A stretch of DNA of 64,000 nucleotides from Gemmatimonadaceae bacterium. GTDB lineage: Bacteria; Gemmatimonadota; Gemmatimonadetes; Gemmatimonadales; Gemmatimonadaceae. The stretch is from NCBI GenBank assembly GCA_036496605.1, contig DASXKV010000067.1, forward strand, positions 1 to 64,000, given 5' to 3'. Position 1 is the first letter of the stretch. Each line of letters starts with the position of its first letter. Below, piece after piece: positions 1-64,000 of this stretch. Under the pieces are notes generated by a model. The model ran no database searches, had not been told where the DNA came from, and worked only from the letters and a program-made list of their open reading frames with translations. The translations under genes and the position numbers were made by a program.

Positions 1-25
1 CTGGTGAGTAGGTTAGAAAGTATCT

Positions 26-742
26 ATGCCGAAGCAACCCCGAATTATCGGACTCGACAACTTTGGACTGACACCGAGGTCACTCTCGGCGCTCGGATCG
101 CGTTCTGTCCGTTTGTCGATTCAGCTTGTGGGTCAGACAGCCTTGAGGCTTAGGCTTCTGCGCACGAAGCAGCGCGACGCCACTTTGCGAAAGACGCTCG
201 CGAAGCAGCGGGATCATCTGAGACGCGCCTTTCGGGGTATCGAATTCGTCTTGCGCGGAAAGAAACCGGGCGGCTGGACACTTGACGCGATCGTCCCCGC
301 CAATCGCGTCGGCGCCCTGGCGCGCAGCCGGCATGTCAAGTTTGTGATGGTCGAGACGATCCAGGGACGGCGACAGAAGTTCCGCCCGTCAGGTTTTGCC
401 TGGTATTGCGTCTGGGGCGTCGTCGCCATTCAGATTGAAGGCAAGGTCAAGGGCCTCCTGAGCCTCGAGGATCGGCTCGTCCTGTTGAAGGCGAATGATC
501 CCGACGACGCGCGGCGCCGGCTGGCGCTCGAGTGGACCAGATATGCCGAGCCGCACATGAATCCCGACGGATACCTCGTGCGCTGGCAGTTGGTGTCGAT
601 CCAAGACGTCTACGCGCTATTCGACGACACGATCGATCCACGCGGAACGGAGGTCTACTCCAGGTTGAGGAGCGTTCGTATGCGACCCGAATACCGCTGG
701 CGGCCGGCGGCAGAGACGCGGAGTCGCCGCGCATCCAGGTGA
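26..742 (+). CDS. DUF4288 domain protein with long basic N-terminal extension
   Basis: A 238-residue protein. Residues from about W126 (WYCVWGVV) to the EVYSRL segment near 209-214 follow the DUF4288 layout: a beta strand opening with WY, a DPDDARRR helix, a YLVRWQLVSIQDVYAL core and a closing EVYSR. The function of DUF4288 is unknown. The first 120 residues are rich in Arg and Lys and I recognise no domain there; most DUF4288 proteins I know are shorter, so this part may be a separate domain or an overlong start. No signal peptide or membrane segment is visible. The ATG at 26 has only a weak purine stretch upstream. An ArsR operon starts about 60 bases downstream on the same strand behind its own promoter. 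Confidence 0.7.
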   Translation: MPKQPRIIGLDNFGLTPRSLSALGSRSVRLSIQLVGQTALRLRLLRTKQRDATLRKTLAKQRDHLRRAFRGIEFVLRGKKPGGWTLDAIVPANRVGALARSRHVKFVMVETIQGRRQKFRPSGFAWYCVWGVVAIQIEGKVKGLLSLEDRLVLLKANDPDDARRRLALEWTRYAEPHMNPDGYLVRWQLVSIQDVYALFDDTIDPRGTEVYSRLRSVRMRPEYRWRPAAETRSRRASR

Positions 743-776
743 CGTCGAGAATCGCCGGCGATCGATTCGCGGTCGT

Positions 777-816
777 TAATATGCCTTGACACGCATATAA
801 GCCGTGGGGCATATTA
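777..816. promoter_or_regulatory. Probable ArsR operator: 9-bp inverted repeat
   Basis: TAATATGCC (777-785) and GGCATATTA (808-816) form a perfect 9-bp inverted repeat separated by 22 bases. A nested 6-bp repeat, ATATGC (779-784) and GCATAT (793-798), lies inside it. Both bracket the -35/-10 region of the following ArsR gene. This layout is typical of an autorepressing winged-helix regulator; binding itself is inferred. Confidence 0.6.
786..815 (+). promoter_or_regulatory. Probable sigma-70 type promoter of the arsR-SRPBCC operon
   Basis: A perfect TTGACA (786-791) is followed after 18 bases by CATATT (810-815), which matches the -10 consensus at most positions. Transcription would then start near 822, where a GTG begins the downstream frame. 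The transcript would therefore be leaderless or nearly so, which argues against the GTG at 804 as start. Confidence 0.5.
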
Positions 817-821
817 CGAGG

Positions 822-1166
822 GTGGAAACCGTCTTCGACATCATCGCGGAGCCCAACCGCCGCGCGATCCTGGGCCTCCTGGTCTCGTCACACCAGTCGG
901 TCGGTGAAATCGAGCGTCACCTGCGGATGTCGCAGCCGACCGTGTCCAAGCACCTGCGCGTGCTGCGCGAGGCCGGGTTCGTGGAGTCCACGGTCGACGC
1001 CCAGCGCCGTCTCTACCGGCTGAGACCGGAACCTTTCCACGAGCTCGAGGCCTGGCTGGCGCCGTTCCGGCGCTTCTGGGCGGCTCACGTCGATGCGCTC
1101 GAGCGCCACCTCGACCGCATGGATCGATCGACGCCAACGAAAAAGAAGACAAGGAGAAAACGATGA
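822..1166 (+). CDS. ArsR family winged-helix transcriptional regulator
   Basis: A protein of about 114 residues. It opens with VETVFDIIAEPNRRAIL, the ArsR pattern (FxALADPTRRxIL), and carries the recognition helix in MSQPTVSKHLRVLREAGFVE followed by the wing QRRLYRL. I see no cysteine pair for metal binding. ArsR members paired with SRPBCC/AHSA1 proteins are a common non-metal subgroup. A GTG at 804 would add six residues, but it lies upstream of the predicted -10 box, so I prefer the GTG at 822. The stop codon overlaps the ATG of the SRPBCC gene (ATGA), giving translational coupling. The inverted repeat over its promoter suggests autoregulation. The C-terminal tail is very basic ([11 protein letters not shown]). 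Confidence 0.85.
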   Translation: METVFDIIAEPNRRAILGLLVSSHQSVGEIERHLRMSQPTVSKHLRVLREAGFVESTVDAQRRLYRLRPEPFHELEAWLAPFRRFWAAHVDALERHLDRMDRSTPTKKKTRRKR

Positions 1167-1708
1167 CCGTTCGCGAGAAGTACACACCAGGTCCGGCCGG
1201 TGGAGCGCGCATACAAAAGAACGGAGATCAGTGGACGCTCATTTTCGTCAGGGAGCTGCGCCACCCGCCGGAGAAAGTTTGGAAGGCGCTCACCGATCCA
1301 TCACAACTGCGCGAGTGGGCGCCCTTCGAGGTCGATCGGAGTCTGGCGGCGGAGGGAAGCACGGTGAAGTTCACCACAGTCGGAGCGCCGGCGCCGCACG
1401 TCACCGAATCGAAAGTGCGGCGTGCCGATGCTCCCAGGATCCTCGAGTTCAACTGGGGCGGCGGTGAGATCCGGTGGGAGCTCGAAGCCCACGATGGCGG
1501 CACGCGCCTGACGCTGTGGGCCAACATCGATCGCCGCTACATCTCGATGGGTGCCGCCGGCTGGCACATCTGTCTCGATGTACTCGATGGGCTTCTCAGC
1601 GGAGCCCCCATCGGCCGCATCGCTGGCGTGGACGCGACGAAGTTCGGCGGCTGGCAGCGACTGCACAGCGAGTACGCAAAGCAGTTCAGCGCGGAGAGCG
1701 GCGCTTAG
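1163..1708 (+). CDS. SRPBCC / AHSA1-like (START-like fold) protein
   Basis: 181 residues with the AHSA1 signature [19 protein letters not shown] near residues 28-46, then a helix-grip pattern ending in [14 protein letters not shown] and a C-terminal YAKQF helix. The fold binds hydrophobic ligands in many relatives; the ligand here is unknown. It overlaps the preceding ArsR gene by 4 bases, an arrangement seen widely and usually co-transcribed under ArsR control. No signal peptide is present, so it is cytoplasmic. The next gene, a DoxX-like membrane protein, starts 41 bases downstream with a good ribosome site and is probably in the same operon. Confidence 0.85.
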
Positions 1709-1749
1709 CCGACCAACGGTCCCGAGGGTCGAATCAAAGGAGGGAAGTC

Positions 1750-2169
1750 ATGGAAATCACTCTGCAGCAGCCCAGAGAGTTGAGCATACCGCGCTCCAAG
1801 AGAATGGTTCTCGGCTTCTGGATCGCCACTGCGCTTTTCTGTCTCCAGATAGGCTTCACTGCTTACGCGCAACTCCGCCTGCCGCAAGTTTCGGAGATGT
1901 TCACTCATCTCGGGTTCCCCGGCTACTTTCGCGTGGAGCTCTCGTGGGCGAAGGTCCTCGGTGTGGTAGTGCTGCTGGCGCCGGTCTCGGCGCGGGTCAA
2001 GGAATGGGCCTACGCGGGCTTCGCCATCACCCTTGGCTCTGCGCTCATCGCCCACTTCTCGATGGGCGATGGCCCGGAGGTGTGGGGTTGGGCGGCCGGC
2101 ACCGGCGTGCTCTGGGCGCTCTCTTATTTCTTCTGGCGCCGCATCGAGGCGGCGCCGGCGCGTGCCTAA
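1750..2169 (+). CDS. DoxX-like four-helix membrane protein
   Basis: 139 residues with four predicted hydrophobic segments: [53 protein letters not shown] and [17 protein letters not shown]. The motif pattern (HLGFPGYF, then a [11 protein letters not shown] stretch) fits the DoxX-like subgroup that often follows ArsR-SRPBCC pairs. I chose the ATG at 1750 because AAAGGAGG lies directly upstream at a normal distance; the open frame extends further 5' but is antisense-like there. The role of these proteins is not settled, with respiratory or redox links proposed for DoxX relatives. Confidence 0.8.
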
Positions 2170-2187
2170 CCGTGAGAGGATGAGAAC

Positions 2188-2607
2188 ATGAAAAAGTCGG
2201 GCGCGAGCACGGGTCAGTCGGCATCGGAGCTCATCTCGAATCGAATCGCCGAGCTCGGGGACTGGCGCGGGGAAACCCTCGGCAGAATACGCAAGGTCAT
2301 CGAGGACGCAGACCCGGACGTCGTCGAGGAGTGGAAGTGGCGGGGCGTTCCGGTTTGGTCGCACGACGGCATCATCTGTACTGGCGAATCCTACAAGAAT
2401 GTCGTGAAGCTCACCTTCGCGAAGGGCGCGTCGCTGAAGGATCCGGCCCGTCTCTTCAACACGGGTCTCGACGGCAACGTGCGCCGCGCGATCGACATCC
2501 ACGAAGGAGAAGCGATCGACGCGTCCGCTTTCAAGGCGCTCGTCAGTCAAGCGGTCGCGCTCAACAGTTCCAGGAAGTCGAAAGCGGCGAAGAAAGCGAT
2601 GTCGTAG
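2188..2607 (+). CDS. DUF1801 (YdhG-like) domain protein
   Basis: 139 residues. The segment [28 protein letters not shown] followed by [21 protein letters not shown] is the DUF1801/YdhG pattern (PxxxExxKWGxPxF ... YKxHVxLxFxxGA). It ends in a lysine-rich tail. A GAGAGGATGAGAAC leader gives a usable ribosome site 18 bases after the DoxX-like gene, so it is the last gene of the ArsR operon. Function unknown; relatives are small cytoplasmic proteins, some annotated as iron-chaperone-like without strong proof. Confidence 0.85.
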
Positions 2608-2651
2608 CGGATGACCGAGGGTACGCCGCCGCACCGCAGACGCCGCGCGGT

Positions 2652-5240
2652 TTACACGCGCAACGCGCGTGCGGGATCGAGCCGGGAAGCGCGCCAGGCC
2701 GGAATAAGACACGCGCAGCCGGCCGCAACCGCCATGACGACCGAGACGCCGACCAAAATGGTCGGGTCTCTGGGGCTGACCTCGAAAAGGAGATCGCCGA
2801 GGAGCCGCGTCGTCCCGAGCGCGACGGCTACACCGACGAGGACGCCGACCAGTGTCATCCGCATACCCGACGACATAACGAGCGCCAGGAGCTGCGCTGG
2901 TTTCGCGCCGAGTGCCATGCGAAGGCCGAGCTCTCGGGTGTTCTGCGAGACCATATACGCAATGGTCCCATACAGGCCGATCACGGCAAGGAACAACGCA
3001 ACGGTACTGAAGATTCCGAGCAGCGTCACCAGGATGCGCTGGGCGGACGTCCAGCGGTTCACCTGCTCGCGGAGTGTGAGGATCTCGTACGGCGAGACGT
3101 TCGGATCGATCGCATGCATCGCGCTCACGACGGCCGGCGCAAGCCCGAAGGCAACTGCGTTCGACGACGTACGCAGAAATATGTTCACGGCCGGCGAGCG
3201 ACGCTGTGTGAGCGGCACATAGAACAGCATGCCGGGCGACTCCGTCAGCGAACGATACTTCATGTCGGCGACGACGCCGACGATGCGCATCCATGAGCCG
3301 CGCGACCGCAAGCGCCGGCCGATTGGCGAATCGTTAGGCCAATAGCGTTGCGCAAGTGCAAGGCTCACGATTGCCACCGGTGCCGACGTCTCGGCGTCGG
3401 CCGTGGTGAAATCGCGACCGGACAGCAAGGCGATGCCGAGCGTGTGGAAGTAATCCGGTGAAATGGCGTTGTTGTCGGCCGTTGGCTGCTCGTCCTTCGA
3501 CGGTTGATAGCCGTCGATCATGATCTGCCCATTGTCGTAGGGGCGCGTGGAAAATGGAAGACTGCGCGCGAGTGCGACGGAGGAGACACCGCCAATCGCG
3601 CGGGTCCGTTGGAGTAGCTCGTCCTGGAAGCGGTGTACGCGCGCCGTGTCGTACCCAGCTGCGAAGAGATTGACGCCGGTCGTGACGACGTTCGTCGTCG
3701 CGAAACCGGGATCAGCGGCGAGCAACCGTTCAAGACTCGTCACCACGAGACCCGTGCTCGTGAGCAGGAGAACGCTGAGACAGACCTGCACAACGACCAG
3801 GGCAGCGCGGAGGTGGCCGGGGCTGCCCGACACAGCGCTTGTCGCAGCGGCGCGGATTGCGGACGCCAGATCGAGACGCGTCATGTGGATCGCCGGCGCG
3901 AGCGCGAAGATCAGTGTGGATCCCAAGCCGATCGCTATCGTCGTCGTGAGGACGCGTGCGTTGAAGTCGGCGGCGAACACGAGTGAGGCACCGCCGCGCG
4001 GCGCAAAGAACAGCCCGAGCACGTTACGAGACAGGTAGGCGAGAAAGAGCCCCGCGGCGGTGCCGACGATGGCGAGGATAAGGCCCTCTGTCACCAACTG
4101 CCGCGTCAATCGCGCGCGGCTCGCGCCGAGCGCACGTCGCACGGACAGTTCCGATCGTCGAGCAAGCGCGCGCACGAGCAACAGGTTGGCGATGTTCGCG
4201 CAGACGATGGCAAGAACGAGAATCGCGACGAGCGAGCCAACGCGCAGCATCGGCTTGAGCGTTTTTGCGTTGTCAAATGGATTCTCTTGCAACGACAGAA
4301 CGCGCACGCCACGACCGCGGTCCGCGTCAGGGAACTCCGCGGCGAGCCGCCGCGCCGCGGCATCGATCTGCGCCTGACCGGTGGCGATGCCGACGCCGGA
4401 CTTGAGCCGCGCAAATCCCTCGATCCAGCGCGCGGTGCGATCTTCGAGCTTATATCCGGACGGATCGAATACCGCTTGCTGCGACGCCGGCGTCCAGAAC
4501 TGCATCGCATACCCGACGAACGTCCCGAGAAATCCTTCCGGTGTGACGCCGATGATCGTGTGCGGTACTCCATTGTACCGAATCGTCGAGCCGACGACGC
4601 GCGGATTGCCCGCGAATCGATCCTGCCACAAGCGGTAGCTGATGACCGTGACCGGATGCGCGCCCTGGCCAACGTCCTCGTTAGGTAGGAAGCCGCGACC
4701 GAGGATTGGGCGCACACCGAGGGCCTCGAAGTAATTCGCGGTGACGAGCTGCCCAACGAGCGATTCCGCGCGATCGCCTCCGGTGAGCGTGGCCCCGGTG
4801 ATCTTGCTGACGAAGAACGAACTGAACGCCGATGTGCCGCGCGCGAGGTCCATGAAGTCCGGCCACGACATCTCATCATAACCGGAGGCGCCTTTCGCCG
4901 TCCCCACCACCGCGACCAATTCGTCCTGGTCGCGCACGAGAGGGAAGGGATGGCGCACGATGCCCTCGGTCCAGCTCAGGACCGCCGCGTGCGCGCCGAT
5001 GCCGAGCGCGAGGCAAACGACAGCGACGATCGAGAACACCGGCGAGCGACAGAGCACCCGGAAGCCAAAGCGCACATCGTGCTCGAAGCGCTCGAGCCAC
5101 AGGCTGCCCCACGCCTCACGAGTCTCTTCGTGGATGACTCCGACGTTCCCGAATCGCTGTCGCGCGTGCAGGTCGGCAGCTCGCCGAGGCTCGCCGGCCG
5201 CCACCATTTCTTCCGCGTCGAGCTCGAGATGATCCTTCAA
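2652..5240 (-). CDS. ADOP-type ABC transporter permease (FtsX/MacB family), copy 1
   Basis: About 862 residues with two MacB-periplasmic plus FtsX units. The order is: an N-terminal helix typical of ADOP proteins ([18 protein letters not shown]), a transmembrane segment at [19 protein letters not shown], a periplasmic part, FtsX helices around [21 protein letters not shown], a second periplasmic part and a final FtsX set ending in [16 protein letters not shown]. These orphan permeases lack a fused ATPase; substrates are unknown. The first plausible start is TTG at 5240, but in-frame residues upstream (SDAEIARE) also look like family sequence, and this frame is contiguous with the PadR gene across its TAG stop. 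It is the second gene of a PadR operon. Confidence 0.9.
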
Positions 5241-5306
5241 CTCGCGTGCGATCTCCGCGTCGGATGGTCGAGGGCGATTGTGGAATGGGCGGGGGAATCG
5301 GATGCG

Positions 5307-5663
5307 CTACGCCTCCGTTGGACGCATCACGCGCGTGATCGCCGTAACGAGCTGGTTCCATTTCGAGCTTTCGGCGCGGAGCTGCGTGCGACCAGCAGGA
5401 GTGAGCCGGTAGTACTTGAGCTCACGTGACAACTCAGCGCGCGTCTCCCATTTGCCGCTGATCAGTCCACTGCGCTCGAGCCGATGAAGCGCGGGATAGA
5501 GCGAGCCGTGTTCGACCGAGAGGACGTTGTCGGTGGTTTGTCGGATGTAATTCGCGATCCCGCGACCATGCGTCGGTCCGAAGAGCAGTGTCTTGAGGAT
5601 CAGCATGTCGAGCGTACCGCGTAGCAGCTCGAGTCTGTCTTCCTTGATGTCGCGGCGGACCAT
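5307..5663 (-). CDS. PadR family transcriptional regulator
   Basis: 118 residues. LLRGTLDMLILKTLLFGPTHGRGIANYI is the PadR N-terminal helix set and VEHGSLYPALHRLERSGLISGKWE the winged helix; the C-terminus is a short dimerisation helix. PadR genes directly upstream of ADOP permeases are a standing association in Acidobacteriota and Gemmatimonadota, where the regulator is thought to control the permease. An inverted repeat upstream (5676-5696) is the likely operator. Its TAG stop is in the same reading frame as the permease that follows. Confidence 0.92.
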   Translation of the reverse strand: MVRRDIKEDRLELLRGTLDMLILKTLLFGPTHGRGIANYIRQTTDNVLSVEHGSLYPALHRLERSGLISGKWETRAELSRELKYYRLTPAGRTQLRAESSKWNQLVTAITRVMRPTEA

Positions 5664-5675
5664 GGAACGGGCCCC

Positions 5676-5696
5676 GATAGTCGAATGTCTACTATC
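5676..5696 (-). promoter_or_regulatory. Probable PadR operator
   Basis: GATAGT (5676-5681) and ACTATC (5691-5696) form a 6-bp inverted repeat with a 9-base spacer, ending 13 bases before the PadR start codon. The nine bases GATAGTCGA (5676-5684) recur exactly at 31998-32006, upstream of a second ADOP permease that has no regulator gene of its own. Confidence 0.5.
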
Positions 5697-5734
5697 AGCA
5701 TGCCGCCGCGTCGACGATCCGTCAAGGAGTTCCG

Positions 5735-6820
5735 TTAGTCGGCAGCGACAATGACCTCGACCGGCAGCAGGTGATTGATCACGTAGCTGCCATAGCTCGG
5801 ATCACGTGTGTCCGGCTGGAGGCTCCCATCGGCCGCTACGGCCCGCGATAACAGCGAGTAATGGCCGGGCGTCCGCGGCGTCATCCACTCGAACGTCCAG
5901 CGGCGCCAGGCGTATCGTCGAGCGGGATCGAGAAACATCGCTCCGGACCAGCTTTGCCCACCATCCGTACTCACGCAAATCTCGGTCACCTCGGTTTCGC
6001 CAGCCCAGGCCATGCCGACGATCGTGCAGCGCGCGTTAGGCTCGATCGTTTCCATGGCCCGTGGTCGAATGATCTGCGACTTGAGCTCCATCTCGCCAAG
6101 CGCCCGTCGTACGGAATTGCCATCGACGCGAGCCCAGTAGGCGTAGTCCGTTGTCTGCCAGTAGCCGCGAAATGGTGTGCGCACGGCCTCGATGTGCGTG
6201 AGCCATTTGACGGAGGCCATGCCGTAGTGACCCGGAACAACGGCGCGCACCGGAAAGCCGTGATGCAGCGGAAGTTCCTTTCCATTCATCGCGTACGCGA
6301 TGAGCACGTCTCCATGCAGTGCTTTGGCTCTCGAAATGCTCCGAGCGAATGCAATCGGTTCGGGCGGAACTGGTGGCTCGTTAGGCCTCCCGCGGTCAGC
6401 ACCCTCGAGGACGACCTCGCACGCGTCGTCCTTCAATCCGATGCGATCGAGTAGAATGGTCAGAGGCACGCCAGTCCACTCGGCATTGCCAACGGCGCCG
6501 AGCTCCCATTGAACGCCACGCACGCGCGGGACGAGCAGCGCACGTCCATTGCCCGCGCATTCCATCGTTGCAACGTGCGTTTCGGCCGGCATCGCTTTCA
6601 GCTCCTGATACGTGAGCGACAGCGGATTGGCGACCGCGCCGTCGATGTGCAGCCGGTACGCCGAACGGTCGATTCTCGGAGCGTCGAAGTGACTACGGAT
6701 GTAGAAGTGATCTGACGGCGTGAGGTACGAGTCGACTTCGTTGAGGGGAGTTTCCTCATTCACCGGATTCGTCTGCCGAACGATCATCTCGACTGATGCG
6801 GGGTGCTGCGCTTCCGACAT
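5735..6820 (-). CDS. Sulfite oxidase-like molybdopterin-dependent oxidoreductase
   Basis: About 361 residues from the ATG at 6820, preceded by AAGGAG; a GTG at 6829 is a weaker alternative. The molybdenum-ligand cysteine lies in MECAGNGR near residue 88, and PLTLxxQELKAMP, LLDRIGLKDDA, LIAYAMNGKELPLHHGFPVR and PGHYGMASVKWL are the conserved blocks of the sulfite-oxidase molybdopterin domain. The C-terminal part (VTEICVSTDGGQSWSGAMF) is the Ig-like dimerisation domain. No haem domain and no signal peptide are present, so it is probably cytoplasmic; most bacterial SorT/SorA relatives are exported, which is a difference. The substrate could be sulfite or another small oxo-acceptor. It stands alone on the minus strand. 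Confidence 0.88.
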   Translation of the reverse strand: MSEAQHPASVEMIVRQTNPVNEETPLNEVDSYLTPSDHFYIRSHFDAPRIDRSAYRLHIDGAVANPLSLTYQELKAMPAETHVATMECAGNGRALLVPRVRGVQWELGAVGNAEWTGVPLTILLDRIGLKDDACEVVLEGADRGRPNEPPVPPEPIAFARSISRAKALHGDVLIAYAMNGKELPLHHGFPVRAVVPGHYGMASVKWLTHIEAVRTPFRGYWQTTDYAYWARVDGNSVRRALGEMELKSQIIRPRAMETIEPNARCTIVGMAWAGETEVTEICVSTDGGQSWSGAMFLDPARRYAWRRWTFEWMTPRTPGHYSLLSRAVAADGSLQPDTRDPSYGSYVINHLLPVEVIVAAD

Positions 6821-6902
6821 GAACGCCACTCCTTGAGGAACCCTGCGGGATACGCGAGGGCTGGAAGAAAAGTTGAACGCCAGTGTTCCCGCTAGTCCGC
6901 GA

Positions 6903-7346
6903 TCACTCGCCGCTCGCCAAGGTCATCAATGTTCCCGTCATCGTCGCGACGAGCTTCTCATCCGTCCCGGTGATGGCAGCGACATCCGCGTGGCAGACGG
7001 TGATCGTGCGGCCGGCGCGGATCACTCGGCCGCGCGCCTCGAGGCGCTCGCCGACGGCGGGGGCGAGCAGGTTGAGCTTGAACTCGATGCTGAGGACACG
7101 CGCGCCGGGCGGCATGAGGGTGTGTGCGGCGTAGCCACAGGCACTGTCGGCGACGGCGGCGACGATCCCGGCGTGGACAAAACCGTCTTGCTGCGTGAGG
7201 TCGTCGCGGAACGGGACAACGATGTCAACGGCTCCCGGCGCGACGGTGCCTAACGTCGCACCAATCGTCGCCATCACACGTTGCGCGCCGAAGCTCAGGC
7301 GGACTTTGGTTTCGTACTCGGCGTCGGCCGGTGAAAGCTGGGGCAT
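6903..7346 (-). CDS. PaaI/YigI-type hotdog thioesterase
   Basis: 147 residues from the ATG at 7346 (MPQLSPADAEYE). The hotdog signature DDLTQQDGFVHAGIVAAVADSACGYAAHTLMPPG holds the catalytic Asp region (G-F-H-G-G/A, then AVADSACG), followed by the strand FKLNLLAPAVGERLEARGRVIRAGRTITV. These enzymes hydrolyse acyl-CoA thioesters; the acyl group is not predictable from sequence. The reading frame is open further upstream, but that part has no domain and overlaps the end of the next permease gene's downstream region, so the internal ATG is preferred. Confidence 0.82.
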   Translation of the reverse strand: MPQLSPADAEYETKVRLSFGAQRVMATIGATLGTVAPGAVDIVVPFRDDLTQQDGFVHAGIVAAVADSACGYAAHTLMPPGARVLSIEFKLNLLAPAVGERLEARGRVIRAGRTITVCHADVAAITGTDEKLVATMTGTLMTLASGE

Positions 7347-7467
7347 CGAGTGGCACGTGTCGGACGGTGAACGGTGACGGCGTTCATCAGAACGTAACAC
7401 AGCCAACCGATGGGTCACCAAGCTCGCCGACGGTTCGTTCCGGTTGCGTCCGGCTTCCGTGCGAGCT

Positions 7468-9921
7468 TCACTCGCTCCGCAACGCCGTACTCGGATCTGC
7501 CCGTGATGCCCGAAGCGCCGGAGCCGCACTGGCGACGAATGCCACCAGACCCAGTGTCAGCGCGACGACACCGAAAACCGCGGGATCGCGCGACGATTCC
7601 TGGAACAACAGCGGCTGCAACCAACGAGACAGGAGGAGCGCCGTGACCAGACCGAGGGTCACCCCAGCCGCCGCGAAGGTCATTGCTTGCGCAACGATCA
7701 GCCTAACGATGTTCCACACCTGCGCGCCGAGCGCGACGCGTACGCCCATTTCGTGCGTCCGTTGCTCGACGTCATGGGCGATGACGGCGTAGAGACCCAC
7801 GGCGGCGACGAGGAGTGCCAGCACGCCGAAGGCGCTGAAGGCCTCGGCGCCGAGACGCCATGACCGCCGCTGGCGATCGACGAGGTCCTCGAGCGTCGAG
7901 ACGGTAACGTAGGCGGGCGCCGGCATCACCGCCTGTAAGGCGCGACGAACTTGCTCCATCTGGGCCGGCGCGTCGCCGGTCATGCGAAGCAGGAGTCGAT
8001 TGCCGGGCCGCATAGACGGCGGTGCCTCGTCAGGCATGTAATAGACGAGTCGCTCATTGTCACTGATGCTGTATTGCACGGCGTCCTCGGCGATCCCGAT
8101 CACCGTGGTGCACGGCATCGTGTCTGCCTCGAGGCGAAAACACTGACCGAGGGCATCCTTGCCCGGCCACAACCGCCGCCCCATGGACTCGCTGACCACC
8201 GCGACACGGCCTAACGAGCCACGTTCGCTCGGCGTGAACCCGCGACCACGAAGGATGTGCGTCTGGACGACACTGAAGTAGTCCGGCGTTGTCGCCTGGT
8301 AATTGAAACGACCCAGCCGCTGGACGGAGTCGATGCCGCGGACGAAGAGCGAAAACGTGCTCGTGCCGAATGGCAGACCGTTCACGCGCGCCGCGAACGC
8401 CACGCCGGGAAGCGACTGCGCCGCCCCGAGGAGTCGGGCACGAAATGCCGTCACCGTGGCGCTGTCCATGACGAGGCCGCGATAGTTCGGCGTGACGATC
8501 AGGACTGGATCAGGCTCCCAACCGAGACGCTGTGAGCGAACGTTGTCGAGACTTCGCACGAACAGCCCGGCGCCGACGAGCAGAATAACCGAGAGTGCGC
8601 CCTGCGCGACCAGCAGCGTCGAGCGGGTTCGCGAGCGTTGATAGTGGGCCTCGCGCATGCCCGCCCGGAGCACGCTCGAGAGATCGCCGCGGACGGCAAG
8701 TAGCGCTGGCCCGATCGACGTGAGGATGCCCGCAGCGCCGGCGAATGCGACGGCGATGAGCAACGTCTCCCAGTCGAGCAGCGCCCCTTCGTGGACGACG
8801 AGTCGCTGAAGTGCGGCGGCAACCCACAGGGCAACGACGATACCCGTTAGGCAGCCGAGTGTCGAGAGGAGGGTGCTCTCGACGAGAAATTGCGTCGCGA
8901 GCCGGCGATGGCTGATACCTAGCGCGAGCCGCACGGCGATCTCGCGGCGGCGGCGGAGCACGCGCGCCACCATGAGATTGGCGACGTTGGCGCACGCGAT
9001 GAGCAGAACGATCACGGCGACGCCGCCGACCCAGAGCAGTGTGCGAGACTCGAGTCCCGCGTCCGGCCCGCCCGCGCGTCGCACTGCACCGGCGACAGCA
9101 CGAGGTTTCCTGCTGGCCGACGGCGGGAGCCACGAGTCGAGCAGTCGCTGCGCGTCCCAGCTCCGGACATACGCCTTCGTCAAGTCGGCGGACGCCGCAG
9201 CGACGGTGACACCGGGCTTCCGCCGTACGAGCATGCTCATCCAGTCCCAGTGGTAGCTTCGGGCGAAGCTCTGCGCATTGCCCTGGTTGAGCATGTAGGC
9301 AAACGTGGTGACAGGAACGAACACGACCGGCGGTTCACCCTCTGTGACTCCGACGAACCCCTTCGGTGCGACGCCGATGATCGTGAGGAGACGTGGCCCG
9401 ACTTGAAGTTTCTCGCCCAAGACGTTCCGACCCGCCATCGACGACTGCCAATAGTCGTAACTGATGACGACGACGTCGGCGCCCATCGGCACCGAATCTT
9501 CCGAGGCGTCGAAGAATCTGCCTAACGCCGGGCGCGCGGTAAAAAAGCCGAAAAAGGACGCACTCACGCCCGCAGTCTGTCGTTCTCGTCCGACGTCGCT
9601 CGGTCCGACCGCGAGTTGCCACGCCGACACCGCGGCATATTGCGAGAAGGAGCTCGTCCAGCGCTCGAGGTCGAGATAGCGCGCGTACTGGTAAAGGGAC
9701 GACGTGAAGCGCTGGTCGCGACCGAATTGGAGATAGACGCGATGCACGGCTCCGGGATCGCGTAGCATGGCGAAGGGGCGGAACATGAGCCGATCGACGG
9801 CGCCGAACATCGCGGCGTTGACGCCGATGCCGAGGCCAAGCGTGATCATCACGGTGGCCGTGAAGACGCGTGATCGGCGGAGCCCGCGCACTGCATAGCG
9901 GAAATCTTGTGGAATGTGCAT
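7468..9921 (-). CDS. ADOP-type ABC transporter permease (FtsX/MacB family), copy 2
   Basis: 817 residues. It begins directly with FRYAVRGLRRSRVFTATVMITLGLGIGVNAAMF, the start of the first MacB-periplasmic unit, and so lacks the N-terminal helical domain present in copies 1 and 3. Membrane blocks are visible at VIVLLIACANVANLMVARVLRRRREIAV, LLVAQGALSVILLVGAGLFVRSL and the C-terminal FGVLALLVAAVGLYAVIAHDVEQRTHEMGVR, ending APALRASRADPSTALRSE. No ATPase and no PadR gene are adjacent. It is divergent from the membrane protein gene at 10002, with 80 bases between start codons. Substrate unknown. Confidence 0.9.
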   Translation of the reverse strand: MHIPQDFRYAVRGLRRSRVFTATVMITLGLGIGVNAAMFGAVDRLMFRPFAMLRDPGAVHRVYLQFGRDQRFTSSLYQYARYLDLERWTSSFSQYAAVSAWQLAVGPSDVGRERQTAGVSASFFGFFTARPALGRFFDASEDSVPMGADVVVISYDYWQSSMAGRNVLGEKLQVGPRLLTIIGVAPKGFVGVTEGEPPVVFVPVTTFAYMLNQGNAQSFARSYHWDWMSMLVRRKPGVTVAAASADLTKAYVRSWDAQRLLDSWLPPSASRKPRAVAGAVRRAGGPDAGLESRTLLWVGGVAVIVLLIACANVANLMVARVLRRRREIAVRLALGISHRRLATQFLVESTLLSTLGCLTGIVVALWVAAALQRLVVHEGALLDWETLLIAVAFAGAAGILTSIGPALLAVRGDLSSVLRAGMREAHYQRSRTRSTLLVAQGALSVILLVGAGLFVRSLDNVRSQRLGWEPDPVLIVTPNYRGLVMDSATVTAFRARLLGAAQSLPGVAFAARVNGLPFGTSTFSLFVRGIDSVQRLGRFNYQATTPDYFSVVQTHILRGRGFTPSERGSLGRVAVVSESMGRRLWPGKDALGQCFRLEADTMPCTTVIGIAEDAVQYSISDNERLVYYMPDEAPPSMRPGNRLLLRMTGDAPAQMEQVRRALQAVMPAPAYVTVSTLEDLVDRQRRSWRLGAEAFSAFGVLALLVAAVGLYAVIAHDVEQRTHEMGVRVALGAQVWNIVRLIVAQAMTFAAAGVTLGLVTALLLSRWLQPLLFQESSRDPAVFGVVALTLGLVAFVASAAPALRASRADPSTALRSE

Positions 9922-10001
9922 GCGACTTGGACAGCAGGCGGGAGGAAAGGGTTAGAGCGGCACGACATTTCCACCGCTCCTTGCCATTACCTGGAGGAAC
10001 C

Positions 10002-10502
10002 ATGGCTGAGAAGCAATCGGTGCTCGTGGACATCATTGATGGCGCCATCGCCGGGGCGGTGGCGACGTGGATCATGGGCAAGGTGACGACACTGCTCTAT
10101 GAGCGAGAGGGCACCATTGCGCGATCGCGAGAGGATAGTGCACGGCATGGGCAGACCGCGTACGGCGTCGCCGCCGACAAAGTGGCCAAATTCCTCGGAC
10201 ACTCACTCTCGGACGACGAGCGACAGCGCCAGGGGGAGGCCATCCATTGGGCGTTGGGTATTGGCGCGGGCGCACTGTACGGCGTGCTTCGGCCGCGTGT
10301 CGCCGCATCGTCCGCGGCGGCGGGCCTCGCCTTCGGAGGCGTTTTCTGGCTCGTGATGGATGAAACGGCGACGCCGTTGCTCGGACTCACCCCGGGGCCG
10401 AAGGCCTTCCCGTGGCAGACGCACGCCCGCGGACTCGCCGGTCATCTCGTTTATGGCACGGTCGCAAACGCCGCGTTAGCGAGGCTCGAGCACGGTGCCT
10501 AA
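10002..10502 (+). CDS. YagU/DUF1440-like inner membrane protein
   Basis: 166 residues. AIAGAVATWIMGKVTTLLYE opens like the DUF1440/YagU family, and three further hydrophobic segments follow (HWALGIGAGALYGVLRPRVA, AAGLAFGGVFWLVMDE, HLVYGTVANAALARLE). The ATG at 10002 has GGAGG at 9993-9997. YagU has been linked to acid resistance in Escherichia coli, but that role cannot be assumed here. The stop codon TAA is formed by a GCCTAACG octamer (10497-10504). Confidence 0.72.
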   Translation: MAEKQSVLVDIIDGAIAGAVATWIMGKVTTLLYEREGTIARSREDSARHGQTAYGVAADKVAKFLGHSLSDDERQRQGEAIHWALGIGAGALYGVLRPRVAASSAAAGLAFGGVFWLVMDETATPLLGLTPGPKAFPWQTHARGLAGHLVYGTVANAALARLEHGA

Positions 10503-10610
10503 CGACGAAACGAAACAGAACGAGCGAATAGCACAGGACGAGTGATACCTAACGAGAACCGGCGCACCATGCGGCGCGCCGGTCGCGTACAGGCGAGGAC
10601 AAGCGCTCGA

Positions 10611-11042
10611 TCAGGTCGTGCGCGGGCCGAATCGGTTCTGCCCCTTGGTCCCTTCCTGACAGAGCCAGACGAGCAGAACGAACGCGCCGATGATGGTGAG
10701 CGGAAGAAGGAACCACCAGCCGGAGCGATCGGTGTCGTGGAGCCGCCGAATGAGCACGCCGAGATTCGGCAGGAACAGCGCAATCGAGGCCAGGGCGTAG
10801 AGATTGCTCGCCCAGTTCACGCCCAACGTTAGAGGAACGACGAGGAGGATGGCGCAGTTCAGCAGCGTTATGAAAAGCACCCAGTACCAGTACTCGGCGC
10901 GTCGCGAACGGCCGCTGAACTGTATGTACTTGCTGAACCCTGCCGAAACGGCCTCGCCGAAGCCCATCGGCGGGATGGTGGCCGACGTGCCCATGTTGCT
11001 GGCGGCCATCGGCCGATTGACTGGTACGCTCGGTGTCTGCAT
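10611..11042 (-). CDS. DUF805 family membrane protein
   Basis: 143 residues. The core FGEAVSAGFSKYIQFSGRSRRAEYWYWVLF is the DUF805 signature, followed by hydrophobic helices and the conserved LVRRLHDTxxSGWW stretch (here VLIRRLHDTDRSGWWFL) and a C-terminal LCQEGTKGQNRFG, all classical family marks. The first 30 residues are low in structure and an internal ATG (MGFGEAV) could be the true start. Function unknown; relatives are inner-membrane proteins. It is convergent with the preceding gene and divergent from the DUF3857 gene. Confidence 0.88.
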   Translation of the reverse strand: MQTPSVPVNRPMAASNMGTSATIPPMGFGEAVSAGFSKYIQFSGRSRRAEYWYWVLFITLLNCAILLVVPLTLGVNWASNLYALASIALFLPNLGVLIRRLHDTDRSGWWFLLPLTIIGAFVLLVWLCQEGTKGQNRFGPRTT

Positions 11043-11361
11043 TGGCGACCTGAGTCGTGGTGGAGGAGAGGAAGGGAGGTGGCGAACCCCAACATGCGTA
11101 GGGACGCGGCTTGATAAGTGACTAAAGTGTTAGTCTTCAGGTAACGCGAGGTGCCGTCCCGGGCGTTAGGCCCGGTACGGCCAGTCGTGCCGAGCAGTTT
11201 TGTTTGTGATACGGCCTTGTTCAGACGAACACATCGGCTGGATTTAGCGACGGGCCACGCGAGCCTCGGACGACGTGCCCCGATCACTGGCGTTCATGAG
11301 GCCCGCCATTCATACTACCTGACCTCACGGGCTACGCCGCTCGCGAGTCCCCACACTTTAC
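11043..11361. promoter_or_regulatory. Divergent intergenic region with a 6-bp palindrome
   Basis: This 319-base gap separates the divergent DUF805 and DUF3857 genes and should hold both promoters. GACTAA (11120-11125) and TTAGTC (11130-11135) form a perfect inverted repeat with a four-base loop, a candidate operator. One CGTTAGGC octamer lies at 11164-11171. I see no small gene here. Confidence 0.35.
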
Positions 11362-13329
11362 ATGCTCAATTCGATGCTCGGTCGCACCGCATTCCTGCTT
11401 TTCGCTTCCGCTGCCGCGCTGACGGCGCAGGCCCCGACGATCACGCAGCAAGGTGATCCCAGCGTCAAGTCGGATACGATTTACAAGCTTGCCGTGAAGG
11501 CTGCGGACCATCCCGAGGAGGAGGCCGTTTTCCTGCTCGACGATGGCGTCGTGCGCCTCGAGGCCGATGGTCGAGGGAAGGAGACGTTCCGGCAAGTTGT
11601 GCAGATACTCAAGCCTGGCGCCGTCGAACGGTACAACGAGTTTCGATGGAGCTACGCACCCGGGCACGAGAAGTTCACGCTGAACTGGATTCGCGTCATC
11701 GGCGCGGATGGCAAGGTGATCAGCGAAGGCCCGTCGCACGAGCAGGACTCGGATGTGCCGGCCCAGATGGGCGACCCGGTGTATTCCGACCGCAAGGTGA
11801 AGAGGGTTTCGCTATCCGGCGTCGCCGTGGGCACGCTCGTCGACTACAGTTATTCGCGCGAGGAGCTCAAGCCCTACCTGCCTGGCGATTTTTTTCAGAG
11901 CTGGAGCGTCTCGACGGGACTCACCGTCAAGCGGTCGCGCCTCATCGTCGACGTGCCAGCGTCGCTCGCCGTCCCGCTCCATGAGCGAAATCTAAACTTC
12001 CCGAGAAAGACACAGGACGTCAATGGACGCCGAGTGTATACCTGGATCGCGGCGGACGTCCCGCGGCTCAAGGGTGAGCTCTACGCGGCCGACTCGAACA
12101 ACGTACAGATGCAGGTGGCGCTCTCGTCGCCGCTCACGTGGCAGGACGTCGGCAGCTGGTACGCGAAGATTTCGCACGACCGGTACGCGTTAGGCAAGGC
12201 GTCGGAGACCAAGCTGCACGAAGTGCTCGCGTCGGCGGCGCCAAAGACGCGAGGCGACACCATCCGCGCCGTGCATCGCTGGGTCGCGCAGGACATTCGC
12301 TACGTGTCGATCGCCCTCGGACTCGGCGGCTACCAGCCGCGGTCGCCCGACACCGTCGTGGTGAGCGGCTTCGGTGACTGCAAGGACAAAGCGACGCTCT
12401 TCGTTGCGGCGATGAACTCGCTGGGGATCACGACGTTCCCGGTGCTGCTCAACTCCACGGGCGTGTCCTACAGAGAGCTCGCGACGCTCGACCAACTCGA
12501 CCACGCCATCGCGGCAGTACAAACGCCCACTGGATATCAGTTTACTGATCTCACCTCGGAGTTCACGCCCTACGGCGAGCTGCCGTACGGCGAGCAGGGC
12601 GAGCTTGCGCTTGTCGTCCACCCCGACGGCACGACGGAGCAGAAGGAGCTTCCGCTCTCGCATCCGTCGGATAACGTGACGACGATTCGCGTCTCCGGCA
12701 TTCTCTCGAGCGACGGCATGTTCAACGGCCGGTACGACGAGGAGGGAACGGGGGCCCTGCAGTACAGCCTACGTTCGGCGTTCGAGAATCCGCTCGATTC
12801 GACCGAGAAGGCGAATGCGGCGAACGCGATTGCGTCGAAATTCTTCGATGGCGCCGAGGGCGATAGCCTAACGGGTTTCGAGGGGAAGGATCTGCACGCG
12901 ACACCTCACATGAGCATCGAGATCAAGCACGGGAAAGCGGCATCGCCGGCCGGCGCCTCGGAGATCTTCACGATCCCGTTCGGCAGCACGGCAGGGCTCA
13001 ACTCGGTTGCGAAGGAGTTGGAGACGGCGAAGGAGCGACGCTTCCCCGTGGATGCGGTGCGCATTTTCGGCAATCGATCGACACTGGTTGAGCTCACAGT
13101 CAAGTTGCCTGCGGGTTGGAAAGCGCAGCTACCGCCTGGCGTGAAGGCAGTGAGTCCCTTCGGGAGCTACGAATCGACGTACACGCAAGTGGGCGACGAG
13201 CTCGTTCTCACGCGGCGAACGGCGGGCGCGACGGGCGTGTATGCGCCCGATCGGATCAAGGATGTGGCGGTGTGGTTCCGCGACGTCGCGAAGGATGACG
13301 CGAAGATGATCGTGATTGCGACAAAATAG
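11362..13329 (+). CDS. Secreted DUF3857 and transglutaminase-like domain protein
   Basis: 655 residues with a Sec signal peptide (RTAFLLFASAAALTAQA). The N-terminal half, with VRLEADGRGKETFRQVVQILKPGAVERYNEF, is DUF3857. The middle holds a transglutaminase-like core: the catalytic Cys lies in GFGDCKDKATLFVAAMNSLGI and the helix VHRWVAQDIRYVSIALGLGGYQPR precedes it. The C-terminal third resembles DUF2569/DUF3858-type beta domains. Such proteins are periplasmic or outer-membrane associated and of unknown substrate, possibly peptidases or crosslinkers. The gene contains TTA and CTA leucine codons exactly where GCCTAACG octamers fall (12188 and 12866). Confidence 0.85.
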   Translation: MLNSMLGRTAFLLFASAAALTAQAPTITQQGDPSVKSDTIYKLAVKAADHPEEEAVFLLDDGVVRLEADGRGKETFRQVVQILKPGAVERYNEFRWSYAPGHEKFTLNWIRVIGADGKVISEGPSHEQDSDVPAQMGDPVYSDRKVKRVSLSGVAVGTLVDYSYSREELKPYLPGDFFQSWSVSTGLTVKRSRLIVDVPASLAVPLHERNLNFPRKTQDVNGRRVYTWIAADVPRLKGELYAADSNNVQMQVALSSPLTWQDVGSWYAKISHDRYALGKASETKLHEVLASAAPKTRGDTIRAVHRWVAQDIRYVSIALGLGGYQPRSPDTVVVSGFGDCKDKATLFVAAMNSLGITTFPVLLNSTGVSYRELATLDQLDHAIAAVQTPTGYQFTDLTSEFTPYGELPYGEQGELALVVHPDGTTEQKELPLSHPSDNVTTIRVSGILSSDGMFNGRYDEEGTGALQYSLRSAFENPLDSTEKANAANAIASKFFDGAEGDSLTGFEGKDLHATPHMSIEIKHGKAASPAGASEIFTIPFGSTAGLNSVAKELETAKERRFPVDAVRIFGNRSTLVELTVKLPAGWKAQLPPGVKAVSPFGSYESTYTQVGDELVLTRRTAGATGVYAPDRIKDVAVWFRDVAKDDAKMIVIATK

Positions 13330-13353
13330 GCGTTCGGGATCTCAGACCATTCG

Positions 13354-14766
13354 TCATCGAGTCGCACTTCCCGAAAGCGAGAAATCGGCGGAGCCTACCT
13401 TCATGACGGTGCGCGTTCGGGCGAGAGGCGACCCGGCCGCCACCGTCGAGTCGGTCAGGGGAGCTGTCTCGGCCCAAGCGCCGTAGACTCGTCCGCCGTA
13501 TGCGGTGAGCCAGGTATAGTCGCCAAGGAAGGCTCCGTGTCCCTCGAATGGCGCATCCGACCAACGGTAACTCGTGAAGCGGCGCCCTCCGTCGGTCGAA
13601 CGGGCAAGCGTCATGCTCGTTAGGCGATTCTCGGGATCCGCGCCACGGTCGTAGAACTGGACGTACACGTCACCGCTCATGGGATCCACGGCCATCCATT
13701 GGAGGAACTGGTCCCGTCCATTGTGGAGCGAATCCGAATTAACCCGTGCGGCCGTCGACCACGAGCGGCCCTCATCGTCGGACGTCGCGAGGAAGACGTC
13801 GATGTCGCCGTTGCGGAAGTCCGTCCAACACGCATAGAGCCTCGCGTCGACGCCGCCACGAGCGTTGGCAGACGGGCGCCGCCCGATGCCAACTTGAGGA
13901 AAGCCGAAGACGCGGCCAATGCCCGGCACGGCTCCGGTGCCGCCGAAGTACGGCGGGCCGACCTCGAGCACCGGCCGTGATGGAGTGAAGCTGCGGCCAC
14001 CGTCGCGCGAGATCGCGAGTGCGATCGTTGAGCGCCAGTTCCAAACTGCGTAAATGGTTCCGTCGGGCCCGACCGTACCGATAAAGCCGACGACGTCGCC
14101 GTTGTCATCGCGCGGAAATCCCGCCTGCGTACTGATACGAATCGGCGTCGACCAATTCTGCCCCTGATCGGTCGACTGCGAGAAGAGAATGATGGATTTG
14201 TCGAGCTGCCACTCGATCCAGCCGACGTAAAGCGATCCGTGGTGTGGACTGTTCGGTGAGTTATCGGCAAAGATGCGAGGCATGTCCTCGTACTGCATAT
14301 CCGGTTCGTTGCCGGTGTACCAGGCGCGAACCGGAACCGGGGCGTCCCAACTTCTTCCGCCATCCCCCGACCGGCGGACATAGATGCCGTTGCGACCAGC
14401 ACCGTGTCGCCAGTACGAGGGAGTTCCAAGTTTGTCAAACGTCAGGTAAGAGACGTACGCATTCCCCTTGTCGTCGAACGTGGTGGACACGTCGCCCGCC
14501 CTGCGCCAGTCAGAGGGAGCGATCACACCTGCCGGACTGAACGTGCGGCCCGCGTCGAGCGAGTAGGCGCCCGCCGCCGCCCCTTGGTAGACGGCGAGTA
14601 TCCGCGAAGGGTCTCGGGGATCGAGCGCGATTCCAGGCTCGCTCCAGGGACCAGGAGCGGTGACCGCTACTACGCGAGCCCCTGGGGCGCGAGGAAGGAC
14701 TGACTGCGCACGCAGTACACCAGAGGCGCAAAGAGGAATGAGAGCGACGAGGGTTCTGATCGGCAT
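13354..14766 (-). CDS. Secreted Asp-box (BNR/sialidase-like) beta-propeller protein
   Basis: 470 residues with a signal peptide (IRTLVALIPLCASGVLRAQ). Repeated Asp-box motifs S-x-D-x-G-x-x-W/F are visible: SLDAGRTF, SGDGGRSW, STDQGQNW, SRDGGRSF, SDDEGRSW and STDGGRRF. This is the six-bladed sialidase/neuraminidase-like fold. I do not see the full Arg triad with certainty, so enzymatic activity is open; many such proteins are exo-alpha-sialidase-like only in fold. A GCCTAACG octamer sits at 14768-14775, directly before the start codon. It is convergent with the DUF3857 gene. Confidence 0.82.
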   Translation of the reverse strand: MPIRTLVALIPLCASGVLRAQSVLPRAPGARVVAVTAPGPWSEPGIALDPRDPSRILAVYQGAAAGAYSLDAGRTFSPAGVIAPSDWRRAGDVSTTFDDKGNAYVSYLTFDKLGTPSYWRHGAGRNGIYVRRSGDGGRSWDAPVPVRAWYTGNEPDMQYEDMPRIFADNSPNSPHHGSLYVGWIEWQLDKSIILFSQSTDQGQNWSTPIRISTQAGFPRDDNGDVVGFIGTVGPDGTIYAVWNWRSTIALAISRDGGRSFTPSRPVLEVGPPYFGGTGAVPGIGRVFGFPQVGIGRRPSANARGGVDARLYACWTDFRNGDIDVFLATSDDEGRSWSTAARVNSDSLHNGRDQFLQWMAVDPMSGDVYVQFYDRGADPENRLTSMTLARSTDGGRRFTSYRWSDAPFEGHGAFLGDYTWLTAYGGRVYGAWAETAPLTDSTVAAGSPLARTRTVMKVGSADFSLSGSATR

Positions 14767-14926
14767 TGCCTAACGGCGTTCTGAAGGGAGTGATCAGGCT
14801 GGATCGAGAGATCTCGATCTCCTCAAAGCTGAGTCATCCCATCGGTCAGCGCCAGCACGAACCCGCAGATGGTTCGGGCGCGAGAGATGCTCACAAATCG
14901 ACTCGTACTCCTGCGATATTCCGCTC

Positions 14927-16132
14927 GTGGATCTGAAATCAGGCTATCCCCTGTGGCCCGTCAACGACGGGCTGATTCATACCTATCCCCGACTCGACGG
15001 CGACGCGCGATGCGACGTCGCGATCGTCGGTGGTGGCATCACCGGCGCTCTCGTTGCGCACCATCTCATCGAGGCGGGCTTCGATGCCCTGGTGGTCGAT
15101 CGGCGGGATGTCGGATGGGGGAGTACCGCCGCCTCGACCGCCCTGCTGCAGTACGAGATCGACGTCCCACTCGTCGAGCTGATCGAGATGCGCGGTCGCG
15201 ATCACGCGAACCGCGCGTATCTCGCCTGTCGCGATGCCATCGGAAAGCTCGAGCGCGTCGCGAAGGCTTCGAGCGGCTCGTTCGGCTTCGAGCGAAAGAA
15301 GAGCCTCTACCTCGCGACGGGAAAGCGCGATCGCAGGCTGCTGCGTGCGGAGCTCGAGGCCCGGCACGCCATCGGCATTCGCGTCGACTGGCTGGACGAA
15401 GAAGACATCACCGCGCGATTCCCGTTTCGGCGACCGGCGGCGTTGCTGTCGCATGACGCCGCGCAGGTCGACGCGTACGGCTTCGCTCACGCGCTCTTCG
15501 GAGATGCAGCGCGACGCGGCCTTCGGGTGTTCGATCGAACCACCGTGATGGACATTGACGCGACGGCTCGCGGCGTCACGCTCGTCACCGCTGACAAGTG
15601 CCTCGTGCGCGCTCGATACCTCGTGTTCGCGACCGGCTACGAGACGCGTGACTTCCTCGACGACAGAGTCGCGCACCTGGCGAGCACGTACGCGTTCGCG
15701 AGCGAGCCACTGGCACCGATCGCCGGCTGGGGGGAAGACCACTGCATGATCTGGGAACACGCGCACCCATATCTGTATCTTCGCACGACGGCGGACGGGC
15801 GCGTCATCGTGGGCGGCGAGGATGAGGATTTTAGTAATCCCGCGCGGCGCGACCGGTTACTCGCCGCGAAAACCGCGAAGCTCGCCGCCCGTTTCCGCGC
15901 GTTGTTCCCGGATGTCGAACTGGAGGTCGGTTTCTCGTGGGCCGGCACCTTTGGTGAGACCAGGGACGGTCTCGCCTACATCGGCACTCATCCCGACTGG
16001 CCGAGCTCCTACTTTGCGCTCGGCTACGGCGGCAACGGCATCACGTACGGCATCATCGCCGCCGAGATCATCCGTGACGCACTGACGGGCCAGGCGAACG
16101 ATCAGGCGGAGCTGTTTTGCTTCGGACGATGA
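14927..16132 (+). CDS. DAO-family FAD-dependent oxidoreductase
   Basis: 401 residues from a GTG at 14927. The FAD-binding VAIVGGGITGALVAHHLIEAG occupies residues of about 27-47 and is followed by VVDRRDVGWGSTAASTALLQYE, the DAO pattern in which GS-TA-S-A contacts FAD. The C-terminal FALGYGGNGITYGIIAAEI is the second FAD contact. No Rieske domain is present. The closest functional relatives are amine, amino-acid or glycerol-3-phosphate oxidoreductases; the substrate is unknown. It ends 10 bases from the end of a second DAO-fold flavoprotein running the other way, so the two may be an old duplicated pair. Confidence 0.88.
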   Translation: MDLKSGYPLWPVNDGLIHTYPRLDGDARCDVAIVGGGITGALVAHHLIEAGFDALVVDRRDVGWGSTAASTALLQYEIDVPLVELIEMRGRDHANRAYLACRDAIGKLERVAKASSGSFGFERKKSLYLATGKRDRRLLRAELEARHAIGIRVDWLDEEDITARFPFRRPAALLSHDAAQVDAYGFAHALFGDAARRGLRVFDRTTVMDIDATARGVTLVTADKCLVRARYLVFATGYETRDFLDDRVAHLASTYAFASEPLAPIAGWGEDHCMIWEHAHPYLYLRTTADGRVIVGGEDEDFSNPARRDRLLAAKTAKLAARFRALFPDVELEVGFSWAGTFGETRDGLAYIGTHPDWPSSYFALGYGGNGITYGIIAAEIIRDALTGQANDQAELFCFGR

Positions 16133-16142
16133 TCTAGAGAAG

Positions 16143-17681
16143 TTACTCAACTTTCTCGAGCGGGGCTTCCGCCGGTCCGCCGATCACCTGACCTTCGGGC
16201 GTGAACCGCGACCCGTGGCACGGACAATCCCAGCTGCGCTCGGCGTCGTTCCAGCGGACCAGGCACCCCATGTGCGTGCAGACGGCGCTCACTTTCACGA
16301 TGTCGCCGTCGTCCTTTCGGTGCACGGCGACGCGCTGACCGCCGAGGGAGATGACCTTGCCGCGACCGCGAGGGATGTTCTCGACGCCTGACGCGTCGTG
16401 CGGGCGCAGCCGATCGGCGATGTAATAGCGTGGGTAATCGATGTTTTCGCGGACGAGGCGCTCGAGTGCGCCTAACGAATGCGGCTTTCGATCGGGATCG
16501 AGGAGCTCCTGCCAGGGAGTGGGCCGGCCGAGAATCGCGCCCTGGATCATCAATCCGGCGAGAGTGCCGAAGGTGAGGCCATTCCCCGCGAATCCTGTCG
16601 CGATGTACTGGTGCGGCGAGACCTCACCGATGTACGGAAGGCCGTCGCTCGTCTCGATGACCTGACCCAGCCAGCGGCGCTCGATCTGCACCGATGGCAC
16701 GACGCGCAGCAACGTTTCCGCCAACCGCTCGAAGCATTCCTCGGTCTCGGTGACCTGGCCCGTTTTGTTGTCCTGGCCACCGAAAATCGCGTATCGTGCC
16801 GAGCCGCGATCGTGGACGCGGAGATAGTTGTACGGATTCGCCGTGTCGCAATACAGACCCGGCATCAGCGAACGATCGGCGATCGGACCGCCGAGCACAT
16901 AACTCGAGTAGAGGTGGAGCTTCGATTGAAAGACCGTTGCGCCAAGTAGGTTTCGAATGCCGACGAGCGGTGTGTGCGTCGCGATCACGAGATCGGAGCA
17001 GACCACGTTCTCGCCATTGACGATCACCGCGAACGGGTCCTCGATCATGGCGCCGACGTCACATCCTTCGCGCACGATGGAGCCGTCGCCCTCGATTGCC
17101 GATGCAAGGCCGAACAAGTAGTCCAACGGATGAAAGACTGCCTGATCGGCGAAGGCGATCGCTGCCTTGCTCGTCGGCGGCGCAAATTCGACGAAGCGTG
17201 CGGCGAAGCCGAGCGTGCGCGCGAGCTCCGCGTCGGCCCGCAGCGCCTCACGAGAAGCCACGGCATCAGGGTCGTCGACGAACGGAGCGCACAGGTATCC
17301 GGGGACGCGCTGGAAGCCGCACGCGATACCTGCAGCGCGGCTGAGCGATTCAATCAGGTCGATCGCGACGGCGCCGCCGCGCCACACGAGTTGTGCGGCG
17401 TCATTGCCGAATTGCTTCGCGAGCCGCGTGATGCGCTCATCGGTGACGTATGTCAGGTGCGCCGATGTGTTGCCGGAATCACCCGCGCCGAGTCGCGCCC
17501 GCTCGAAAACAGCAACGCGCTTGCCGGCCTGCTTGAGCAGGTACGCCGCCGTGAGGCCACAAATGCCGCCGCCGACAACGGCGACGTCGACCTCCGTCGG
17601 AAGCGCGCCGGTGAAGTGCGGTGGGGTCGAGGCGCGCCAGAGCGACTCGTCGATCGCTCTGGCGAGGCTCGTCGTCGTCAT
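16143..17681 (-). CDS. DAO-family FAD oxidoreductase fused to a C-terminal Rieske [2Fe-2S] domain
   Basis: 512 residues. FAD binding is at VAVVGGGICGLTAAYLLKQAGK (residues about 33-54) with the GDSGNTSAH block after it; GFAGNGLTFGTLAGLMI is the distal FAD contact. The last 45 residues are a Rieske site: C468-T-H470-MGC then C486-P-C-H489-GSRF, giving the C-x-H/C-x-x-H ligand set. Proteins of this architecture are widespread in bacteria but have no firmly assigned substrate. Its ATG overlaps the stop of the upstream YciE-like gene (ATGA), so the two are translationally coupled, which hints at a shared oxidative-stress or iron role. Confidence 0.92.
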   Translation of the reverse strand: MTTTSLARAIDESLWRASTPPHFTGALPTEVDVAVVGGGICGLTAAYLLKQAGKRVAVFERARLGAGDSGNTSAHLTYVTDERITRLAKQFGNDAAQLVWRGGAVAIDLIESLSRAAGIACGFQRVPGYLCAPFVDDPDAVASREALRADAELARTLGFAARFVEFAPPTSKAAIAFADQAVFHPLDYLFGLASAIEGDGSIVREGCDVGAMIEDPFAVIVNGENVVCSDLVIATHTPLVGIRNLLGATVFQSKLHLYSSYVLGGPIADRSLMPGLYCDTANPYNYLRVHDRGSARYAIFGGQDNKTGQVTETEECFERLAETLLRVVPSVQIERRWLGQVIETSDGLPYIGEVSPHQYIATGFAGNGLTFGTLAGLMIQGAILGRPTPWQELLDPDRKPHSLGALERLVRENIDYPRYYIADRLRPHDASGVENIPRGRGKVISLGGQRVAVHRKDDGDIVKVSAVCTHMGCLVRWNDAERSWDCPCHGSRFTPEGQVIGGPAEAPLEKVE

Positions 17682-18241
17682 CGCATGTCCGGTCGATTGC
17701 GCTCGACCTCACCAAAACGCTGCGACGTCACGTCGCGATCGAAGCGCGTCGTGCGCTGGGCGTCAGGGTTCACGATCGACTCCGCAATCTGCGTCAACTT
17801 CTTGTCCGTCTCGGCTTCTTCGTCGAGCGTCCTCTGCAGATCCGAGGCGTCTTCCGTGAGGCCAAGCGCATCGGCGTACGTGCGAGCACAGCCGTAGCCG
17901 GCGATCTCGTAATGCTCCACACGCTGCGCCGCCGCGATGAGTGCCGCATCGACGACGCTCTGATTGCCGCCTTTCTTAATCGCTTCACTGCCTTCCTTCA
18001 ACAGCCCTTCCATTCCCTTGCACTTCTTGTCGTCGATCCTTTCTCCGAGGCGTTTGCCGATGGCCTCCAGGCGACGCGCGTGCTCCCGCGTCTGCGTCAG
18101 ATGCTTGGAGAATCCGTCGCGAAGCTGCGCGTGCGACGTCGTCTCGATCATTTTCGGCAGCGCCTCGATAATCTGCGTCTCCGCGCTGTACAGATCGCCG
18201 ATCTGATCGAGATAGAGATCCTTCATGTTGTCGAGACCCAT
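17678..18241 (-). CDS. YciE/YciF-like DUF892 ferritin-like protein
   Basis: 187 residues. The pattern MKDLYLDQIGDLYSAETQIIEALPKMIE, then FSKHLTQTREHARRLE and a second helical pair with AAQRVEHYEIAGYGCARTYA and LDEEAETDKKLTQIAE, is DUF892; the Glu and His residues of the E-x-x-H and E-H-YE helices fit a di-iron four-helix bundle. I start at the ATG at 18241 (GGAGG nine bases upstream) rather than the TTG at 18259. These proteins are induced by osmotic and oxidative stress in several bacteria. It is the first gene of a coupled pair with the FAD-Rieske oxidoreductase and divergent from galT. Confidence 0.9.
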   Translation of the reverse strand: MGLDNMKDLYLDQIGDLYSAETQIIEALPKMIETTSHAQLRDGFSKHLTQTREHARRLEAIGKRLGERIDDKKCKGMEGLLKEGSEAIKKGGNQSVVDAALIAAAQRVEHYEIAGYGCARTYADALGLTEDASDLQRTLDEEAETDKKLTQIAESIVNPDAQRTTRFDRDVTSQRFGEVERNRPDMR

Positions 18242-18316
18242 GATGCCTTTCCTCCGCAAAAATCAGGGATCGGCATAGTTTGCAGGAAGCACGCCTTTGT
18301 CGCAGAATCATGACCC

Positions 18317-19345
18317 ATGGTCTGGGAAGAACGCTGGCACCCGCTACGCCGGGAGTGGGTCATCATCTCGTCGCATCGTGACGAACGTCCGTGGCACGGC
18401 GAACGCGTGTCCAATGACAGGCGTGCGGTGCCTCCATACGCACCGGACTGCTATCTGTGTCCCGGCAACGGGCGCAGCTCTGGTCAACGAAACGAGCAAT
18501 ACAGCGGCGTTTTCGTTTTCGACAACGACCATCCGTGCGTCGGGCCTTCCGCGCCAAACGAGCTTTCGTCGCCATCAGGGATTTACCAGAACCGACCGGC
18601 GCGCGGCGTGGCGCGCGTCGTCTGCTTCGACTGTCGCCACAACGTCACGCTCGCTCAGTTGAGCGAAGTAGAAATCCTCTCTTTGCTGACGACGTTGCAG
18701 GCGCAGTACGTGGAGCTCGGTGCGCGCGATGAGGTGAAGTGCGTTCACATCTTCGAGAACAAGGGCGAAGTCGTGGGCGTGAGCAATCCGCACCCACACT
18801 GCCAGATCTACGCAACGGATTTCGTGTTCAAAACGGTCGAGATCGAGGCCGAGGCGCAGGCGGATCATCTCGAGAAGTACGGCCAGCCGCTCTTTCAAGA
18901 CATGATCGCGGCCGAGGAATCGGACGGCCGGCGACTCCTTGTGCGACGCGATCGCGCACTCTCGTTCGTTCCCTACTTCGCGCGCTATCCATACGAGACC
19001 TACGTTGCGCCTCGCGAGACGCGACCGAGTCTGGCAGCGCTCACACACGACGAGCTCGTGGACTTGAGCGCCGTCCTGCGCGAAACGTTGATCCGACTCG
19101 ACAATCTGTGGCGCATGTCTTTTCCCTACGTGATGGTGCTCCATCAGGCGCCGACGGATGGAGGCGCTCATCCGGGATTTCACTGCCACATTCAGATCCA
19201 TCCGCCGCTGCGCAAGCCGGGTCTCCTCAAGTATCTCGCCGGCCCGGAAATCGGCGGGGGAAACTTTCTCAACGACACCGCGCCCGAGGAGAAAGCTACC
19301 GAGCTGCGCGCCGTCTCGAGCGTACACTACACACAGGCCGAGTGA
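18317..19345 (+). CDS. galT: Galactose-1-phosphate uridylyltransferase
   Basis: 342 residues, normal length for the family. Zinc ligands C45 and C48 are in CYLCPGN, the FVFDNDHPC block follows, and the active-site HPH (H159-P160-H161, the second His being the UMP carrier) sits in [11 protein letters not shown]. The C-terminal [21 protein letters not shown] carries the second conserved His cluster. The enzyme exchanges UMP between UDP-glucose and galactose-1-phosphate in the Leloir pathway. The next gene starts one base after its stop, and a kinase follows with an ATGA overlap, so all three form one operon. No galE or galM is in the window; they may lie elsewhere. Confidence 0.92.
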
Positions 19346-19346
19346 G

Positions 19347-20354
19347 GTGACGGCCGTGGAAAGTCTGCTCGAACCGATCCGGGCGATTCACGAGCGGATT
19401 CGTGATGCCGTCGTCGAAGCGTGCGAGCGACAATCATCGGAGCAGCTCGCGACCGTCGCGACGGACGACGCAGCCGAAAGCGACACCATTTACGCGATCG
19501 ACCGAATTGGAGAGCAGCTTTTCGTCGACGGCCTGAGCGAACTGGCGCGGCGCGAGCCGATCTGTCTCGTCGGCGAAGGACTCGCCGACGGCCTGGTGCT
19601 GCCTAAAGGCACGAGCGGCGACGACTGCCGCTGGCGCGTGTTGATCGATCCGATCGACGGCACACGTGGACTGATGTATCAGAAGCGGAGCGCCTGGATC
19701 CTCACCGGCGTCGCGCCGAACCGTGGTCCGGCGACTCGGCTGCGTGACATCGCCCTCGCGGTGCAGACCGAGATCCCGCTCGTGAAACAGCATCTGTGCG
19801 ATCAGCTCTGGGCGATGCGCGGACGCGGTGTCGAGGCGCGGCGACTCAATCGTCTCTCGGGTGGCTGCGAGCGCCTAACGCTGCGACCATCGCGAGCGGC
19901 GGGGATCGAACACGGCTTTGCCACGGTTGTGCGATTCTTCCCAGGCGCGCGCGATGTTCTCGCGGCAATCGACGACGACATCGCCCGCGCGCTGGTGCCT
20001 CCGAAGCCGGGACGAGCCGCGTGCTTCGAGGATCAGTACACGTCGACGGGGGGCGAGCTGTATGAATTGATGGCCGGTCATGATCGCTTCGTTGCGGACT
20101 TGCGGCCACTGATGCAATCGGTGCGCGCCTCACGAGGCCTTCCGTCAGGGCTGTGTTGTCATCCTTATGATCTCTGCACCGCGCTCGTCGCCCAGGAGTC
20201 GGGCGTGATCGTCACCGATCACGCGGGCGCGGCGATCGATACGCCCTTCGACACCCTGGCCGACGTGAGCTGGGTCGGCTACGCGAACGAACGTGTGCGC
20301 GCCGCAGTCGAACCCGTGCTGCAAGCGTCGCTCCGGCAGCGAGGGCTTCTATGA
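19347..20354 (+). CDS. Inositol monophosphatase family (IMPase-like) phosphatase
   Basis: 335 residues from the GTG at 19347 (GTG at 19356 is an alternative). Metal-binding motifs are present in order: E77 in LVGEGLAD, D101-P-I-D104-G-T106 in VLIDPIDGTRGLM, and a C-terminal D in HPYDLCTALVAQESGVIVTD. This is the FIG superfamily: Mg-dependent, Li-sensitive sugar or inositol phosphatases. The segment between the two motif groups is longer than in typical IMPases. Its place between galT and a sugar kinase gene suggests a sugar-phosphate substrate made or released by that pathway, but the substrate is not shown. The stop overlaps the kinase ATG (ATGA). Confidence 0.82.
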   Translation: MTAVESLLEPIRAIHERIRDAVVEACERQSSEQLATVATDDAAESDTIYAIDRIGEQLFVDGLSELARREPICLVGEGLADGLVLPKGTSGDDCRWRVLIDPIDGTRGLMYQKRSAWILTGVAPNRGPATRLRDIALAVQTEIPLVKQHLCDQLWAMRGRGVEARRLNRLSGGCERLTLRPSRAAGIEHGFATVVRFFPGARDVLAAIDDDIARALVPPKPGRAACFEDQYTSTGGELYELMAGHDRFVADLRPLMQSVRASRGLPSGLCCHPYDLCTALVAQESGVIVTDHAGAAIDTPFDTLADVSWVGYANERVRAAVEPVLQASLRQRGLL

Positions 20355-21871
20355 GCGAACGTCTGGCCGAGCGTTCGGGCGTCGAGGTGCGACGTCTGGC
20401 AGCGCTGCGCGACGCCGGCGAGGCGCATTGGTTCCAGAGCGCGATAGACCGTCTGCGCGGTCTGCCGCACGAAGCCGATGAGCGTGTGCGCAACTTCTTC
20501 GCGAGGGATGCGCCGATCTACATCGGCCGGGCACCCGGCCGCCTCGACGTCATGGGTGGCATCGCCGACTACAGCGGATCCGTCGTGCTGGAATTGCCGC
20601 TTGACTGTGCAACGGTGGCGATGGTTCAGCCGCGCACGACACGGTTCTGCGAAATGGCGACCCGCCGCGGTGAACGATGGCACCTGTTTCGTATGGAGTC
20701 ATCGCGGTTGGCCTCAGGCCGTCCGCTCGGAACGCAGGCGGCGCTCAGGGCGTGGTTCCATGGCCGTGGCAGCGAGCGATGGGCGAGCTACTGCGCTGGC
20801 GTCATTCAGTGTTTCCTGCAGCGCGCCGCGCGCGAGGGAGGCCGGGTGCCGGTCGGACTGCGAGTCGTCATCGATTCGACGGTGCCGGCGGGGCGAGGCG
20901 TCGCGTCGTCGGCGGCGATCGAGGTCGCGGTCGGGATGGCGGTGGCCGCGGCGTGTTGCAGCACGGTGTCGGCGACGGAGCTTGCCACGCTCTGTCAGTC
21001 GGTAGAGAACAACGTCGTTGGCGCGCCGTGCGGCATCATGGATCAGATGACGAGCGCCTGCGGCCGTCGCGGCAGTCTTTTGCGCCTGCTCTGTCAGCCA
21101 GGGTCGATCGAGGGTCACGTCGAGATTCCGGCCGGCTATCGTTTCTATGGCATCGACTCCGGTATCTCGCACGTAGTGTCGGGCGCGGACTATGGCACCG
21201 TCCGGACCGCGGCGTTCATGGGCTATCGAATGATCGCCGCGCGTGCGGGTCTCCGCGTCGAGCGCGAAGGCAATCGTGTCCGAATCGACGACCCGCACTG
21301 GCGCGGGTATCTGGCGAATCTTTCCGATTCCGAGTTCACTCATCTTGCCGAAAGCCTGCCCGCGGCGATCGGCGGTGCCGAGTTCCTCGAGCGTTATGAC
21401 GGCATCACTGACTCGGTGACGGCGGTCCGCGCGGATCGGCGCTATCCTGTACTTGCCGCAACTGGTCATCCCGTGCGCGAGCACGCTCGCGTTAGGCGAT
21501 TCGCGGAGCTGTTGACCTCCCTCGCCGCTCGGCCCGCCGCGGCAGTCGAGATGGGACGGCTCATGGTCGACTCGCACCGAAGCTATGGAGCGTGCGGCCT
21601 CGGCAGCACCGGGACGGACCGACTCGTCGAGCTCGTGGCCGCCGTCGGGGCCGACCGCGGCGTCCACGGCGCAAAGATCACCGGCGGCGGCAGTGGCGGC
21701 ACGGTCGCCGTATTCGCAACGGTCGAAGCAGAACCACTGGTGCGGGACGTGGCCGCTCGTTATGCAGCCGAGTCGGGTCGTCGCGCCAGTGTGTTCACGG
21801 AGTCAGGGCCCGGCGCGGCGGAGATCGGTGTCCTGATGCTCGAGCCGTCGGACAGCCAACACCAAGCCTAA
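20351..21871 (+). CDS. GHMP sugar kinase, L-arabinokinase / galactokinase-like
   Basis: 506 residues with three GHMP motifs: I, GRAPGRLDVMGGIADYSGS at about 59-77; II, VPAGRGVASSAAIEVA; III, KITGGGSGGTVAVF. The segment VVGAPCGIMDQMTS is the sugar-contact region. Motif I reads DVMGGIADYSGS, as in the kinase domain of plant L-arabinokinases, not the NLIGEHTDYNGG of classical galactokinase; the CGLGSTGTDRLVELV stretch also fits that group. It may phosphorylate galactose, arabinose or a related sugar at C1. It completes a galT-phosphatase-kinase operon. The stop codon TAA is formed by a GCCTAACG octamer that also gives the stop of the opposing gene. Confidence 0.8.
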   Translation: MSERLAERSGVEVRRLAALRDAGEAHWFQSAIDRLRGLPHEADERVRNFFARDAPIYIGRAPGRLDVMGGIADYSGSVVLELPLDCATVAMVQPRTTRFCEMATRRGERWHLFRMESSRLASGRPLGTQAALRAWFHGRGSERWASYCAGVIQCFLQRAAREGGRVPVGLRVVIDSTVPAGRGVASSAAIEVAVGMAVAAACCSTVSATELATLCQSVENNVVGAPCGIMDQMTSACGRRGSLLRLLCQPGSIEGHVEIPAGYRFYGIDSGISHVVSGADYGTVRTAAFMGYRMIAARAGLRVEREGNRVRIDDPHWRGYLANLSDSEFTHLAESLPAAIGGAEFLERYDGITDSVTAVRADRRYPVLAATGHPVREHARVRRFAELLTSLAARPAAAVEMGRLMVDSHRSYGACGLGSTGTDRLVELVAAVGADRGVHGAKITGGGSGGTVAVFATVEAEPLVRDVAARYAAESGRRASVFTESGPGAAEIGVLMLEPSDSQHQA

Positions 21872-22335
21872 CGACGAGCAATCAGTGGCGCCCCGAGCAG
21901 CTCTGGTGTCGCCAGCTGTGTCTGCACAAACGTCCAGCGCTGGGTCAGGATCGACGAGGGTGCCTGCGCGATCGTGAACGTCGCCCGTGGATCGAGCGCC
22001 GCCTGTGCTGAGCGCTCCACGCCCGCGAGGACGGCTAAACGGACGAAGCCAGACGTCTCCGAAAGCGCGGCGCCGGGGATCCGAAGCGTCGTAAGCGCGC
22101 CAGGCGCAACGCGGCCGAGCCACCATTCGCGTTTTTCGCCGACGAAATAGACGTCGACGTGAGTCTGCCCCTGGTTGTCGAAGCGAATGGCGACCGGGTG
22201 TGCCGGTGTGGCCACCGCACCGTCCCAGGTGACCGGCGTCGCTGCTGGGGCACAAGCGCCGAGCACGAGCGTCGCCGGCAGAGCGACCGCGAGTGAAACC
22301 GCTGAAACAGCAGTACGGATAAGCGTCGTAGTCAT
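21868..22335 (-). CDS. Predicted lipoprotein of unknown function
   Basis: 155 residues from the ATG at 22335, chosen because GGAGG precedes it by five bases. A lipoprotein signal peptide is clear: hydrophobic VSAVSLAVALPATLVLGAC with a lipobox ending LGAC. The mature part is beta-rich (VAIRFDNQGQTHVDVYFVGEKREWWLGRVAPGALTTLRIP), which resembles small immunoglobulin-like secreted proteins of this phylum. I assign no function. It overlaps the kinase gene tail-to-tail by 4 bases; the shared octamer at 21866-21873 supplies TAA on one strand and TAG on the other. Confidence 0.75.
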   Translation of the reverse strand: MTTTLIRTAVSAVSLAVALPATLVLGACAPAATPVTWDGAVATPAHPVAIRFDNQGQTHVDVYFVGEKREWWLGRVAPGALTTLRIPGAALSETSGFVRLAVLAGVERSAQAALDPRATFTIAQAPSSILTQRWTFVQTQLATPELLGAPLIARR

Positions 22336-22478
22336 CCTGTCCTCCATCGAAGGAATCAGGCGCGTTCAGCGCCTCATTCCATAGCGCGTCAAATGAGACC
22401 AAACCCACTCACCGTCCCGAGTGTCCATCAAGCAGACGGGCTTCTTCCACTCCAGCTTCCCCGGGTCGCCGCGAAACC

Positions 22479-23072
22479 ATGCACATTCCCACGCCGCCAG
22501 ATGGCGCGCACGAGGTTACCGAACTCCTGCGCGCATGGGGCGCAGGTGACGAACAGGCCTCCGACGAGCTCGCGCGGCTCGTCTACGAGGAGTTGCGGCG
22601 CCAGGCGCGACACGCCCTGATCAAGGAAGGCGATGGGCACACACTGCAGCCGACCGCACTCGTACATGAGGCGTGGATGCGCCTCGACGAACAGCACGGC
22701 GCGAGCTGGGAGAGCCGGACTCAGTTTTTCGCCGTTGCCGCACAGATGATGCGACGCGTGCTCGTCGATCATGCGCGCTCGCGTCGCACACTGAAGCGGG
22801 GAGGCGCCGCAGCGCAGGTGACACTCGGCGGCGTGGAGGGCGAGCTGGCTGTCGACGGGACGCCGCTCGACGCCGTGGATCTGCTCGCCCTGGACGATGC
22901 GCTCGCTCGCCTCGCGGCGCTCGATCCGTCGAAGGCGCGTCTCGTCGAGCTGCGCTATTTCGCCGGGTTCAGCATACCGGAGGCCGCCGCGGCGCTCGGC
23001 GTGTCCGAGGCGACGATTGGTCGCGAGTGGGTCGTCGCGCGCGCGTGGTTGCGACGCGAGCTGGAGGCCTAA
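22479..23072 (+). CDS. ECF-type RNA polymerase sigma factor (TIGR02999 group)
   Basis: 197 residues. Region 2 lies in LARLVYEELRRQARHALIKEGDGHTLQPTALVHEAWMRL and the FFAVAAQMMRRVLVDHARSR block; region 4 is LDPSKARLVELRYFAGFSIPEAAAALGVSEATIGREW, a helix-turn-helix. This matches the large ECF group of Acidobacteriota, Planctomycetota and Gemmatimonadota that is usually encoded beside a Ser/Thr kinase instead of an anti-sigma gene. Here the kinase gene starts two bases after its stop, supporting control by phosphorylation. The stop TAA is part of a GCCTAACG octamer at 23067-23074. Confidence 0.92.
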   Translation: MHIPTPPDGAHEVTELLRAWGAGDEQASDELARLVYEELRRQARHALIKEGDGHTLQPTALVHEAWMRLDEQHGASWESRTQFFAVAAQMMRRVLVDHARSRRTLKRGGAAAQVTLGGVEGELAVDGTPLDAVDLLALDDALARLAALDPSKARLVELRYFAGFSIPEAAAALGVSEATIGREWVVARAWLRRELEA

Positions 23073-23074
23073 CG

Positions 23075-25228
23075 ATGACGATGCCCGAGCCCTCCGGCAT
23101 ACCTCCAATGTCACCGGAGCGGTGGCGCCTGATCGAGGTAGTCTTCCAGGGCGCGCTGGCGTGCACGGCGGATCAGCGTGAGAGTTTCCTCAAGGACGCG
23201 TGCGGCGACGACGACGCGATGCGGCGGGAAGCCCTGTCACTGCTCGCCGCGCACGAGAGTATGACGGAGAGCTTTCTCGAGCGTCCGGCCGGCTCAGCGC
23301 TGCCGCCTAACGAACGCACCGCCGCAGCGTTGGCGAACGCGCTGGACGGGCGCTACGCGATCGAGCGCGAGATCGCGCACGGCGGGATGGCGACGGTCTA
23401 TCTTGCGCGCGATCTGCGCCACGACCGCAGCGTCGCGATCAAGGTGATGCGGGACGAGATTGCAGCAGCCGTTGGGGCACAGCGATTCCTGGAGGAGATT
23501 CGCGTCACCGCGTCGCTCCAGCATCCGCACGTTCTCCCGTTGTACGACTCGGGAAGCGCCGGCGGCCTCCTCTGGTACGTCATGCCATTCGCCGACGGAG
23601 AAACACTGCGTTCTCGCCTCGAGCGCGAGCGGCGGCTTCCCATCGAGGACGCGTTGCAAATCGCGCGCGAGATCGCGGAGGCGCTCGAGCACGCGCACGC
23701 GCGTGGCGTCGTCCACCGCGACATCAAACCGGAGAACGTGTTGCTCCAGGGCGGACATTCCCTCGTCGCTGACTTTGGGATCGCGCTTGCCCTCGAGCGC
23801 GCCGGCGGCGAGCGCCTAACGCGCACCGGCCTCACGCTCGGGACGCCGCAGTACATGTCGCCCGAGCAGGCACGAGGGGAGCGCGCTCTCGATGCCCGCG
23901 TCGACGTCTACGCGCTTGGCGCCGTGCTGCACGAGATGCTCGTGGGGGAGGCGCCATTTGCCGCGGAGTCGCGTCAGGTCATGCTTCAGCGGATTCTCAA
24001 GGAGCCCGCGAAGTCGCTCGCGACGCGTCGTCCCGAAGTTGCGCCGTGGCTCGACGCGGCCGTACAACGATCGTTGGCGAAGCGCGCCGAAGATCGGTTT
24101 CCGAGTGCAACCGCGTTCGCAACCGCGCTGGTCGCGCCAGCAGCAGGAGCGGAAGCGCCTTCGGAGTCACAGTTCGATGTGCCGCACCGGCAGCCTAACG
24201 ATGTGAAGTCGAGGGGCCTGGTGCCGACTCGAGTCGCGGTCTTCGCGGGCGTCGCGGGCATTGCGCTGGGGCTCGTCGTCGGTTGGATGCTTGCGCACGC
24301 GACACCGGTTCCACGGTGGGCGACTAACCGCCAGGGACTCGTACAACCAGAGAAGGCGGCCACAGCGGCGATTGCGAGCGCCGATATGGCTGCGAACACC
24401 GTTGGGTCTACTGACGGACTGTCGCTCGTCGTCGTCGATCGGGCGGGACGTTCGCTGCGCACAATTCCAGCAAATCGCCCGTGGACCCCGCGTTTCTCGC
24501 CGGACGGGCGTCGCGTCGCATACGGCGCATTCGGCTCGGGACGCGGTACGAGCGACCTGTGGATCACGGATCTCGACGCCGGCAGCACGCAGCGGCTCAC
24601 CGACGACGACGGCGATAGCAATGATCCGCAGTGGAGTCCGGACGGCAACGTCATCGCCTATTCGGTGAGCGCTCCAGGTGGAAAGGACGTGGCCGTGCGA
24701 CGCCTCGACGGCAGCGCGGCGCGAGTCGTCGCGTCGCGCGACGGCACGCAGTTCCCGAGCGATTGGCTGCGCGACGGGAATGCGCTTCTCGTCACCGACG
24801 ATCAAGGTGCGGGCGGGCATGACGTCATCGTGCAGCCGGCCGATGGATCGGCGGCACGGCCGTATGCGGCGACATCCGCGGATGAGACGGCGGCGCGGAT
24901 CTCCCCCGATGGGCACTGGATCGCGTACACGTCGGACCAGTCGGGAGCCCCAGAGGTCTATATGGATTCGTATCCGCGTGCCGGCCGACGCGTGGCGATC
25001 TCGAGGAACGGCGGAGTACACCCGGTCTGGCGCGCTGATGGGCGCGAGCTGTACTACTGGCGCAGCGATCGTCTCGTCGCGGTCCAACTGGGCATCGCAA
25101 CGTCAGGTGCGCTGCCGGCTGTCGTGTCGGAGTCGGTGTTGTTCAGGGCACCGTATGTCGTTGGACTGAACACGATGTATGATGCCTCCCCGGACGGCAG
25201 TCGATTCGTCGTTGTGCAACACCAATAG
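23075..25228 (+). CDS. Membrane Ser/Thr protein kinase with PD40/TolB-like beta-propeller sensor
   Basis: 717 residues. The Hanks kinase domain spans about 92-350: glycine loop IAHGGMATVYLARD, K123 in VAIKVM, HRDIKPEN with catalytic D216, DFG with D233, and TPQYMSPEQARGE. One membrane helix follows (VAVFAGVAGIALGLVVGWMLAHA, about 388-410). The periplasmic C-terminus contains PD40 repeats such as PRFSPDGRRVAYGAF, PQWSPDGNVIAYSV and ARISPDGHWIAYTSD, a TolB-type propeller. The kinase probably signals to the ECF sigma factor encoded two bases upstream; the propeller may sense an extracytoplasmic ligand. The N-terminal 90 residues match the usual helical leader of these kinases. Confidence 0.93.
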   Translation: MTMPEPSGIPPMSPERWRLIEVVFQGALACTADQRESFLKDACGDDDAMRREALSLLAAHESMTESFLERPAGSALPPNERTAAALANALDGRYAIEREIAHGGMATVYLARDLRHDRSVAIKVMRDEIAAAVGAQRFLEEIRVTASLQHPHVLPLYDSGSAGGLLWYVMPFADGETLRSRLERERRLPIEDALQIAREIAEALEHAHARGVVHRDIKPENVLLQGGHSLVADFGIALALERAGGERLTRTGLTLGTPQYMSPEQARGERALDARVDVYALGAVLHEMLVGEAPFAAESRQVMLQRILKEPAKSLATRRPEVAPWLDAAVQRSLAKRAEDRFPSATAFATALVAPAAGAEAPSESQFDVPHRQPNDVKSRGLVPTRVAVFAGVAGIALGLVVGWMLAHATPVPRWATNRQGLVQPEKAATAAIASADMAANTVGSTDGLSLVVVDRAGRSLRTIPANRPWTPRFSPDGRRVAYGAFGSGRGTSDLWITDLDAGSTQRLTDDDGDSNDPQWSPDGNVIAYSVSAPGGKDVAVRRLDGSAARVVASRDGTQFPSDWLRDGNALLVTDDQGAGGHDVIVQPADGSAARPYAATSADETAARISPDGHWIAYTSDQSGAPEVYMDSYPRAGRRVAISRNGGVHPVWRADGRELYYWRSDRLVAVQLGIATSGALPAVVSESVLFRAPYVVGLNTMYDASPDGSRFVVVQHQ

Positions 25229-25276
25229 GACGAAACGCTGGCCGAGCGTCGCGACCTGCCGCGACGAAGGCAGAGA

Positions 25277-26857
25277 TCAGGTGCGCGGTGGGGGCACGAA
25301 GCGATGAGAGTGCTGCTCGTACGCGTGGGCATATGCGAGCACGCGCGCGTCGGTACCCGGCAAGCCGACGACCGAGAGATTGAGCGCCGGCATGTTGTCC
25401 GTCCCCATTCCAGCGGGGACGGACACCTCCGGCAAGCCGAGCCAGTTGCCGTAGCCAAGCGTCGTCCGGATGTTCGGCCAGGGATCGACGGCACGCGGAG
25501 CGTTGAATGGCATCGTCGGATAGACCATCGCCGACACGCCGGCGGCACGCATGGCGTCGGCAAGCTGCCTGACGATTTCCGCGCGCGAGCGCGCGAAGGA
25601 ACGACCCGCCGGATCGTCCGTCATCGGATGGTCGAGGAGGGGCTCGCATTCCTCGAATGTCGCGGGGAGCACGTCATAGAAAGAGCGATAGGCGCCGTAG
25701 CCGCTGCGCACCGCCGCGCGCGCGTCGCTGGTGCGGCCCTCGAAGTAGCGGAGCAGCGCATTCGCGGTCGGCGCAGGCGATTTGGGATCGACGGCGACGT
25801 CGCCGCGCTCGCGCGCTGCGTTTGTGAAGGCGGCCCGATAGTTCGCCAAAGTAATCGGCGACGCGAATGACTCGGCACTAGCGCCAGCGGCGCGGAGATC
25901 GCCTAACGCGCGATCCCAGGCGGCGACGGCCTCAGCGCTCATCTGCGCGCGTGGGACGTGCGCGTCGACGACGCCGAGCCGCACGCCCGACAGCGCATCC
26001 GCGCGCAGTGCCGACAACGGTGCAGCGTCCCACGCACTCGTGAGTGCGAGCGGGTCCGACGCATCGGGGCCCGCGATCGCCGCGAGCAGCAGCGCCGCGT
26101 CGGCGACGAAGCGCGCGAGTGGACCGTGTGTGTCGAGATAGGGCCAGGTCGGTATCACACCGGTGCGTGGCACGAGACCGAAGGTCGGCTTCATCCCGAC
26201 GACGCCGGTGAACTGGGCGGGAATACGATTCGAGCCGCCGTCGTCCGTGCCTAACGCGGCGAAGGCCATCCCGTCCGCGACGGCGACGGCAGAGCCAGCG
26301 CTCGATCCGCCCGGTGTGCGGGTGCCCGTCGGGTCGTGCGGGTTGAGCACCTGTCCCGTGTGACTGCTCGTCCCGTTGCCACGATAAGCGAAATCGTCGG
26401 CGGCTGTTTTGCCGAGGACGACGGCGCCGGCGGCGCGCATGCGCGTGACTTCGATCGCGTCGCGCCTAACGGAATCGGGGAAGAGGCGTGCCCAGTCGGC
26501 GTTCGAGCCCGTCGTCGGCAAACCGTTCATGTCGTAGATCGCCTTGGCAAACACCGGAACTCCGTCGAGCGGTCCGCGTAGCTGGCCCGCGCGCAGCCGC
26601 GCATCCGACGCGCGAGCATCGGCAAGTGCCGCCACGGACAGCACGTCGATCGCACGCCACTTCGATCCGTCGGCCCGGCAGCGCTCGAGGGCCCGGGTTG
26701 TCACCTCGGTCGCGCTCCACTCGCCACGCCGGCGGCCGGTTTGATAGTCCGCGATCGTACCGTCGAGCGGATCGGTCGCGGTGAAGCGTAGCCGCGGTAG
26801 CGGCAGCGCGGCGAAGGCGGCGAGCTGAATGAGCACTTCGCGGCGACTAGGTGACAT
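25277..26857 (-). CDS. Exported amidase (amidase signature family)
   Basis: 526 residues. The leader SRREVLIQLAAFAALPLP looks like a Tat signal. The Ser-cisSer-Lys triad is visible: the lysine in GVPVFAKAIYDMNGLPTTGSNAD, and the serine pair in TPGGSSAGSAVAVADGMAFAALGTDDGGSNRIPAQFTGVVGMKP, which is the amidase signature with DDGGS in place of the more usual DTGGS. The family hydrolyses amides with no shared substrate, so none is assigned. I begin at the ATG at 26857; the frame runs open further 5' without similarity. It is divergent from a conserved hypothetical gene. Confidence 0.88.
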   Translation of the reverse strand: MSPSRREVLIQLAAFAALPLPRLRFTATDPLDGTIADYQTGRRRGEWSATEVTTRALERCRADGSKWRAIDVLSVAALADARASDARLRAGQLRGPLDGVPVFAKAIYDMNGLPTTGSNADWARLFPDSVRRDAIEVTRMRAAGAVVLGKTAADDFAYRGNGTSSHTGQVLNPHDPTGTRTPGGSSAGSAVAVADGMAFAALGTDDGGSNRIPAQFTGVVGMKPTFGLVPRTGVIPTWPYLDTHGPLARFVADAALLLAAIAGPDASDPLALTSAWDAAPLSALRADALSGVRLGVVDAHVPRAQMSAEAVAAWDRALGDLRAAGASAESFASPITLANYRAAFTNAARERGDVAVDPKSPAPTANALLRYFEGRTSDARAAVRSGYGAYRSFYDVLPATFEECEPLLDHPMTDDPAGRSFARSRAEIVRQLADAMRAAGVSAMVYPTMPFNAPRAVDPWPNIRTTLGYGNWLGLPEVSVPAGMGTDNMPALNLSVVGLPGTDARVLAYAHAYEQHSHRFVPPPRT

Positions 26858-26950
26858 CAGGGAGCTGGAATGTGAAGGCGGAGGAACCGCGGGTGGCGGA
26901 ATTTGACGCTTTTGATCCCTCTTCGCATCTGACTTGCAAAGCGAATATGG

Positions 26951-27409
26951 CTGCGTACCCCTTCGGAGCCATCCCTGCTCGCGCATCGCGCCGACGAGGT
27001 TTTCCTCGAGGCAGTCGCGGAACGAATTCAAGCAGTCATCTGTCGTGATCCTCGTCACAACCTGGATGCCGAGGCAGAGAAACTCTGCGTCCGCGCCGAG
27101 GATCTGGGACGACTCATCGAAGGCGGCGATCGACCACTCGAGCCGGCGCTGGTGCTCGACGTGGTCGCAGCGGTCGTCCAGGAGTATGCCGTCGATCCAA
27201 TGTGGCTGCTCACCGGCCAGTATGATGGGGCTGCACACCGGAATGCGTTGTTACTCGGCGAAGACAGGGGCAAACCAGGCCGGCAGATCCTTCGCGACAT
27301 GGTTCAGGCGCAGTTCGATCAGCTGCGCGAGAAGCGATTCTATCTGACGCTGCCGCCGGCACTCGCGATCTTGCGCCAGAAGATGGTTTCGCTTCTGCGC
27401 TCGCGTTAG
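26951..27409 (+). CDS. Conserved hypothetical protein without a canonical start codon
   Basis: The frame is open from 26933. Its protein-like content begins near CTG 26951 (LRTPSEPSLLAHRADEVF) and runs on through DPRHNLDAEAEKLCVRAEDLGRLIE, VLDVVAAVVQEYAVDPMWLLTGQYDGAAHRNALLLGED and a lysine/arginine-rich tail. No ATG, GTG or TTG occurs in this frame before the GTG at 27152, which would cut the protein in half. Either translation starts at a CTG, or a small indel separates the ATG at 26947 from this frame. I recognise no domain; the alternating helices with VDPMWLLTG resemble a short helix-turn-helix-like region, but that is weak. Confidence 0.5.
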   Translation: MRTPSEPSLLAHRADEVFLEAVAERIQAVICRDPRHNLDAEAEKLCVRAEDLGRLIEGGDRPLEPALVLDVVAAVVQEYAVDPMWLLTGQYDGAAHRNALLLGEDRGKPGRQILRDMVQAQFDQLREKRFYLTLPPALAILRQKMVSLLRSR

Positions 27410-27475
27410 GCAGCATCCACCGCTAGACGCGCGAGATCGGCGCTCGCCAATTGCGGGGCGCTGCTGCATGTTTCC

Positions 27476-28420
27476 GTGCCCTCGCCCATGGATCCGTCGA
27501 TGCCTTCACGTCGTGACTTTCTTCGCTATCTCGGTGTCGGTGCGGCCGGCGCCGTGTTGCCTTTTCGCGTGATGCGCTCGAGCACTGCAATGAGAGCGCC
27601 GGGCGATATGCAATTCGGGTATGCCGCCATTACGTGGGGCGGCAACGACGAGCAGGCGATCGATGACATCGCCGACCTCGGATTTCCAGGCATCCAACTC
27701 CGCGCGAGCGTCCTCGCCAAGTTCGCGGATCAGCCGTTCGCGCTACGGGATCTGTTGGCGCAGCACCATCTGGCGTTCGTCGCTCTATCGAGCGGCAACG
27801 TGTCGATCGATCCCGCGGTGGAGGCACGCACGATCGACGAGCACGTCGCGCACGCGAAGTTCCTGCGCGATGCGGGAGGATTGTATCTCCAGCTCATCGA
27901 TGAGCGGCCGCAAGGATGGCCGGTCGACGCAACGAACATCGGGCGGCTCGGCCGCCTGTTGACCGAGATCGGAAAGCGGACGGCCGACGTCGGCATCCCG
28001 GTCGCCTACCATCCACATATGGGGAGTATCGGGGAGAAGCCTAACGATGCGGACCGCGTGCTCGATGCGAGCGACCCGAAGTACGTTCGGCTGTTGCTGG
28101 ACGTCGCGCACTATCAGGTGGGCGGAGGAGATCCAGCCGCCGCGATCCGGAAGTACAGGGATCGGCTGCTGCTCCTTCACATCAAGGATGTGCGCCGGCC
28201 GATTCGCGAGAGCGGTCCGTCGTACGAGTTCGTCGAGCTCGGACGAGGCTCGGTCGATTTGCCCGCCGTGTTCGCGGCGCTTCGCGACGTCAAGTTTCGC
28301 GGCTGGGCAATCGTGGAGCTGGACGCCGTGCCCGATCACGCGCACACGCCGAAGGAATCGGCGGAGATCAGCAAACGCTACCTGCAGGACGTGATCGGCA
28401 TGCGTGTTCTATCATCCTGA
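27476..28420 (+). CDS. Tat-exported sugar phosphate isomerase/epimerase-like TIM-barrel protein
   Basis: 314 residues from the GTG at 27476; ATGs at 27488 and 27500 are alternatives. The twin-arginine leader is SRRDFLRYLGVGAAGAVLP. The barrel shows the xylose-isomerase-like (AP endonuclease 2) pattern: FGYAAITWGGNDEQAIDDIADLGFPGIQL, VAYHPHMGSIGE with metal-binding His, LLLDVAHYQVGGGDPAAAI, LLLLHIKDV and WAIVELD with the final Glu. Enzymes of this fold act on sugars or inositols; this copy is exported, which is frequent in Gemmatimonadota. No substrate can be assigned. It follows the conserved hypothetical gene by 66 bases. Confidence 0.85.
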   Translation: MPSPMDPSMPSRRDFLRYLGVGAAGAVLPFRVMRSSTAMRAPGDMQFGYAAITWGGNDEQAIDDIADLGFPGIQLRASVLAKFADQPFALRDLLAQHHLAFVALSSGNVSIDPAVEARTIDEHVAHAKFLRDAGGLYLQLIDERPQGWPVDATNIGRLGRLLTEIGKRTADVGIPVAYHPHMGSIGEKPNDADRVLDASDPKYVRLLLDVAHYQVGGGDPAAAIRKYRDRLLLLHIKDVRRPIRESGPSYEFVELGRGSVDLPAVFAALRDVKFRGWAIVELDAVPDHAHTPKESAEISKRYLQDVIGMRVLSS

Positions 28421-28552
28421 GGAGCGCGGACGGGAGAATTCATCGAATCTTCATCCATTGCTCAGCGCCAATTCATCGGCCGCCTAGCGATTCGTCATGC
28501 AGCACTCGCCGATTGTGGTCATGTTGTGGCCAACGACCATGCGGAGGATGCG

Positions 28553-29251
28553 ATGCTGCGCACGCTGTTGGAGTCAAAGGCACTACCGACTCGCCGCGCC
28601 GGCGGGACGCTCATCAGCGTCGGCGTGCACACGGCAGCAATCGCACTGGCGATCGCCACGACAGCTCGAGCGACAGCCGCGCCGCGAACGTACGTAATCC
28701 GAAGCACGCCCGTAACGTACGTCGCCCCGCTGCGGCCACGTGAGTCGCTTCGCTCGCGGAGCAATGGCTCGTCGGTGAGCGGCATGGTCGTTCCGACCAT
28801 CGAGTACGTGGATGTTCCACCGATCTTCGCGCCGACCTACGTGAACACGAAGCCGTGCTGTCCGTATCCAAGTGAATCCTGGGGTAACCCGACGATAGTT
28901 CCTTCCGGACTCGTCGCGCGTCCCGGAGGTCTCGGCAGCGGTACGCCCGACATCTACACGACAGCTCAGGTCGAGAAGGCGGCAACGCCTGTAGCGAGCA
29001 ACCCGCGTCCCGTGTATCCAGCAGGCCTGCGCGCCGCGCAGGTCGAGGGCTCGGTGACCGCGCGCTTTGTCGTCGACACCACCGGGCTCGCCGAACCGGG
29101 ATCGATCGCATTCCCGGAGGCATCCCAAGCGCAATTCGCCGACGCCGTGCGCGAAGCGCTCCTGCGCTCGCGCTATCTGCCGGCGATGATAGGCGATCGT
29201 CGAGTACGGCAGCTCGTCGAGCAGCGCTTCGCGTTCACGTTGACGCGATAA
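28553..29251 (+). CDS. TonB-like energy transducer with TonB C-terminal domain
   Basis: 232 residues from the ATG at 28553, which has GGAGG five bases upstream; a GTG at 28526 would add nine residues. One N-terminal hydrophobic helix (LISVGVHTAAIALAIATTA) anchors it in the inner membrane. The last 90 residues are a TonB C-terminal fold: NPRPVYPAGLRAAQVEGSVTARFVVDTTG ... FADAVREALLRSRYLPA. The linker holds an unusual TKPCCPYPSESWG segment with paired cysteines and is shorter than in typical TonB. It could serve the SusC-like receptors in this window, but there is no ExbB/ExbD here. Confidence 0.82.
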   Translation: MLRTLLESKALPTRRAGGTLISVGVHTAAIALAIATTARATAAPRTYVIRSTPVTYVAPLRPRESLRSRSNGSSVSGMVVPTIEYVDVPPIFAPTYVNTKPCCPYPSESWGNPTIVPSGLVARPGGLGSGTPDIYTTAQVEKAATPVASNPRPVYPAGLRAAQVEGSVTARFVVDTTGLAEPGSIAFPEASQAQFADAVREALLRSRYLPAMIGDRRVRQLVEQRFAFTLTR

Positions 29252-29252
29252 G

Positions 29253-31934
29253 TCACCCGGCCTGCAGCGCCGTGCGTGGATCGACGCGTACGGCGCGCAC
29301 GGCGGGAATCGCGCTCGCGGCAATGGCGGTCACGATCAACGTCAGCGCGACGAGCATGAAGACGAGCGGATCGCGGGGCGACTCCTTGAAGAGCAGGGGA
29401 GCGACCCAGCTGCCGAAGACGACACTGATGCCACACCCGATGAGCATGCCTAACGTGACGAAACGAAGGCCGTCGTTGACGACGAGCTTCACGACATCGA
29501 ACGCGTGTGCGCCAAGTGCCATGCGGATGCCCAGCTCGTGCGTCCGTTGCGTGACGCCGTACGCGATCACGCCATACAGACCGAGCGCGGCGAGCAGCAT
29601 CGCGAGCGCTCCGAAAACCGTGAACGCCGTCGCGCCAACGCGCCACGCCTGCGTCTCCGACCGGATCACATCGCGGAATGGCCGGACAACGACATAACTC
29701 GCGCCGGGCATCTCCTGCTGCAACCGGCGTCGCAACGGTTCAAGCACCGCGACGCCTGTTCGGGCGCGCACGAAGAGTCCCACGTCATCGGGTGTCATCT
29801 GCGCGACGGGCAGATAATACATGAAGACGCCGCGCTCGTCGCCGAGCGAACGCGTATGCACGTCCTCGGCGATTCCGACGACGGATGTGCACGGTGCGGT
29901 GTCCGCGCCGATTCTCACGCAACGGCCGATTGGATCCTGCGCCGGCCAGAGCGTCGCCGCCATCGATTGGCCGATGACCATCACGCGGCGCGTGCGCGCG
30001 ACATCCGCTGCCTCGATGCCACGCCCGCGCACCATGCGTGTGCCTAACGTGGCGAAATACTCGGGTGAGACACCGTTCAGGTCGAACTCGCCGAATGTGT
30101 CGACGGAATCGATTCCCGCGACGAACAGCGGCCAGGACGAGATGCCCTCGAATGGAACGGTTTTCATGAGGCTCGCGCGCTCGACGCCTGGGATGGTTTG
30201 TGTCGCAGCGAGCAAACGCTGATCCAGTGCTACCCGCTGTGCGCTGTCCAGACTAACGCCACGCATATTCACGTCGACGACGAGCACAGGATCGACATCG
30301 TAGCCGAGCCGCACGTCGCGCACGTTGCGAAGGCTGCGTACGAACAACCCCGCTCCGACGAGCAACGTGACGCAGAGTGCGCTCTGACCAACGAGCAGAG
30401 CGCTGCGCAGACGCGAGCGGGGATACGTTCCCTCCCGCGCGCCCGATTTGAGATCGTCGGTGAGATCGACGCGGCCAACCTGCAGTCCGGGGATCAGGCC
30501 AGCGAGCATGCCAACGGTCAACGTGATGGCCGACGCGAATGCAGCCGTGCGAAAATCGGTGATCACCGGCGTCTCGTCGACTCCTGGAAGAAAGACGGCG
30601 TGTAGTGCGTCGCTCGCCCAGTGAGCGATGATGATACCGACCGCGCCTCCCGCCAGCGCGAGGAGCACACTCTCCGTGAGCAGCTGCGTGGCGAGCCGCG
30701 CTCGGCCAACGCCCAACGCAACGCGCACGGCCAACTCTCGTCGTCGACGCATCGCGCGGGCAAGGAGGAGATTGGCAACATTGGCACACGCGATGAGGAG
30801 CACGATCAGCGCCACGGCCGACAGCCACGCCGCGACGCGTGTGACACTCGAAGCCTCCGGGCCGCGTTCACTGAGAATGGAGGACGCCACCGCGCGAGGA
30901 CGCAATGTCACCAGCGTCCTCGAGCCGTCGCTCGGTTCGGCGTCGAGCTGTGCCTGATAACTGCGCCGGAGCGCGGCGGTCAGATCCGCGTTGGCCGCGG
31001 CGATGGTCACCTCAGGCTTGCGCCGCGCGATCATCGTTATGCCAATTGCATGGTCGTAGGACGACCACCACCCGTGCGATCCATGCATGCCGCCATAGGC
31101 CGTCACCGGAATGAATGCGACGGGCGGGCGCTCAGGCCAGAGACCAACGAATCCGTCCGGCGCGACGCCGATGATCGTGTATGTGGCCGCTCCGATTTGT
31201 AGCTTCGCGCCGAGCACGTCGTCACGTGCGCCATACCGTGCTCTCCACGTCGCATTGCTGAGGACTGCGACGGTTGCACCGGTCGGCGGCACGTCCTCGG
31301 CCGCCGTGAAGTACCGGCCCAGCGCCGGCGGCGCGTCGAAGAAGCCGAAGAAGCCGGCGGTCACTACCGCAACGGGGAGCTCGCGCACCGCATCGCCGCG
31401 ACCGACGGCAAGCAGTGGCTCCGCGACCGCCGCCGTACGAGAGAACGACGTCGTCCACCTAACGAGATCGGTGTATCGGAGGTACTGGCCGCTGCGCTCG
31501 GCTTCCACGCCGCGGTAGGTGCGGTACAGGTAGACGCGGTGCGTCAGCGCTGGCTGGTCGAGCAACGGCGGGGAGCGAAAGAAGAGCCGATCGATGACGG
31601 AGAACATCGCGGCGTTGGCGCCGAGCCCGAGAGCGAGGGTGAGGACGACGGCGACACTGAAGCCAGGGCTGTTGCGAAGGCTGCGGATCGTGAACCGGGC
31701 ATCCTGCGCGAGCGCCTCGAGCCAGGGCCACACCCACACGCCGCGCGATTCCTCACGCATGAACGTTTCATTCCCCATGGCGCGGTGCGCCGCATCGCGT
31801 GCGTCGTGAGGTGAGAGGCCGCGCGCAATGTACTCCCGCTCGATCAGCTCGCGATGATACGTGAGCTCGTCGCGGAGCTCCGCGGTGTGGGTGCGGAGCT
31901 GGATCCAGCGGCTGACACGGCGGAGGAAGCGCAT
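29253..31934 (-). CDS. ADOP-type ABC transporter permease (FtsX/MacB family), copy 3
   Basis: 893 residues from the ATG at 31934 (GGGAGG just upstream); an ATG at 31946 would add four residues. The N-terminal helical domain (LRDELTYHRELIEREYIARGLSPHDARDAAHRAMGN) is complete, as in standard ADOP proteins. Two MacB-periplasmic/FtsX units follow, with membrane blocks at FSVAVVLTLALGLGANAAMF, VALIVLLIACANVANLLLARAMRRRRELAV and the C-terminal LGLYGVIAYGVTQRTHELGIRMALGA, ending AVRAVRVDPRTALQAG. No regulator gene is adjacent, but the upstream region carries the same GATAGTCGA sequence as the PadR operator at 5676. Confidence 0.92.
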   Translation of the reverse strand: MRFLRRVSRWIQLRTHTAELRDELTYHRELIEREYIARGLSPHDARDAAHRAMGNETFMREESRGVWVWPWLEALAQDARFTIRSLRNSPGFSVAVVLTLALGLGANAAMFSVIDRLFFRSPPLLDQPALTHRVYLYRTYRGVEAERSGQYLRYTDLVRWTTSFSRTAAVAEPLLAVGRGDAVRELPVAVVTAGFFGFFDAPPALGRYFTAAEDVPPTGATVAVLSNATWRARYGARDDVLGAKLQIGAATYTIIGVAPDGFVGLWPERPPVAFIPVTAYGGMHGSHGWWSSYDHAIGITMIARRKPEVTIAAANADLTAALRRSYQAQLDAEPSDGSRTLVTLRPRAVASSILSERGPEASSVTRVAAWLSAVALIVLLIACANVANLLLARAMRRRRELAVRVALGVGRARLATQLLTESVLLALAGGAVGIIIAHWASDALHAVFLPGVDETPVITDFRTAAFASAITLTVGMLAGLIPGLQVGRVDLTDDLKSGAREGTYPRSRLRSALLVGQSALCVTLLVGAGLFVRSLRNVRDVRLGYDVDPVLVVDVNMRGVSLDSAQRVALDQRLLAATQTIPGVERASLMKTVPFEGISSWPLFVAGIDSVDTFGEFDLNGVSPEYFATLGTRMVRGRGIEAADVARTRRVMVIGQSMAATLWPAQDPIGRCVRIGADTAPCTSVVGIAEDVHTRSLGDERGVFMYYLPVAQMTPDDVGLFVRARTGVAVLEPLRRRLQQEMPGASYVVVRPFRDVIRSETQAWRVGATAFTVFGALAMLLAALGLYGVIAYGVTQRTHELGIRMALGAHAFDVVKLVVNDGLRFVTLGMLIGCGISVVFGSWVAPLLFKESPRDPLVFMLVALTLIVTAIAASAIPAVRAVRVDPRTALQAG

Positions 31935-31941
31935 CGGGCCT

Positions 31942-31960
31942 CCCATCGGTAGACGATGGG
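31942..31960. promoter_or_regulatory. Inverted repeat over the ADOP-3 start region
   Basis: CCCATCG (31942-31948) and CGATGGG (31954-31960) form a perfect 7-bp inverted repeat with the five-base loop GTAGA. It overlaps the leader of the ADOP-3 gene. On the minus strand a TTGACA box lies at 31989-31984, and the GATAGTCGA sequence shared with the PadR operator lies at 31998-32006. Confidence 0.4.
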
Positions 31961-32076
31961 AAGATTCCGGGTTATTATCGGCTTGTCAAGACCCATCGAT
32001 AGTCGAGGGGGAGCTGTCATTCCTCATCGCCGCGCTTCGGGATGACATAGCGCACTCCGCGCCCGCCACCTAGGTT

Positions 32077-32091
32077 ATCGCGACTCGCGAT
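32077..32091 (+). promoter_or_regulatory. Hairpin or operator immediately before the serine hydrolase start
   Basis: ATCGCG (32077-32082) and CGCGAT (32086-32091) form a perfect 6-bp inverted repeat with a three-base loop, ending 10 bases before the ATG at 32102. It could be an operator or an RNA hairpin near the ribosome site. Confidence 0.3.
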
Positions 32092-32101
32092 CCGGGGTTA
32101 C

Positions 32102-33751
32102 ATGCGCCAATTCGTATCCGCCCTCCTTCTCGGAGCGGGCTTTGCCTCCACGAGCGCCGCACAACGTGCTGACAGTCTCACGCGCGCCGTGGACAAAGTC
32201 TTCGAGAGCTTCAACGGGACCAACGGTCCCGGTTGTGCCGTCGGCGTGAGCCGCGACGGCGTCGTCGTCTTCGAGCGTGGCTACGGTATGGCCAACCTCG
32301 AGACCGACACACCGATTCGGCCGACCTCGATCTTCCACGTTGCCTCGGTCTCGAAGCAGTTCACGGCCGCGGCGATCATGCTCCTCGAGCGCGAAGGGAA
32401 GCTGTCGGTCGATGACAACATTCGAAAGTATCTCCCGGAGATTCCGGACTACAGCACGCCGATAACGATTCGCCACCTGCTCACACACACGAGCGGACTG
32501 CGCGATCAGTGGGAGTTGATTGGCTTCGCGCGGGGTCGTTTCGAGGAGGATCGAATCACCGAGGCGGACGTCCTCGATATCGTGCCGCGGCAGACGGCGC
32601 TCAACTTTAAACCTGGCGCCGAGTACGTCTACAGCAACACGGGCTTCACGCTGCTCGGCGTCATTGTCAAGCGCATCACCGGCCAATCGCTCCGTGATTT
32701 CGCCGATGCGAGAATCTTCAAACCGCTTGGCATGACGCACACGCATTTCCACGACGATTACACGATGCTCGTCCCTGGACGAACGTCGGCGTACGAGCCG
32801 GTGAGCGGCAATGGTGCCCAGTGGCGCGTCGGCATTCCGAACTTCGACACCTATGGCGCGACGAGCCTGTACACGACCGTGGGCGATCTCCTGAAATGGG
32901 AAGCCAACCTCGATCATCCGACGGTCGGCGACGCGACCATGATCGCGCGCATGGAGACGCCCACGCTGCTCACGACAGGTGACACGTCGTACTACGGGTT
33001 TGGTCTCGCGATCGGCAATTACCGGGGCGCGCGCGTGATCGAGCATGGCGGCGCGGATGCCGGCTATCGCTCCTACGTCGGTCGATTCCCGGATAAGAAG
33101 CTCGGGATCGCGATCACGTGCAATGCCGCAACCGCGAACACGACCGCGCTCGCGCATGGCGTTGCCGATGCCTTTCTGGGCGGCAGCCTTACGCCGGTGG
33201 AAGTCGCCGCCACACCGCAGGGTGTCGCGCTCGCGGCGGATCGACTGCAACGATACGTCGGCGTGTACGTGCAGCCCACTACGCTGCAAGTCATCCGGCT
33301 CGTCACGCGCGACGGCCGGCTGTCGATCGACGCGCCGAATGCGCCAGCGCTCGTGCCGCTCGCCGACAACCGATTTGCAGTGACCGGTCAGCCCGGTGAG
33401 GTCACGTTCTCAGCGACGGAGCGCGGCGGCTTCGATCGCCGATTCGGGACGCAAAGGCCCACGCACTTCGAGTGGCGGCAAGCGGTCACGCCCAGCGCCT
33501 CCGTGCTCGCACCGTACGCTGGCGACTACGTGAGCGCCGAGCTTGGCGGCGCGACGTATCGCGTCGCCTCGAGCGACTCGGCGATCACGCTGCGCACCGG
33601 TACGGAGGAGCCGTTTACGGCGCGGCTCATGTATGCCGATACCTTCGTCGGCGACGGGTACACGATCCAGTTCACGCGTGCCGGTGGACGCGTCAACGGA
33701 TTCGAGGTGACGAACCCCCGAATGCGGGGCGTGAAGTTCGCGCGTCGTTAG
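32102..33751 (+). CDS. Secreted class C beta-lactamase-like serine hydrolase, copy 1
   Basis: 549 residues with a signal peptide (RQFVSALLLGAGFASTSAAQ). The three catalytic motifs of the penicillin-binding/class C fold are present: SVSK (SxxK) in FHVASVSKQFTAAAIML, YSN (YxN) in EYVYSNTGFTLLG, and HGG in RVIEHGGADAGYRSYVG. A C-terminal extension of about 180 residues (YVGVYVQPTT, APYAGDYVSAEL) is the lipocalin-like DUF3471 type found on many such peptidases. It probably acts on D-amino-acid peptides or esters in the periplasm. It is divergent from ADOP copy 3 and ends at a stop formed by CGTTAGGC. Confidence 0.9.
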   Translation: MRQFVSALLLGAGFASTSAAQRADSLTRAVDKVFESFNGTNGPGCAVGVSRDGVVVFERGYGMANLETDTPIRPTSIFHVASVSKQFTAAAIMLLEREGKLSVDDNIRKYLPEIPDYSTPITIRHLLTHTSGLRDQWELIGFARGRFEEDRITEADVLDIVPRQTALNFKPGAEYVYSNTGFTLLGVIVKRITGQSLRDFADARIFKPLGMTHTHFHDDYTMLVPGRTSAYEPVSGNGAQWRVGIPNFDTYGATSLYTTVGDLLKWEANLDHPTVGDATMIARMETPTLLTTGDTSYYGFGLAIGNYRGARVIEHGGADAGYRSYVGRFPDKKLGIAITCNAATANTTALAHGVADAFLGGSLTPVEVAATPQGVALAADRLQRYVGVYVQPTTLQVIRLVTRDGRLSIDAPNAPALVPLADNRFAVTGQPGEVTFSATERGGFDRRFGTQRPTHFEWRQAVTPSASVLAPYAGDYVSAELGGATYRVASSDSAITLRTGTEEPFTARLMYADTFVGDGYTIQFTRAGGRVNGFEVTNPRMRGVKFARR

Positions 33752-33825
33752 GCGCGCTGAGTTCGCGCGCCTGGAGCCACCACATGTACGGAAAGCGTCC
33801 GGGTGTCATCAACGCGCAACGCAGC

Positions 33826-34275
33826 ATTATGGCTTCATCGCACGCCTGAGCGTGGACACCGTCTCAGTCGAAAGCGTCGCGCGAAATGGCAACACGTTGG
33901 TAAGCGACGAGGTCGACCGATTTCCACGGGTTCGTCGGCGGCATACCGAGATCGAGCTTGGTGCCGATGGCGGCATTCTACATCTCGCCATGGACATCAC
34001 GACGCCGAGTGAACCGTCGAGCCAGCGAGAGCGGCATGTTGTTGCCGACGTGTATGGAGACTCGGTCCACATTTCGAAGCGGGATAGCACCGGGACGAAG
34101 TGCATGGCGTTTCGGACGGGCGGCACGCTCACCGTGGCGCACGTCCCGCAGATGTACAGTCTCATCGAGCTCTACTTCGCCGCTGCGCTCAAGCGTGCGG
34201 ATTCGACGAAGCTCGTGCCTGGAGATAGCGTGCGACTGCGTCAATTCTACATCGATCGCGAGTTCGATGGTTGCT
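33826..34275 (+). pseudogene. Degenerate fragment of a secreted hypothetical protein
   Basis: In the frame of GTG 33852, residues from YGFIARLSVDTVSVESV to RLRQFYIDREF read like a real domain (alternating strands, ELGADGGILHLAMDI, PGDSVRLRQF). It has no start codon or signal peptide before the homologous-looking part, and its 3' end runs without a stop into sequence antisense to the M20 peptidase gene. The beginning and end of the ancestral gene therefore seem to be lost. The layout (a prediction of resemblance, not an alignment) recalls secreted beta-rich proteins common in Gemmatimonadota. If translated from 33852 it would make a 179-residue chimera. Confidence 0.5.
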
Positions 34276-34281
34276 GCGTCG

Positions 34282-35598
34282 TTAGGGCATTGCCTTCGAG
34301 TGTTGAAGAAAATCCACCGCGAGCTCCGAGAGTAGCCGCACGCCGATGGGGAGGGCGCGCTCGTCGGCGTAGAATTTGGGCGAATGGTTAGGCGCGGCGA
34401 CACTTGGATCGGTGCCCTCTGGCGTGACGCCGAGAAACATGAAGATGCCCGGAACGCGCTTCTGGTAGAGCGAGAAATCCTCGGACGTCGTCGTCTGTGG
34501 GCCGGGGAGCACCCTGGCGCCGGGAATACCCGAAGCGACGATGCGCTCGACCGTTGGACGCATGCGCTCGACGAGCGCGGGATCGTTGTACGTGATCGTG
34601 CCCGCGATCGACGCTTCGACGTCGGCCGTAGCCCCCGATGCCGCGGCGATCGACTGTGCCGTACGTTTCACGAGCTCCGGCATCTGCTGTTGCTGTTTCT
34701 CGTCGAACGTGCGGAGCGTGCCGGTCATGACGACGCTGTCGGGGATGATGTTGTTGCGCACGCCGCCATTGATCGTTGCCACCGTCACGATCGCCGGGCT
34801 TGCGGTGAGATCGGTCTGTCGGCTGACGACGGTCTGCAGTCCGAGCACGATCTGCGACGCGACGACGATCGGATCGACGCCATTCCACGGTATCGCGCCA
34901 TGTGTCTGCCGTCCGTGGACGACGATCCTGAGCGTACCACCGGCTGCCATTAACGACCCTGATCGATAGACGACACTGCCGACGGTGTAGGGAAAGACGT
35001 GCAGTCCGAAGACGGCCGCTGGTTTAGGATTATCTAACGCGCCGTCTTTGATCATGCCTGCTGCGCCGCCGAGCGATTCTTCCGCGGGCTGAAAGAGGAA
35101 GACCACGGTGCCAGGAAGTTTGTCGCGCATGCCGGCGAGGACTTCCGCCGCACCCATGAGCATCGCGACGTGGGTATCGTGTCCACAGGCGTGCATGACG
35201 CCGACTTCCTGTCCGTTGTATTGCGCGCGCACCGTCGAACGGAAGGGAAGGTCGACCTCTTCGGTGACGGGAAGCGCGTCCATGTCGGCGCGCAGCGCGA
35301 CGACCGATCCCGGTTTTCCGCCTTTGAGGACGCCGACAACGCCCGTACCGCCGACGCCGGTGCGTACGTCGATGCCCAGCTTGCGCAGATGATCGGCGAC
35401 GAGCGCCGCCGTGCGCGTCTCCTGGCCGGAGAGCTCGGGGTGCTGATGGATGTCACGCCGCCACGCAACGACGCGATCATTGACCGCGAGCGCGCGTCGA
35501 TCGAGGTCGGCGTCGAGGGAGGCCGGGGCTTGGGCGGTGAGGGGGAGGGAGGTGAGGAGAGTGAGCGCGGCGAGGGCGAGGGAAGCCTGGGTGCGCAT
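34282..35598 (-). CDS. Secreted M20D family amidohydrolase (hippurate hydrolase-like)
   Basis: 438 residues with a signal peptide (LALAALTLLTSLPLTAQA). Metal and catalytic motifs of the M20D group: RRDIHQHPELSGQETRTA, RADMDALPV, VMHACGHDTHVAML with the binding Cys-His, and FLFQPAEESLGGAAGMI with the general-base Glu pair. The dimerisation domain lies between, and HSPKFYADERAL near the end contains the last His ligand. These enzymes cleave N-acyl amino acids or auxin conjugates; the physiological substrate is unknown. The stop lies in a CCTAACG heptamer (34280-34287, variant). Confidence 0.9.
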   Translation of the reverse strand: MRTQASLALAALTLLTSLPLTAQAPASLDADLDRRALAVNDRVVAWRRDIHQHPELSGQETRTAALVADHLRKLGIDVRTGVGGTGVVGVLKGGKPGSVVALRADMDALPVTEEVDLPFRSTVRAQYNGQEVGVMHACGHDTHVAMLMGAAEVLAGMRDKLPGTVVFLFQPAEESLGGAAGMIKDGALDNPKPAAVFGLHVFPYTVGSVVYRSGSLMAAGGTLRIVVHGRQTHGAIPWNGVDPIVVASQIVLGLQTVVSRQTDLTASPAIVTVATINGGVRNNIIPDSVVMTGTLRTFDEKQQQQMPELVKRTAQSIAAASGATADVEASIAGTITYNDPALVERMRPTVERIVASGIPGARVLPGPQTTTSEDFSLYQKRVPGIFMFLGVTPEGTDPSVAAPNHSPKFYADERALPIGVRLLSELAVDFLQHSKAMP

Positions 35599-35739
35599 CC
35601 GATGAGGGGTTAGTCGTTAGGCGAGTTGTTGCCTCTCGTCCGCCAGATGGTATCGAAATTCAAGGCCGACGGCAATCCGCGCGCCAATCTTGGCCGCCGG
35701 ACAAAGCGTGTTTTGTCTGCGTGCACGCTGCTGGTCTAG

Positions 35740-36010
35740 CGGGCCAGAAGGTCAGCGCATATTGCCCCATGTCGGGGCTCCCGCCGCCCGGAACTGGCCA
35801 GTTCGCTATAACGCGCCGAGTTGAAAAGTCGATAACACTCACCGAACCCGGACCGCGGCGCCCGGCCTTGAGCGTGTTCCATCCTCGATTCGTGACGTAA
35901 AGCAATCGGCCTGCACGCCGCCGCGCTTCATGTCGGCGACATAGAACACGCCCCAGACTGCTGTTACCGAGGGCGCCGCTGCCGGCCTCACGCTCGACGC
36001 ACGAGTGCCG
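35740..36010 (-). pseudogene. Remnant of a YVTN beta-propeller (YncE-like) protein
   Basis: On the minus strand one frame reads AVWGVFYVADMKRGGVQAD, and the adjacent frame reads RLLYVTNRGWNTLKAGRRGPGSVSVIDFSTRRVIANWPVPGGGSPDMGQ. Both are characteristic of one family of secreted YVTN propellers, where FYVADM..GV is followed some 30 residues later by LYVTNRG and GSVSVID...PGGGSPDMG. Here the pieces are in different frames, the stretch between them is missing, and the downstream blades are absent. The gene is therefore decayed by at least a frameshift and a deletion. It lies in the 0.9-kb gap between the M20 gene and SusC. Confidence 0.6.
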
Positions 36011-36034
36011 CGCCGAAAGGACGATGATCGGCAT

Positions 36035-36494
36035 GCGGCTCCACGTCGTCGATGACGAGAATCAGACCGGCGCGTTGTTCCGAAGGACTGGCGATGACGC
36101 GACGACCGGGGATGATGATTTGGCCCGGGCGGGCGCCAAGAATCTCCTCGCTGCCGCGTGGCGGACCCGTCGCGTGTTTAGGAAATACTCAAGGCGCCCT
36201 AGCGACTGGACCACGAATACGCAAGTACTGGGACGAACGGTTGGTCCCACACGGGAAATAACTTTGTGGCTTCTTAGTGGCCGTGGTCCGTGGCGCTGCA
36301 TTTCTTCACCCGGCAGCCTTCGGGCGTTCGCAGTCGCTCACGTCCCGTTCATTCGGCGATGTGACCGCTCTATCAACAAGCGCAGTTTAGTACGCGCTCC
36401 TGGTAATGCCGTGTCGTCCCCGACGCGAACATGTTGTGTTGTCTCGAGCAATTGTCGTCACTCGCCCACACCCCTAACTGAGGTAGCCACCGGC
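36035..36494 (+). promoter_or_regulatory. Leader region of the first SusC/SusD operon
   Basis: About 460 bases between the propeller remnant and the SusC start codon contain no gene I can support, although one frame is open back to 36024 and joins the SusC frame. The stretch is locally A/T-richer (for example near 36176-36270) and probably carries the promoter. I cannot place the -35 and -10 boxes with confidence. Confidence 0.3.
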
Positions 36495-39400
36495 ATGCTA
36501 TCCACCCTTCACTTGCCGAGAGCATCGTGGCACATCCGACACCTCGGATTGTGCCTCGTCGTTGTGCTGCTCACCGCATTCGTCAGCTCTCCGTCGTCCG
36601 CACAGCGACGCATCACCGGCCGTGTCACCGAGACGAGCGGTCAGCCGGTGGCGAACGCCGCCGTCTCCGTCCAGAACACAACGCTCGGCGCAATCACGGC
36701 CGAGGACGGGCGCTTCACGATCACCAACGTGCCGAACGGACCACAAGTCTTCATCGCGCGACGCATCGGCTATCACCGCGCTACGCAACTGCTCCCCACC
36801 GGCGCGGACGCAATCGAGATCCATCTCGATCCTGACCTCCTCCAGCTGGAGACCGTCGTTGTCACCGGCCAGGCGACCACCGTGTCCAGTCAGAACGCGG
36901 CGAACGCGGTCACGGTGGTTGCGACCGGCGAGGTGAACCGCGTGCCGCAGCCTAACATCGAGAACGCGTTGCAAGGGAAGGTGCCGGGCGCGGTGATCAC
37001 GCAAAACGGCGGTGCGCCGGGCGGCGGCGTACAACTCCAGATCCGCGGCAGCAACACGGTGAACGGCGCGTTCCAGCCGCTCTACGTCATTGATGGCGTC
37101 ATCGTCAACAACGATGCCTTCTCGAACGGCTTGAACTCCATCACTTCGGCCGGCGGCGGCATCACTTCGAGTCAGGATCAGCAAGTCAACCGCATTGCCG
37201 ATATCAACCCCGAAGACATCGAGAACATCGAAATCCTCAAGGGTCCCTCGGCCGGCGCGATTTACGGATCCCGCGGTGCCAATGGCGTCGTCGTTATCAC
37301 AACGAAGCGCGGGCAGGCGGGCCGGCCAACGTTGAACTTCGTTCAGCGCGTCGGCACGCAACAGCTTGCGAACAGCTACAACATGCGCTGCTTCTCGTTC
37401 GCCGACGCACAGACGATCGCGCAACAAGTCTACAAAATCACGCTCACGCCGGCCGATTATGGTGGCTGCGTCGATGAGCAGAAGCTCCTCTACGACCACC
37501 ACCAGCTGTCGTACGAGGACGGGCTATCGCTCCGTGGCGGCGGAGACAACACGACGTACTTCGCCTCCGCATTGGTTAAGCATGACGGAGGTCTCGCCGT
37601 CAACTCGGGCTATTCCAAGCAGTCGCTGCGGCTGAATGTCAATCAGTTGCTTGGTCCGGTGAACCTGAGCGCCAGCAGCGAGCTTCTGCATACGCTCACC
37701 GAGCGCGGCGTCTCGGGTAATGACAACGCCAACCTGGCGCCATATACGATCATGGGCGCGACCCCAACGTGGTTCGACCCGCGCCGGCGCGATCCAATAA
37801 CGGGGCAGTATGTCGCGGATCCGTACATCGGCGGCAACGCCAACGTTCTCCAGGATGAGGAAGCGATCCGCACGCCGGAGGATGTTTACCGCCTCATCGG
37901 CAACGTCCAGGGCAACTGGAGCGTGTTCGCGTCTCCCAGTCAGTCACTCAACCTGAACGCGCTCGCCGGTGTCGACGGCTTCAACGATCACGCCCGTGTC
38001 TATTCTCCACCCTTCACCTACGCCGAGCAGAGCGGCAACATCAGTCCGTACCCGGGCACGATCGTCGACGGCAACTCCGATGTCGTGAACGCGAACTTGA
38101 ATGCCACGCTCATTCACAAGTTCATCGCGCGTCTCGCGACACTGCAGACGTCCGCCGGCCTTCGGCAGGAGCGGTCGCAATTCGAGCAAGCCGTCGACCG
38201 TGGCCAGGGACTGCTCATCGGCATAACGAACTTTGCGACGGCTATACAGACCGGTGTGCAGGACGCCCAAAGCCTAACGAAAACATTCTCATATTTCGCG
38301 CAGGAGGAAGTGTCGACGCTAAGTGACCGACTGTTCCTTACCGCGGCAGTGAACGCCGAACGCTCGAGCACGAACGGAGACACCGCGAAGTTTTACGCCT
38401 TCCCGAAGTTCTCTGCCTCGTACAACGTGCCCTTCGCACCGACTGGCATCGACAACATCAAGTTGCGCCTCGCGAATGGCAAAGCAGGCAATCGAGTGCC
38501 TGTGAACTTCAAGTACACCTTCCTGACGCAGTTGCTCGAGAATGGCGTCGTCGGCATCCGCCCATCGACCACGCTCGGCTTGTCCTCGGTACAGCCGGAG
38601 GTCACGAACGAGACGGAAGGGGGCTTCGATATCCAATTCCTGCACGGCCGCGGGCAGGCTGAGTTCACGCTTTACGACAAGAAGACCTCGGGGCTCGTGC
38701 TCACGGCCGCGCCTGCGCCGTCGACCGGCTTCTCGACCCAGATCGTGAATGGCGGCTCACTCTCCAACAAAGGCGCCGAAGTCGGCCTGAGCCTCATTCC
38801 AGTGCAAGCGCGCCGATTCACGTGGGAGTCGCACACGACATACGCGCGGAACCGCGGCTTGGTCACCTCGCTGCCGGTGCCGGCGTTCTACACGGGTAGC
38901 GGCTTCGGTGAGCGCACCGCGCGCACAAAGGTCCAAGTTGGTTACGCGCCGGACGAAGTCGTTGCATTCAACGGCTTCAATGCAGATGGCACTCGCTTCG
39001 AGCAGTTCTACGGCTCGGAGAGCCCCGATTATACGATGGGCTTCGGCAACGATTTCAGCGCCGGACCATTTCGTTTGTCGACGCTCATCGATTGGCGGAA
39101 GGGCGGTTGGCTCGCCGATCTGAGCCAGACCTATCTCGAGCAGGGCGCCAACGGTCAGAGCGGCATTCCTGGCGGCAACCTCGCCGACACCGTGACGAAC
39201 AGGATCGACCAGAGCGGTTATGCGGCGGGTCACCCGTCGTTCCTCGAGCACGGCAGCTTCGCGAAGCTGCGTGAGGTCACGTTGAGCTATTCGTTAAGCC
39301 CGCGCCTAGCGAATACGTTGTTCCGTGGCACCGCCAAGGATGTGCGGTTCGAGCTGAGCGGACGCAACCTCAAGACGTGGACGCGCTACCGCGGTCTCGA

Positions 39401-39506
39401 TCCCGAGGTTTCGAACTTTGGTAACGCTGCACTCAGCCGGTTGTGGGATCTCGCTCCGTATCCGCCGAGTCGCCAGTTCTTCTTCTCTGCCGACGTCAAC
39501 TTCTAA
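36495..39506 (+). CDS. SusC/RagA-family TonB-dependent outer membrane receptor, copy 1
   Basis: 1003 residues from the ATG at 36495. After a signal peptide (LGLCLVVVLLTAFVSSPSSAQ) comes a carboxypeptidase-regulatory-like domain (ITGRVTETSGQPVANAAVSVQNTTLGAITAEDGRF), the plug (LQIRGSNTVNGAFQPLYVIDGVIVNN, INPEDIENIEILKGPSAGAIYGSRGANGVVVITTKRG), and a long beta barrel ending in FFFSADVNF, a typical outer-membrane C-terminus. SusC proteins import glycans or peptides with a SusD lipoprotein, encoded 17 bases downstream. No glycoside hydrolase lies beside it, so the substrate is open. It contains a single octamer (38272). Confidence 0.93.
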   Translation: MLSTLHLPRASWHIRHLGLCLVVVLLTAFVSSPSSAQRRITGRVTETSGQPVANAAVSVQNTTLGAITAEDGRFTITNVPNGPQVFIARRIGYHRATQLLPTGADAIEIHLDPDLLQLETVVVTGQATTVSSQNAANAVTVVATGEVNRVPQPNIENALQGKVPGAVITQNGGAPGGGVQLQIRGSNTVNGAFQPLYVIDGVIVNNDAFSNGLNSITSAGGGITSSQDQQVNRIADINPEDIENIEILKGPSAGAIYGSRGANGVVVITTKRGQAGRPTLNFVQRVGTQQLANSYNMRCFSFADAQTIAQQVYKITLTPADYGGCVDEQKLLYDHHQLSYEDGLSLRGGGDNTTYFASALVKHDGGLAVNSGYSKQSLRLNVNQLLGPVNLSASSELLHTLTERGVSGNDNANLAPYTIMGATPTWFDPRRRDPITGQYVADPYIGGNANVLQDEEAIRTPEDVYRLIGNVQGNWSVFASPSQSLNLNALAGVDGFNDHARVYSPPFTYAEQSGNISPYPGTIVDGNSDVVNANLNATLIHKFIARLATLQTSAGLRQERSQFEQAVDRGQGLLIGITNFATAIQTGVQDAQSLTKTFSYFAQEEVSTLSDRLFLTAAVNAERSSTNGDTAKFYAFPKFSASYNVPFAPTGIDNIKLRLANGKAGNRVPVNFKYTFLTQLLENGVVGIRPSTTLGLSSVQPEVTNETEGGFDIQFLHGRGQAEFTLYDKKTSGLVLTAAPAPSTGFSTQIVNGGSLSNKGAEVGLSLIPVQARRFTWESHTTYARNRGLVTSLPVPAFYTGSGFGERTARTKVQVGYAPDEVVAFNGFNADGTRFEQFYGSESPDYTMGFGNDFSAGPFRLSTLIDWRKGGWLADLSQTYLEQGANGQSGIPGGNLADTVTNRIDQSGYAAGHPSFLEHGSFAKLREVTLSYSLSPRLANTLFRGTAKDVRFELSGRNLKTWTRYRGLDPEVSNFGNAALSRLWDLAPYPPSRQFFFSADVNF

Positions 39507-39523
39507 TCGCGATGATCTCACAT

Positions 39524-40945
39524 ATGAAAAAGACAATTTCCGCGATCGCCGCCGTCCTGGCGCTCTGTGCGGGCTGCAAGGACTCGCTGAGCGCGCCGAG
39601 CCAGGATAACGTCGTGGCTGGGACGGCGCAGCCGATTCAGAATCTCGTCACTGGCATCATCGCGCAGGATCGCTCCTCGGCGATGGCATTCAGCTACCTC
39701 CTCTATCCGGAGGGCGAGGCGCGGAACTCCCTGCGCGTCGATTCGAACGAGCCGCGTTTCATCAACGAGCTTATCGCCGTGCCGATCGATCCAAGCGATT
39801 TCATCGGCGGGTCGGCGTGGGGTGGATACTACACCGAGATCCGCGCCGCGAATCAGCTAATCGTCAGTCCGTCGCTCAATACCGTATCAGCGGCTGACAA
39901 AGCGGGAACCATTGGATTCGCGCAAACGATGAAGGCGCTCGATTACATCCGTCTGATCGAGTTGCGAGACTCGCTAGGCATCCCGGTTCAGGTCTCTCCG
40001 GGAGCAACCTCCGATCCGATCAAAACGAAGGCCTCGGCGCTCGCGTACATCTCGGCGTTGCTCGATTCCGCGAACACGAGCTTCGCCAGTGCTGGCGCGA
40101 CGATGCCGTTCCAGATGCCCGATGGCTTCTCGACGAACGGTGATTACACGCAGACGGCGAATCTGATCGCCTTGAATCGCGGTCTGAAGGGAATGGTCGA
40201 GGTGTATCGTGGCTTTGATCATCAGACGCCATGCTCGACCTGCTTCACGACCGCCATCGCCGCGCTCAATGCCGCGCTCGCCGGCGTACCGGCGACGGCA
40301 AGTGGTTTGGCGGGAGGGCCGTATTATCAGTTCAATCCGAACGCGCCGGAGTCGTTTGCCAATCCGATGGTGGATAACCACATCTACCTCACCGACAACT
40401 TCGTACAATCGATTCAAGCTGGCGATTTGCGGTCGTCGAAGATCGTCAAGTCGGTCAACTCGAAGGGACAGCTCACGCCGTCTTCGACGGTGAACGGACT
40501 GACCCTTACGTATCGCGATCCGATCACCGATACGAACATTTTAAGCAACTTGACTCGACTCATTCCGATCGTCCGCAATGGCGTGTTCTACCTGCTACGG
40601 GCGCAGGCCAAGGCGGAGACGGGCGACCTGGTCGGCGCAGCGGCGGATGCGAGCGTCGTCCGGACGGTCGAAGGCGGATTAGCGCCGTACGGTACCTTTG
40701 CCAGTGTGACCGCGGCGCATCAGGCGATCGAGTACGAGTACCGATACTCCTTCATTTACGAGGGACCTTATCACCTCATGGCCTTGCGCGAGTATGGCGA
40801 TCTCACGAGACCATATGTGAAACAGGCGGGCATGCCGACCGTCTCGTCGGATTCGCTGCACACGTCGGATCCGCTGCAGAGCGCGCTGCCGATCCCGTCA
40901 GTCGAAGCCGCTGCGCGCGGCGGCAATGTGACGCCGGTTCCGTAG
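39524..40945 (+). CDS. SusD/RagB-family surface lipoprotein, copy 1
   Basis: 473 residues from the ATG at 39524; an ATG at 39512 adds four residues. The lipobox ends at the Cys of LALCAGC. Helical TPR-like repeats and the C-terminal blocks (RNGVFYLLRAQAKAETGDLVGAAADASVVR, then YEYRYSFIYEGPYHLMALREYGDLTR) fit the SusD family, which caps the SusC barrel and binds substrate. At 473 residues it is close to the short end of the family and looks less typical than copy 2. It is co-transcribed with SusC copy 1. Confidence 0.82.
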   Translation: MKKTISAIAAVLALCAGCKDSLSAPSQDNVVAGTAQPIQNLVTGIIAQDRSSAMAFSYLLYPEGEARNSLRVDSNEPRFINELIAVPIDPSDFIGGSAWGGYYTEIRAANQLIVSPSLNTVSAADKAGTIGFAQTMKALDYIRLIELRDSLGIPVQVSPGATSDPIKTKASALAYISALLDSANTSFASAGATMPFQMPDGFSTNGDYTQTANLIALNRGLKGMVEVYRGFDHQTPCSTCFTTAIAALNAALAGVPATASGLAGGPYYQFNPNAPESFANPMVDNHIYLTDNFVQSIQAGDLRSSKIVKSVNSKGQLTPSSTVNGLTLTYRDPITDTNILSNLTRLIPIVRNGVFYLLRAQAKAETGDLVGAAADASVVRTVEGGLAPYGTFASVTAAHQAIEYEYRYSFIYEGPYHLMALREYGDLTRPYVKQAGMPTVSSDSLHTSDPLQSALPIPSVEAAARGGNVTPVP

Positions 40946-40971
40946 GCGACAGCTCAGTATTAGGAAGGACA

Positions 40972-41010
40972 AACAGCGCGGCGGCCCATCGACCGGGTCG
41001 TCGCGCTGTT
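40972..41010 (+). terminator. Stable hairpin after SusC/SusD operon 1
   Basis: AACAGCGCGGCGGCCC (40972-40987) pairs with GGGTCGTCGCGCTGTT (40995-41010) over 16 positions including two G-U pairs, with a seven-base loop. It starts 27 bases after the SusD stop. No U-run follows, so it may act as a processing or Rho-assisted terminator and not a classical intrinsic one. Confidence 0.45.
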
Positions 41011-41105
41011 CGTACGTAAGAGCACTCGAGCGACCATTTTGAGCGTCGAGCGACTTTCTCCAGCATGGTACACGTGCCGCGAGGCCGGGTCCGCGAGAGG
41101 TCCAG

Positions 41106-41519
41106 TTGAGTCATCCGTTCGGGCAACGCGCACGTCGGTGCCGTTACTGTCTGCTGATTATCGGCATCACGTTAGGCGCCGGTGGCTGTGCCTTCCACCG
41201 CGGCGGCACATCCATCGACAAGTCGTGGATCAGCGAGGCCGAGATTGATTCGGTCCATGCCACGTCCGCGTACGATGCCATACGGAAACTGCGGCCGCAG
41301 TTTCTCGAACCGCGGGGGCGCATGAGTGTCGACCCACACGAGCCGCCGGCGCTACCGAATGTCTACGTCGACAACCAGTACTACGGCGACATCACCGAGC
41401 TGCGCAACATCTCGGCGGCAACGATCGAAGTGATCAAGTTCTATAGCGCGTCCGAGGCCCAGTACGCCTTCGGCCGCGGCAACATGGCGGGCGCCATCAA
41501 TATTCTGACGAAACACTAA
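41106..41519 (+). CDS. Small lipoprotein resembling an isolated TonB-receptor plug segment
   Basis: 137 residues from a TTG at 41106. A hydrophobic leader (CLLIIGITLGAGGC) could carry a lipobox. The C-terminal half reads like the end of a SusC plug: VYVDNQYYGDITELRNISAATIEVIKFYSASEAQYAFGRGNMAGAINILTK matches the YVDGV...L..I...DIE.IEVLKG.SA..YG.RGANGVI.I.TK pattern. There is no barrel. Such plug-only proteins occur in Gemmatimonadota, but their role is unknown. It lies 160 bases downstream of the SusD gene and is convergent with serine hydrolase copy 2. Confidence 0.72.
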   Translation: MSHPFGQRARRCRYCLLIIGITLGAGGCAFHRGGTSIDKSWISEAEIDSVHATSAYDAIRKLRPQFLEPRGRMSVDPHEPPALPNVYVDNQYYGDITELRNISAATIEVIKFYSASEAQYAFGRGNMAGAINILTKH

Positions 41520-41550
41520 CGGCTTTGCCGCGCTCCGCATCCCCGCAGAT

Positions 41551-42957
41551 CTATCGGCTATCCGTCCTCGCCGCGCTCATCGTGACCCCGCTTTGCAGCA
41601 ACGTGAACTTGCTTGCGTGATCGCCGACGAGCGTGAATGTCATCCGAACCGAGGAGTCGAAGTCCGCGCCAAAGACATCGTGCCCATACGGAATGAGCGC
41701 GATCGGCGCCTGGCCCGTGGCCTGCGACATCAAGCGGTTGCCGTCGACCCAGACACGCATCGGGAGCGTTGCGCCGTTAGGCAACTGGAGCGAGTACTGT
41801 CCGGCGTAGCGGGCAAGCTCCGTGGCGCTGAGCGTGACGGGCTGGGGAGGCTGCTCGAGTGGAACTCCGAGCGCAACGCGCGCGACGGCGTTCAACAGCC
41901 GGTCCGGACGCGCTCCCTCGGCGTTAGGCAGGATCGTGATCGACAGCGAATCGTCCGGGAACCAGGCGTTGACCGTCGAGAACCCGGGAATCCCGCCGCC
42001 ATGCGTGACGACGTGATGGCCGGCAAGCGTGTCCGACATGAGACCGAAACCATAATGCCGCGGGGCGGCGGCGCCGGTCGGCGACGTCATCTCGCGATAT
42101 GATGCCGCACTCACGACCTTACCTGAACCAAGCGCTTGATTCCAGCGCGCGAGGTCCAGCGCCGACGAGCAGAGCGCGCCCGCGGCGAAAGGCTGGCTCA
42201 TATCGATGAACGACGCATTGTGCCAGCCAGACGAGTCGCGGCCGTAGCCCTGTGCGCGATGCGGAATGATCGGCGCATTGTGGCAGTACATCGTCTCGGA
42301 GAGTCCGAGTGGCGCGAAAAGCTTCTCCTTCAGGTACTGATCGTATGGCTTGCCGGTCACCTTCTCGAGCAACATGCCGAGGACGACATAGCCGGTGTTG
42401 TCATATCGCCAACTCTTGCCCGGAGCAAACCAGAGCGAGTCGTTCGCGGTGAGCGCGACGAGCGTGTCCGGCGTCATCGGCTCGCCGATGCGCTTGAGCC
42501 AGCGCGGTCCGATGTCGGTATAGCTCGGAACGCCCGAGGTGTGATTGAGCAGCTGCCTAACGGTAACGGCCCGCCAGCGTGCGGGTAGCGCCGGCAGGTA
42601 GACGCCGATGGAATCGTCCACCTTCACCCGGCCCGCCTCGACGAGTTGCATCACCGCCGCCGACGTGAACTGCTTCGTGATCGAGCCGATGCGATAGACG
42701 GTGTGCGGCGTCGCCGGAACGCCGTTCTCGAGGTCGGCAAGACCGTACCCCTGGCTCACGAGCGTATCGCGTCCTCGAATCACGACGATCGACACGCCCG
42801 GCGCCTCGTGCCGCGCGATGAACGCGCTCGCGAGCGAGTCGACGGTGCGACGGACGGACGTTGGATCGGCGCGATGCGAGCCTTGGGGCGTCGCCTGCTG
42901 GGCACTCAGTGCTATCGGCGTGAGGCAGGCACCGAGCACTACACGGAGCTTCGGCAT
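41551..42957 (-). CDS. Secreted class C beta-lactamase-like serine hydrolase, copy 2
   Basis: 468 residues from the ATG at 42957; the frame is open further 5' but that part lacks a signal. The signal peptide is VVLGACLTPIALSAQQ. Catalytic motifs: SITK (SxxK) in YRIGSITKQFTSAAVMQL, YDN (YxN) in WRYDNTGYVVLGMLL, and HGG in VVTHGGGIPGFSTVNAWF. A shorter C-terminal extension (ATELARYAGQYSLQLPNGATLPMRV) matches the DUF3471 type. It is a paralogue of the hydrolase at 32102 with its own divergent promoter region shared with the LigD-polymerase gene. Two CGTTAGGC octamers lie within it. Confidence 0.9.
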   Translation of the reverse strand: MPKLRVVLGACLTPIALSAQQATPQGSHRADPTSVRRTVDSLASAFIARHEAPGVSIVVIRGRDTLVSQGYGLADLENGVPATPHTVYRIGSITKQFTSAAVMQLVEAGRVKVDDSIGVYLPALPARWRAVTVRQLLNHTSGVPSYTDIGPRWLKRIGEPMTPDTLVALTANDSLWFAPGKSWRYDNTGYVVLGMLLEKVTGKPYDQYLKEKLFAPLGLSETMYCHNAPIIPHRAQGYGRDSSGWHNASFIDMSQPFAAGALCSSALDLARWNQALGSGKVVSAASYREMTSPTGAAAPRHYGFGLMSDTLAGHHVVTHGGGIPGFSTVNAWFPDDSLSITILPNAEGARPDRLLNAVARVALGVPLEQPPQPVTLSATELARYAGQYSLQLPNGATLPMRVWVDGNRLMSQATGQAPIALIPYGHDVFGADFDSSVRMTFTLVGDHASKFTLLQSGVTMSAARTDSR

Positions 42958-43078
42958 GTTTCGGCTGGGAGGAATGGATGTCCGCTTGCCAGGAGATCGC
43001 GGTGGGGCTTGCATCAACCGCTGAAGAACACAAACAATGCGGGGCACCGCGGAACAAAGCAATAAGGACGAATCGTCG

Positions 43079-44383
43079 ATGGCAGCCAAAGAAGCAGTCG
43101 AAGTCCTCGAGGTCGACGGCCGCGAAGTCCGCGTGACGCACCCGGACAAGCTCTACTTCTCGCGCGCCGTTAGGCTGACGAAGCTCGAGCTCGTGCAATA
43201 CTACCTTTCCGTCGCCGAGGGCGCGCTCAACGGCATACGCGACCGGCCGATCGTACTGAAGCGCTTCGTCCACGGCGCCGAGGGTGAGCCATTCTATCAG
43301 AAGCGCGCGCCGGAGAACCATCCCAATTGGCTCCGCACAGTTACGCTGTCGTTTCCCTCGGGGCGCACGGCCGAAGAAATCGTCGTCGACGACGCCGCGG
43401 GGCTCGCGTGGGTCGTCAACCTTGGTTGCATCGAGTTGCACCCGCACCCGGTGCGAACGGAGGATCTCGATAACCCCGACGAGTTGCGCATCGACCTCGA
43501 TCCTGGTCCGGGGGTGGAGTGGGCGGACGTGCGGCGCGTGGCGATGGAGGCGAAAGCGCTCCTCGAGGAGCTGGGCCTTCGCGGTTGGCCGAAGACGAGC
43601 GGATCGCGTGGCATGCACGTCAACGTGCGCATCCATCCGCGCTGGAGCTTCAGCGAGGTGAGGCGCGCCGCGCTTGCTTTCTCGCGTGAGATCGAGCGAC
43701 GCGCGCCGACGCTCGCGACCTCGAAATGGTGGAAGGAAGAGCGCCGCGGCGTCTTTCTCGACTACAATCAGAACGCGAAGGATCGGACGACGTGCTCGGC
43801 GTACTCCGTGCGGCCGCTGCCGGACGCGCGCGTCTCCACGCCTTTGTGCTGGGAGGAGATCCCTGATTGTGACCCCGCCGACTTCACGGTCGCGACCGTT
43901 CCGGCACGGGTTGCCTCGTTAGGCGATCCGAACGCGACGATGGACCGGGCCGCCGGTTCGCTCGAGGCGCTCCTCGAGCTCGCGGCGCGGGACGAGGCCG
44001 CGGGACTCGGCGACGCGCCATGGCCGCCGCACTTTCGCAAGACGGAGGGTGAAGCGCCGCGGGTAGCGCCCTCGCGTGCCAAAGGCGCACCGAGGAAGCC
44101 GCGCACAAAGATGCCGCTCATCACGGTCGCCAACTCGCCTAACAAGGATGCGGCGCTCGCGGGACTCGCGCGCTGGAAGGCGCGCCATCCGACGGCGGCG
44201 GCACTCCTTGCCGTCGACGACGTGCTCGTCGACTCGATGCGCGGCCGCTCGTCGACCTGGACGCGTATTCGCGTCAATCTGCGGCACGTCCCCGAAGAGA
44301 TCAGGCCACCGCAAGAGACGCCCGATCCCGATGACGATCCCACTCGCGCGTGGCGCGAGCAGTGGAAACGAGGCCGGATGTAA
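43079..44383 (+). CDS. LigD-type DNA polymerase/primase domain protein (NHEJ)
   Basis: 434 residues from the ATG at 43079 (an ATG at 43037 adds 14 residues). It is the archaeo-eukaryotic primase-like Pol domain of bacterial LigD: VTHPDKLYFSRAVRLTKLELVQYY, then catalytic acidic pair in LRIDLDPGPGVEW, the nucleotide-contact TSGSRGMHV, the third acid in RGVFLDYNQNAKDRTTCSAYSVR, and STPLCWEEI. In double-strand break repair it fills gaps, preferring ribonucleotides. Here it is a separate gene; the ligase part is 3.5 kb away on the other strand, and no Ku gene is in the window. The C-terminal 130 residues are a basic, unrecognised extension. Confidence 0.9.
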   Translation: MAAKEAVEVLEVDGREVRVTHPDKLYFSRAVRLTKLELVQYYLSVAEGALNGIRDRPIVLKRFVHGAEGEPFYQKRAPENHPNWLRTVTLSFPSGRTAEEIVVDDAAGLAWVVNLGCIELHPHPVRTEDLDNPDELRIDLDPGPGVEWADVRRVAMEAKALLEELGLRGWPKTSGSRGMHVNVRIHPRWSFSEVRRAALAFSREIERRAPTLATSKWWKEERRGVFLDYNQNAKDRTTCSAYSVRPLPDARVSTPLCWEEIPDCDPADFTVATVPARVASLGDPNATMDRAAGSLEALLELAARDEAAGLGDAPWPPHFRKTEGEAPRVAPSRAKGAPRKPRTKMPLITVANSPNKDAALAGLARWKARHPTAAALLAVDDVLVDSMRGRSSTWTRIRVNLRHVPEEIRPPQETPDPDDDPTRAWREQWKRGRM

Positions 44384-44472
44384 AGAGTGCGTGTAAAAAG
44401 CTCTTATTGGAGCTACATTAGCCGCCCCCCGTTGACGCGACCCACTGCGTGCCCATTCACCGGAGACGAGTC

Positions 44473-47400
44473 ATGCGTCCGATTCGCGCCGTCGCGCTGG
44501 CCATCCTTGCCGCGACATTGCCAGGCCTTACGACGGCATCGGCACAACAACTGGCCGGGAAATCCGATACGACGAAAAAGACAGCGCCCAACAGCGAGCT
44601 TCCCATCCTTCCGGCGCGTCAGGCGTCGTTCGCGACCGACGAGGGCACCTGGATGTCCCTCGATGTGTCGCCGGATGGCAGGAACGTCGTGTTCGATCTC
44701 GTCGGCGATCTGTACAGCGTGCCCATCGCCGGCGGCAAGGCGACGCGCCTAACGAGCGGAATGGGCTTCGATGGCCAGCCTCGCTATTCGCCCGACGGCA
44801 AGTCGATCGTCTTCGTCTCCGATCGCAGCGGGTACGAGAATCTCTGGCTCGTCGATGCCGACGGACGCAATCCTCGCGCGATCACGAAGGACAAAGATGC
44901 GCAGTACATCTCGCCGGCATGGACACCGGATGGCCAATACCTCGTGGTGTCGCGGACGAAAGCCGGCATCCTCGGCAGCCGGTACGATCTCGTTCTGATG
45001 AACAAGGATGGTGGCACCGGTGTGCAGCTCACGGGGCCGGGCAGCGGTGCCGCGCCGAGTGGGCCGCCGGATCCACTCCTGCCGCCGCCGTACAACAACT
45101 ACCTCGGCGCCGTCGTCTCGCCTGACAACCGCTACATCTATTCGGCGATCAAACGCGGCGGCTTCAAATACGATCAGATGCTCGAGGACCGCTGGCAGAT
45201 CGGCGTCTACGATCGGACCACGGGAAAGACATATCTGCGCACGACGAGCCTCGGTGGGGGCATGCGGCCATCGGTGAGCCCAGATGGTAAATGGCTTGCG
45301 TTCGGCTCGCGAGTCGATCACCAGACCGCACTCCGGTTGCGCAGTCTCTCATCCGGCGACGAGCTCTGGCTCGCGCGTGACATCCAGCGCGACGACTCGG
45401 AGTCGCGTTACACACGCGATCTGCTCCCGGGTTACGCCTGGACGCCGGATTCGAGGAGCGTCGTCATCACGTACGGGGGCAAGCTGTGGCGCGTCAGCGT
45501 GGCGGACGGCAAGGCGAGCCCAATTCCGTTCAGCGCCGACGTCCAGATCGACATGGGACCGCTCGTCAAATCACAGTACGCCGTCGACGATTCCGTGCTC
45601 ACCATCAAGCAGATTCGCAACGCGCGGCCGTCGCCGGATGGTCGGCGTCTCGTCTTCACGGCACTCGACAAGCTCTGGATGATGGACCTGCCTAACGGCA
45701 GGCCGCGCCGCATGACCACGTCGACGGCGGGCGAGCACTCGCCGGCCTGGTCGCCCGACGGCCGCTGGGTCGCGTACGTCACCTGGACGGAACAGGGTGG
45801 CGACGTCTGGCGCCTCTCGCCGGCCACGCCGAACGCGCGCCCCGAGCGTCTGTCGCGTCAGACGGCATTTTACGAGAATCTCAACTACGATCCAACCGGC
45901 CGTCGAATCGTCGTCGTCCGCGGACCGCGCGAGGAGCGCATCGCGAAGACGGACGAGTTCACCGGACCGGGACCACAGGTGAAGGAGCTCGTCTGGCTGC
46001 CGGCGGCGGGCGGTGAAATCACGCAAATCGCGCCGCTGAACTATTTCTACGGTCGGCCACATTTCACGCGCGATACGACGCGCGTGTTCATCTACGATCC
46101 CACCGAAGGCGTCGTCTCGATGCGCTGGGACGGCACGGATCGCAAAGCGCACGTCAAGATCACGGGCTATACGGATCCGCTCGGCGGTCCGGAGGCGCGG
46201 CCCGGACCGGCGAACGAGGTCGTGCTCAGCCCTGATGGCGAGCAGGCGTTCGCGGACATCGACAATAAGCTGTATCTGGTCGCCGTTCCGGTCACCGGCG
46301 GTGCAACGCCGACGATCAGCATCTCGAATCCTTCGGCGGCGAGCGTCCCCGTGCGGCGGTTGTCGCGCGTCGGCGGCGATTTCCTCGGCTGGACGCAGGA
46401 CGGCAGGTCGCTCTACTGGTCGTTAGGCCATTCCTATTTTGCGTACGACGTCGCGACGGCATCGCGAGCGATCCTGGACTCGACGCGGCGCGCCGATAGC
46501 CTGGAGCGCGCCGGCGCGAAACCGGACACGTCGGCGGCAACGAAGAAACCGGCATACTCGCCCTCTCGTCTCGACGTGACGATCACGACGACGAAGGACC
46601 GGCCGACCGGCTCGATCGTGCTACGCAATGCGCGCATCGTGACGATGAAGGGCAACGAGGTCATCGAGCACGGCGACATCGTCGTGACCAACAATCGCAT
46701 CAGCGCGGTCGGGCCGGCAGGAAGCCTAACGATACCAGCGGGTGCTCGCGCGATCGATGTCACCGGAACGACCATCATTCCGGGTTGGGTCGATATACAC
46801 GCTCATATGTGGCCAACGTGGGGAATCCATAAGACGCAAGTGTATGAATATCTCGTCAACCTCGCGTACGGCGTGACGACGACGCGCGATCCGCAGACGT
46901 CGACGACGGACGTGCTCTCGTACGGCGATCTCGTCGAGACGGGAGACATGGTCGGTCCGCGCATCTTCACCACAGGACCGGGCGTCTTCTGGTCGGACGA
47001 GATCGCGAGCGCCGACGACGCGCGCGAAGTACTCACGCGCTACTCGGATTTCTATCAGACGCATACGCTCAAGCAATACATGTCCGGCCAGCGCATGATC
47101 CGTCAGTGGATCCTCATCGCCGCAAAGGAGCAGCACATCACGCCGACGCTCGAGGGGGGGCTCGACTTCAAGAAGAACCTCACCGAGGCAATCGACGGCT
47201 ACGCGGGAAGCGAGCACGCCTATCCGATCACGCCGCTCTTCAAGGATATCGTCAACGTCGTTGCGCAGAGTGGCATCACGTACACGCCGACGCTGATCGT
47301 TCAATATGGTGGGCCATTCGCCGAGGACTACTGGTTCGAGCATTACGACATTCATTCCGACGCGAAGCTACAGCGCTTCACGCCCCACGCGGAGCTCGAC

Positions 47401-47838
47401 CGCCGCGGTTTACGACGTCCCGCCTGGTTCGCCGACAGCGAGTACAGCTTCAATCAGATTGCGGCGCAGGCGGCGAAGATCGTCGCGGCCGGCGGCCGCG
47501 TCGGGCTCGGTGGTCACGGCGAGATGCAGGGTCTCGGCGTGCACTGGGAACTGTGGAGCATCGCCAGCGGTGGGATGCCGAACCACGACGTCCTTCGCGT
47601 CGGCACGATCTTCGGCGCCGAGGCAATCGGCGTCGGCAAGGATCTGGGATCGATCGAGGCCGGGAAGCTCGCAGACTTACAGGTGCTCGATAAGAATCCG
47701 CTCGACAACATCCGGAATACGACATCGATCCGGTACGTGATGAAGAACGGGCGATTGTACGACGGGAACACCCTCGCCGAAGTCGCGCCGCGCACGAAGA
47801 ATCTCGATCGGATGTGGTGGGTGATTACGCACGAATAG
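44473..47838 (+). CDS. Secreted TolB-like beta-propeller fused to an amidohydrolase
   Basis: 1121 residues. The signal peptide (LAILAATLPGLTTASAQQ) is followed by WD40-like PD40 repeats, for example MSLDVSPDGRNVVFDLVGDL, PRYSPDGKSIVFVSD, PAWTPDGQYLVVSR and PSPDGRRLVFTALDKL. The C-terminal 400 residues are a metal-dependent amidohydrolase, starting GSIVLRNARIVTMKGNEVIEHGDIVVTNNRI, with the HxH pair in GWVDIHAHMW and a late GGHGEMQGLG. This TolB-amidohydrolase fusion is a recurrent periplasmic protein in soil bacteria; it may cleave peptides or imidic bonds, but no substrate is known. The gene ends 70 bases before the ligase gene's stop, with a G-rich repeat between them. Confidence 0.92.
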   Translation: MRPIRAVALAILAATLPGLTTASAQQLAGKSDTTKKTAPNSELPILPARQASFATDEGTWMSLDVSPDGRNVVFDLVGDLYSVPIAGGKATRLTSGMGFDGQPRYSPDGKSIVFVSDRSGYENLWLVDADGRNPRAITKDKDAQYISPAWTPDGQYLVVSRTKAGILGSRYDLVLMNKDGGTGVQLTGPGSGAAPSGPPDPLLPPPYNNYLGAVVSPDNRYIYSAIKRGGFKYDQMLEDRWQIGVYDRTTGKTYLRTTSLGGGMRPSVSPDGKWLAFGSRVDHQTALRLRSLSSGDELWLARDIQRDDSESRYTRDLLPGYAWTPDSRSVVITYGGKLWRVSVADGKASPIPFSADVQIDMGPLVKSQYAVDDSVLTIKQIRNARPSPDGRRLVFTALDKLWMMDLPNGRPRRMTTSTAGEHSPAWSPDGRWVAYVTWTEQGGDVWRLSPATPNARPERLSRQTAFYENLNYDPTGRRIVVVRGPREERIAKTDEFTGPGPQVKELVWLPAAGGEITQIAPLNYFYGRPHFTRDTTRVFIYDPTEGVVSMRWDGTDRKAHVKITGYTDPLGGPEARPGPANEVVLSPDGEQAFADIDNKLYLVAVPVTGGATPTISISNPSAASVPVRRLSRVGGDFLGWTQDGRSLYWSLGHSYFAYDVATASRAILDSTRRADSLERAGAKPDTSAATKKPAYSPSRLDVTITTTKDRPTGSIVLRNARIVTMKGNEVIEHGDIVVTNNRISAVGPAGSLTIPAGARAIDVTGTTIIPGWVDIHAHMWPTWGIHKTQVYEYLVNLAYGVTTTRDPQTSTTDVLSYGDLVETGDMVGPRIFTTGPGVFWSDEIASADDAREVLTRYSDFYQTHTLKQYMSGQRMIRQWILIAAKEQHITPTLEGGLDFKKNLTEAIDGYAGSEHAYPITPLFKDIVNVVAQSGITYTPTLIVQYGGPFAEDYWFEHYDIHSDAKLQRFTPHAELDRRGLRRPAWFADSEYSFNQIAAQAAKIVAAGGRVGLGGHGEMQGLGVHWELWSIASGGMPNHDVLRVGTIFGAEAIGVGKDLGSIEAGKLADLQVLDKNPLDNIRNTTSIRYVMKNGRLYDGNTLAEVAPRTKNLDRMWWVITHE

Positions 47839-47843
47839 TCGGC

Positions 47844-47922
47844 AGAGGGTTTTGGGAGAGGGTTTTGGGCAGAGGGTTGAGGGCAGAAAGCAGAAGGTTT
47901 TTGCACTCTACCCTCTACCCTC
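47844..47922. repeat. G-rich tandem repeat with perfect G-quadruplex motif
   Basis: Two exact copies of AGAGGGTTTTGGG (47844-47856 and 47857-47869) are followed by a related third unit (47871-47883) and then by the complementary CTCTACCCTCTACCCTCC (47905-47922). The first two units contain four GGG runs with loops TTTT, AGA and TTTT (47847-47869), a canonical quadruplex layout. The right part can also pair with the repeats to give a long hairpin. It fills the gap between two convergent genes, so a bidirectional terminator role is plausible. Confidence 0.65.
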
Positions 47923-48993
47923 CGCGAATATCGCCTTCAATTCCTGGGGCGGCACGACTTCCAGCTGGGCGTATGTGCACGCGCGCGGCGGCTTGTCGGG
48001 CCGCCATCGCCGAAACTGCGCCGTGTGCCGGAAGCGGCTGCCTTGCATATGGTCATAGGCCACTTCCGCGACGAGCTCGGGGCGGAGCGGCTCCCACGAG
48101 AGATCCTTCCCCTGACTCCACCGGCTCTGGGCGCCAGGACGCCGATGTGATCCCTCGTTAGGCTCGGCCTCGGCCCAGGCCCGCCACGGATGCTCCTCGA
48201 GCGCGTTCTTTCGATATGCCGCAAGGAACTCCACGAGCTCGTGCCGCTTCTTGTCCGTGAAGCTCGCGCAGACACCGACGTGCTCGAGATTGCCCTCCTC
48301 GTCGTACAGGCCGAGAAGCAGCGAGCCAACTGCTGTGTTCCTGGCGTTCTTGTGCCAGCGAAAACCGGCAACGACACAATCGCAGTCGCGTTCATGTTTC
48401 ACCTTGAGCATCACGCGCTTGTTCGGCTCGTAGATGCCCTCTTCGGGTTTTGCGACGACCCCGTCGAGCCCCGCACCCTCGAAGCGACGGAACCAATCCG
48501 CGGCCGTGGCACGGTCCCGCGTCGCTGGCGTGATGTGGATCGGCGCCTCGGTGTCCGCGAGGACTTTCTCGAGCCGCCTGCGTCGCTTGGCGAATGGAGA
48601 CGTGCGCAGATCCTCATCGCCGACGCAGAGGAGATCGAAGAAGACGACCGAGGCCGGCATCTCCCCGGCGAGCTTCGTCACCCGCGAGGCGGCCGGATGA
48701 AGCCGGAGCTGCAACGCCTCGAAATCGAGGGCATTGCCTAACGCGATGACGAGCTCACCGTCCAGCACACAGCGCTTCGGCAACTGCCTCTTGAGCGGTT
48801 CGATGAGCTCGGGAAAATAGCGATCGAGCGGCTTCTCGTCGCGGCTCTGGATGAACAGCTCGTCGCCATCGCGAAAGATGAGCGCTCGGAAGCCATCCCA
48901 TTTTGGCTCGAAGATCCAACCCTCGCCGGGTGGTAATTCGGCGACGCGGTTGGCGAGCATCGGCAGAATTGGCGGATTGCAGAGGAGGTCCAT
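47908..48993 (-). CDS. ATP-dependent DNA ligase, LigD ligase-domain type
   Basis: 361 residues from the ATG at 48993. The nucleotidyltransferase motif I is EPKWDGFRAL with the adenylated K31, followed by LDGELVI (motif III), EGIYEPNKRVMLKVK (motifs IV-V, KVK) and an OB-fold C-terminus with LELVPPxELKAI-like ending (QLEVVPPQELKAIF). This is the ligase half of LigD, sealing nicks or ends in non-homologous end joining. It stands apart from the polymerase half at 43079. The frame is open 5' to 49290, but that overlaps the histidine kinase on the same strand in another frame. It lies 73 bases downstream of the kinase gene and could be co-transcribed with it. Confidence 0.9.
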   Translation of the reverse strand: MDLLCNPPILPMLANRVAELPPGEGWIFEPKWDGFRALIFRDGDELFIQSRDEKPLDRYFPELIEPLKRQLPKRCVLDGELVIALGNALDFEALQLRLHPAASRVTKLAGEMPASVVFFDLLCVGDEDLRTSPFAKRRRRLEKVLADTEAPIHITPATRDRATAADWFRRFEGAGLDGVVAKPEEGIYEPNKRVMLKVKHERDCDCVVAGFRWHKNARNTAVGSLLLGLYDEEGNLEHVGVCASFTDKKRHELVEFLAAYRKNALEEHPWRAWAEAEPNEGSHRRPGAQSRWSQGKDLSWEPLRPELVAEVAYDHMQGSRFRHTAQFRRWRPDKPPRACTYAQLEVVPPQELKAIFAEGRG

Positions 48994-49066
48994 GCCCAAT
49001 GGTAAGAAGCCGACTCGCGCGGAGCCAGCACCGACTTGGGAAGCGGACATCCGCGCCGACCAGTGC

Positions 49067-50689
49067 TCACGACGCGACTGGCAGCGTGAATTCGAATGTC
49101 GAACCGTGTTCCGCGTTAGGCGTTGCCCAGAGGCGCCCACCGTGTCCCTCGATGATCGATCGACTGATCGAGAGGCCGATGCCCATGCCTCCGGATTTCG
49201 TCGTGTAGAATGCGCTGAACAGCCGGTCCATCTGCCGGGGGGCGATGCCAACGCCGTCGTCCTGCACCGCGACGACGATTCGGTCCTCACAGACCTCCGA
49301 CTGGATCCGGAGCTCTCGACGACGGTCGTCGACGGGATCCATCGCCTCGACGGCGTTCATTACGAGGTTGATGATCACCTGCTGCAGCTGGACGCGATCG
49401 GCGAACACCGATGGGAGCGGCGAGGCCAACGACATGCATAACGACACGCGGTGCTTCTGTATCTCACTCCGAACGAGCGTCGTCACGTCGCGTACGACGT
49501 CGTTGATATTGAGGTACGTCTTCTTCGGGTCGCTCTTGGTGGCGAGTTGCCGGACCCGCTGGATCACGTCAGCCGCTCGGTGTCCGTCCTTGACAATATC
49601 GGCGAGTGCCTCGCGCGCCCGCTCGAGCTTCGCGTCCGGCCTGCTCAGCCAGTTGAGCGACGCCGTGGCGTTGGCCACGATCGCCGTCAGCGGCTGATTG
49701 ATCTCGTGCGCGATCGACGCCGCCATCTCGCCGAGCATCGTGAGGCGCGTGACATGCGCGAGCTCCAACTCCGCCTTGCGCAACGCCTCCTCCGCGCGCT
49801 TTCGATCGCTGATGTCCAGGATGTTGGCGACAACGCCCGCCGATCGTCCCTCATCATCGACGAGCGGCGCGCACGCGAGTGTCGCGTCGAATTCCGATCC
49901 ATCCTTCCGCGTCATCCGGATCTCGATCCCGGAAAACGCGTGACCGTCGCCAAGCGGCGCCCACCGCTCCTCGATGGTCTCCGTCAACGGAATGCGCTGG
50001 CCGACGACTTCATTGGCGCCCAAGCCGACGAGTCGCTCGAACGCGGAATTGCAACGCTGCACCGTCCGGTCTCGCCGGACGAGGACCATGGCAACCGGTG
50101 AGGCATCGAGAATCGTCTGCAGCTCGGCGCCGGCGCGGCGCAGCTCACCCGTCCGTTCCGCCACCTTGGTCTCGAGCTCGTCGCGAGCCTGTCGTAGCCG
50201 ATCCTCCGTGGTGCGCAGGTCGTGCACGAGCTGCGCGCTCTGAAACGCCAACGCGGCGTGATTCGTCGCAACGGAGAGCAGCAACTGATCGGTCTCGGTG
50301 GGGAAGTCATTGCGATCGGAGGCGACGGCGGCGACGCCACCGAGCCCGTCGAAGCCAATTGGAGCGATGAGGCCACGACGCGGCTTCGCGCCGCCACCGA
50401 TATCCGGAATGACCTGCTTGAACAGCTTTCGCCGGTCGCTGGCGAGTCGACTCTCGAGCCAACTCGGAAATGTCTTCCATGCGTCACCGCGCGACGCGTC
50501 GACTGGAGCGTGGCCCCCGTGATCGTTCAGGCGAACGAAAACAAAGTCGAGCTGTAGCGCACCGATCAGGACGTCAGCAAGTCCGGTCGCGATCGTCTGC
50601 GGTTCTCTGCCTGCCCACGCGGCTGGGAGTGTCGAGAGCGCAACGAGATCCCGTAGCGCGACTCGCAGGCGCCGTACCTCAGGGAGCAT
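49067..50689 (-). CDS. GAF-like/PAS sensor histidine kinase
   Basis: 540 residues. Domains in order: a GAF-like sensor (about 20-155, FGQSAQ-type end at LAFQSAQLVHDL), a coiled-coil linker, PAS (about 190-300, LDASPVAMVLVRRDRTVQRCNSAFERLVG), HisKA with phosphoacceptor H328 in ASIAHEINQPLTAIVANA, and HATPase_c with N box N445 (INLVMNAVEAM), G1 DDGVGIAP and G2 GMGIGLSISRSIIEGHGG. No membrane segment is seen, so it is a soluble kinase. The start ATG lies four bases after the stop of the REC-MEDS gene, which is its probable partner. The HEINQPL signature marks the FixL/DctB-like kinase class that often senses redox or small molecules. Confidence 0.93.
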   Translation of the reverse strand: MLPEVRRLRVALRDLVALSTLPAAWAGREPQTIATGLADVLIGALQLDFVFVRLNDHGGHAPVDASRGDAWKTFPSWLESRLASDRRKLFKQVIPDIGGGAKPRRGLIAPIGFDGLGGVAAVASDRNDFPTETDQLLLSVATNHAALAFQSAQLVHDLRTTEDRLRQARDELETKVAERTGELRRAGAELQTILDASPVAMVLVRRDRTVQRCNSAFERLVGLGANEVVGQRIPLTETIEERWAPLGDGHAFSGIEIRMTRKDGSEFDATLACAPLVDDEGRSAGVVANILDISDRKRAEEALRKAELELAHVTRLTMLGEMAASIAHEINQPLTAIVANATASLNWLSRPDAKLERAREALADIVKDGHRAADVIQRVRQLATKSDPKKTYLNINDVVRDVTTLVRSEIQKHRVSLCMSLASPLPSVFADRVQLQQVIINLVMNAVEAMDPVDDRRRELRIQSEVCEDRIVVAVQDDGVGIAPRQMDRLFSAFYTTKSGGMGIGLSISRSIIEGHGGRLWATPNAEHGSTFEFTLPVAS

Positions 50690-50693
50690 CGTA

Positions 50694-51791
50694 CTAACTC
50701 GTTGTCGACGCGTTCGCCCGCCCGCACGATCGATCTCTGATCTCGACGAGGAACTGCTCGGGCGAGACGAAGAAGGGATTCTCCTGCAAGACGCCACCGA
50801 TGATCACCATCGGATGCGTGCGCAGGACGTCCATGACGACGCTCGCGCTGAACTTCGAGAGATCGTACGCGCAGATGACCGGTGTGTGATGTTGGGACAG
50901 CAGTCGGTTGGCGCGCGCCTCGTACTCGACCAGATCCTCGACACCTGGCTTGTCGAGCAAGGCCCACTCCATGTGCGCAACGACGCGCGTGCGTCCCGAA
51001 TCCGACGCCTCGTTCGCGCGCAGCATCGCTTCGACATAGGCCAACATGGAGTCCTGGTCGAAGCGTTCGTCGCGCAGGTAGGCATCGGCCCAAGGGTGCA
51101 CTGCCAATTGCCCCGTGGCCATCGCCTGCTCGACGTCGACCCCCTCCTCGCGGAGCCACCGCAGGTGATCGTCGCGCCTGTCCGGATCGACAATGTGAAC
51201 GCTCTTTTCGCCCGCATCGAGTCCGTCCTTCACGAACGAGCGTAGCACGCGATGTTCCTCGTCGGCTCCGTTGAAAAACGCGCAGATGTGACAGTGATTT
51301 TCGAGGATGTGCCCAGCGAACTGGATTGAGCCGTTGCTCGTTAGGTTCTCATTCTCGTTTTGCGACGTGCTCGAACGATTCGCTGGAGCATCGGTCGCCG
51401 CGCGTGCCCTTACTGGCAGCGTTGACGCGGCGCGCGCTACGGCGTGGAGCAGTGCGTCGCTCTGGAATGGCTTCTCGAGGAACGCGATCGCTCCAGCGCG
51501 AAGACAACGTCGTCGCGTTTCATCGTCACCGTGTCCGGTGAGCACGATGGCTGGGTGCGGTGCACCAATGGACGTGAGCTGACCCAGTAGCTCCATGCCA
51601 CCCATGCCGGGCATTCGGAGGTCCAGGACGAGACAGCAGGGGATTGCCAGGTATTCGCTCGCGAGAAAGGCCTCGGCTGAACCGAACGTCTCGACCTGGA
51701 CTCCGACCGACGTCAAGAGATTTCTGAGCGACCGGCGAAGAGATTCATCGTCGTCGACTATGCAAACGACATCGTTGTCGTGCGTAGCCAT
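50694..51791 (-). CDS. Response regulator with REC domain fused to a MEDS sensory domain
   Basis: 365 residues from the ATG at 51791. The REC domain (1-125) has the acidic cluster D13-D15, phosphoacceptor D57 in LVLDLRMPGMGG, T85 and K107 in FLEKPF. After a Ser/Asn-rich linker, residues of about 160-345 are a MEDS domain (HICAFFNGADEEHRVLRSFVKDGLDAGEKSVHIVDP ... VICAYDLSKFSASVVMDVLRTHP), related to the DcmR sensor of methanogens and methylotrophs. No DNA-binding helix-turn-helix or enzyme domain is present, so the output route is unclear; the MEDS part may bind a hydrophobic or flavin-like ligand or a partner protein. It is translated just before its histidine kinase. Confidence 0.9.
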   Translation of the reverse strand: MATHDNDVVCIVDDDESLRRSLRNLLTSVGVQVETFGSAEAFLASEYLAIPCCLVLDLRMPGMGGMELLGQLTSIGAPHPAIVLTGHGDDETRRRCLRAGAIAFLEKPFQSDALLHAVARAASTLPVRARAATDAPANRSSTSQNENENLTSNGSIQFAGHILENHCHICAFFNGADEEHRVLRSFVKDGLDAGEKSVHIVDPDRRDDHLRWLREEGVDVEQAMATGQLAVHPWADAYLRDERFDQDSMLAYVEAMLRANEASDSGRTRVVAHMEWALLDKPGVEDLVEYEARANRLLSQHHTPVICAYDLSKFSASVVMDVLRTHPMVIIGGVLQENPFFVSPEQFLVEIRDRSCGRANASTTS

Positions 51792-52073
51792 CCCGGTCCT
51801 GAGCAGGCGTCCGCGGCCAACTAACGGCCGAGCTCCTTGGCTCGCTGCTGCGACAGCTCCAAGCGAGGCTCGACGAACTGTGCACCCAATGCGGTTGGGA
51901 AGGTCCGCACTCCTCCAACCGCCAGGCATTGGACCTTCGTCTCATTGCGCCACCTGAGGCATCGCCGCTTGTCCTCTCGTCGCCGGACATGGGCTGGAAG
52001 TGTCGTGCGGCTATTCACACAAAGCTACCTCCGGCAGAATGCGTGCGTTCCACCGGAGGCACTCGCTTCGCGG
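51792..52073. other. Intergenic region without recognisable gene
   Basis: This 282-base gap between the REC-MEDS start and the end of the DUF4397 gene should hold the promoter of the two-component operon. Frames open across it on the plus strand are low-complexity arginine-rich shadows. I see no inverted repeat longer than six bases. Confidence 0.4.
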
Positions 52074-52790
52074 TCAGCTTCCACACACCGTGACCACGAA
52101 GCCCGTCGTTCCATTCGCGCTTGGCGTCAGTACGACCGTCCCGACGCGATTCGATGGCAACTGGGTAATCGTGAAATCCGCGCGCGGATTGACTTGCGAT
52201 CCGACGTCGAAAACTCGAACGCGTGTCGAATCAGCCGAGTGATTCACGAACGTACCGCCGGTGTTGTTCGCATCGGCGCCCGACACCTGGTTATTGCCGA
52301 GGTTCGAAATCGTAGGCGAACCCAAGACGAGGTCGTTCGGCCCCGTGAGATAGATGTCGCCGGCCGATCCCGTTGCATTGATAAAGCGCAGCGCGTTCAG
52401 CCCACTTCCGGGCGCCGTGAACTGATCCGGGTAGACCGCGATCGTGTTCGGTGCGTAGAACACGACGCTGTAGTTGTGCTGCGCGATGATTTGCGATTTG
52501 ATGCTGCCCAAGCCAGTGTTGCCGGTGCCGAGTGTGAAGTCGATCTGCTCGTCACTTCCTTCCTCCACCGTCGAGCAACCCGCCGGAGCATTCGTATTCT
52601 GAAAATTGAGCCCGTTGGCCACGTTGCGGCCCTCGTTCGTCGCGCTAATCGACGCCGTGCTAGCCGACGCGTTCACGAAGCGGGTGTTCGCGGTCTCGTT
52701 CGGGTTCGTTGCGTCGCTGCTGCAGGCCGCAAGAAATCCCACGGATACGAGCGCGGCAGCGCCCAGGGCGAGGGTGAATCGGTCCTTCAT
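52074..52790 (-). CDS. DUF4397 lipoprotein
   Basis: 238 residues with a lipoprotein leader (LALGAAALVSVGFLAACSS, lipobox LAAC). The mature part contains the DUF4397 pattern: ANTRFVNASASTASI near the start and LRFINATGSAGDIYLT in the middle, each beginning a strand-rich repeat, and LTPSANGTTGFVVT at the end. These proteins are thought to be surface or periplasmic and carry no known activity. The ATG has a strong AAGGAGGT ribosome site six bases upstream, so expression is likely high. It stands alone. Confidence 0.85.
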   Translation of the reverse strand: MKDRFTLALGAAALVSVGFLAACSSDATNPNETANTRFVNASASTASISATNEGRNVANGLNFQNTNAPAGCSTVEEGSDEQIDFTLGTGNTGLGSIKSQIIAQHNYSVVFYAPNTIAVYPDQFTAPGSGLNALRFINATGSAGDIYLTGPNDLVLGSPTISNLGNNQVSGADANNTGGTFVNHSADSTRVRVFDVGSQVNPRADFTITQLPSNRVGTVVLTPSANGTTGFVVTVCGS

Positions 52791-53033
52791 GTCCTACCTC
52801 CTTCAGCGGTGGAACAAGGCGGACGCGTCACGTGAGCAACCATGACGCGTCGGTATTGCCCCGATCACCGCCGTAACGCACGCCGCCGATCGGAGCTCTT
52901 GGCACCCCGAATGAAGCGCGCATGTCGCCGCCAACGAAATGCCCCGTTAGCCCAATGCGGAGTTCACAACGCGTCGGCATACGATTCGCCATGTGTGCAT
53001 CAGTCAGTTCAGCTGCCGTACTGGAGCGCACAC

Positions 53034-53201
53034 ATGACGATTCCTGCACCCAATCCATCGATTCCCGATCCGCGGCCATTACCGCCCGATGTCACGCCGA
53101 AGCTGCCTCTACCGCCTGACATCAACCCCGGGTTTCCGCAAGCGCCGATGAACGATCCGCTGCCGCCGCTCGCACCACCATCCATCATCGCCGGCAATTG
53201 A
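53034..53201 (+). CDS. Possible 55-residue proline-rich small protein
   Basis: From an ATG at 53034, with GGAG about eight bases upstream, a short frame encodes a peptide made of PxP and PLPPDxxP repeats (for example DPRPLPPDVTPKLPLPPDINP) and ending SIIAGN. Composition is far from random and typical of extracytoplasmic proline-rich linkers, but there is no signal peptide and no domain. The frame is open further 5' from 52842, though that part looks like noise. Whether it is translated is uncertain. Confidence 0.4.
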   Translation: MTIPAPNPSIPDPRPLPPDVTPKLPLPPDINPGFPQAPMNDPLPPLAPPSIIAGN

Positions 53202-53208
53202 GCGAACG

Positions 53209-53583
53209 CTAAATTGGCCGCAGACGCCGGCGCCGCGAGAGAACGAGCGCGTAGGCGCCGGCATTGATGGCGATCACGAAGACGCCGAGCACCCACTGCA
53301 CTCGTCTCGTCAAGCCGTCCGGGTAGAGTGTGTGCAGCACGTAGTGCTCGATGAATCCGCCGCTGTAGCCGGACTCACCCGCGCGAGCGCGCAACGCGTT
53401 CTCGAGCGGCGTCAGCGGACAGATCCATCCCGAGAATTCGATCAGTGCGCCCCACGCGGCAGCCGGAAGGTGTAGCCACGCCATCCAGGGCCAGCGGAGG
53501 ACGACGAGTCCGCCAATAACGACGAACGCGACGAAGGCGGCGTGAAAGACGATCACGGCGTCGGCAAGCAGTCGATAGGCCAT
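53209..53583 (-). CDS. DUF2784 membrane protein
   Basis: 124 residues with the DUF2784 pattern: LADAVIVFHAAFVAFVVIGGLVVLRWPWMAWLH, the WGALIEFSGWICPLTPLENALR block with conserved CPLTxxE, then GFIEHYVLHTLYP and a last helix. Three or four membrane segments are predicted. The family has no known role. It is convergent with the small proline-rich frame and divergent from the frameshifted lipoprotein gene. Confidence 0.9.
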   Translation of the reverse strand: MAYRLLADAVIVFHAAFVAFVVIGGLVVLRWPWMAWLHLPAAAWGALIEFSGWICPLTPLENALRARAGESGYSGGFIEHYVLHTLYPDGLTRRVQWVLGVFVIAINAGAYALVLSRRRRLRPI

Positions 53584-53628
53584 CTCGTAGCTTGCCAGCG
53601 CGAGCGAGACTGTGTCAATTCACGGCGC

Positions 53629-54715
53629 GTGGCTTTCCCTCTGATTTGTCGTCGGACAGCGCTGTTCGGAGCTGCCCTGCTTGTGGCTGCCTGCTCGGAT
53701 AAGAGCACAGCGCCCAACGTGCGCACCTCGCCGCGCACGTTTCGGATGGGATTCTCCGCAACCCCGCCGGACACGACCCAGAGCGCCACGCGCGTCGCTC
53801 GAGGCGTGGACGCGGCGCGCAGATGCCGCGATCATGCACGTCAGCGCGCCATACAAGGCTCTGCTCACCGGTATGAGCGCGACGACGTACGTCAACACGG
53901 TCGACCTGCCGCTTGCGAACTACTATCGCGGCAAGAACCTAACGATCGTCATCACCGTCGACGTCACCAATGGCCTCGATCGGAGCGCCGAGGATCCCGA
54001 TCTCGTCGCAATGCATCGAAGCATCACGGAGCCGGCCGTACAGCAGGTCTATCGCGACTACGTGAAGGCGCTCGTTACGGCAATTCATCCGGAGTACCTC
54101 GGCCTTGCCGCCGAGACGAATCTCATTCGCGTCGCGGCGCCGGCAACCGTTTACGGCGCCGTGGTGCAGATGACGAATGCCGCGGCGACGGATGTGGCCT
54201 CAATGACCGGAACTCATCCACAACTATATGTAAGTGTGCAGGCGGACGAAGGGTGGGGAAGACTCGCCCATAACAATGTTTATCAGGGAGTGGAGCAGGA
54301 CTTCACGGATTTTCCGTTCATGCAAGCGCTCGCGCTCTCATCGTACCCGTACTTTGTATACACTGACCCTGACGACATTCCGCTCGACTACTACACGCGT
54401 CTGGCGAATGGTCGATCGTTGCCCATCATGGTTGTCGAGGGAGGATGGACGTCCGGATCTGTGGGCTCCGTGCAGTCGTCGCCCGCAATGCAGGTTCGCT
54501 ATCTCCGTCGCCAGGAGCAGGTGCTCGACGAAGCGAAGGCGATCGCGGTCTTTCAGCTGACATTTACGGATCTTAATCTCGCAGCGTATCCCCCTCAGCC
54601 ACCCGGGTCGATTCTTCCCCTCTTTGCCCAACTAGGCGTGGTGGATACGCAGCTTCGAGCTAAACCGGCGTTAGCGACTTATGACAGTGTCTTTGCCCGG
54701 CCGCTCGCGAGGTGA
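53629..54715 (+). pseudogene. Frameshifted secreted lipoprotein, glycosidase-like TIM-barrel family
   Basis: The first part, from GTG 53629, encodes a lipoprotein leader (RTALFGAALLVAACSD) and RTFRMGFSATPPDTTQSA in one frame. Near 53783-53800 coding passes to the next frame, where EAWTRRADAAIMHVSAPYKALLTG and then 290 normal residues continue to the stop (PEYLGLAAETNLIRV, LYVSVQADEGWG, LPIMVVEGGWTSGSVG, VFQLTFTDLN). The order AETN and EGGW with flanking strands fits a clan-A glycosidase-like barrel with two acidic residues. One extra base (or two missing) explains the break; either a sequencing error or a recent mutation. I recognise the layout as a secreted Gemmatimonadota family without a known substrate. 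Confidence 0.7.
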
Positions 54716-54905
54716 CTCGGCTGCGCGAAGCCGGGTTCTGTAAGGCAACGTTGGGCGTGCAATTCCGCCAATCGAGCCTTCTTGACAACCTCAAACCCCG
54801 GCCGTAATAGAGGTTGTCATTCCAAGCCCCATTTCCGATCGCTGATGGTCGGAGCTCCGCAAGGCAGTTGAGGTAAGCAAGCCACCATCCTCGTTAGGGG
54901 ACCCC

Positions 54906-55823
54906 ACGCGCCTGCTTCGTATCCTCGCTTTGCTCCTTGTCAGTTCGGCGTCAACCCTCTCGGCGACCGCTCGCGGTCAGACCGATGTCGCGAAGCGTGC
55001 GCCAGCGACGGATCCGATCTATCTCGTGATCCGGAGCGACGACGCGGGCATGAGCCACAGCGTCAACATGGCGCTCGAGCGGCTCATCGAGACGGGCATG
55101 CCCGTCTCGACCTCCGTGATGTTCGCCTGCCCCTGGTATCAGGAGACGGTCGAGATGCTCAAGCGGCATCCCAGCGTCTCGGTCGGAGTTCACCTAACGC
55201 TCAACTCCGAGTGGAAGAACTACCGCTGGGGACCGGTGTCGGGTCGGGGCACGGTGCCGACGCTCGTCGACGACGAAGGGTATTTCTTCGCGACCTCGGA
55301 AGCACTCTATCAGCATCATCCGGATTTGAAGGAAGTCGAACGGGAGCTGCGTGCGCAGATCGATCGCGCACTCCGGTCGGGGCTCAAGATCGATTACGTC
55401 GATTATCACATGGGTACGGCAACGCGGTATCCCGAGTTTCGCGATCTCACCGAGCGACTCGCCCACGAGTACGGGCTGGGCATGTCGCAGTACTTCGGGG
55501 AAGCGCGAGCGGACCCTCAATATGAAGCGGCGCCGGCGGCGAAGACCGACAGCTTGCTCGCGCTCGTGCATCGCCTTCAGCCGGGCGTCAACCTCGTCGT
55601 CACCCATCTCGGGATCGACAACGAGGAGCTCGGCGCACTGCTCGACATGAACACCGATGGCGGGCTACCCGAGATGAGCAAGAATCGTCAGGGCGAGCTT
55701 ACTGCGGTGACTTCACGTCGTTTCAGCGAGGCACTCAAGGCTCGCGACGTTAGGCTGATCACGTACCGTCAGTTGATCGACATGCAGGGCCTGAAGTCCA
55801 TGCGACGACCAGGAGGATCATAA
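54906..55823 (+). CDS. Secreted ChbG/YdjC-family carbohydrate deacetylase
   Basis: Protein-like sequence begins at an ACG (54906) in TRLLRILALLLVSSASTLSA, a signal peptide that lacks a canonical start; AGGGGA lies four bases before the ACG, and the next standard start is a TTG at 54930. The mature enzyme shows the YdjC metal and catalytic residues: SDDAGMS (Asp pair), VGVHLTLNSEW (His), VDYHMG (His) and VTHLG near the end. ChbG removes N-acetyl groups from chito-oligosaccharides in Escherichia coli. Its position 27 bases before a SusC/SusD pair suggests it trims the glycan that pair imports, which is inference. Confidence 0.83.
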   Translation, partial: TRLLRILALLLVSSASTLSATARGQTDVAKRAPATDPIYLVIRSDDAGMSHSVNMALERLIETGMPVSTSVMFACPWYQETVEMLKRHPSVSVGVHLTLNSEWKNYRWGPVSGRGTVPTLVDDEGYFFATSEALYQHHPDLKEVERELRAQIDRALRSGLKIDYVDYHMGTATRYPEFRDLTERLAHEYGLGMSQYFGEARADPQYEAAPAAKTDSLLALVHRLQPGVNLVVTHLGIDNEELGALLDMNTDGGLPEMSKNRQGELTAVTSRRFSEALKARDVRLITYRQLIDMQGLKSMRRPGGS

Positions 55824-55850
55824 CGCATGAGCACCATTCGGAGGATCGCC

Positions 55851-58800
55851 ATGGAGAAGATGAAGTTCGTTAGGCATTCGTTCCGGAGGGCCCGACCGCA
55901 TCGGCTTGTCGCCGTCGCGCTGGGCTTCTTGTTCGCGCTGATGCTGGGGCGACCAGCGTTCGGCCAACAGGTATCGGTCTCCGGTAAGGTCACCAACACG
56001 TCCGGGCTGCCACTGCGCGGTGTCGCCGTGCAGGTGCAGGGCACGACCACGCGCGCGACCACCGACGCGAACGGGCGATACACCGTTGCGGCTGCGTCGA
56101 ACGGCATTCTCGATTTCACCCTCCTCGGTCAACGGAGCGTCCAGGTTCCCGTCAGCGGGCGGGCGACGGTCGACGTCGAGATGACCCCGATTGCCTTCCT
56201 GCAGGAGATGGTCGTCACTGCGTACGCCGAACAGCGGCGCGCTGACATTACCGGCGCCGTATCCAGCGCAAAGGTCGAAACGGTCGAAGAGCAGACCGGC
56301 GCCAGCGTGCTGCAGCGTCTCGACGTGGCCGTCCCTGGTGTGACGGTCGACGCGAGCGGATCGCCAGGCTCGCGCAGCACGGTGCGCATCCGCGGCATCA
56401 GCTCGTTCCAGAACAACGACCCGCTCTACATCGTCGACGGCATCCCGGTTCAGGACTCGTATGTGAACTGGCTGAACCCCGAGGACATCACCTCGATTCA
56501 GGTGTTGAAGGATGCTTCCGCCGCGTCGATTTACGGTTCACGCGCGAGCAACGGCGTCATCGTGATCGAGACGACCAAGCATGGCAACATTGGGCCACCG
56601 CGTACGACGTTGAGCTTGCGCACGGGCGTCGCGACGCCCACGAATGGCTACGACAGCTTCCTGCTCACGAACGCGATCGACTACTACAAAGTGGTCGTCG
56701 CGAGCTACCAGAACGCGGGCCTCACGCCGCCGTTGAATATCTTCGGCAGCGCGACCAGCCCGACGGTTCCGAAGTACATCTGGCCGAATAACTGCGGACC
56801 GGCCGGCGTCGCCGGTCCATGCAACACTGTCGATCCCAGCACGTACTCGTATCCGACCAGCCTGATCATGCCGGGAAGCCAGGGCACGGACTGGTGGAAG
56901 GCGGTGTTCGGCTCGGCTCCCGTAAGAGATCTGAACGCCAACGTCTCGGGCGGCAGCACGGAGAACGCGTACTCGGTCTCCGGCAATTACTTCGATCAAA
57001 ATGGTACGGCGAAGTACAACGACTATCGCCGGGGGACGGTCCGGGCCAACACCGACTTCCACCGCGGCAAGTGGAACTTCGGCGAGAACCTCGGCGTCGG
57101 CATGGATCGGTCGTTCGGCGGTATCGCGGACGATGCCTTCGGCGAAGGCAACATCCTTGGTAAGAACATTCTCATGCAGCCGGTCGTGCCGGTTTACGAC
57201 ATCGCCGGCAACTTCGCCTCGGGAAAAGCGACGAGCCTGGGCAACAATACGAATCCCCTCAAGATTGCTTACGAGGCACGGAACGATCGAGCCGAGAACG
57301 ACCGGGTCTTTGGCAACGTGTTCGCCGGCTACAACCTCTTCGAGCCGCTCACGGTGCGAACTCGGTTCGGTTTCAACCTCGGGCAGAGCACGTTCAACGG
57401 CTACAGTCCGATCACGCCGGAGAACTCCGAGCCGACGTCGAACAACTCGATCAACCAGAACCAGAACCAGTTCGTCGACTGGACGCTGAGCAATACCGCG
57501 CAGTTCGTGAAGGGCTACGGCCGGAGCAACTTCGACGTCCTGGCCGGCCAGGAGAGCAACGCGGGCTTCAACAAGTACCTGCAGTGCAATATCGCCAACC
57601 TGCTCAACACGGTCCCGGATTCGCGTTACTGCCAGGACGCGCTCGGCGACGCGACCACCAACAAGGCGTTCAGCAACGGCGGCGAGTACGCGCTGCTTTC
57701 GTTCTTCGGCAAGGTCGGCTACAACTTCGCGGACCGCTACGTCGCGAGCGTCACCGTTAGGCGCGATGGTTCGTCCCGACTGGGCCAGCAGTGGGGAACC
57801 TTCCCCGCTTTCGGCCTCGGCTGGCACGTCACGAACGAGTCGTGGTTCCCGAAAGGCAACTTTATCTCCGACCTGAACATCCGGTACGGATACGGCGTTA
57901 CCGGCAACCAGCTGATTCCGCCGGGACGCATCGTATCGCAGTTCGGCGGCAGCACGGGCGCCACGTTCTACGACATCGGCGGCACGAAGAACGGTATTGT
58001 GCCTGGCTACCGGATCACGTCGATCGGGGACCCGAACCTGAAGTGGGAAGAGGATCATTCGCGGAACATCGGCGCCGACATGTCGCTCCTCCAGAACAAC
58101 CTGAATCTCATCGTCGACGTCTACCATCGCATCACGAACAACCTGCTCTTCAACCCGGCGCTCCCGGGCACCGCGGGGACCGCTGACGCCCCGATCGTGA
58201 ACGTCGGCAGCATGCAGAACAACGGCGTCGAGTTTTCACTCACCCACACTGGTTCGTGGTGGAATGTCGGCTTCAACGGCAGCCATTACGCGAACAAGAT
58301 CCTCAAGATTGCTGGCGACCAGACCTCCTTCGTCGGCCCGGTCGGCATCCGCTTCGGTAATCCGGTGATCAACGAGGTGGGTCATCCAATCGGCGCCTTC
58401 TACGGTTACGTCGCGCAGGGCTACTTCAGCGACGCGGCCGATGCCGCAGCGCACACCGCCGATCCCGTCACCGGAAAGTGCACCGCTTATTGCCAGACTG
58501 GAGCTGCGCCGGGGCGCATCAAGTTCGCGGATATCAATCACGACGGGAAAATCGATCTGAACGACCGTCAGGTGATCGGCAGCCCGGATCCTAGCTTCAC
58601 GGGAGGTCTCGATCTCGGCGCCCACCGCGGCAACTTCGATATAAACGCCACCGTGTTTGGGACGTTCGGCAACAAGATCTTCGACGCACAGAAGCAATTC
58701 TACGTGTTCCGCAACTTCGACACGAACGTGCGCAAGGACTTGCTCGCCAACTCGTGGACGCCGACGAATCAGAACGCGAAGTACCCGATTCTCGACGTCA

Positions 58801-59114
58801 ACGACAGCTACAGCTACGCGCTCAGCAGCTACTACGTCGAAAACGGTTCGTACGTCCGGCTGCGCACCTTGCAGATCGGCTACCACATCCCTGGGAACTC
58901 GCCGTTCGTCGGACGTATTCTCTCAGGCGGCCGCATCTATCTGCAAGCCGACAATCTGTTCACGATCACGGGCTACGAAGGTCTGGACCCGGCGCTTTCG
59001 GCACTGAACGTCACCGGCGCGGCCGGAGACGTACGCGATCAGTTCCGTGGCGTGGATCAGGGCACGTACCCGTCGAACAAGATTTTCTCCATCGGCATCA
59101 ACACCACCTTCTAA
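55851..59114 (+). CDS. SusC/RagA-family TonB-dependent outer membrane receptor, copy 2
   Basis: 1087 residues from the ATG at 55851 (GGAGG six bases upstream); an ATG at 55827 is also possible. The signal peptide (LVAVALGFLFALMLGRPAFGQ) is followed by a carboxypeptidase-regulatory-like domain (VSGKVTNTSGLPLRGVAVQVQGTTTRATTDANGRY), the plug (VRIRGISSFQNNDPLYIVDGIPVQD, LNPEDITSIQVLKDASAASIYGSRASNGVIVIETTK) and a barrel with the usual SusC length, ending FSIGINTTF. It lies between the deacetylase gene and its SusD gene in one operon closed by the terminator at 61041. Three octamers occur in or near the gene. Confidence 0.95.
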   Translation: MEKMKFVRHSFRRARPHRLVAVALGFLFALMLGRPAFGQQVSVSGKVTNTSGLPLRGVAVQVQGTTTRATTDANGRYTVAAASNGILDFTLLGQRSVQVPVSGRATVDVEMTPIAFLQEMVVTAYAEQRRADITGAVSSAKVETVEEQTGASVLQRLDVAVPGVTVDASGSPGSRSTVRIRGISSFQNNDPLYIVDGIPVQDSYVNWLNPEDITSIQVLKDASAASIYGSRASNGVIVIETTKHGNIGPPRTTLSLRTGVATPTNGYDSFLLTNAIDYYKVVVASYQNAGLTPPLNIFGSATSPTVPKYIWPNNCGPAGVAGPCNTVDPSTYSYPTSLIMPGSQGTDWWKAVFGSAPVRDLNANVSGGSTENAYSVSGNYFDQNGTAKYNDYRRGTVRANTDFHRGKWNFGENLGVGMDRSFGGIADDAFGEGNILGKNILMQPVVPVYDIAGNFASGKATSLGNNTNPLKIAYEARNDRAENDRVFGNVFAGYNLFEPLTVRTRFGFNLGQSTFNGYSPITPENSEPTSNNSINQNQNQFVDWTLSNTAQFVKGYGRSNFDVLAGQESNAGFNKYLQCNIANLLNTVPDSRYCQDALGDATTNKAFSNGGEYALLSFFGKVGYNFADRYVASVTVRRDGSSRLGQQWGTFPAFGLGWHVTNESWFPKGNFISDLNIRYGYGVTGNQLIPPGRIVSQFGGSTGATFYDIGGTKNGIVPGYRITSIGDPNLKWEEDHSRNIGADMSLLQNNLNLIVDVYHRITNNLLFNPALPGTAGTADAPIVNVGSMQNNGVEFSLTHTGSWWNVGFNGSHYANKILKIAGDQTSFVGPVGIRFGNPVINEVGHPIGAFYGYVAQGYFSDAADAAAHTADPVTGKCTAYCQTGAAPGRIKFADINHDGKIDLNDRQVIGSPDPSFTGGLDLGAHRGNFDINATVFGTFGNKIFDAQKQFYVFRNFDTNVRKDLLANSWTPTNQNAKYPILDVNDSYSYALSSYYVENGSYVRLRTLQIGYHIPGNSPFVGRILSGGRIYLQADNLFTITGYEGLDPALSALNVTGAAGDVRDQFRGVDQGTYPSNKIFSIGINTTF

Positions 59115-59125
59115 GGCGCTGATAC

Positions 59126-61018
59126 ATGAATCTCACACCGAAATACCGACTGCTAGCGGTGGCGGGTTCCATGCTCGCCGGTGCGCTGGTGCTCTATGGT
59201 TGTAAGAACTTCCTCACGGACAACTCGACCCCACAGGCGACCGTAAGTGGCGAAACGCTCAAGACCAAGTCGGGCGTCGAGGGTACGCTCATCGCCGCGT
59301 ACCGCTCCCTGGACTGTAACTATCAGACGGCCGCGTGGGGTTGCGCGGTGAGTAACTGGGTGTTCGGCAGCGTCGCGAGCGATGACGCGTACGAGGGTTC
59401 TCAGGCTGGAGACCAGCCGGGCGTCGAACAGATCGAGCTGTTTAACTGGAATGCGCCGGACGCCGAGGGCTACCTCGACGCGAAGTGGGTCTCGATGTAC
59501 GACGGTATCGCACGCGCCAACGCGACGATTAACCTGCTCAAGGAAGTCACGGCAACGCCGGGCATCATCTCCGCGGCAGATGCGGCCGGGATCCGGGGCG
59601 AGGCGATGTTCTTGCGGGCGCACTACCACTTCGAGGCGTACCGCATGTGGGGGAACATTCCCTATTATCGAGACAATGACAACGACTTCCGAAAGCCTAA
59701 CGAGACAAAGCAGCAAGTCGAAGCAGATTTGCTGAGGGATCTCGACTCGGCGATCGCGCTCCTTCCGGCAACGCCACGCAACGCCCAGATCGGTCGCGCC
59801 ACGAGCTGGACGGCGATGGCTTACAAGGGTCGAGTCCAGATGTACAAGGGCGATTATGCTGGCGCCGTCACTACGCTCAAGGCCGTGCAAGCGAGCGGCG
59901 TATACAAACTCGAGACGAGCTTCGACCACGTCTGGACCGGTTTCAAGCAGTATCAGAACGGACCGGAGACGATCTTCGCCTATCAGGCATCGGCCAATGA
60001 CGGAAATGGCGATGGCGAAAACTCGAACTTCGGCGAGCGATTGAATTTCCCGAGCGCCGGCAGCCCGTTCGGCTGCTGCGGTTTCCATCAGCCCTCGCAG
60101 AACCTGGTGAACTATTTCCAGGTAGACGCGACTGGACTGCCGCTCGCGCTCTCGAGCGCGACCTGGAACGCGAACAGCAACAACTTCAACGGTTCCAACA
60201 ACACGGTGGCGGTCGATCCACGCATCGATTTCACCGTCGGCCGCGATGCCGTTCCGTTCAAGGATTGGGGCCTTCACGGCGCGGGTTGGGTGCGGTCGAT
60301 TCCGCACGGCGGCTTCTACTCGGCGAAGAAGAACACACACGAGAACGCGAGCGGCGCGCAGAGCAACGTCGGCTGGACGAACACGCAATTGAACTCCGTC
60401 AACATTCATATCTTCCGCTACGGTGACCTGTTGCTGATGCTCGCCGAGGCTGAGGCGCAGACGGGTGACTTGGCTGGAGCGACGGCACTCGTGAATCAGA
60501 TCCGTACACGTGCGGGCCAGACTGTTCAGGGCTGCGGCTTGCCGGTCGATGCTAAAGCTTCCGCTGCGGAAGTCGCGGCGTATCCGACGTGCGCCGGTCA
60601 CTCCGAGCTCGTGGTGGCGGGTCCGCTAAGCGGCGGCGGCACGCTCGGTACGACGGTTGAGCCTTGGGCAACGTACCGAATCGGATTGTACCCGACGTTT
60701 ACGAGCGCAGCGCAGGCGCTGGCAGCGATCCAGGCCGAGCGTCGCCTCGAGTTGGCGATGGAAGGCCAGCGGTTCTTCGATCTTCGCCGCTGGGCCATTG
60801 CTGACGTCACATTGAACGCCTACGTGAATGGCGTTGGCGGTGGTGCGGAGAAAAACCGAGTCCAAACGGTCCCGAGCACGCTCCAGTATGTGCAGCAGTT
60901 CGGGGGAGCCGTTCCCTACGTCAAAGGCAAGTACGATTTCTATCCGATTCCCGACCAGGAAATTCAGTTGAGCAAGTCGGGTGGGAAGGCTAACCTGACG
61001 CAGAATACTGGCTGGTAA
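59126..61018 (+). CDS. SusD/RagB-family surface lipoprotein, copy 2
   Basis: 630 residues. The lipobox is at the end of LAGALVLYGC. Typical SusD blocks are present: YDGIARANATINLL, RGEAMFLRAHYHFEAYRMWGNIPYY, YKGRVQMYKGDYAGAVTTLKAV, and the C-terminal IQAERRLELAMEGQRFFDLRRW followed by FYPIPDQEIQLS, all classical. It starts 11 bases after SusC copy 2 and is the last gene before a strong intrinsic terminator. It should cap the SusC barrel and bind the glycan or peptide. Confidence 0.95.
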   Translation: MNLTPKYRLLAVAGSMLAGALVLYGCKNFLTDNSTPQATVSGETLKTKSGVEGTLIAAYRSLDCNYQTAAWGCAVSNWVFGSVASDDAYEGSQAGDQPGVEQIELFNWNAPDAEGYLDAKWVSMYDGIARANATINLLKEVTATPGIISAADAAGIRGEAMFLRAHYHFEAYRMWGNIPYYRDNDNDFRKPNETKQQVEADLLRDLDSAIALLPATPRNAQIGRATSWTAMAYKGRVQMYKGDYAGAVTTLKAVQASGVYKLETSFDHVWTGFKQYQNGPETIFAYQASANDGNGDGENSNFGERLNFPSAGSPFGCCGFHQPSQNLVNYFQVDATGLPLALSSATWNANSNNFNGSNNTVAVDPRIDFTVGRDAVPFKDWGLHGAGWVRSIPHGGFYSAKKNTHENASGAQSNVGWTNTQLNSVNIHIFRYGDLLLMLAEAEAQTGDLAGATALVNQIRTRAGQTVQGCGLPVDAKASAAEVAAYPTCAGHSELVVAGPLSGGGTLGTTVEPWATYRIGLYPTFTSAAQALAAIQAERRLELAMEGQRFFDLRRWAIADVTLNAYVNGVGGGAEKNRVQTVPSTLQYVQQFGGAVPYVKGKYDFYPIPDQEIQLSKSGGKANLTQNTGW

Positions 61019-61039
61019 GGAACTCAAGTAGGCGTTTAC

Positions 61040-64000
61040 TCAATCGCCCGGCCTCTGCGGCCGGGCGATTGTTTTTTTATTGTTTCTAATCGCGAACGTC
61101 TGCAGCGAATCGCCCGTGTTGGCGATGATCAGCGCCTTACCCGTCGGGGTTCTGATCAGCGCCATTCCGGCGACGTCGAGTGGCGCGAGAAGGCCGCTCT
61201 GCCGCGTCGTCACCGGCGTGAAATGCCCTTTGCCGTCGCCGCGCAGCCATAACCCATCGCCGGCATCCGCACGGGGCGTGTTCGGCTCGGCGTCGTAGAG
61301 ATTCCCGGCGAGCACGAGATCGAGCTGCCCGTCGCCATCGACATCGTCGACCACCATCGCCCGGATCGGCGCGATCTGCGCCAGGTTGGGAAGCGGCGCG
61401 GCCGTGAAATGCCCCTTGCCGTCGTTATGGAGATACATGCTGGCGAACGTGTCTGCCTCGTAATGCAGCGCCTCTTTGCGCTGATCCGGCGTGAACATCT
61501 TCGCGATCGTCGCGTCAGCGAAGGAGGCGTACGTCGGGAAGCGCAATGCAAGCTGATAGATCTCGCGGCCCAGGGGCGTCATTCCATCGAGCGAGTATTC
61601 CGCATCGCCGACTCGCTGTGTGAGCACAACCTGGGTCCGCCGGTTGCCCGTGAAATCGCCCGCGTAAACCCCAAAGGTCGTGTCCTTCGAAGTCGTGTAC
61701 GTATAGTTGAGCCCCAGGTTGCCGGCAACGATGTCCGGTTTGCCATCGTGGTCGAAGTCGCCGACGGCAAGGCTGTACCACCAGCCGCGCGTCGGTGGCA
61801 ACCCCGTCGATTTCGTGACGTCGGTGAATCGACGCCCATCGTTGTGAAAGAACTGGATCGGCATCCATTCGCCCGCCGTGACGAGGTCGAGTCGTCCGTC
61901 GCCGTCGAAGTCGACCCACGCAGCGTCGGTGATCATGCCGCCTGGATGCACGAGCTCGGGCACGAGCTGCTCCGTGACGTCCGTGAAGCGACCGCCATCG
62001 TTACGGAGGATGTAGCTTCTCGTCGGGTGCGGATAGTTGCGTGGCGTTAGGCGGCCGGCCACGAACAGATCGGGCTTGCCATCACCGTTGAAATCGCCAA
62101 CGCGCACGACGCCCTTGCTCGTCAACATCGGCGGTAGCGCCTGCGCGTCGCGCTCGAATCGTCCGCCGCCTTTGTTGATGTAGAGGCGATCTTGGAGTAG
62201 CGGAGACTCCGCTGACAGCTGGTATCCGCCGCTCGTGACGTACAGATCGGGGAGCCCGTCGCCGTTGGCGTCGAAGAAGACGGCGCCCCAATCCTCGTAG
62301 GCCTTGTCCGCCTCCCACGGCTGCCCTGCGCTCGACTCGACGAAGCTGCCGTCCTTTTGCTGGAGAAAGAGCTTGCCCGGGATACCGGCGGCGCCGCCGA
62401 TGAACACGTCGTCGAGGCCGTCCCCATTCACGTCCGCCGCGGCGACGGGCGGCCCGTGGTGCGAGAGCATGTACGGGAGCAACGGTTGAATCGTATAATC
62501 GATCATCGACACGGTCTGATGCTTGTACGCGATGGCGCGGCCAGAATCGACTGCCTGGAAAACGGTCTTTGATTCACCGCCAGACGTGCTGTGAGATTGA
62601 CGCGCGCCCGCATCGGACTGCCTAACGACCACTTCGCGATCGACGCCGAGGTTCGTGAGTACCTGGCGCCGCCCGTCCGGCCACGCGACGTCGAGCGTGT
62701 CGACCCGTTGCGCCGCGCCGAGGCCGAAATGCGGCCGCGCGTCCACCGTCGACATGAAGCCGCGATACGGCGTCTCGTAGATGTATTGCTTCTGTGCGCC
62801 CGCCGACAGCGTCAACGTCGCACCGATACCGCCTCGATTCGGCGGCTCCCCCTCGAGCTTGACTCGGAGATAGTGATGTCGGTCGTCGTTAGGCGCAACG
62901 TTCTGATAAATGAAGGCTGGCGAGTCGACGTTGTTGATGACCAGATCGAGCCGGCCGTCGTTGTCCAGATCTGCGTACGCCGCGCCATACGAGAAGCTCG
63001 GCTGATCCATTCCCCACGCCTTGCTCTTGTCGGTGAACGTGAGGTCGCCGTTGTTGCGAAAGACGTAGTTTGGAAGATTGTAGCCGGGTAGCTGCGCGAG
63101 CAGCTCCAGCGCCTGCCGTGTGTTGCCGCGGCGCTTCGCTGGCACGGCGGCGCCGACATAGTCGAGATCGTTGACCGCCTTCGGGTATCCGTTCCCGATG
63201 AAGATGTCCTTGTAACCGTCGTTGTCGAAGTCGGCGAAGAGCGTGCTCCAGCTCCAATCGGTCGCCGAGACGCCAGCCAGGCGTGAGATCTCGCTGAAGA
63301 ACGGAGCCTGCCCTGGGCGCAGCGAAGGGTCGCCCTTTGGCGTGACGCCGCTATTGAGCTGCAGCGAGTTCTGCGCGTAGTCGTCCCGAAATCCGCGCCC
63401 GCGCGAATCGAGCAGATTCCCGTAGCTCATGAAGCCGCTCATGCGCTTGCGGCGCGCGAGATCATGCGGGAGCATGTCCGCCTGCAGGATGTCGGGCCAC
63501 CCGTCGTTGTTGAAATCGGCGGCGTCGACACCCATTCCGGATTGGCTCGTGTGGCGGAGCGATCGCGAGGCGGTGTTCGTGAACGTCCCGTTGCCATTGT
63601 TGATGTACAGCACGTCGTTAGGCATCCCGTCGTTCGACACGTAGATGTCCGGCCAGCCGTCGCCGTTGAAGTCGCTGACGACGACGCCGAGCCCGAATCC
63701 CACGTCCTCGAGAATGCCTGCTTCCTTCGAGACGTTGGTGAACGTCCCGTTGCAGTTGTTGCGATAGAGCTCGTTGTAGCTGCCCGGTGTCGTCCCGCGG
63801 ACGCCGCTCGGCTGGCTACTCACGCCGCGCGTGAAATCCTTGGGCGAGTTGTTGAGGAGAAAGAGATCGAGGCAGCCATCGCCGTTGTAATCCAGCCAGG
63901 CCGCCTGCGTCGTGAAGTTCGTATCAGCGATGCCATACTTTGCCGCGGACTCGGTGAAGGTCCGATCGCCGTTATTGATGAAAAGGAGATTCGCGCGATC
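61040..64000 (-). CDS. FG-GAP/VCBS-repeat protein with ASPIC/UnbV domain (5' end beyond window)
   Basis: The frame is open to the window edge, so the start and any signal peptide are missing; about 986 residues are visible. FG-GAP repeats with DxDxDG-type calcium loops are abundant: DYNGDGCLDLFLLNNS, DFNGDGWPDIYVSNDG, DFDNDGYKDIFIGNG, DVNGDGLDDVFIGGA, DFNGDGKPDLFVAGR and DVDGDGQLDLVLAG. An ASPIC/UnbV domain (GIGATLTLSAGAQKQYIYETPYRGFMSTVDARPHFGLG ... VDTLDVAWPDGRRQVL) sits in the middle, as in CRTAC1-like proteins. These integrin-like propellers are secreted and may bind carbohydrate. It runs convergent to the SusC/SusD operon, a pairing common in this type of genome. Confidence 0.92.
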   Translation of the reverse strand, partial: DRANLLFINNGDRTFTESAAKYGIADTNFTTQAAWLDYNGDGCLDLFLLNNSPKDFTRGVSSQPSGVRGTTPGSYNELYRNNCNGTFTNVSKEAGILEDVGFGLGVVVSDFNGDGWPDIYVSNDGMPNDVLYINNGNGTFTNTASRSLRHTSQSGMGVDAADFNNDGWPDILQADMLPHDLARRKRMSGFMSYGNLLDSRGRGFRDDYAQNSLQLNSGVTPKGDPSLRPGQAPFFSEISRLAGVSATDWSWSTLFADFDNDGYKDIFIGNGYPKAVNDLDYVGAAVPAKRRGNTRQALELLAQLPGYNLPNYVFRNNGDLTFTDKSKAWGMDQPSFSYGAAYADLDNDGRLDLVINNVDSPAFIYQNVAPNDDRHHYLRVKLEGEPPNRGGIGATLTLSAGAQKQYIYETPYRGFMSTVDARPHFGLGAAQRVDTLDVAWPDGRRQVLTNLGVDREVVVRQSDAGARQSHSTSGGESKTVFQAVDSGRAIAYKHQTVSMIDYTIQPLLPYMLSHHGPPVAAADVNGDGLDDVFIGGAAGIPGKLFLQQKDGSFVESSAGQPWEADKAYEDWGAVFFDANGDGLPDLYVTSGGYQLSAESPLLQDRLYINKGGGRFERDAQALPPMLTSKGVVRVGDFNGDGKPDLFVAGRLTPRNYPHPTRSYILRNDGGRFTDVTEQLVPELVHPGGMITDAAWVDFDGDGRLDLVTAGEWMPIQFFHNDGRRFTDVTKSTGLPPTRGWWYSLAVGDFDHDGKPDIVAGNLGLNYTYTTSKDTTFGVYAGDFTGNRRTQVVLTQRVGDAEYSLDGMTPLGREIYQLALRFPTYASFADATIAKMFTPDQRKEALHYEADTFASMYLHNDGKGHFTAAPLPNLAQIAPIRAMVVDDVDGDGQLDLVLAGNLYDAEPNTPRADAGDGLWLRGDGKGHFTPVTTRQSGLLAPLDVAGMALIRTPTGKALIIANTGDSLQTFAIRNNKKTIARPQRPGD
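61041..61078 (+). terminator. Intrinsic terminator of the deacetylase-SusC-SusD operon
   Basis: CAATCGCCCGGCC (61041-61053) pairs perfectly with GGCCGGGCGATTG (61059-61071) over 13 bp with a five-base loop, followed directly by seven T residues. It starts 23 bases after the SusD stop. The same bases encode the last residues of the converging FG-GAP gene, whose stop lies at 61040-61042. Confidence 0.9.

Follow-up and report, generated by a model that had tools for sequence, protein, structure and literature searches.

What can a two-component response regulator do when its receiver is joined to a MEDS domain and to nothing that resembles an output? MEDS is known mostly as a predicted hydrocarbon-sensing domain, and the question is raised by a kinase-regulator gene pair in the window, by which we mean the whole 64,000-nucleotide stretch of DNA analyzed here. 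The pair is real, with frames and Pfam domains intact, and its parts are the following.

50694 to 51791, minus strand: REC-MEDS protein, 365 amino acids, from ATG at 51791 to the stop at 50694 (Pfam Response_reg and MEDS, reading frame, residues).
51417 to 51776, minus strand: FixJ-like receiver domain (Pfam; residues D57, the acceptor, T85, and K107).
50730 to 51290, minus strand: MEDS domain with conserved C-terminal tail (NPFF..P), predicted KaiC-like fold without a P-loop (Pfam, model).
51282 to 51284, minus strand: codon of Cys170 in the motif H-[IV]-C-A-F-F (HICAFF in the window); Cys in all 79 readable sequences of 80 related loci.
50871 to 50873, minus strand: codon of Cys307 in the motif VICxYD (VICAYD in the window); TGA in 16 of 80 relatives.
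49067 to 50689, minus strand: FixL-like histidine kinase, 540 amino acids, from ATG at 50689 to the stop at 49067 (domains; H-box HEINQP at residue 328).
50210 to 50680, minus strand: GAF-like N-terminal domain of the kinase, common to kinases that follow MEDS genes (profile comparisons).

The REC-MEDS gene comes first and the kinase gene next, with 4 nt between the stop of the former and the start of the latter. The longest kinase ORF begins at GTG 50797; because the conserved kinase N-terminus begins at 50689, the two genes are probably non-overlapping, and we regard their overlap as an artifact of taking the longest ORF. With the queries used, no further REC, MEDS, or kinase ORFs were found in the window, and a gene for an output regulator is absent from it. 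The kinase is closely followed on its strand by a LigD-type DNA ligase (47908 to 49290, minus strand), with a LigD primase-polymerase on the opposite strand (43037 to 44383, plus strand), the LigD parts being separate genes; at 44449 to 47838 (plus strand), a 1,129-amino-acid protein combines WD40-like PD40 repeats with an amidohydrolase domain.

The receiver half of the fusion matches Pfam Response_reg (PF00072) at 2.2e-23 and keeps every canonical residue (D13/D14, D57, T85, and K107), and the kinase may transfer its phosphoryl group to D57. Its best structural matches are the receivers of StyR and FixJ. Against the NCBIfam FixJ model (NF006900), the score of 1.8e-33 and 115.8 bits stems from the receiver part only and stays below the cut-off of 255, and Pfam finds no GerE (LuxR-type) domain in the protein, which we therefore do not assign to FixJ. 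The MEDS half matches PF14417 at 5.5e-44 over profile positions 2 to 161 of 161 (150.3 bits, cut-off 29.8) and is followed by 38 residues that are mostly the conserved MEDS tail (ENPFFVSPEQFL...) common to the relatives. The initial annotation had described a REC-MEDS fusion without DNA-binding or enzymatic output beside a kinase, and had named a hidden C-terminal helix-turn-helix as what would speak against this description. The Pfam domains bear the description out, and no such helix-turn-helix was found at the C-terminus, either by Pfam or in the structure model, since only the MEDS tail and a few residues, with no other domain, follow the MEDS match.

To place the fusion in a broader context, we turned to the relatives of its MEDS domain. 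A MEDS alignment was used for a single scan of 84,980 species genomes, which yielded the 80 loci of the closest relatives, many in metagenome bins, with 46 to 66% identity to the window MEDS. They come from Acidobacteriota, Pseudomonadota, Rokuibacteriota, Planctomycetota, Verrucomicrobiota, Gemmatimonadota, Chloroflexota, Nitrospirota, Myxococcota, and Actinomycetota, and because they span so many phyla, the earlier description of MEDS as methane-related is too narrow. In 74 of the 80 loci, a standalone MEDS gene immediately precedes a kinase that shares a homologous N-terminus with the window kinase; among the remaining six, four reach or come near a contig end, one (L109) has its kinase divergently upstream, and one (L097) has no kinase nearby. 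The association also holds in the reverse direction: across 179 genomes of the same family, only 37 of which have a MEDS match over the cut-off, the eight strongest matches to the kinase N-terminal domain (E ≤ 1e-20) all adjoin a MEDS gene, and three weaker matches do not. The window pair shares this arrangement, with its MEDS gene directly upstream of a kinase that carries the GAF-like N-terminal domain. As a separate observation, two loci (L018 and L019) hold tandem MEDS genes, each with what looks by eye like an N-terminal excisionase-like helix-turn-helix.

The output of these modules, where it can be seen, is encoded separately. Most of the 80 loci have no regulator directly downstream; a downstream receiver ORF is present in 17, with GerE found by Pfam in the longer ones tested, REC-LuxR regulators come after the kinase in several, and 11 have hybrid kinases. 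The genome of the window itself contains a second MEDS-kinase module on contig C62 (L033, 574 to 7368) with a FixJ-type regulator and, some 2.6 kb downstream on the other strand, a single receiver, and on contig C54 a MEDS-kinase fusion in one chain (L003). Since MEDS precedes the kinase and the output of relatives, where seen, runs through a separate REC-LuxR protein, MEDS appears to serve the kinase as its sensory partner. Of the earlier proposal that MEDS takes the place of an output domain, the absence of an output domain stands, whereas the substitution itself is disfavored by the gene order in relatives (74 of 80). Judged by sequence comparison, the window pair most likely represents one version of a two-gene sensory module that is widespread, with MEDS as its likely input half.

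The same gene order weighs on the best-surviving alternative, namely, that REC-MEDS is an effector in which phosphorylation of the receiver switches MEDS to bind an unknown partner, with the kinase having no other target. The pairing of a FixL-like kinase with a FixJ-like receiver and the lack of any other regulator in the window speak for this reading, as does the annotation of RsbA-type MEDS proteins as anti-sigma regulators, part of whose NCBIfam profile (NF041045) the window MEDS matches at 1.2e-18. That match, however, is far below the cut-off (67.4 versus 210 bits) and gives no membership in the family, and in relatives a standalone MEDS precedes the kinase without any REC domain, so that we consider an effector role unlikely.

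The fold of the MEDS domain fits a sensor or an adaptor. In a structure search with the full-length REC-MEDS model, the matches were filled by receivers, and MEDS was therefore modeled alone (mean pLDDT of 90). The resulting model matches KaiC and FlaH with Z scores of 13 to 15 over about 175 residues, so that, as modeled, MEDS has a KaiC/RecA-like fold. A sequence search returned no significant MEDS relative in the PDB, and reading the window MEDS directly revealed no Walker A motif GxxxxGK[ST] after its first strand (HICAFFNGADEEHRVL). Both the match and the missing motif concern a domain previously described as an inactivated KaiC-like domain (PMC5847659), with which the KaiC-like match of our model agrees.

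Two cysteines, C170 and C307, are invariant in the MEDS alignment, and the second of them led to the more surprising result of this work, although it lies outside the window. The C307 position is Cys or TGA in 80 of 80 loci: in the 16 loci with a stop at this codon, all of them metagenome bins, the stop is invariably TGA rather than TAA or TAG, and the matched domain is otherwise free of stops. Two later genome searches added six distinct TGA forms, for a total of 22, listed here.

TGA forms of the MEDS cysteine: L061, L062, L064, L066 to L068, L070 to L074, L077, L078, L093, L097, L104, L145, L148, L154, L158, L159, L161.

A further candidate, L149, was rejected as it is a Cys form whose TGA lies elsewhere, and one Rokuibacteriota genome (G189) was seen to hold three TGA-form MEDS genes (L153, L159, and L161). 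A nonsense mutation or pseudogene does not account for the pattern in the first 80 loci, where the stop is always TGA, affects one codon only, and leaves the frame conserved beyond it; nor does reassignment of TGA to a sense codon, given that TGA also seems to serve as the terminator of some of these genes.

Three lines of evidence point instead to selenocysteine (Sec): (i) when the published bacterial SECIS model is applied with its rules for loop, stem, and spacing, a hairpin with 16 nt spacing and an AGUU loop follows the TGA in 15 of the 16 forms of the first scan, whereas under an identical energy limit only 8 of 64 Cys forms have one (Fisher 1e-9, a value that, like any p-value for these related loci, overstates the difference); (ii) the Phe codon is TTT in 15 of 16 TGA forms compared to 18 of 58 Cys forms; and (iii) SelA is present in all 15 TGA-form genomes checked compared to 8 of 16 Cys-form genomes at full strength, SelB in 14 of 15 compared to 9 of 16, and tRNA-Sec in 13 of 15 TGA-form genomes when counted only below 1e-10, since matches near 1e-8 occur also in genomes without SelA. 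Nearly all of the 22 TGA forms carry a SECIS-like hairpin, and none of the 22 departs from the loop GUU; L148 keeps the SECIS-like stem with different codons. L097, the TGA form without a kinase neighbor, and L158 miss the simple SECIS model, although both contain related sequence, which in L097 adopts a fold with a bulge. Because the SECIS sequence is nearly invariant, its alignment contains hardly any covariation, and a covariation test of the hairpin is uninformative. The tree implies at least five Cys/Sec changes on a weakly supported backbone that is also compatible with a single origin of the Sec form. Taken together, the relatives show the sequence hallmarks of selenoproteins—an in-frame TGA at a conserved cysteine, a SECIS-like element, and Sec machinery—and the TGA-form MEDS proteins probably constitute a selenoprotein family. 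MEDS is absent from the 119-family selenoprotein table of a 2026 review, whose text contains none of the words sensor, two-component, and histidine kinase (PMC13188914), and NCBIfam 20.0 has no selenoprotein model for the two TGA forms tested. Because the window MEDS has a Cys, this evidence bears on it only by homology. Its genome encodes SelA, SelB, and tRNA-Sec (C35, 48656 to 49741; C37, 30866 to 30982; and C9, 6983 to 7075; all in G000) and can therefore probably make selenoproteins, and the MEDS proteins of this genome have no internal stops.

The kinase offers a plausible contact site for such a sensor. Beyond the PAS, HisKA, and HATPase_c domains found by Pfam, its N-terminal domain is weakly GAF-like, with a GAF match below the cut-off; among NCBIfam models the kinase is nearest to FixL (NF041777), with 227.9 bits against a cut-off of 850, too few to make it a member. 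We propose, with moderate confidence, that MEDS is a KaiC-like sensor or adaptor lacking a P-loop, in which C307, replaced by Sec in some relatives, would react with or report on a chemical or redox signal, and that MEDS would act through the GAF-like N-terminal domain of the neighboring kinase. The FixL-like kinase would in turn phosphorylate FixJ-type receivers. A distinct REC-LuxR regulator encoded elsewhere, such as the FixJ-type gene on C62, would carry the transcriptional output, and the receiver fused to MEDS would let the phosphoryl flux of the kinase feed back on, or gate, its own sensor. This feedback role is suggested by the fusion itself and by a small number of unfused receivers next to MEDS genes, clearest in L050 and seen also in L049. 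The same neighbors could instead be taken to mean that REC-MEDS is a phosphate sink, in which the receiver drains phosphoryl groups and MEDS only localizes it to the kinase: single-domain FixJ-like receivers stand beside MEDS and kinase genes in L050, L049, and L077. MEDS, however, retains as much as 66% identity between phyla, a degree of conservation suggestive of more than a tethering role, and we rate a sink as improbable.

The unfused receivers also indicate how the fusion may have arisen. L050 (Rokuibacteriota) has a single receiver 55 nt ahead of its MEDS frame, and two receivers of this locus are those most like the window receiver (65%, and 59% for the one directly upstream of MEDS), just as the window kinase core is most like one of the kinases encoded at L050 (63% identity). 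Unfused receivers occur near MEDS in L049 as well, with more distant ones before MEDS in L072, L073, and L119, and the end of the linker before MEDS in the window (SIQFAG) resembles the N-termini of the standalone MEDS proteins P0002 and P0003. A REC-only gene lying immediately before MEDS, as in Rokubacteria, is the likely precursor, and fusion of the adjacent genes would be the simplest origin of REC-MEDS. A survey of REC-MEDS and its neighbors showed that the MEDS-kinase neighborhood recurs (74 of 80 loci) but did not recover the fusion in other bacteria: none was found in the 179 family genomes, a 395-genome sample of the phylum, the 80 relative loci, or 95 genomes of the Rokuibacteriota, leaving a single bacterial instance among the bacterial genomes searched. 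A recent accident or assembly error without a function of its own would agree with this single occurrence, but we hold it to be very improbable in view of the one open frame, the full set of receiver residues, the coding-like third-position GC of both domains (0.68 in REC and 0.81 in MEDS), and the tight spacing to the kinase.

With these results, the GAF-like domain at the kinase N-terminus becomes a defined genetic partner of MEDS, and C307 a candidate reactive residue that is open to mutation; the repeated use of Sec at this position suggests that reactivity of the residue is what the sensor needs. If confirmed, Sec-form MEDS would add a signaling sensor to the prokaryotic selenoproteins, and the REC fusion offers a direct way to test for feedback onto a sensor. 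Extending this, we tentatively speculate that MEDS modules are Cys/Sec chemical sensors in two-component signaling, beyond the 2026 selenoprotein catalogue, and that the window kinase writes back on its sensor in a closed loop.

Several known systems share parts of this arrangement. The closest in architecture are the REC-MEDS and MEDS-REC proteins of Nitrososphaera and Nitrocosmicus, with the same two domains in one chain; as REC-MEDS is listed for ammonia-oxidizing archaea (PMC5847659), the fusion type is not unique, and the window protein represents a rare version of an already known domain pairing, embedded in a module that recurs. The archaeal proteins are known as architectures and are likened here by description, and the accessible part of that source gives them neither a partner kinase nor a pathway, the latter being what the initial annotation thought could undercut its reading of the fusion; the fusion type itself, in contrast, was already on record. 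Of the NCBIfam models, FixL and FixJ come closest to the window kinase core and receiver, but with both scores below the cut-offs, and in the window protein MEDS stands where FixJ has its LuxR DNA-binding domain. DcmR of Methylobacterium, the founding MEDS member, has the sensory domain in common with the window protein but is a helix-turn-helix regulator, and is likened by description only. MEDS-kinase fusions (archaeal kinases and L003) couple MEDS to a histidine kinase as in the window, but in one polypeptide rather than two and with no receiver, and several lack the first conserved Cys. EtnR1 and EtnR2 of the alkene-oxidizing mycobacteria, a pair in Mycolicibacterium chubuense NBB4 (PMC8784404) that is reported to detect the epoxide (PMC11507031), differ in that EtnR1 is a PucR/CdaR-type DNA-binding protein and not a kinase, and in having no REC domain. 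On plasmid pMYCCH.01, we also noticed a MEDS protein (L140, 3413 to 4555) whose N-terminal part resembles by eye the end of a Ser/Thr kinase, with DFG and APE-like motifs. Yet the layout of the Etn pair is that of the module described here: on plasmids of NBB4 and of Nocardioides sp. JS614, a gene for a MEDS protein lies beside a partner whose N-terminus matches the kinase N-terminal profile (3e-8 for EtnR1 of NBB4 and 2e-6 for JS614, in a set of ten sequences); the MEDS protein of the mycobacterial pair, EtnR2, is standalone and has the conserved Cys. By analogy, the Etn pair, the one system here to do so, suggests electrophiles such as epoxides as the signal, and its shared layout suggests that MEDS goes together with this N-terminal domain in kinases and DNA-binding proteins alike.
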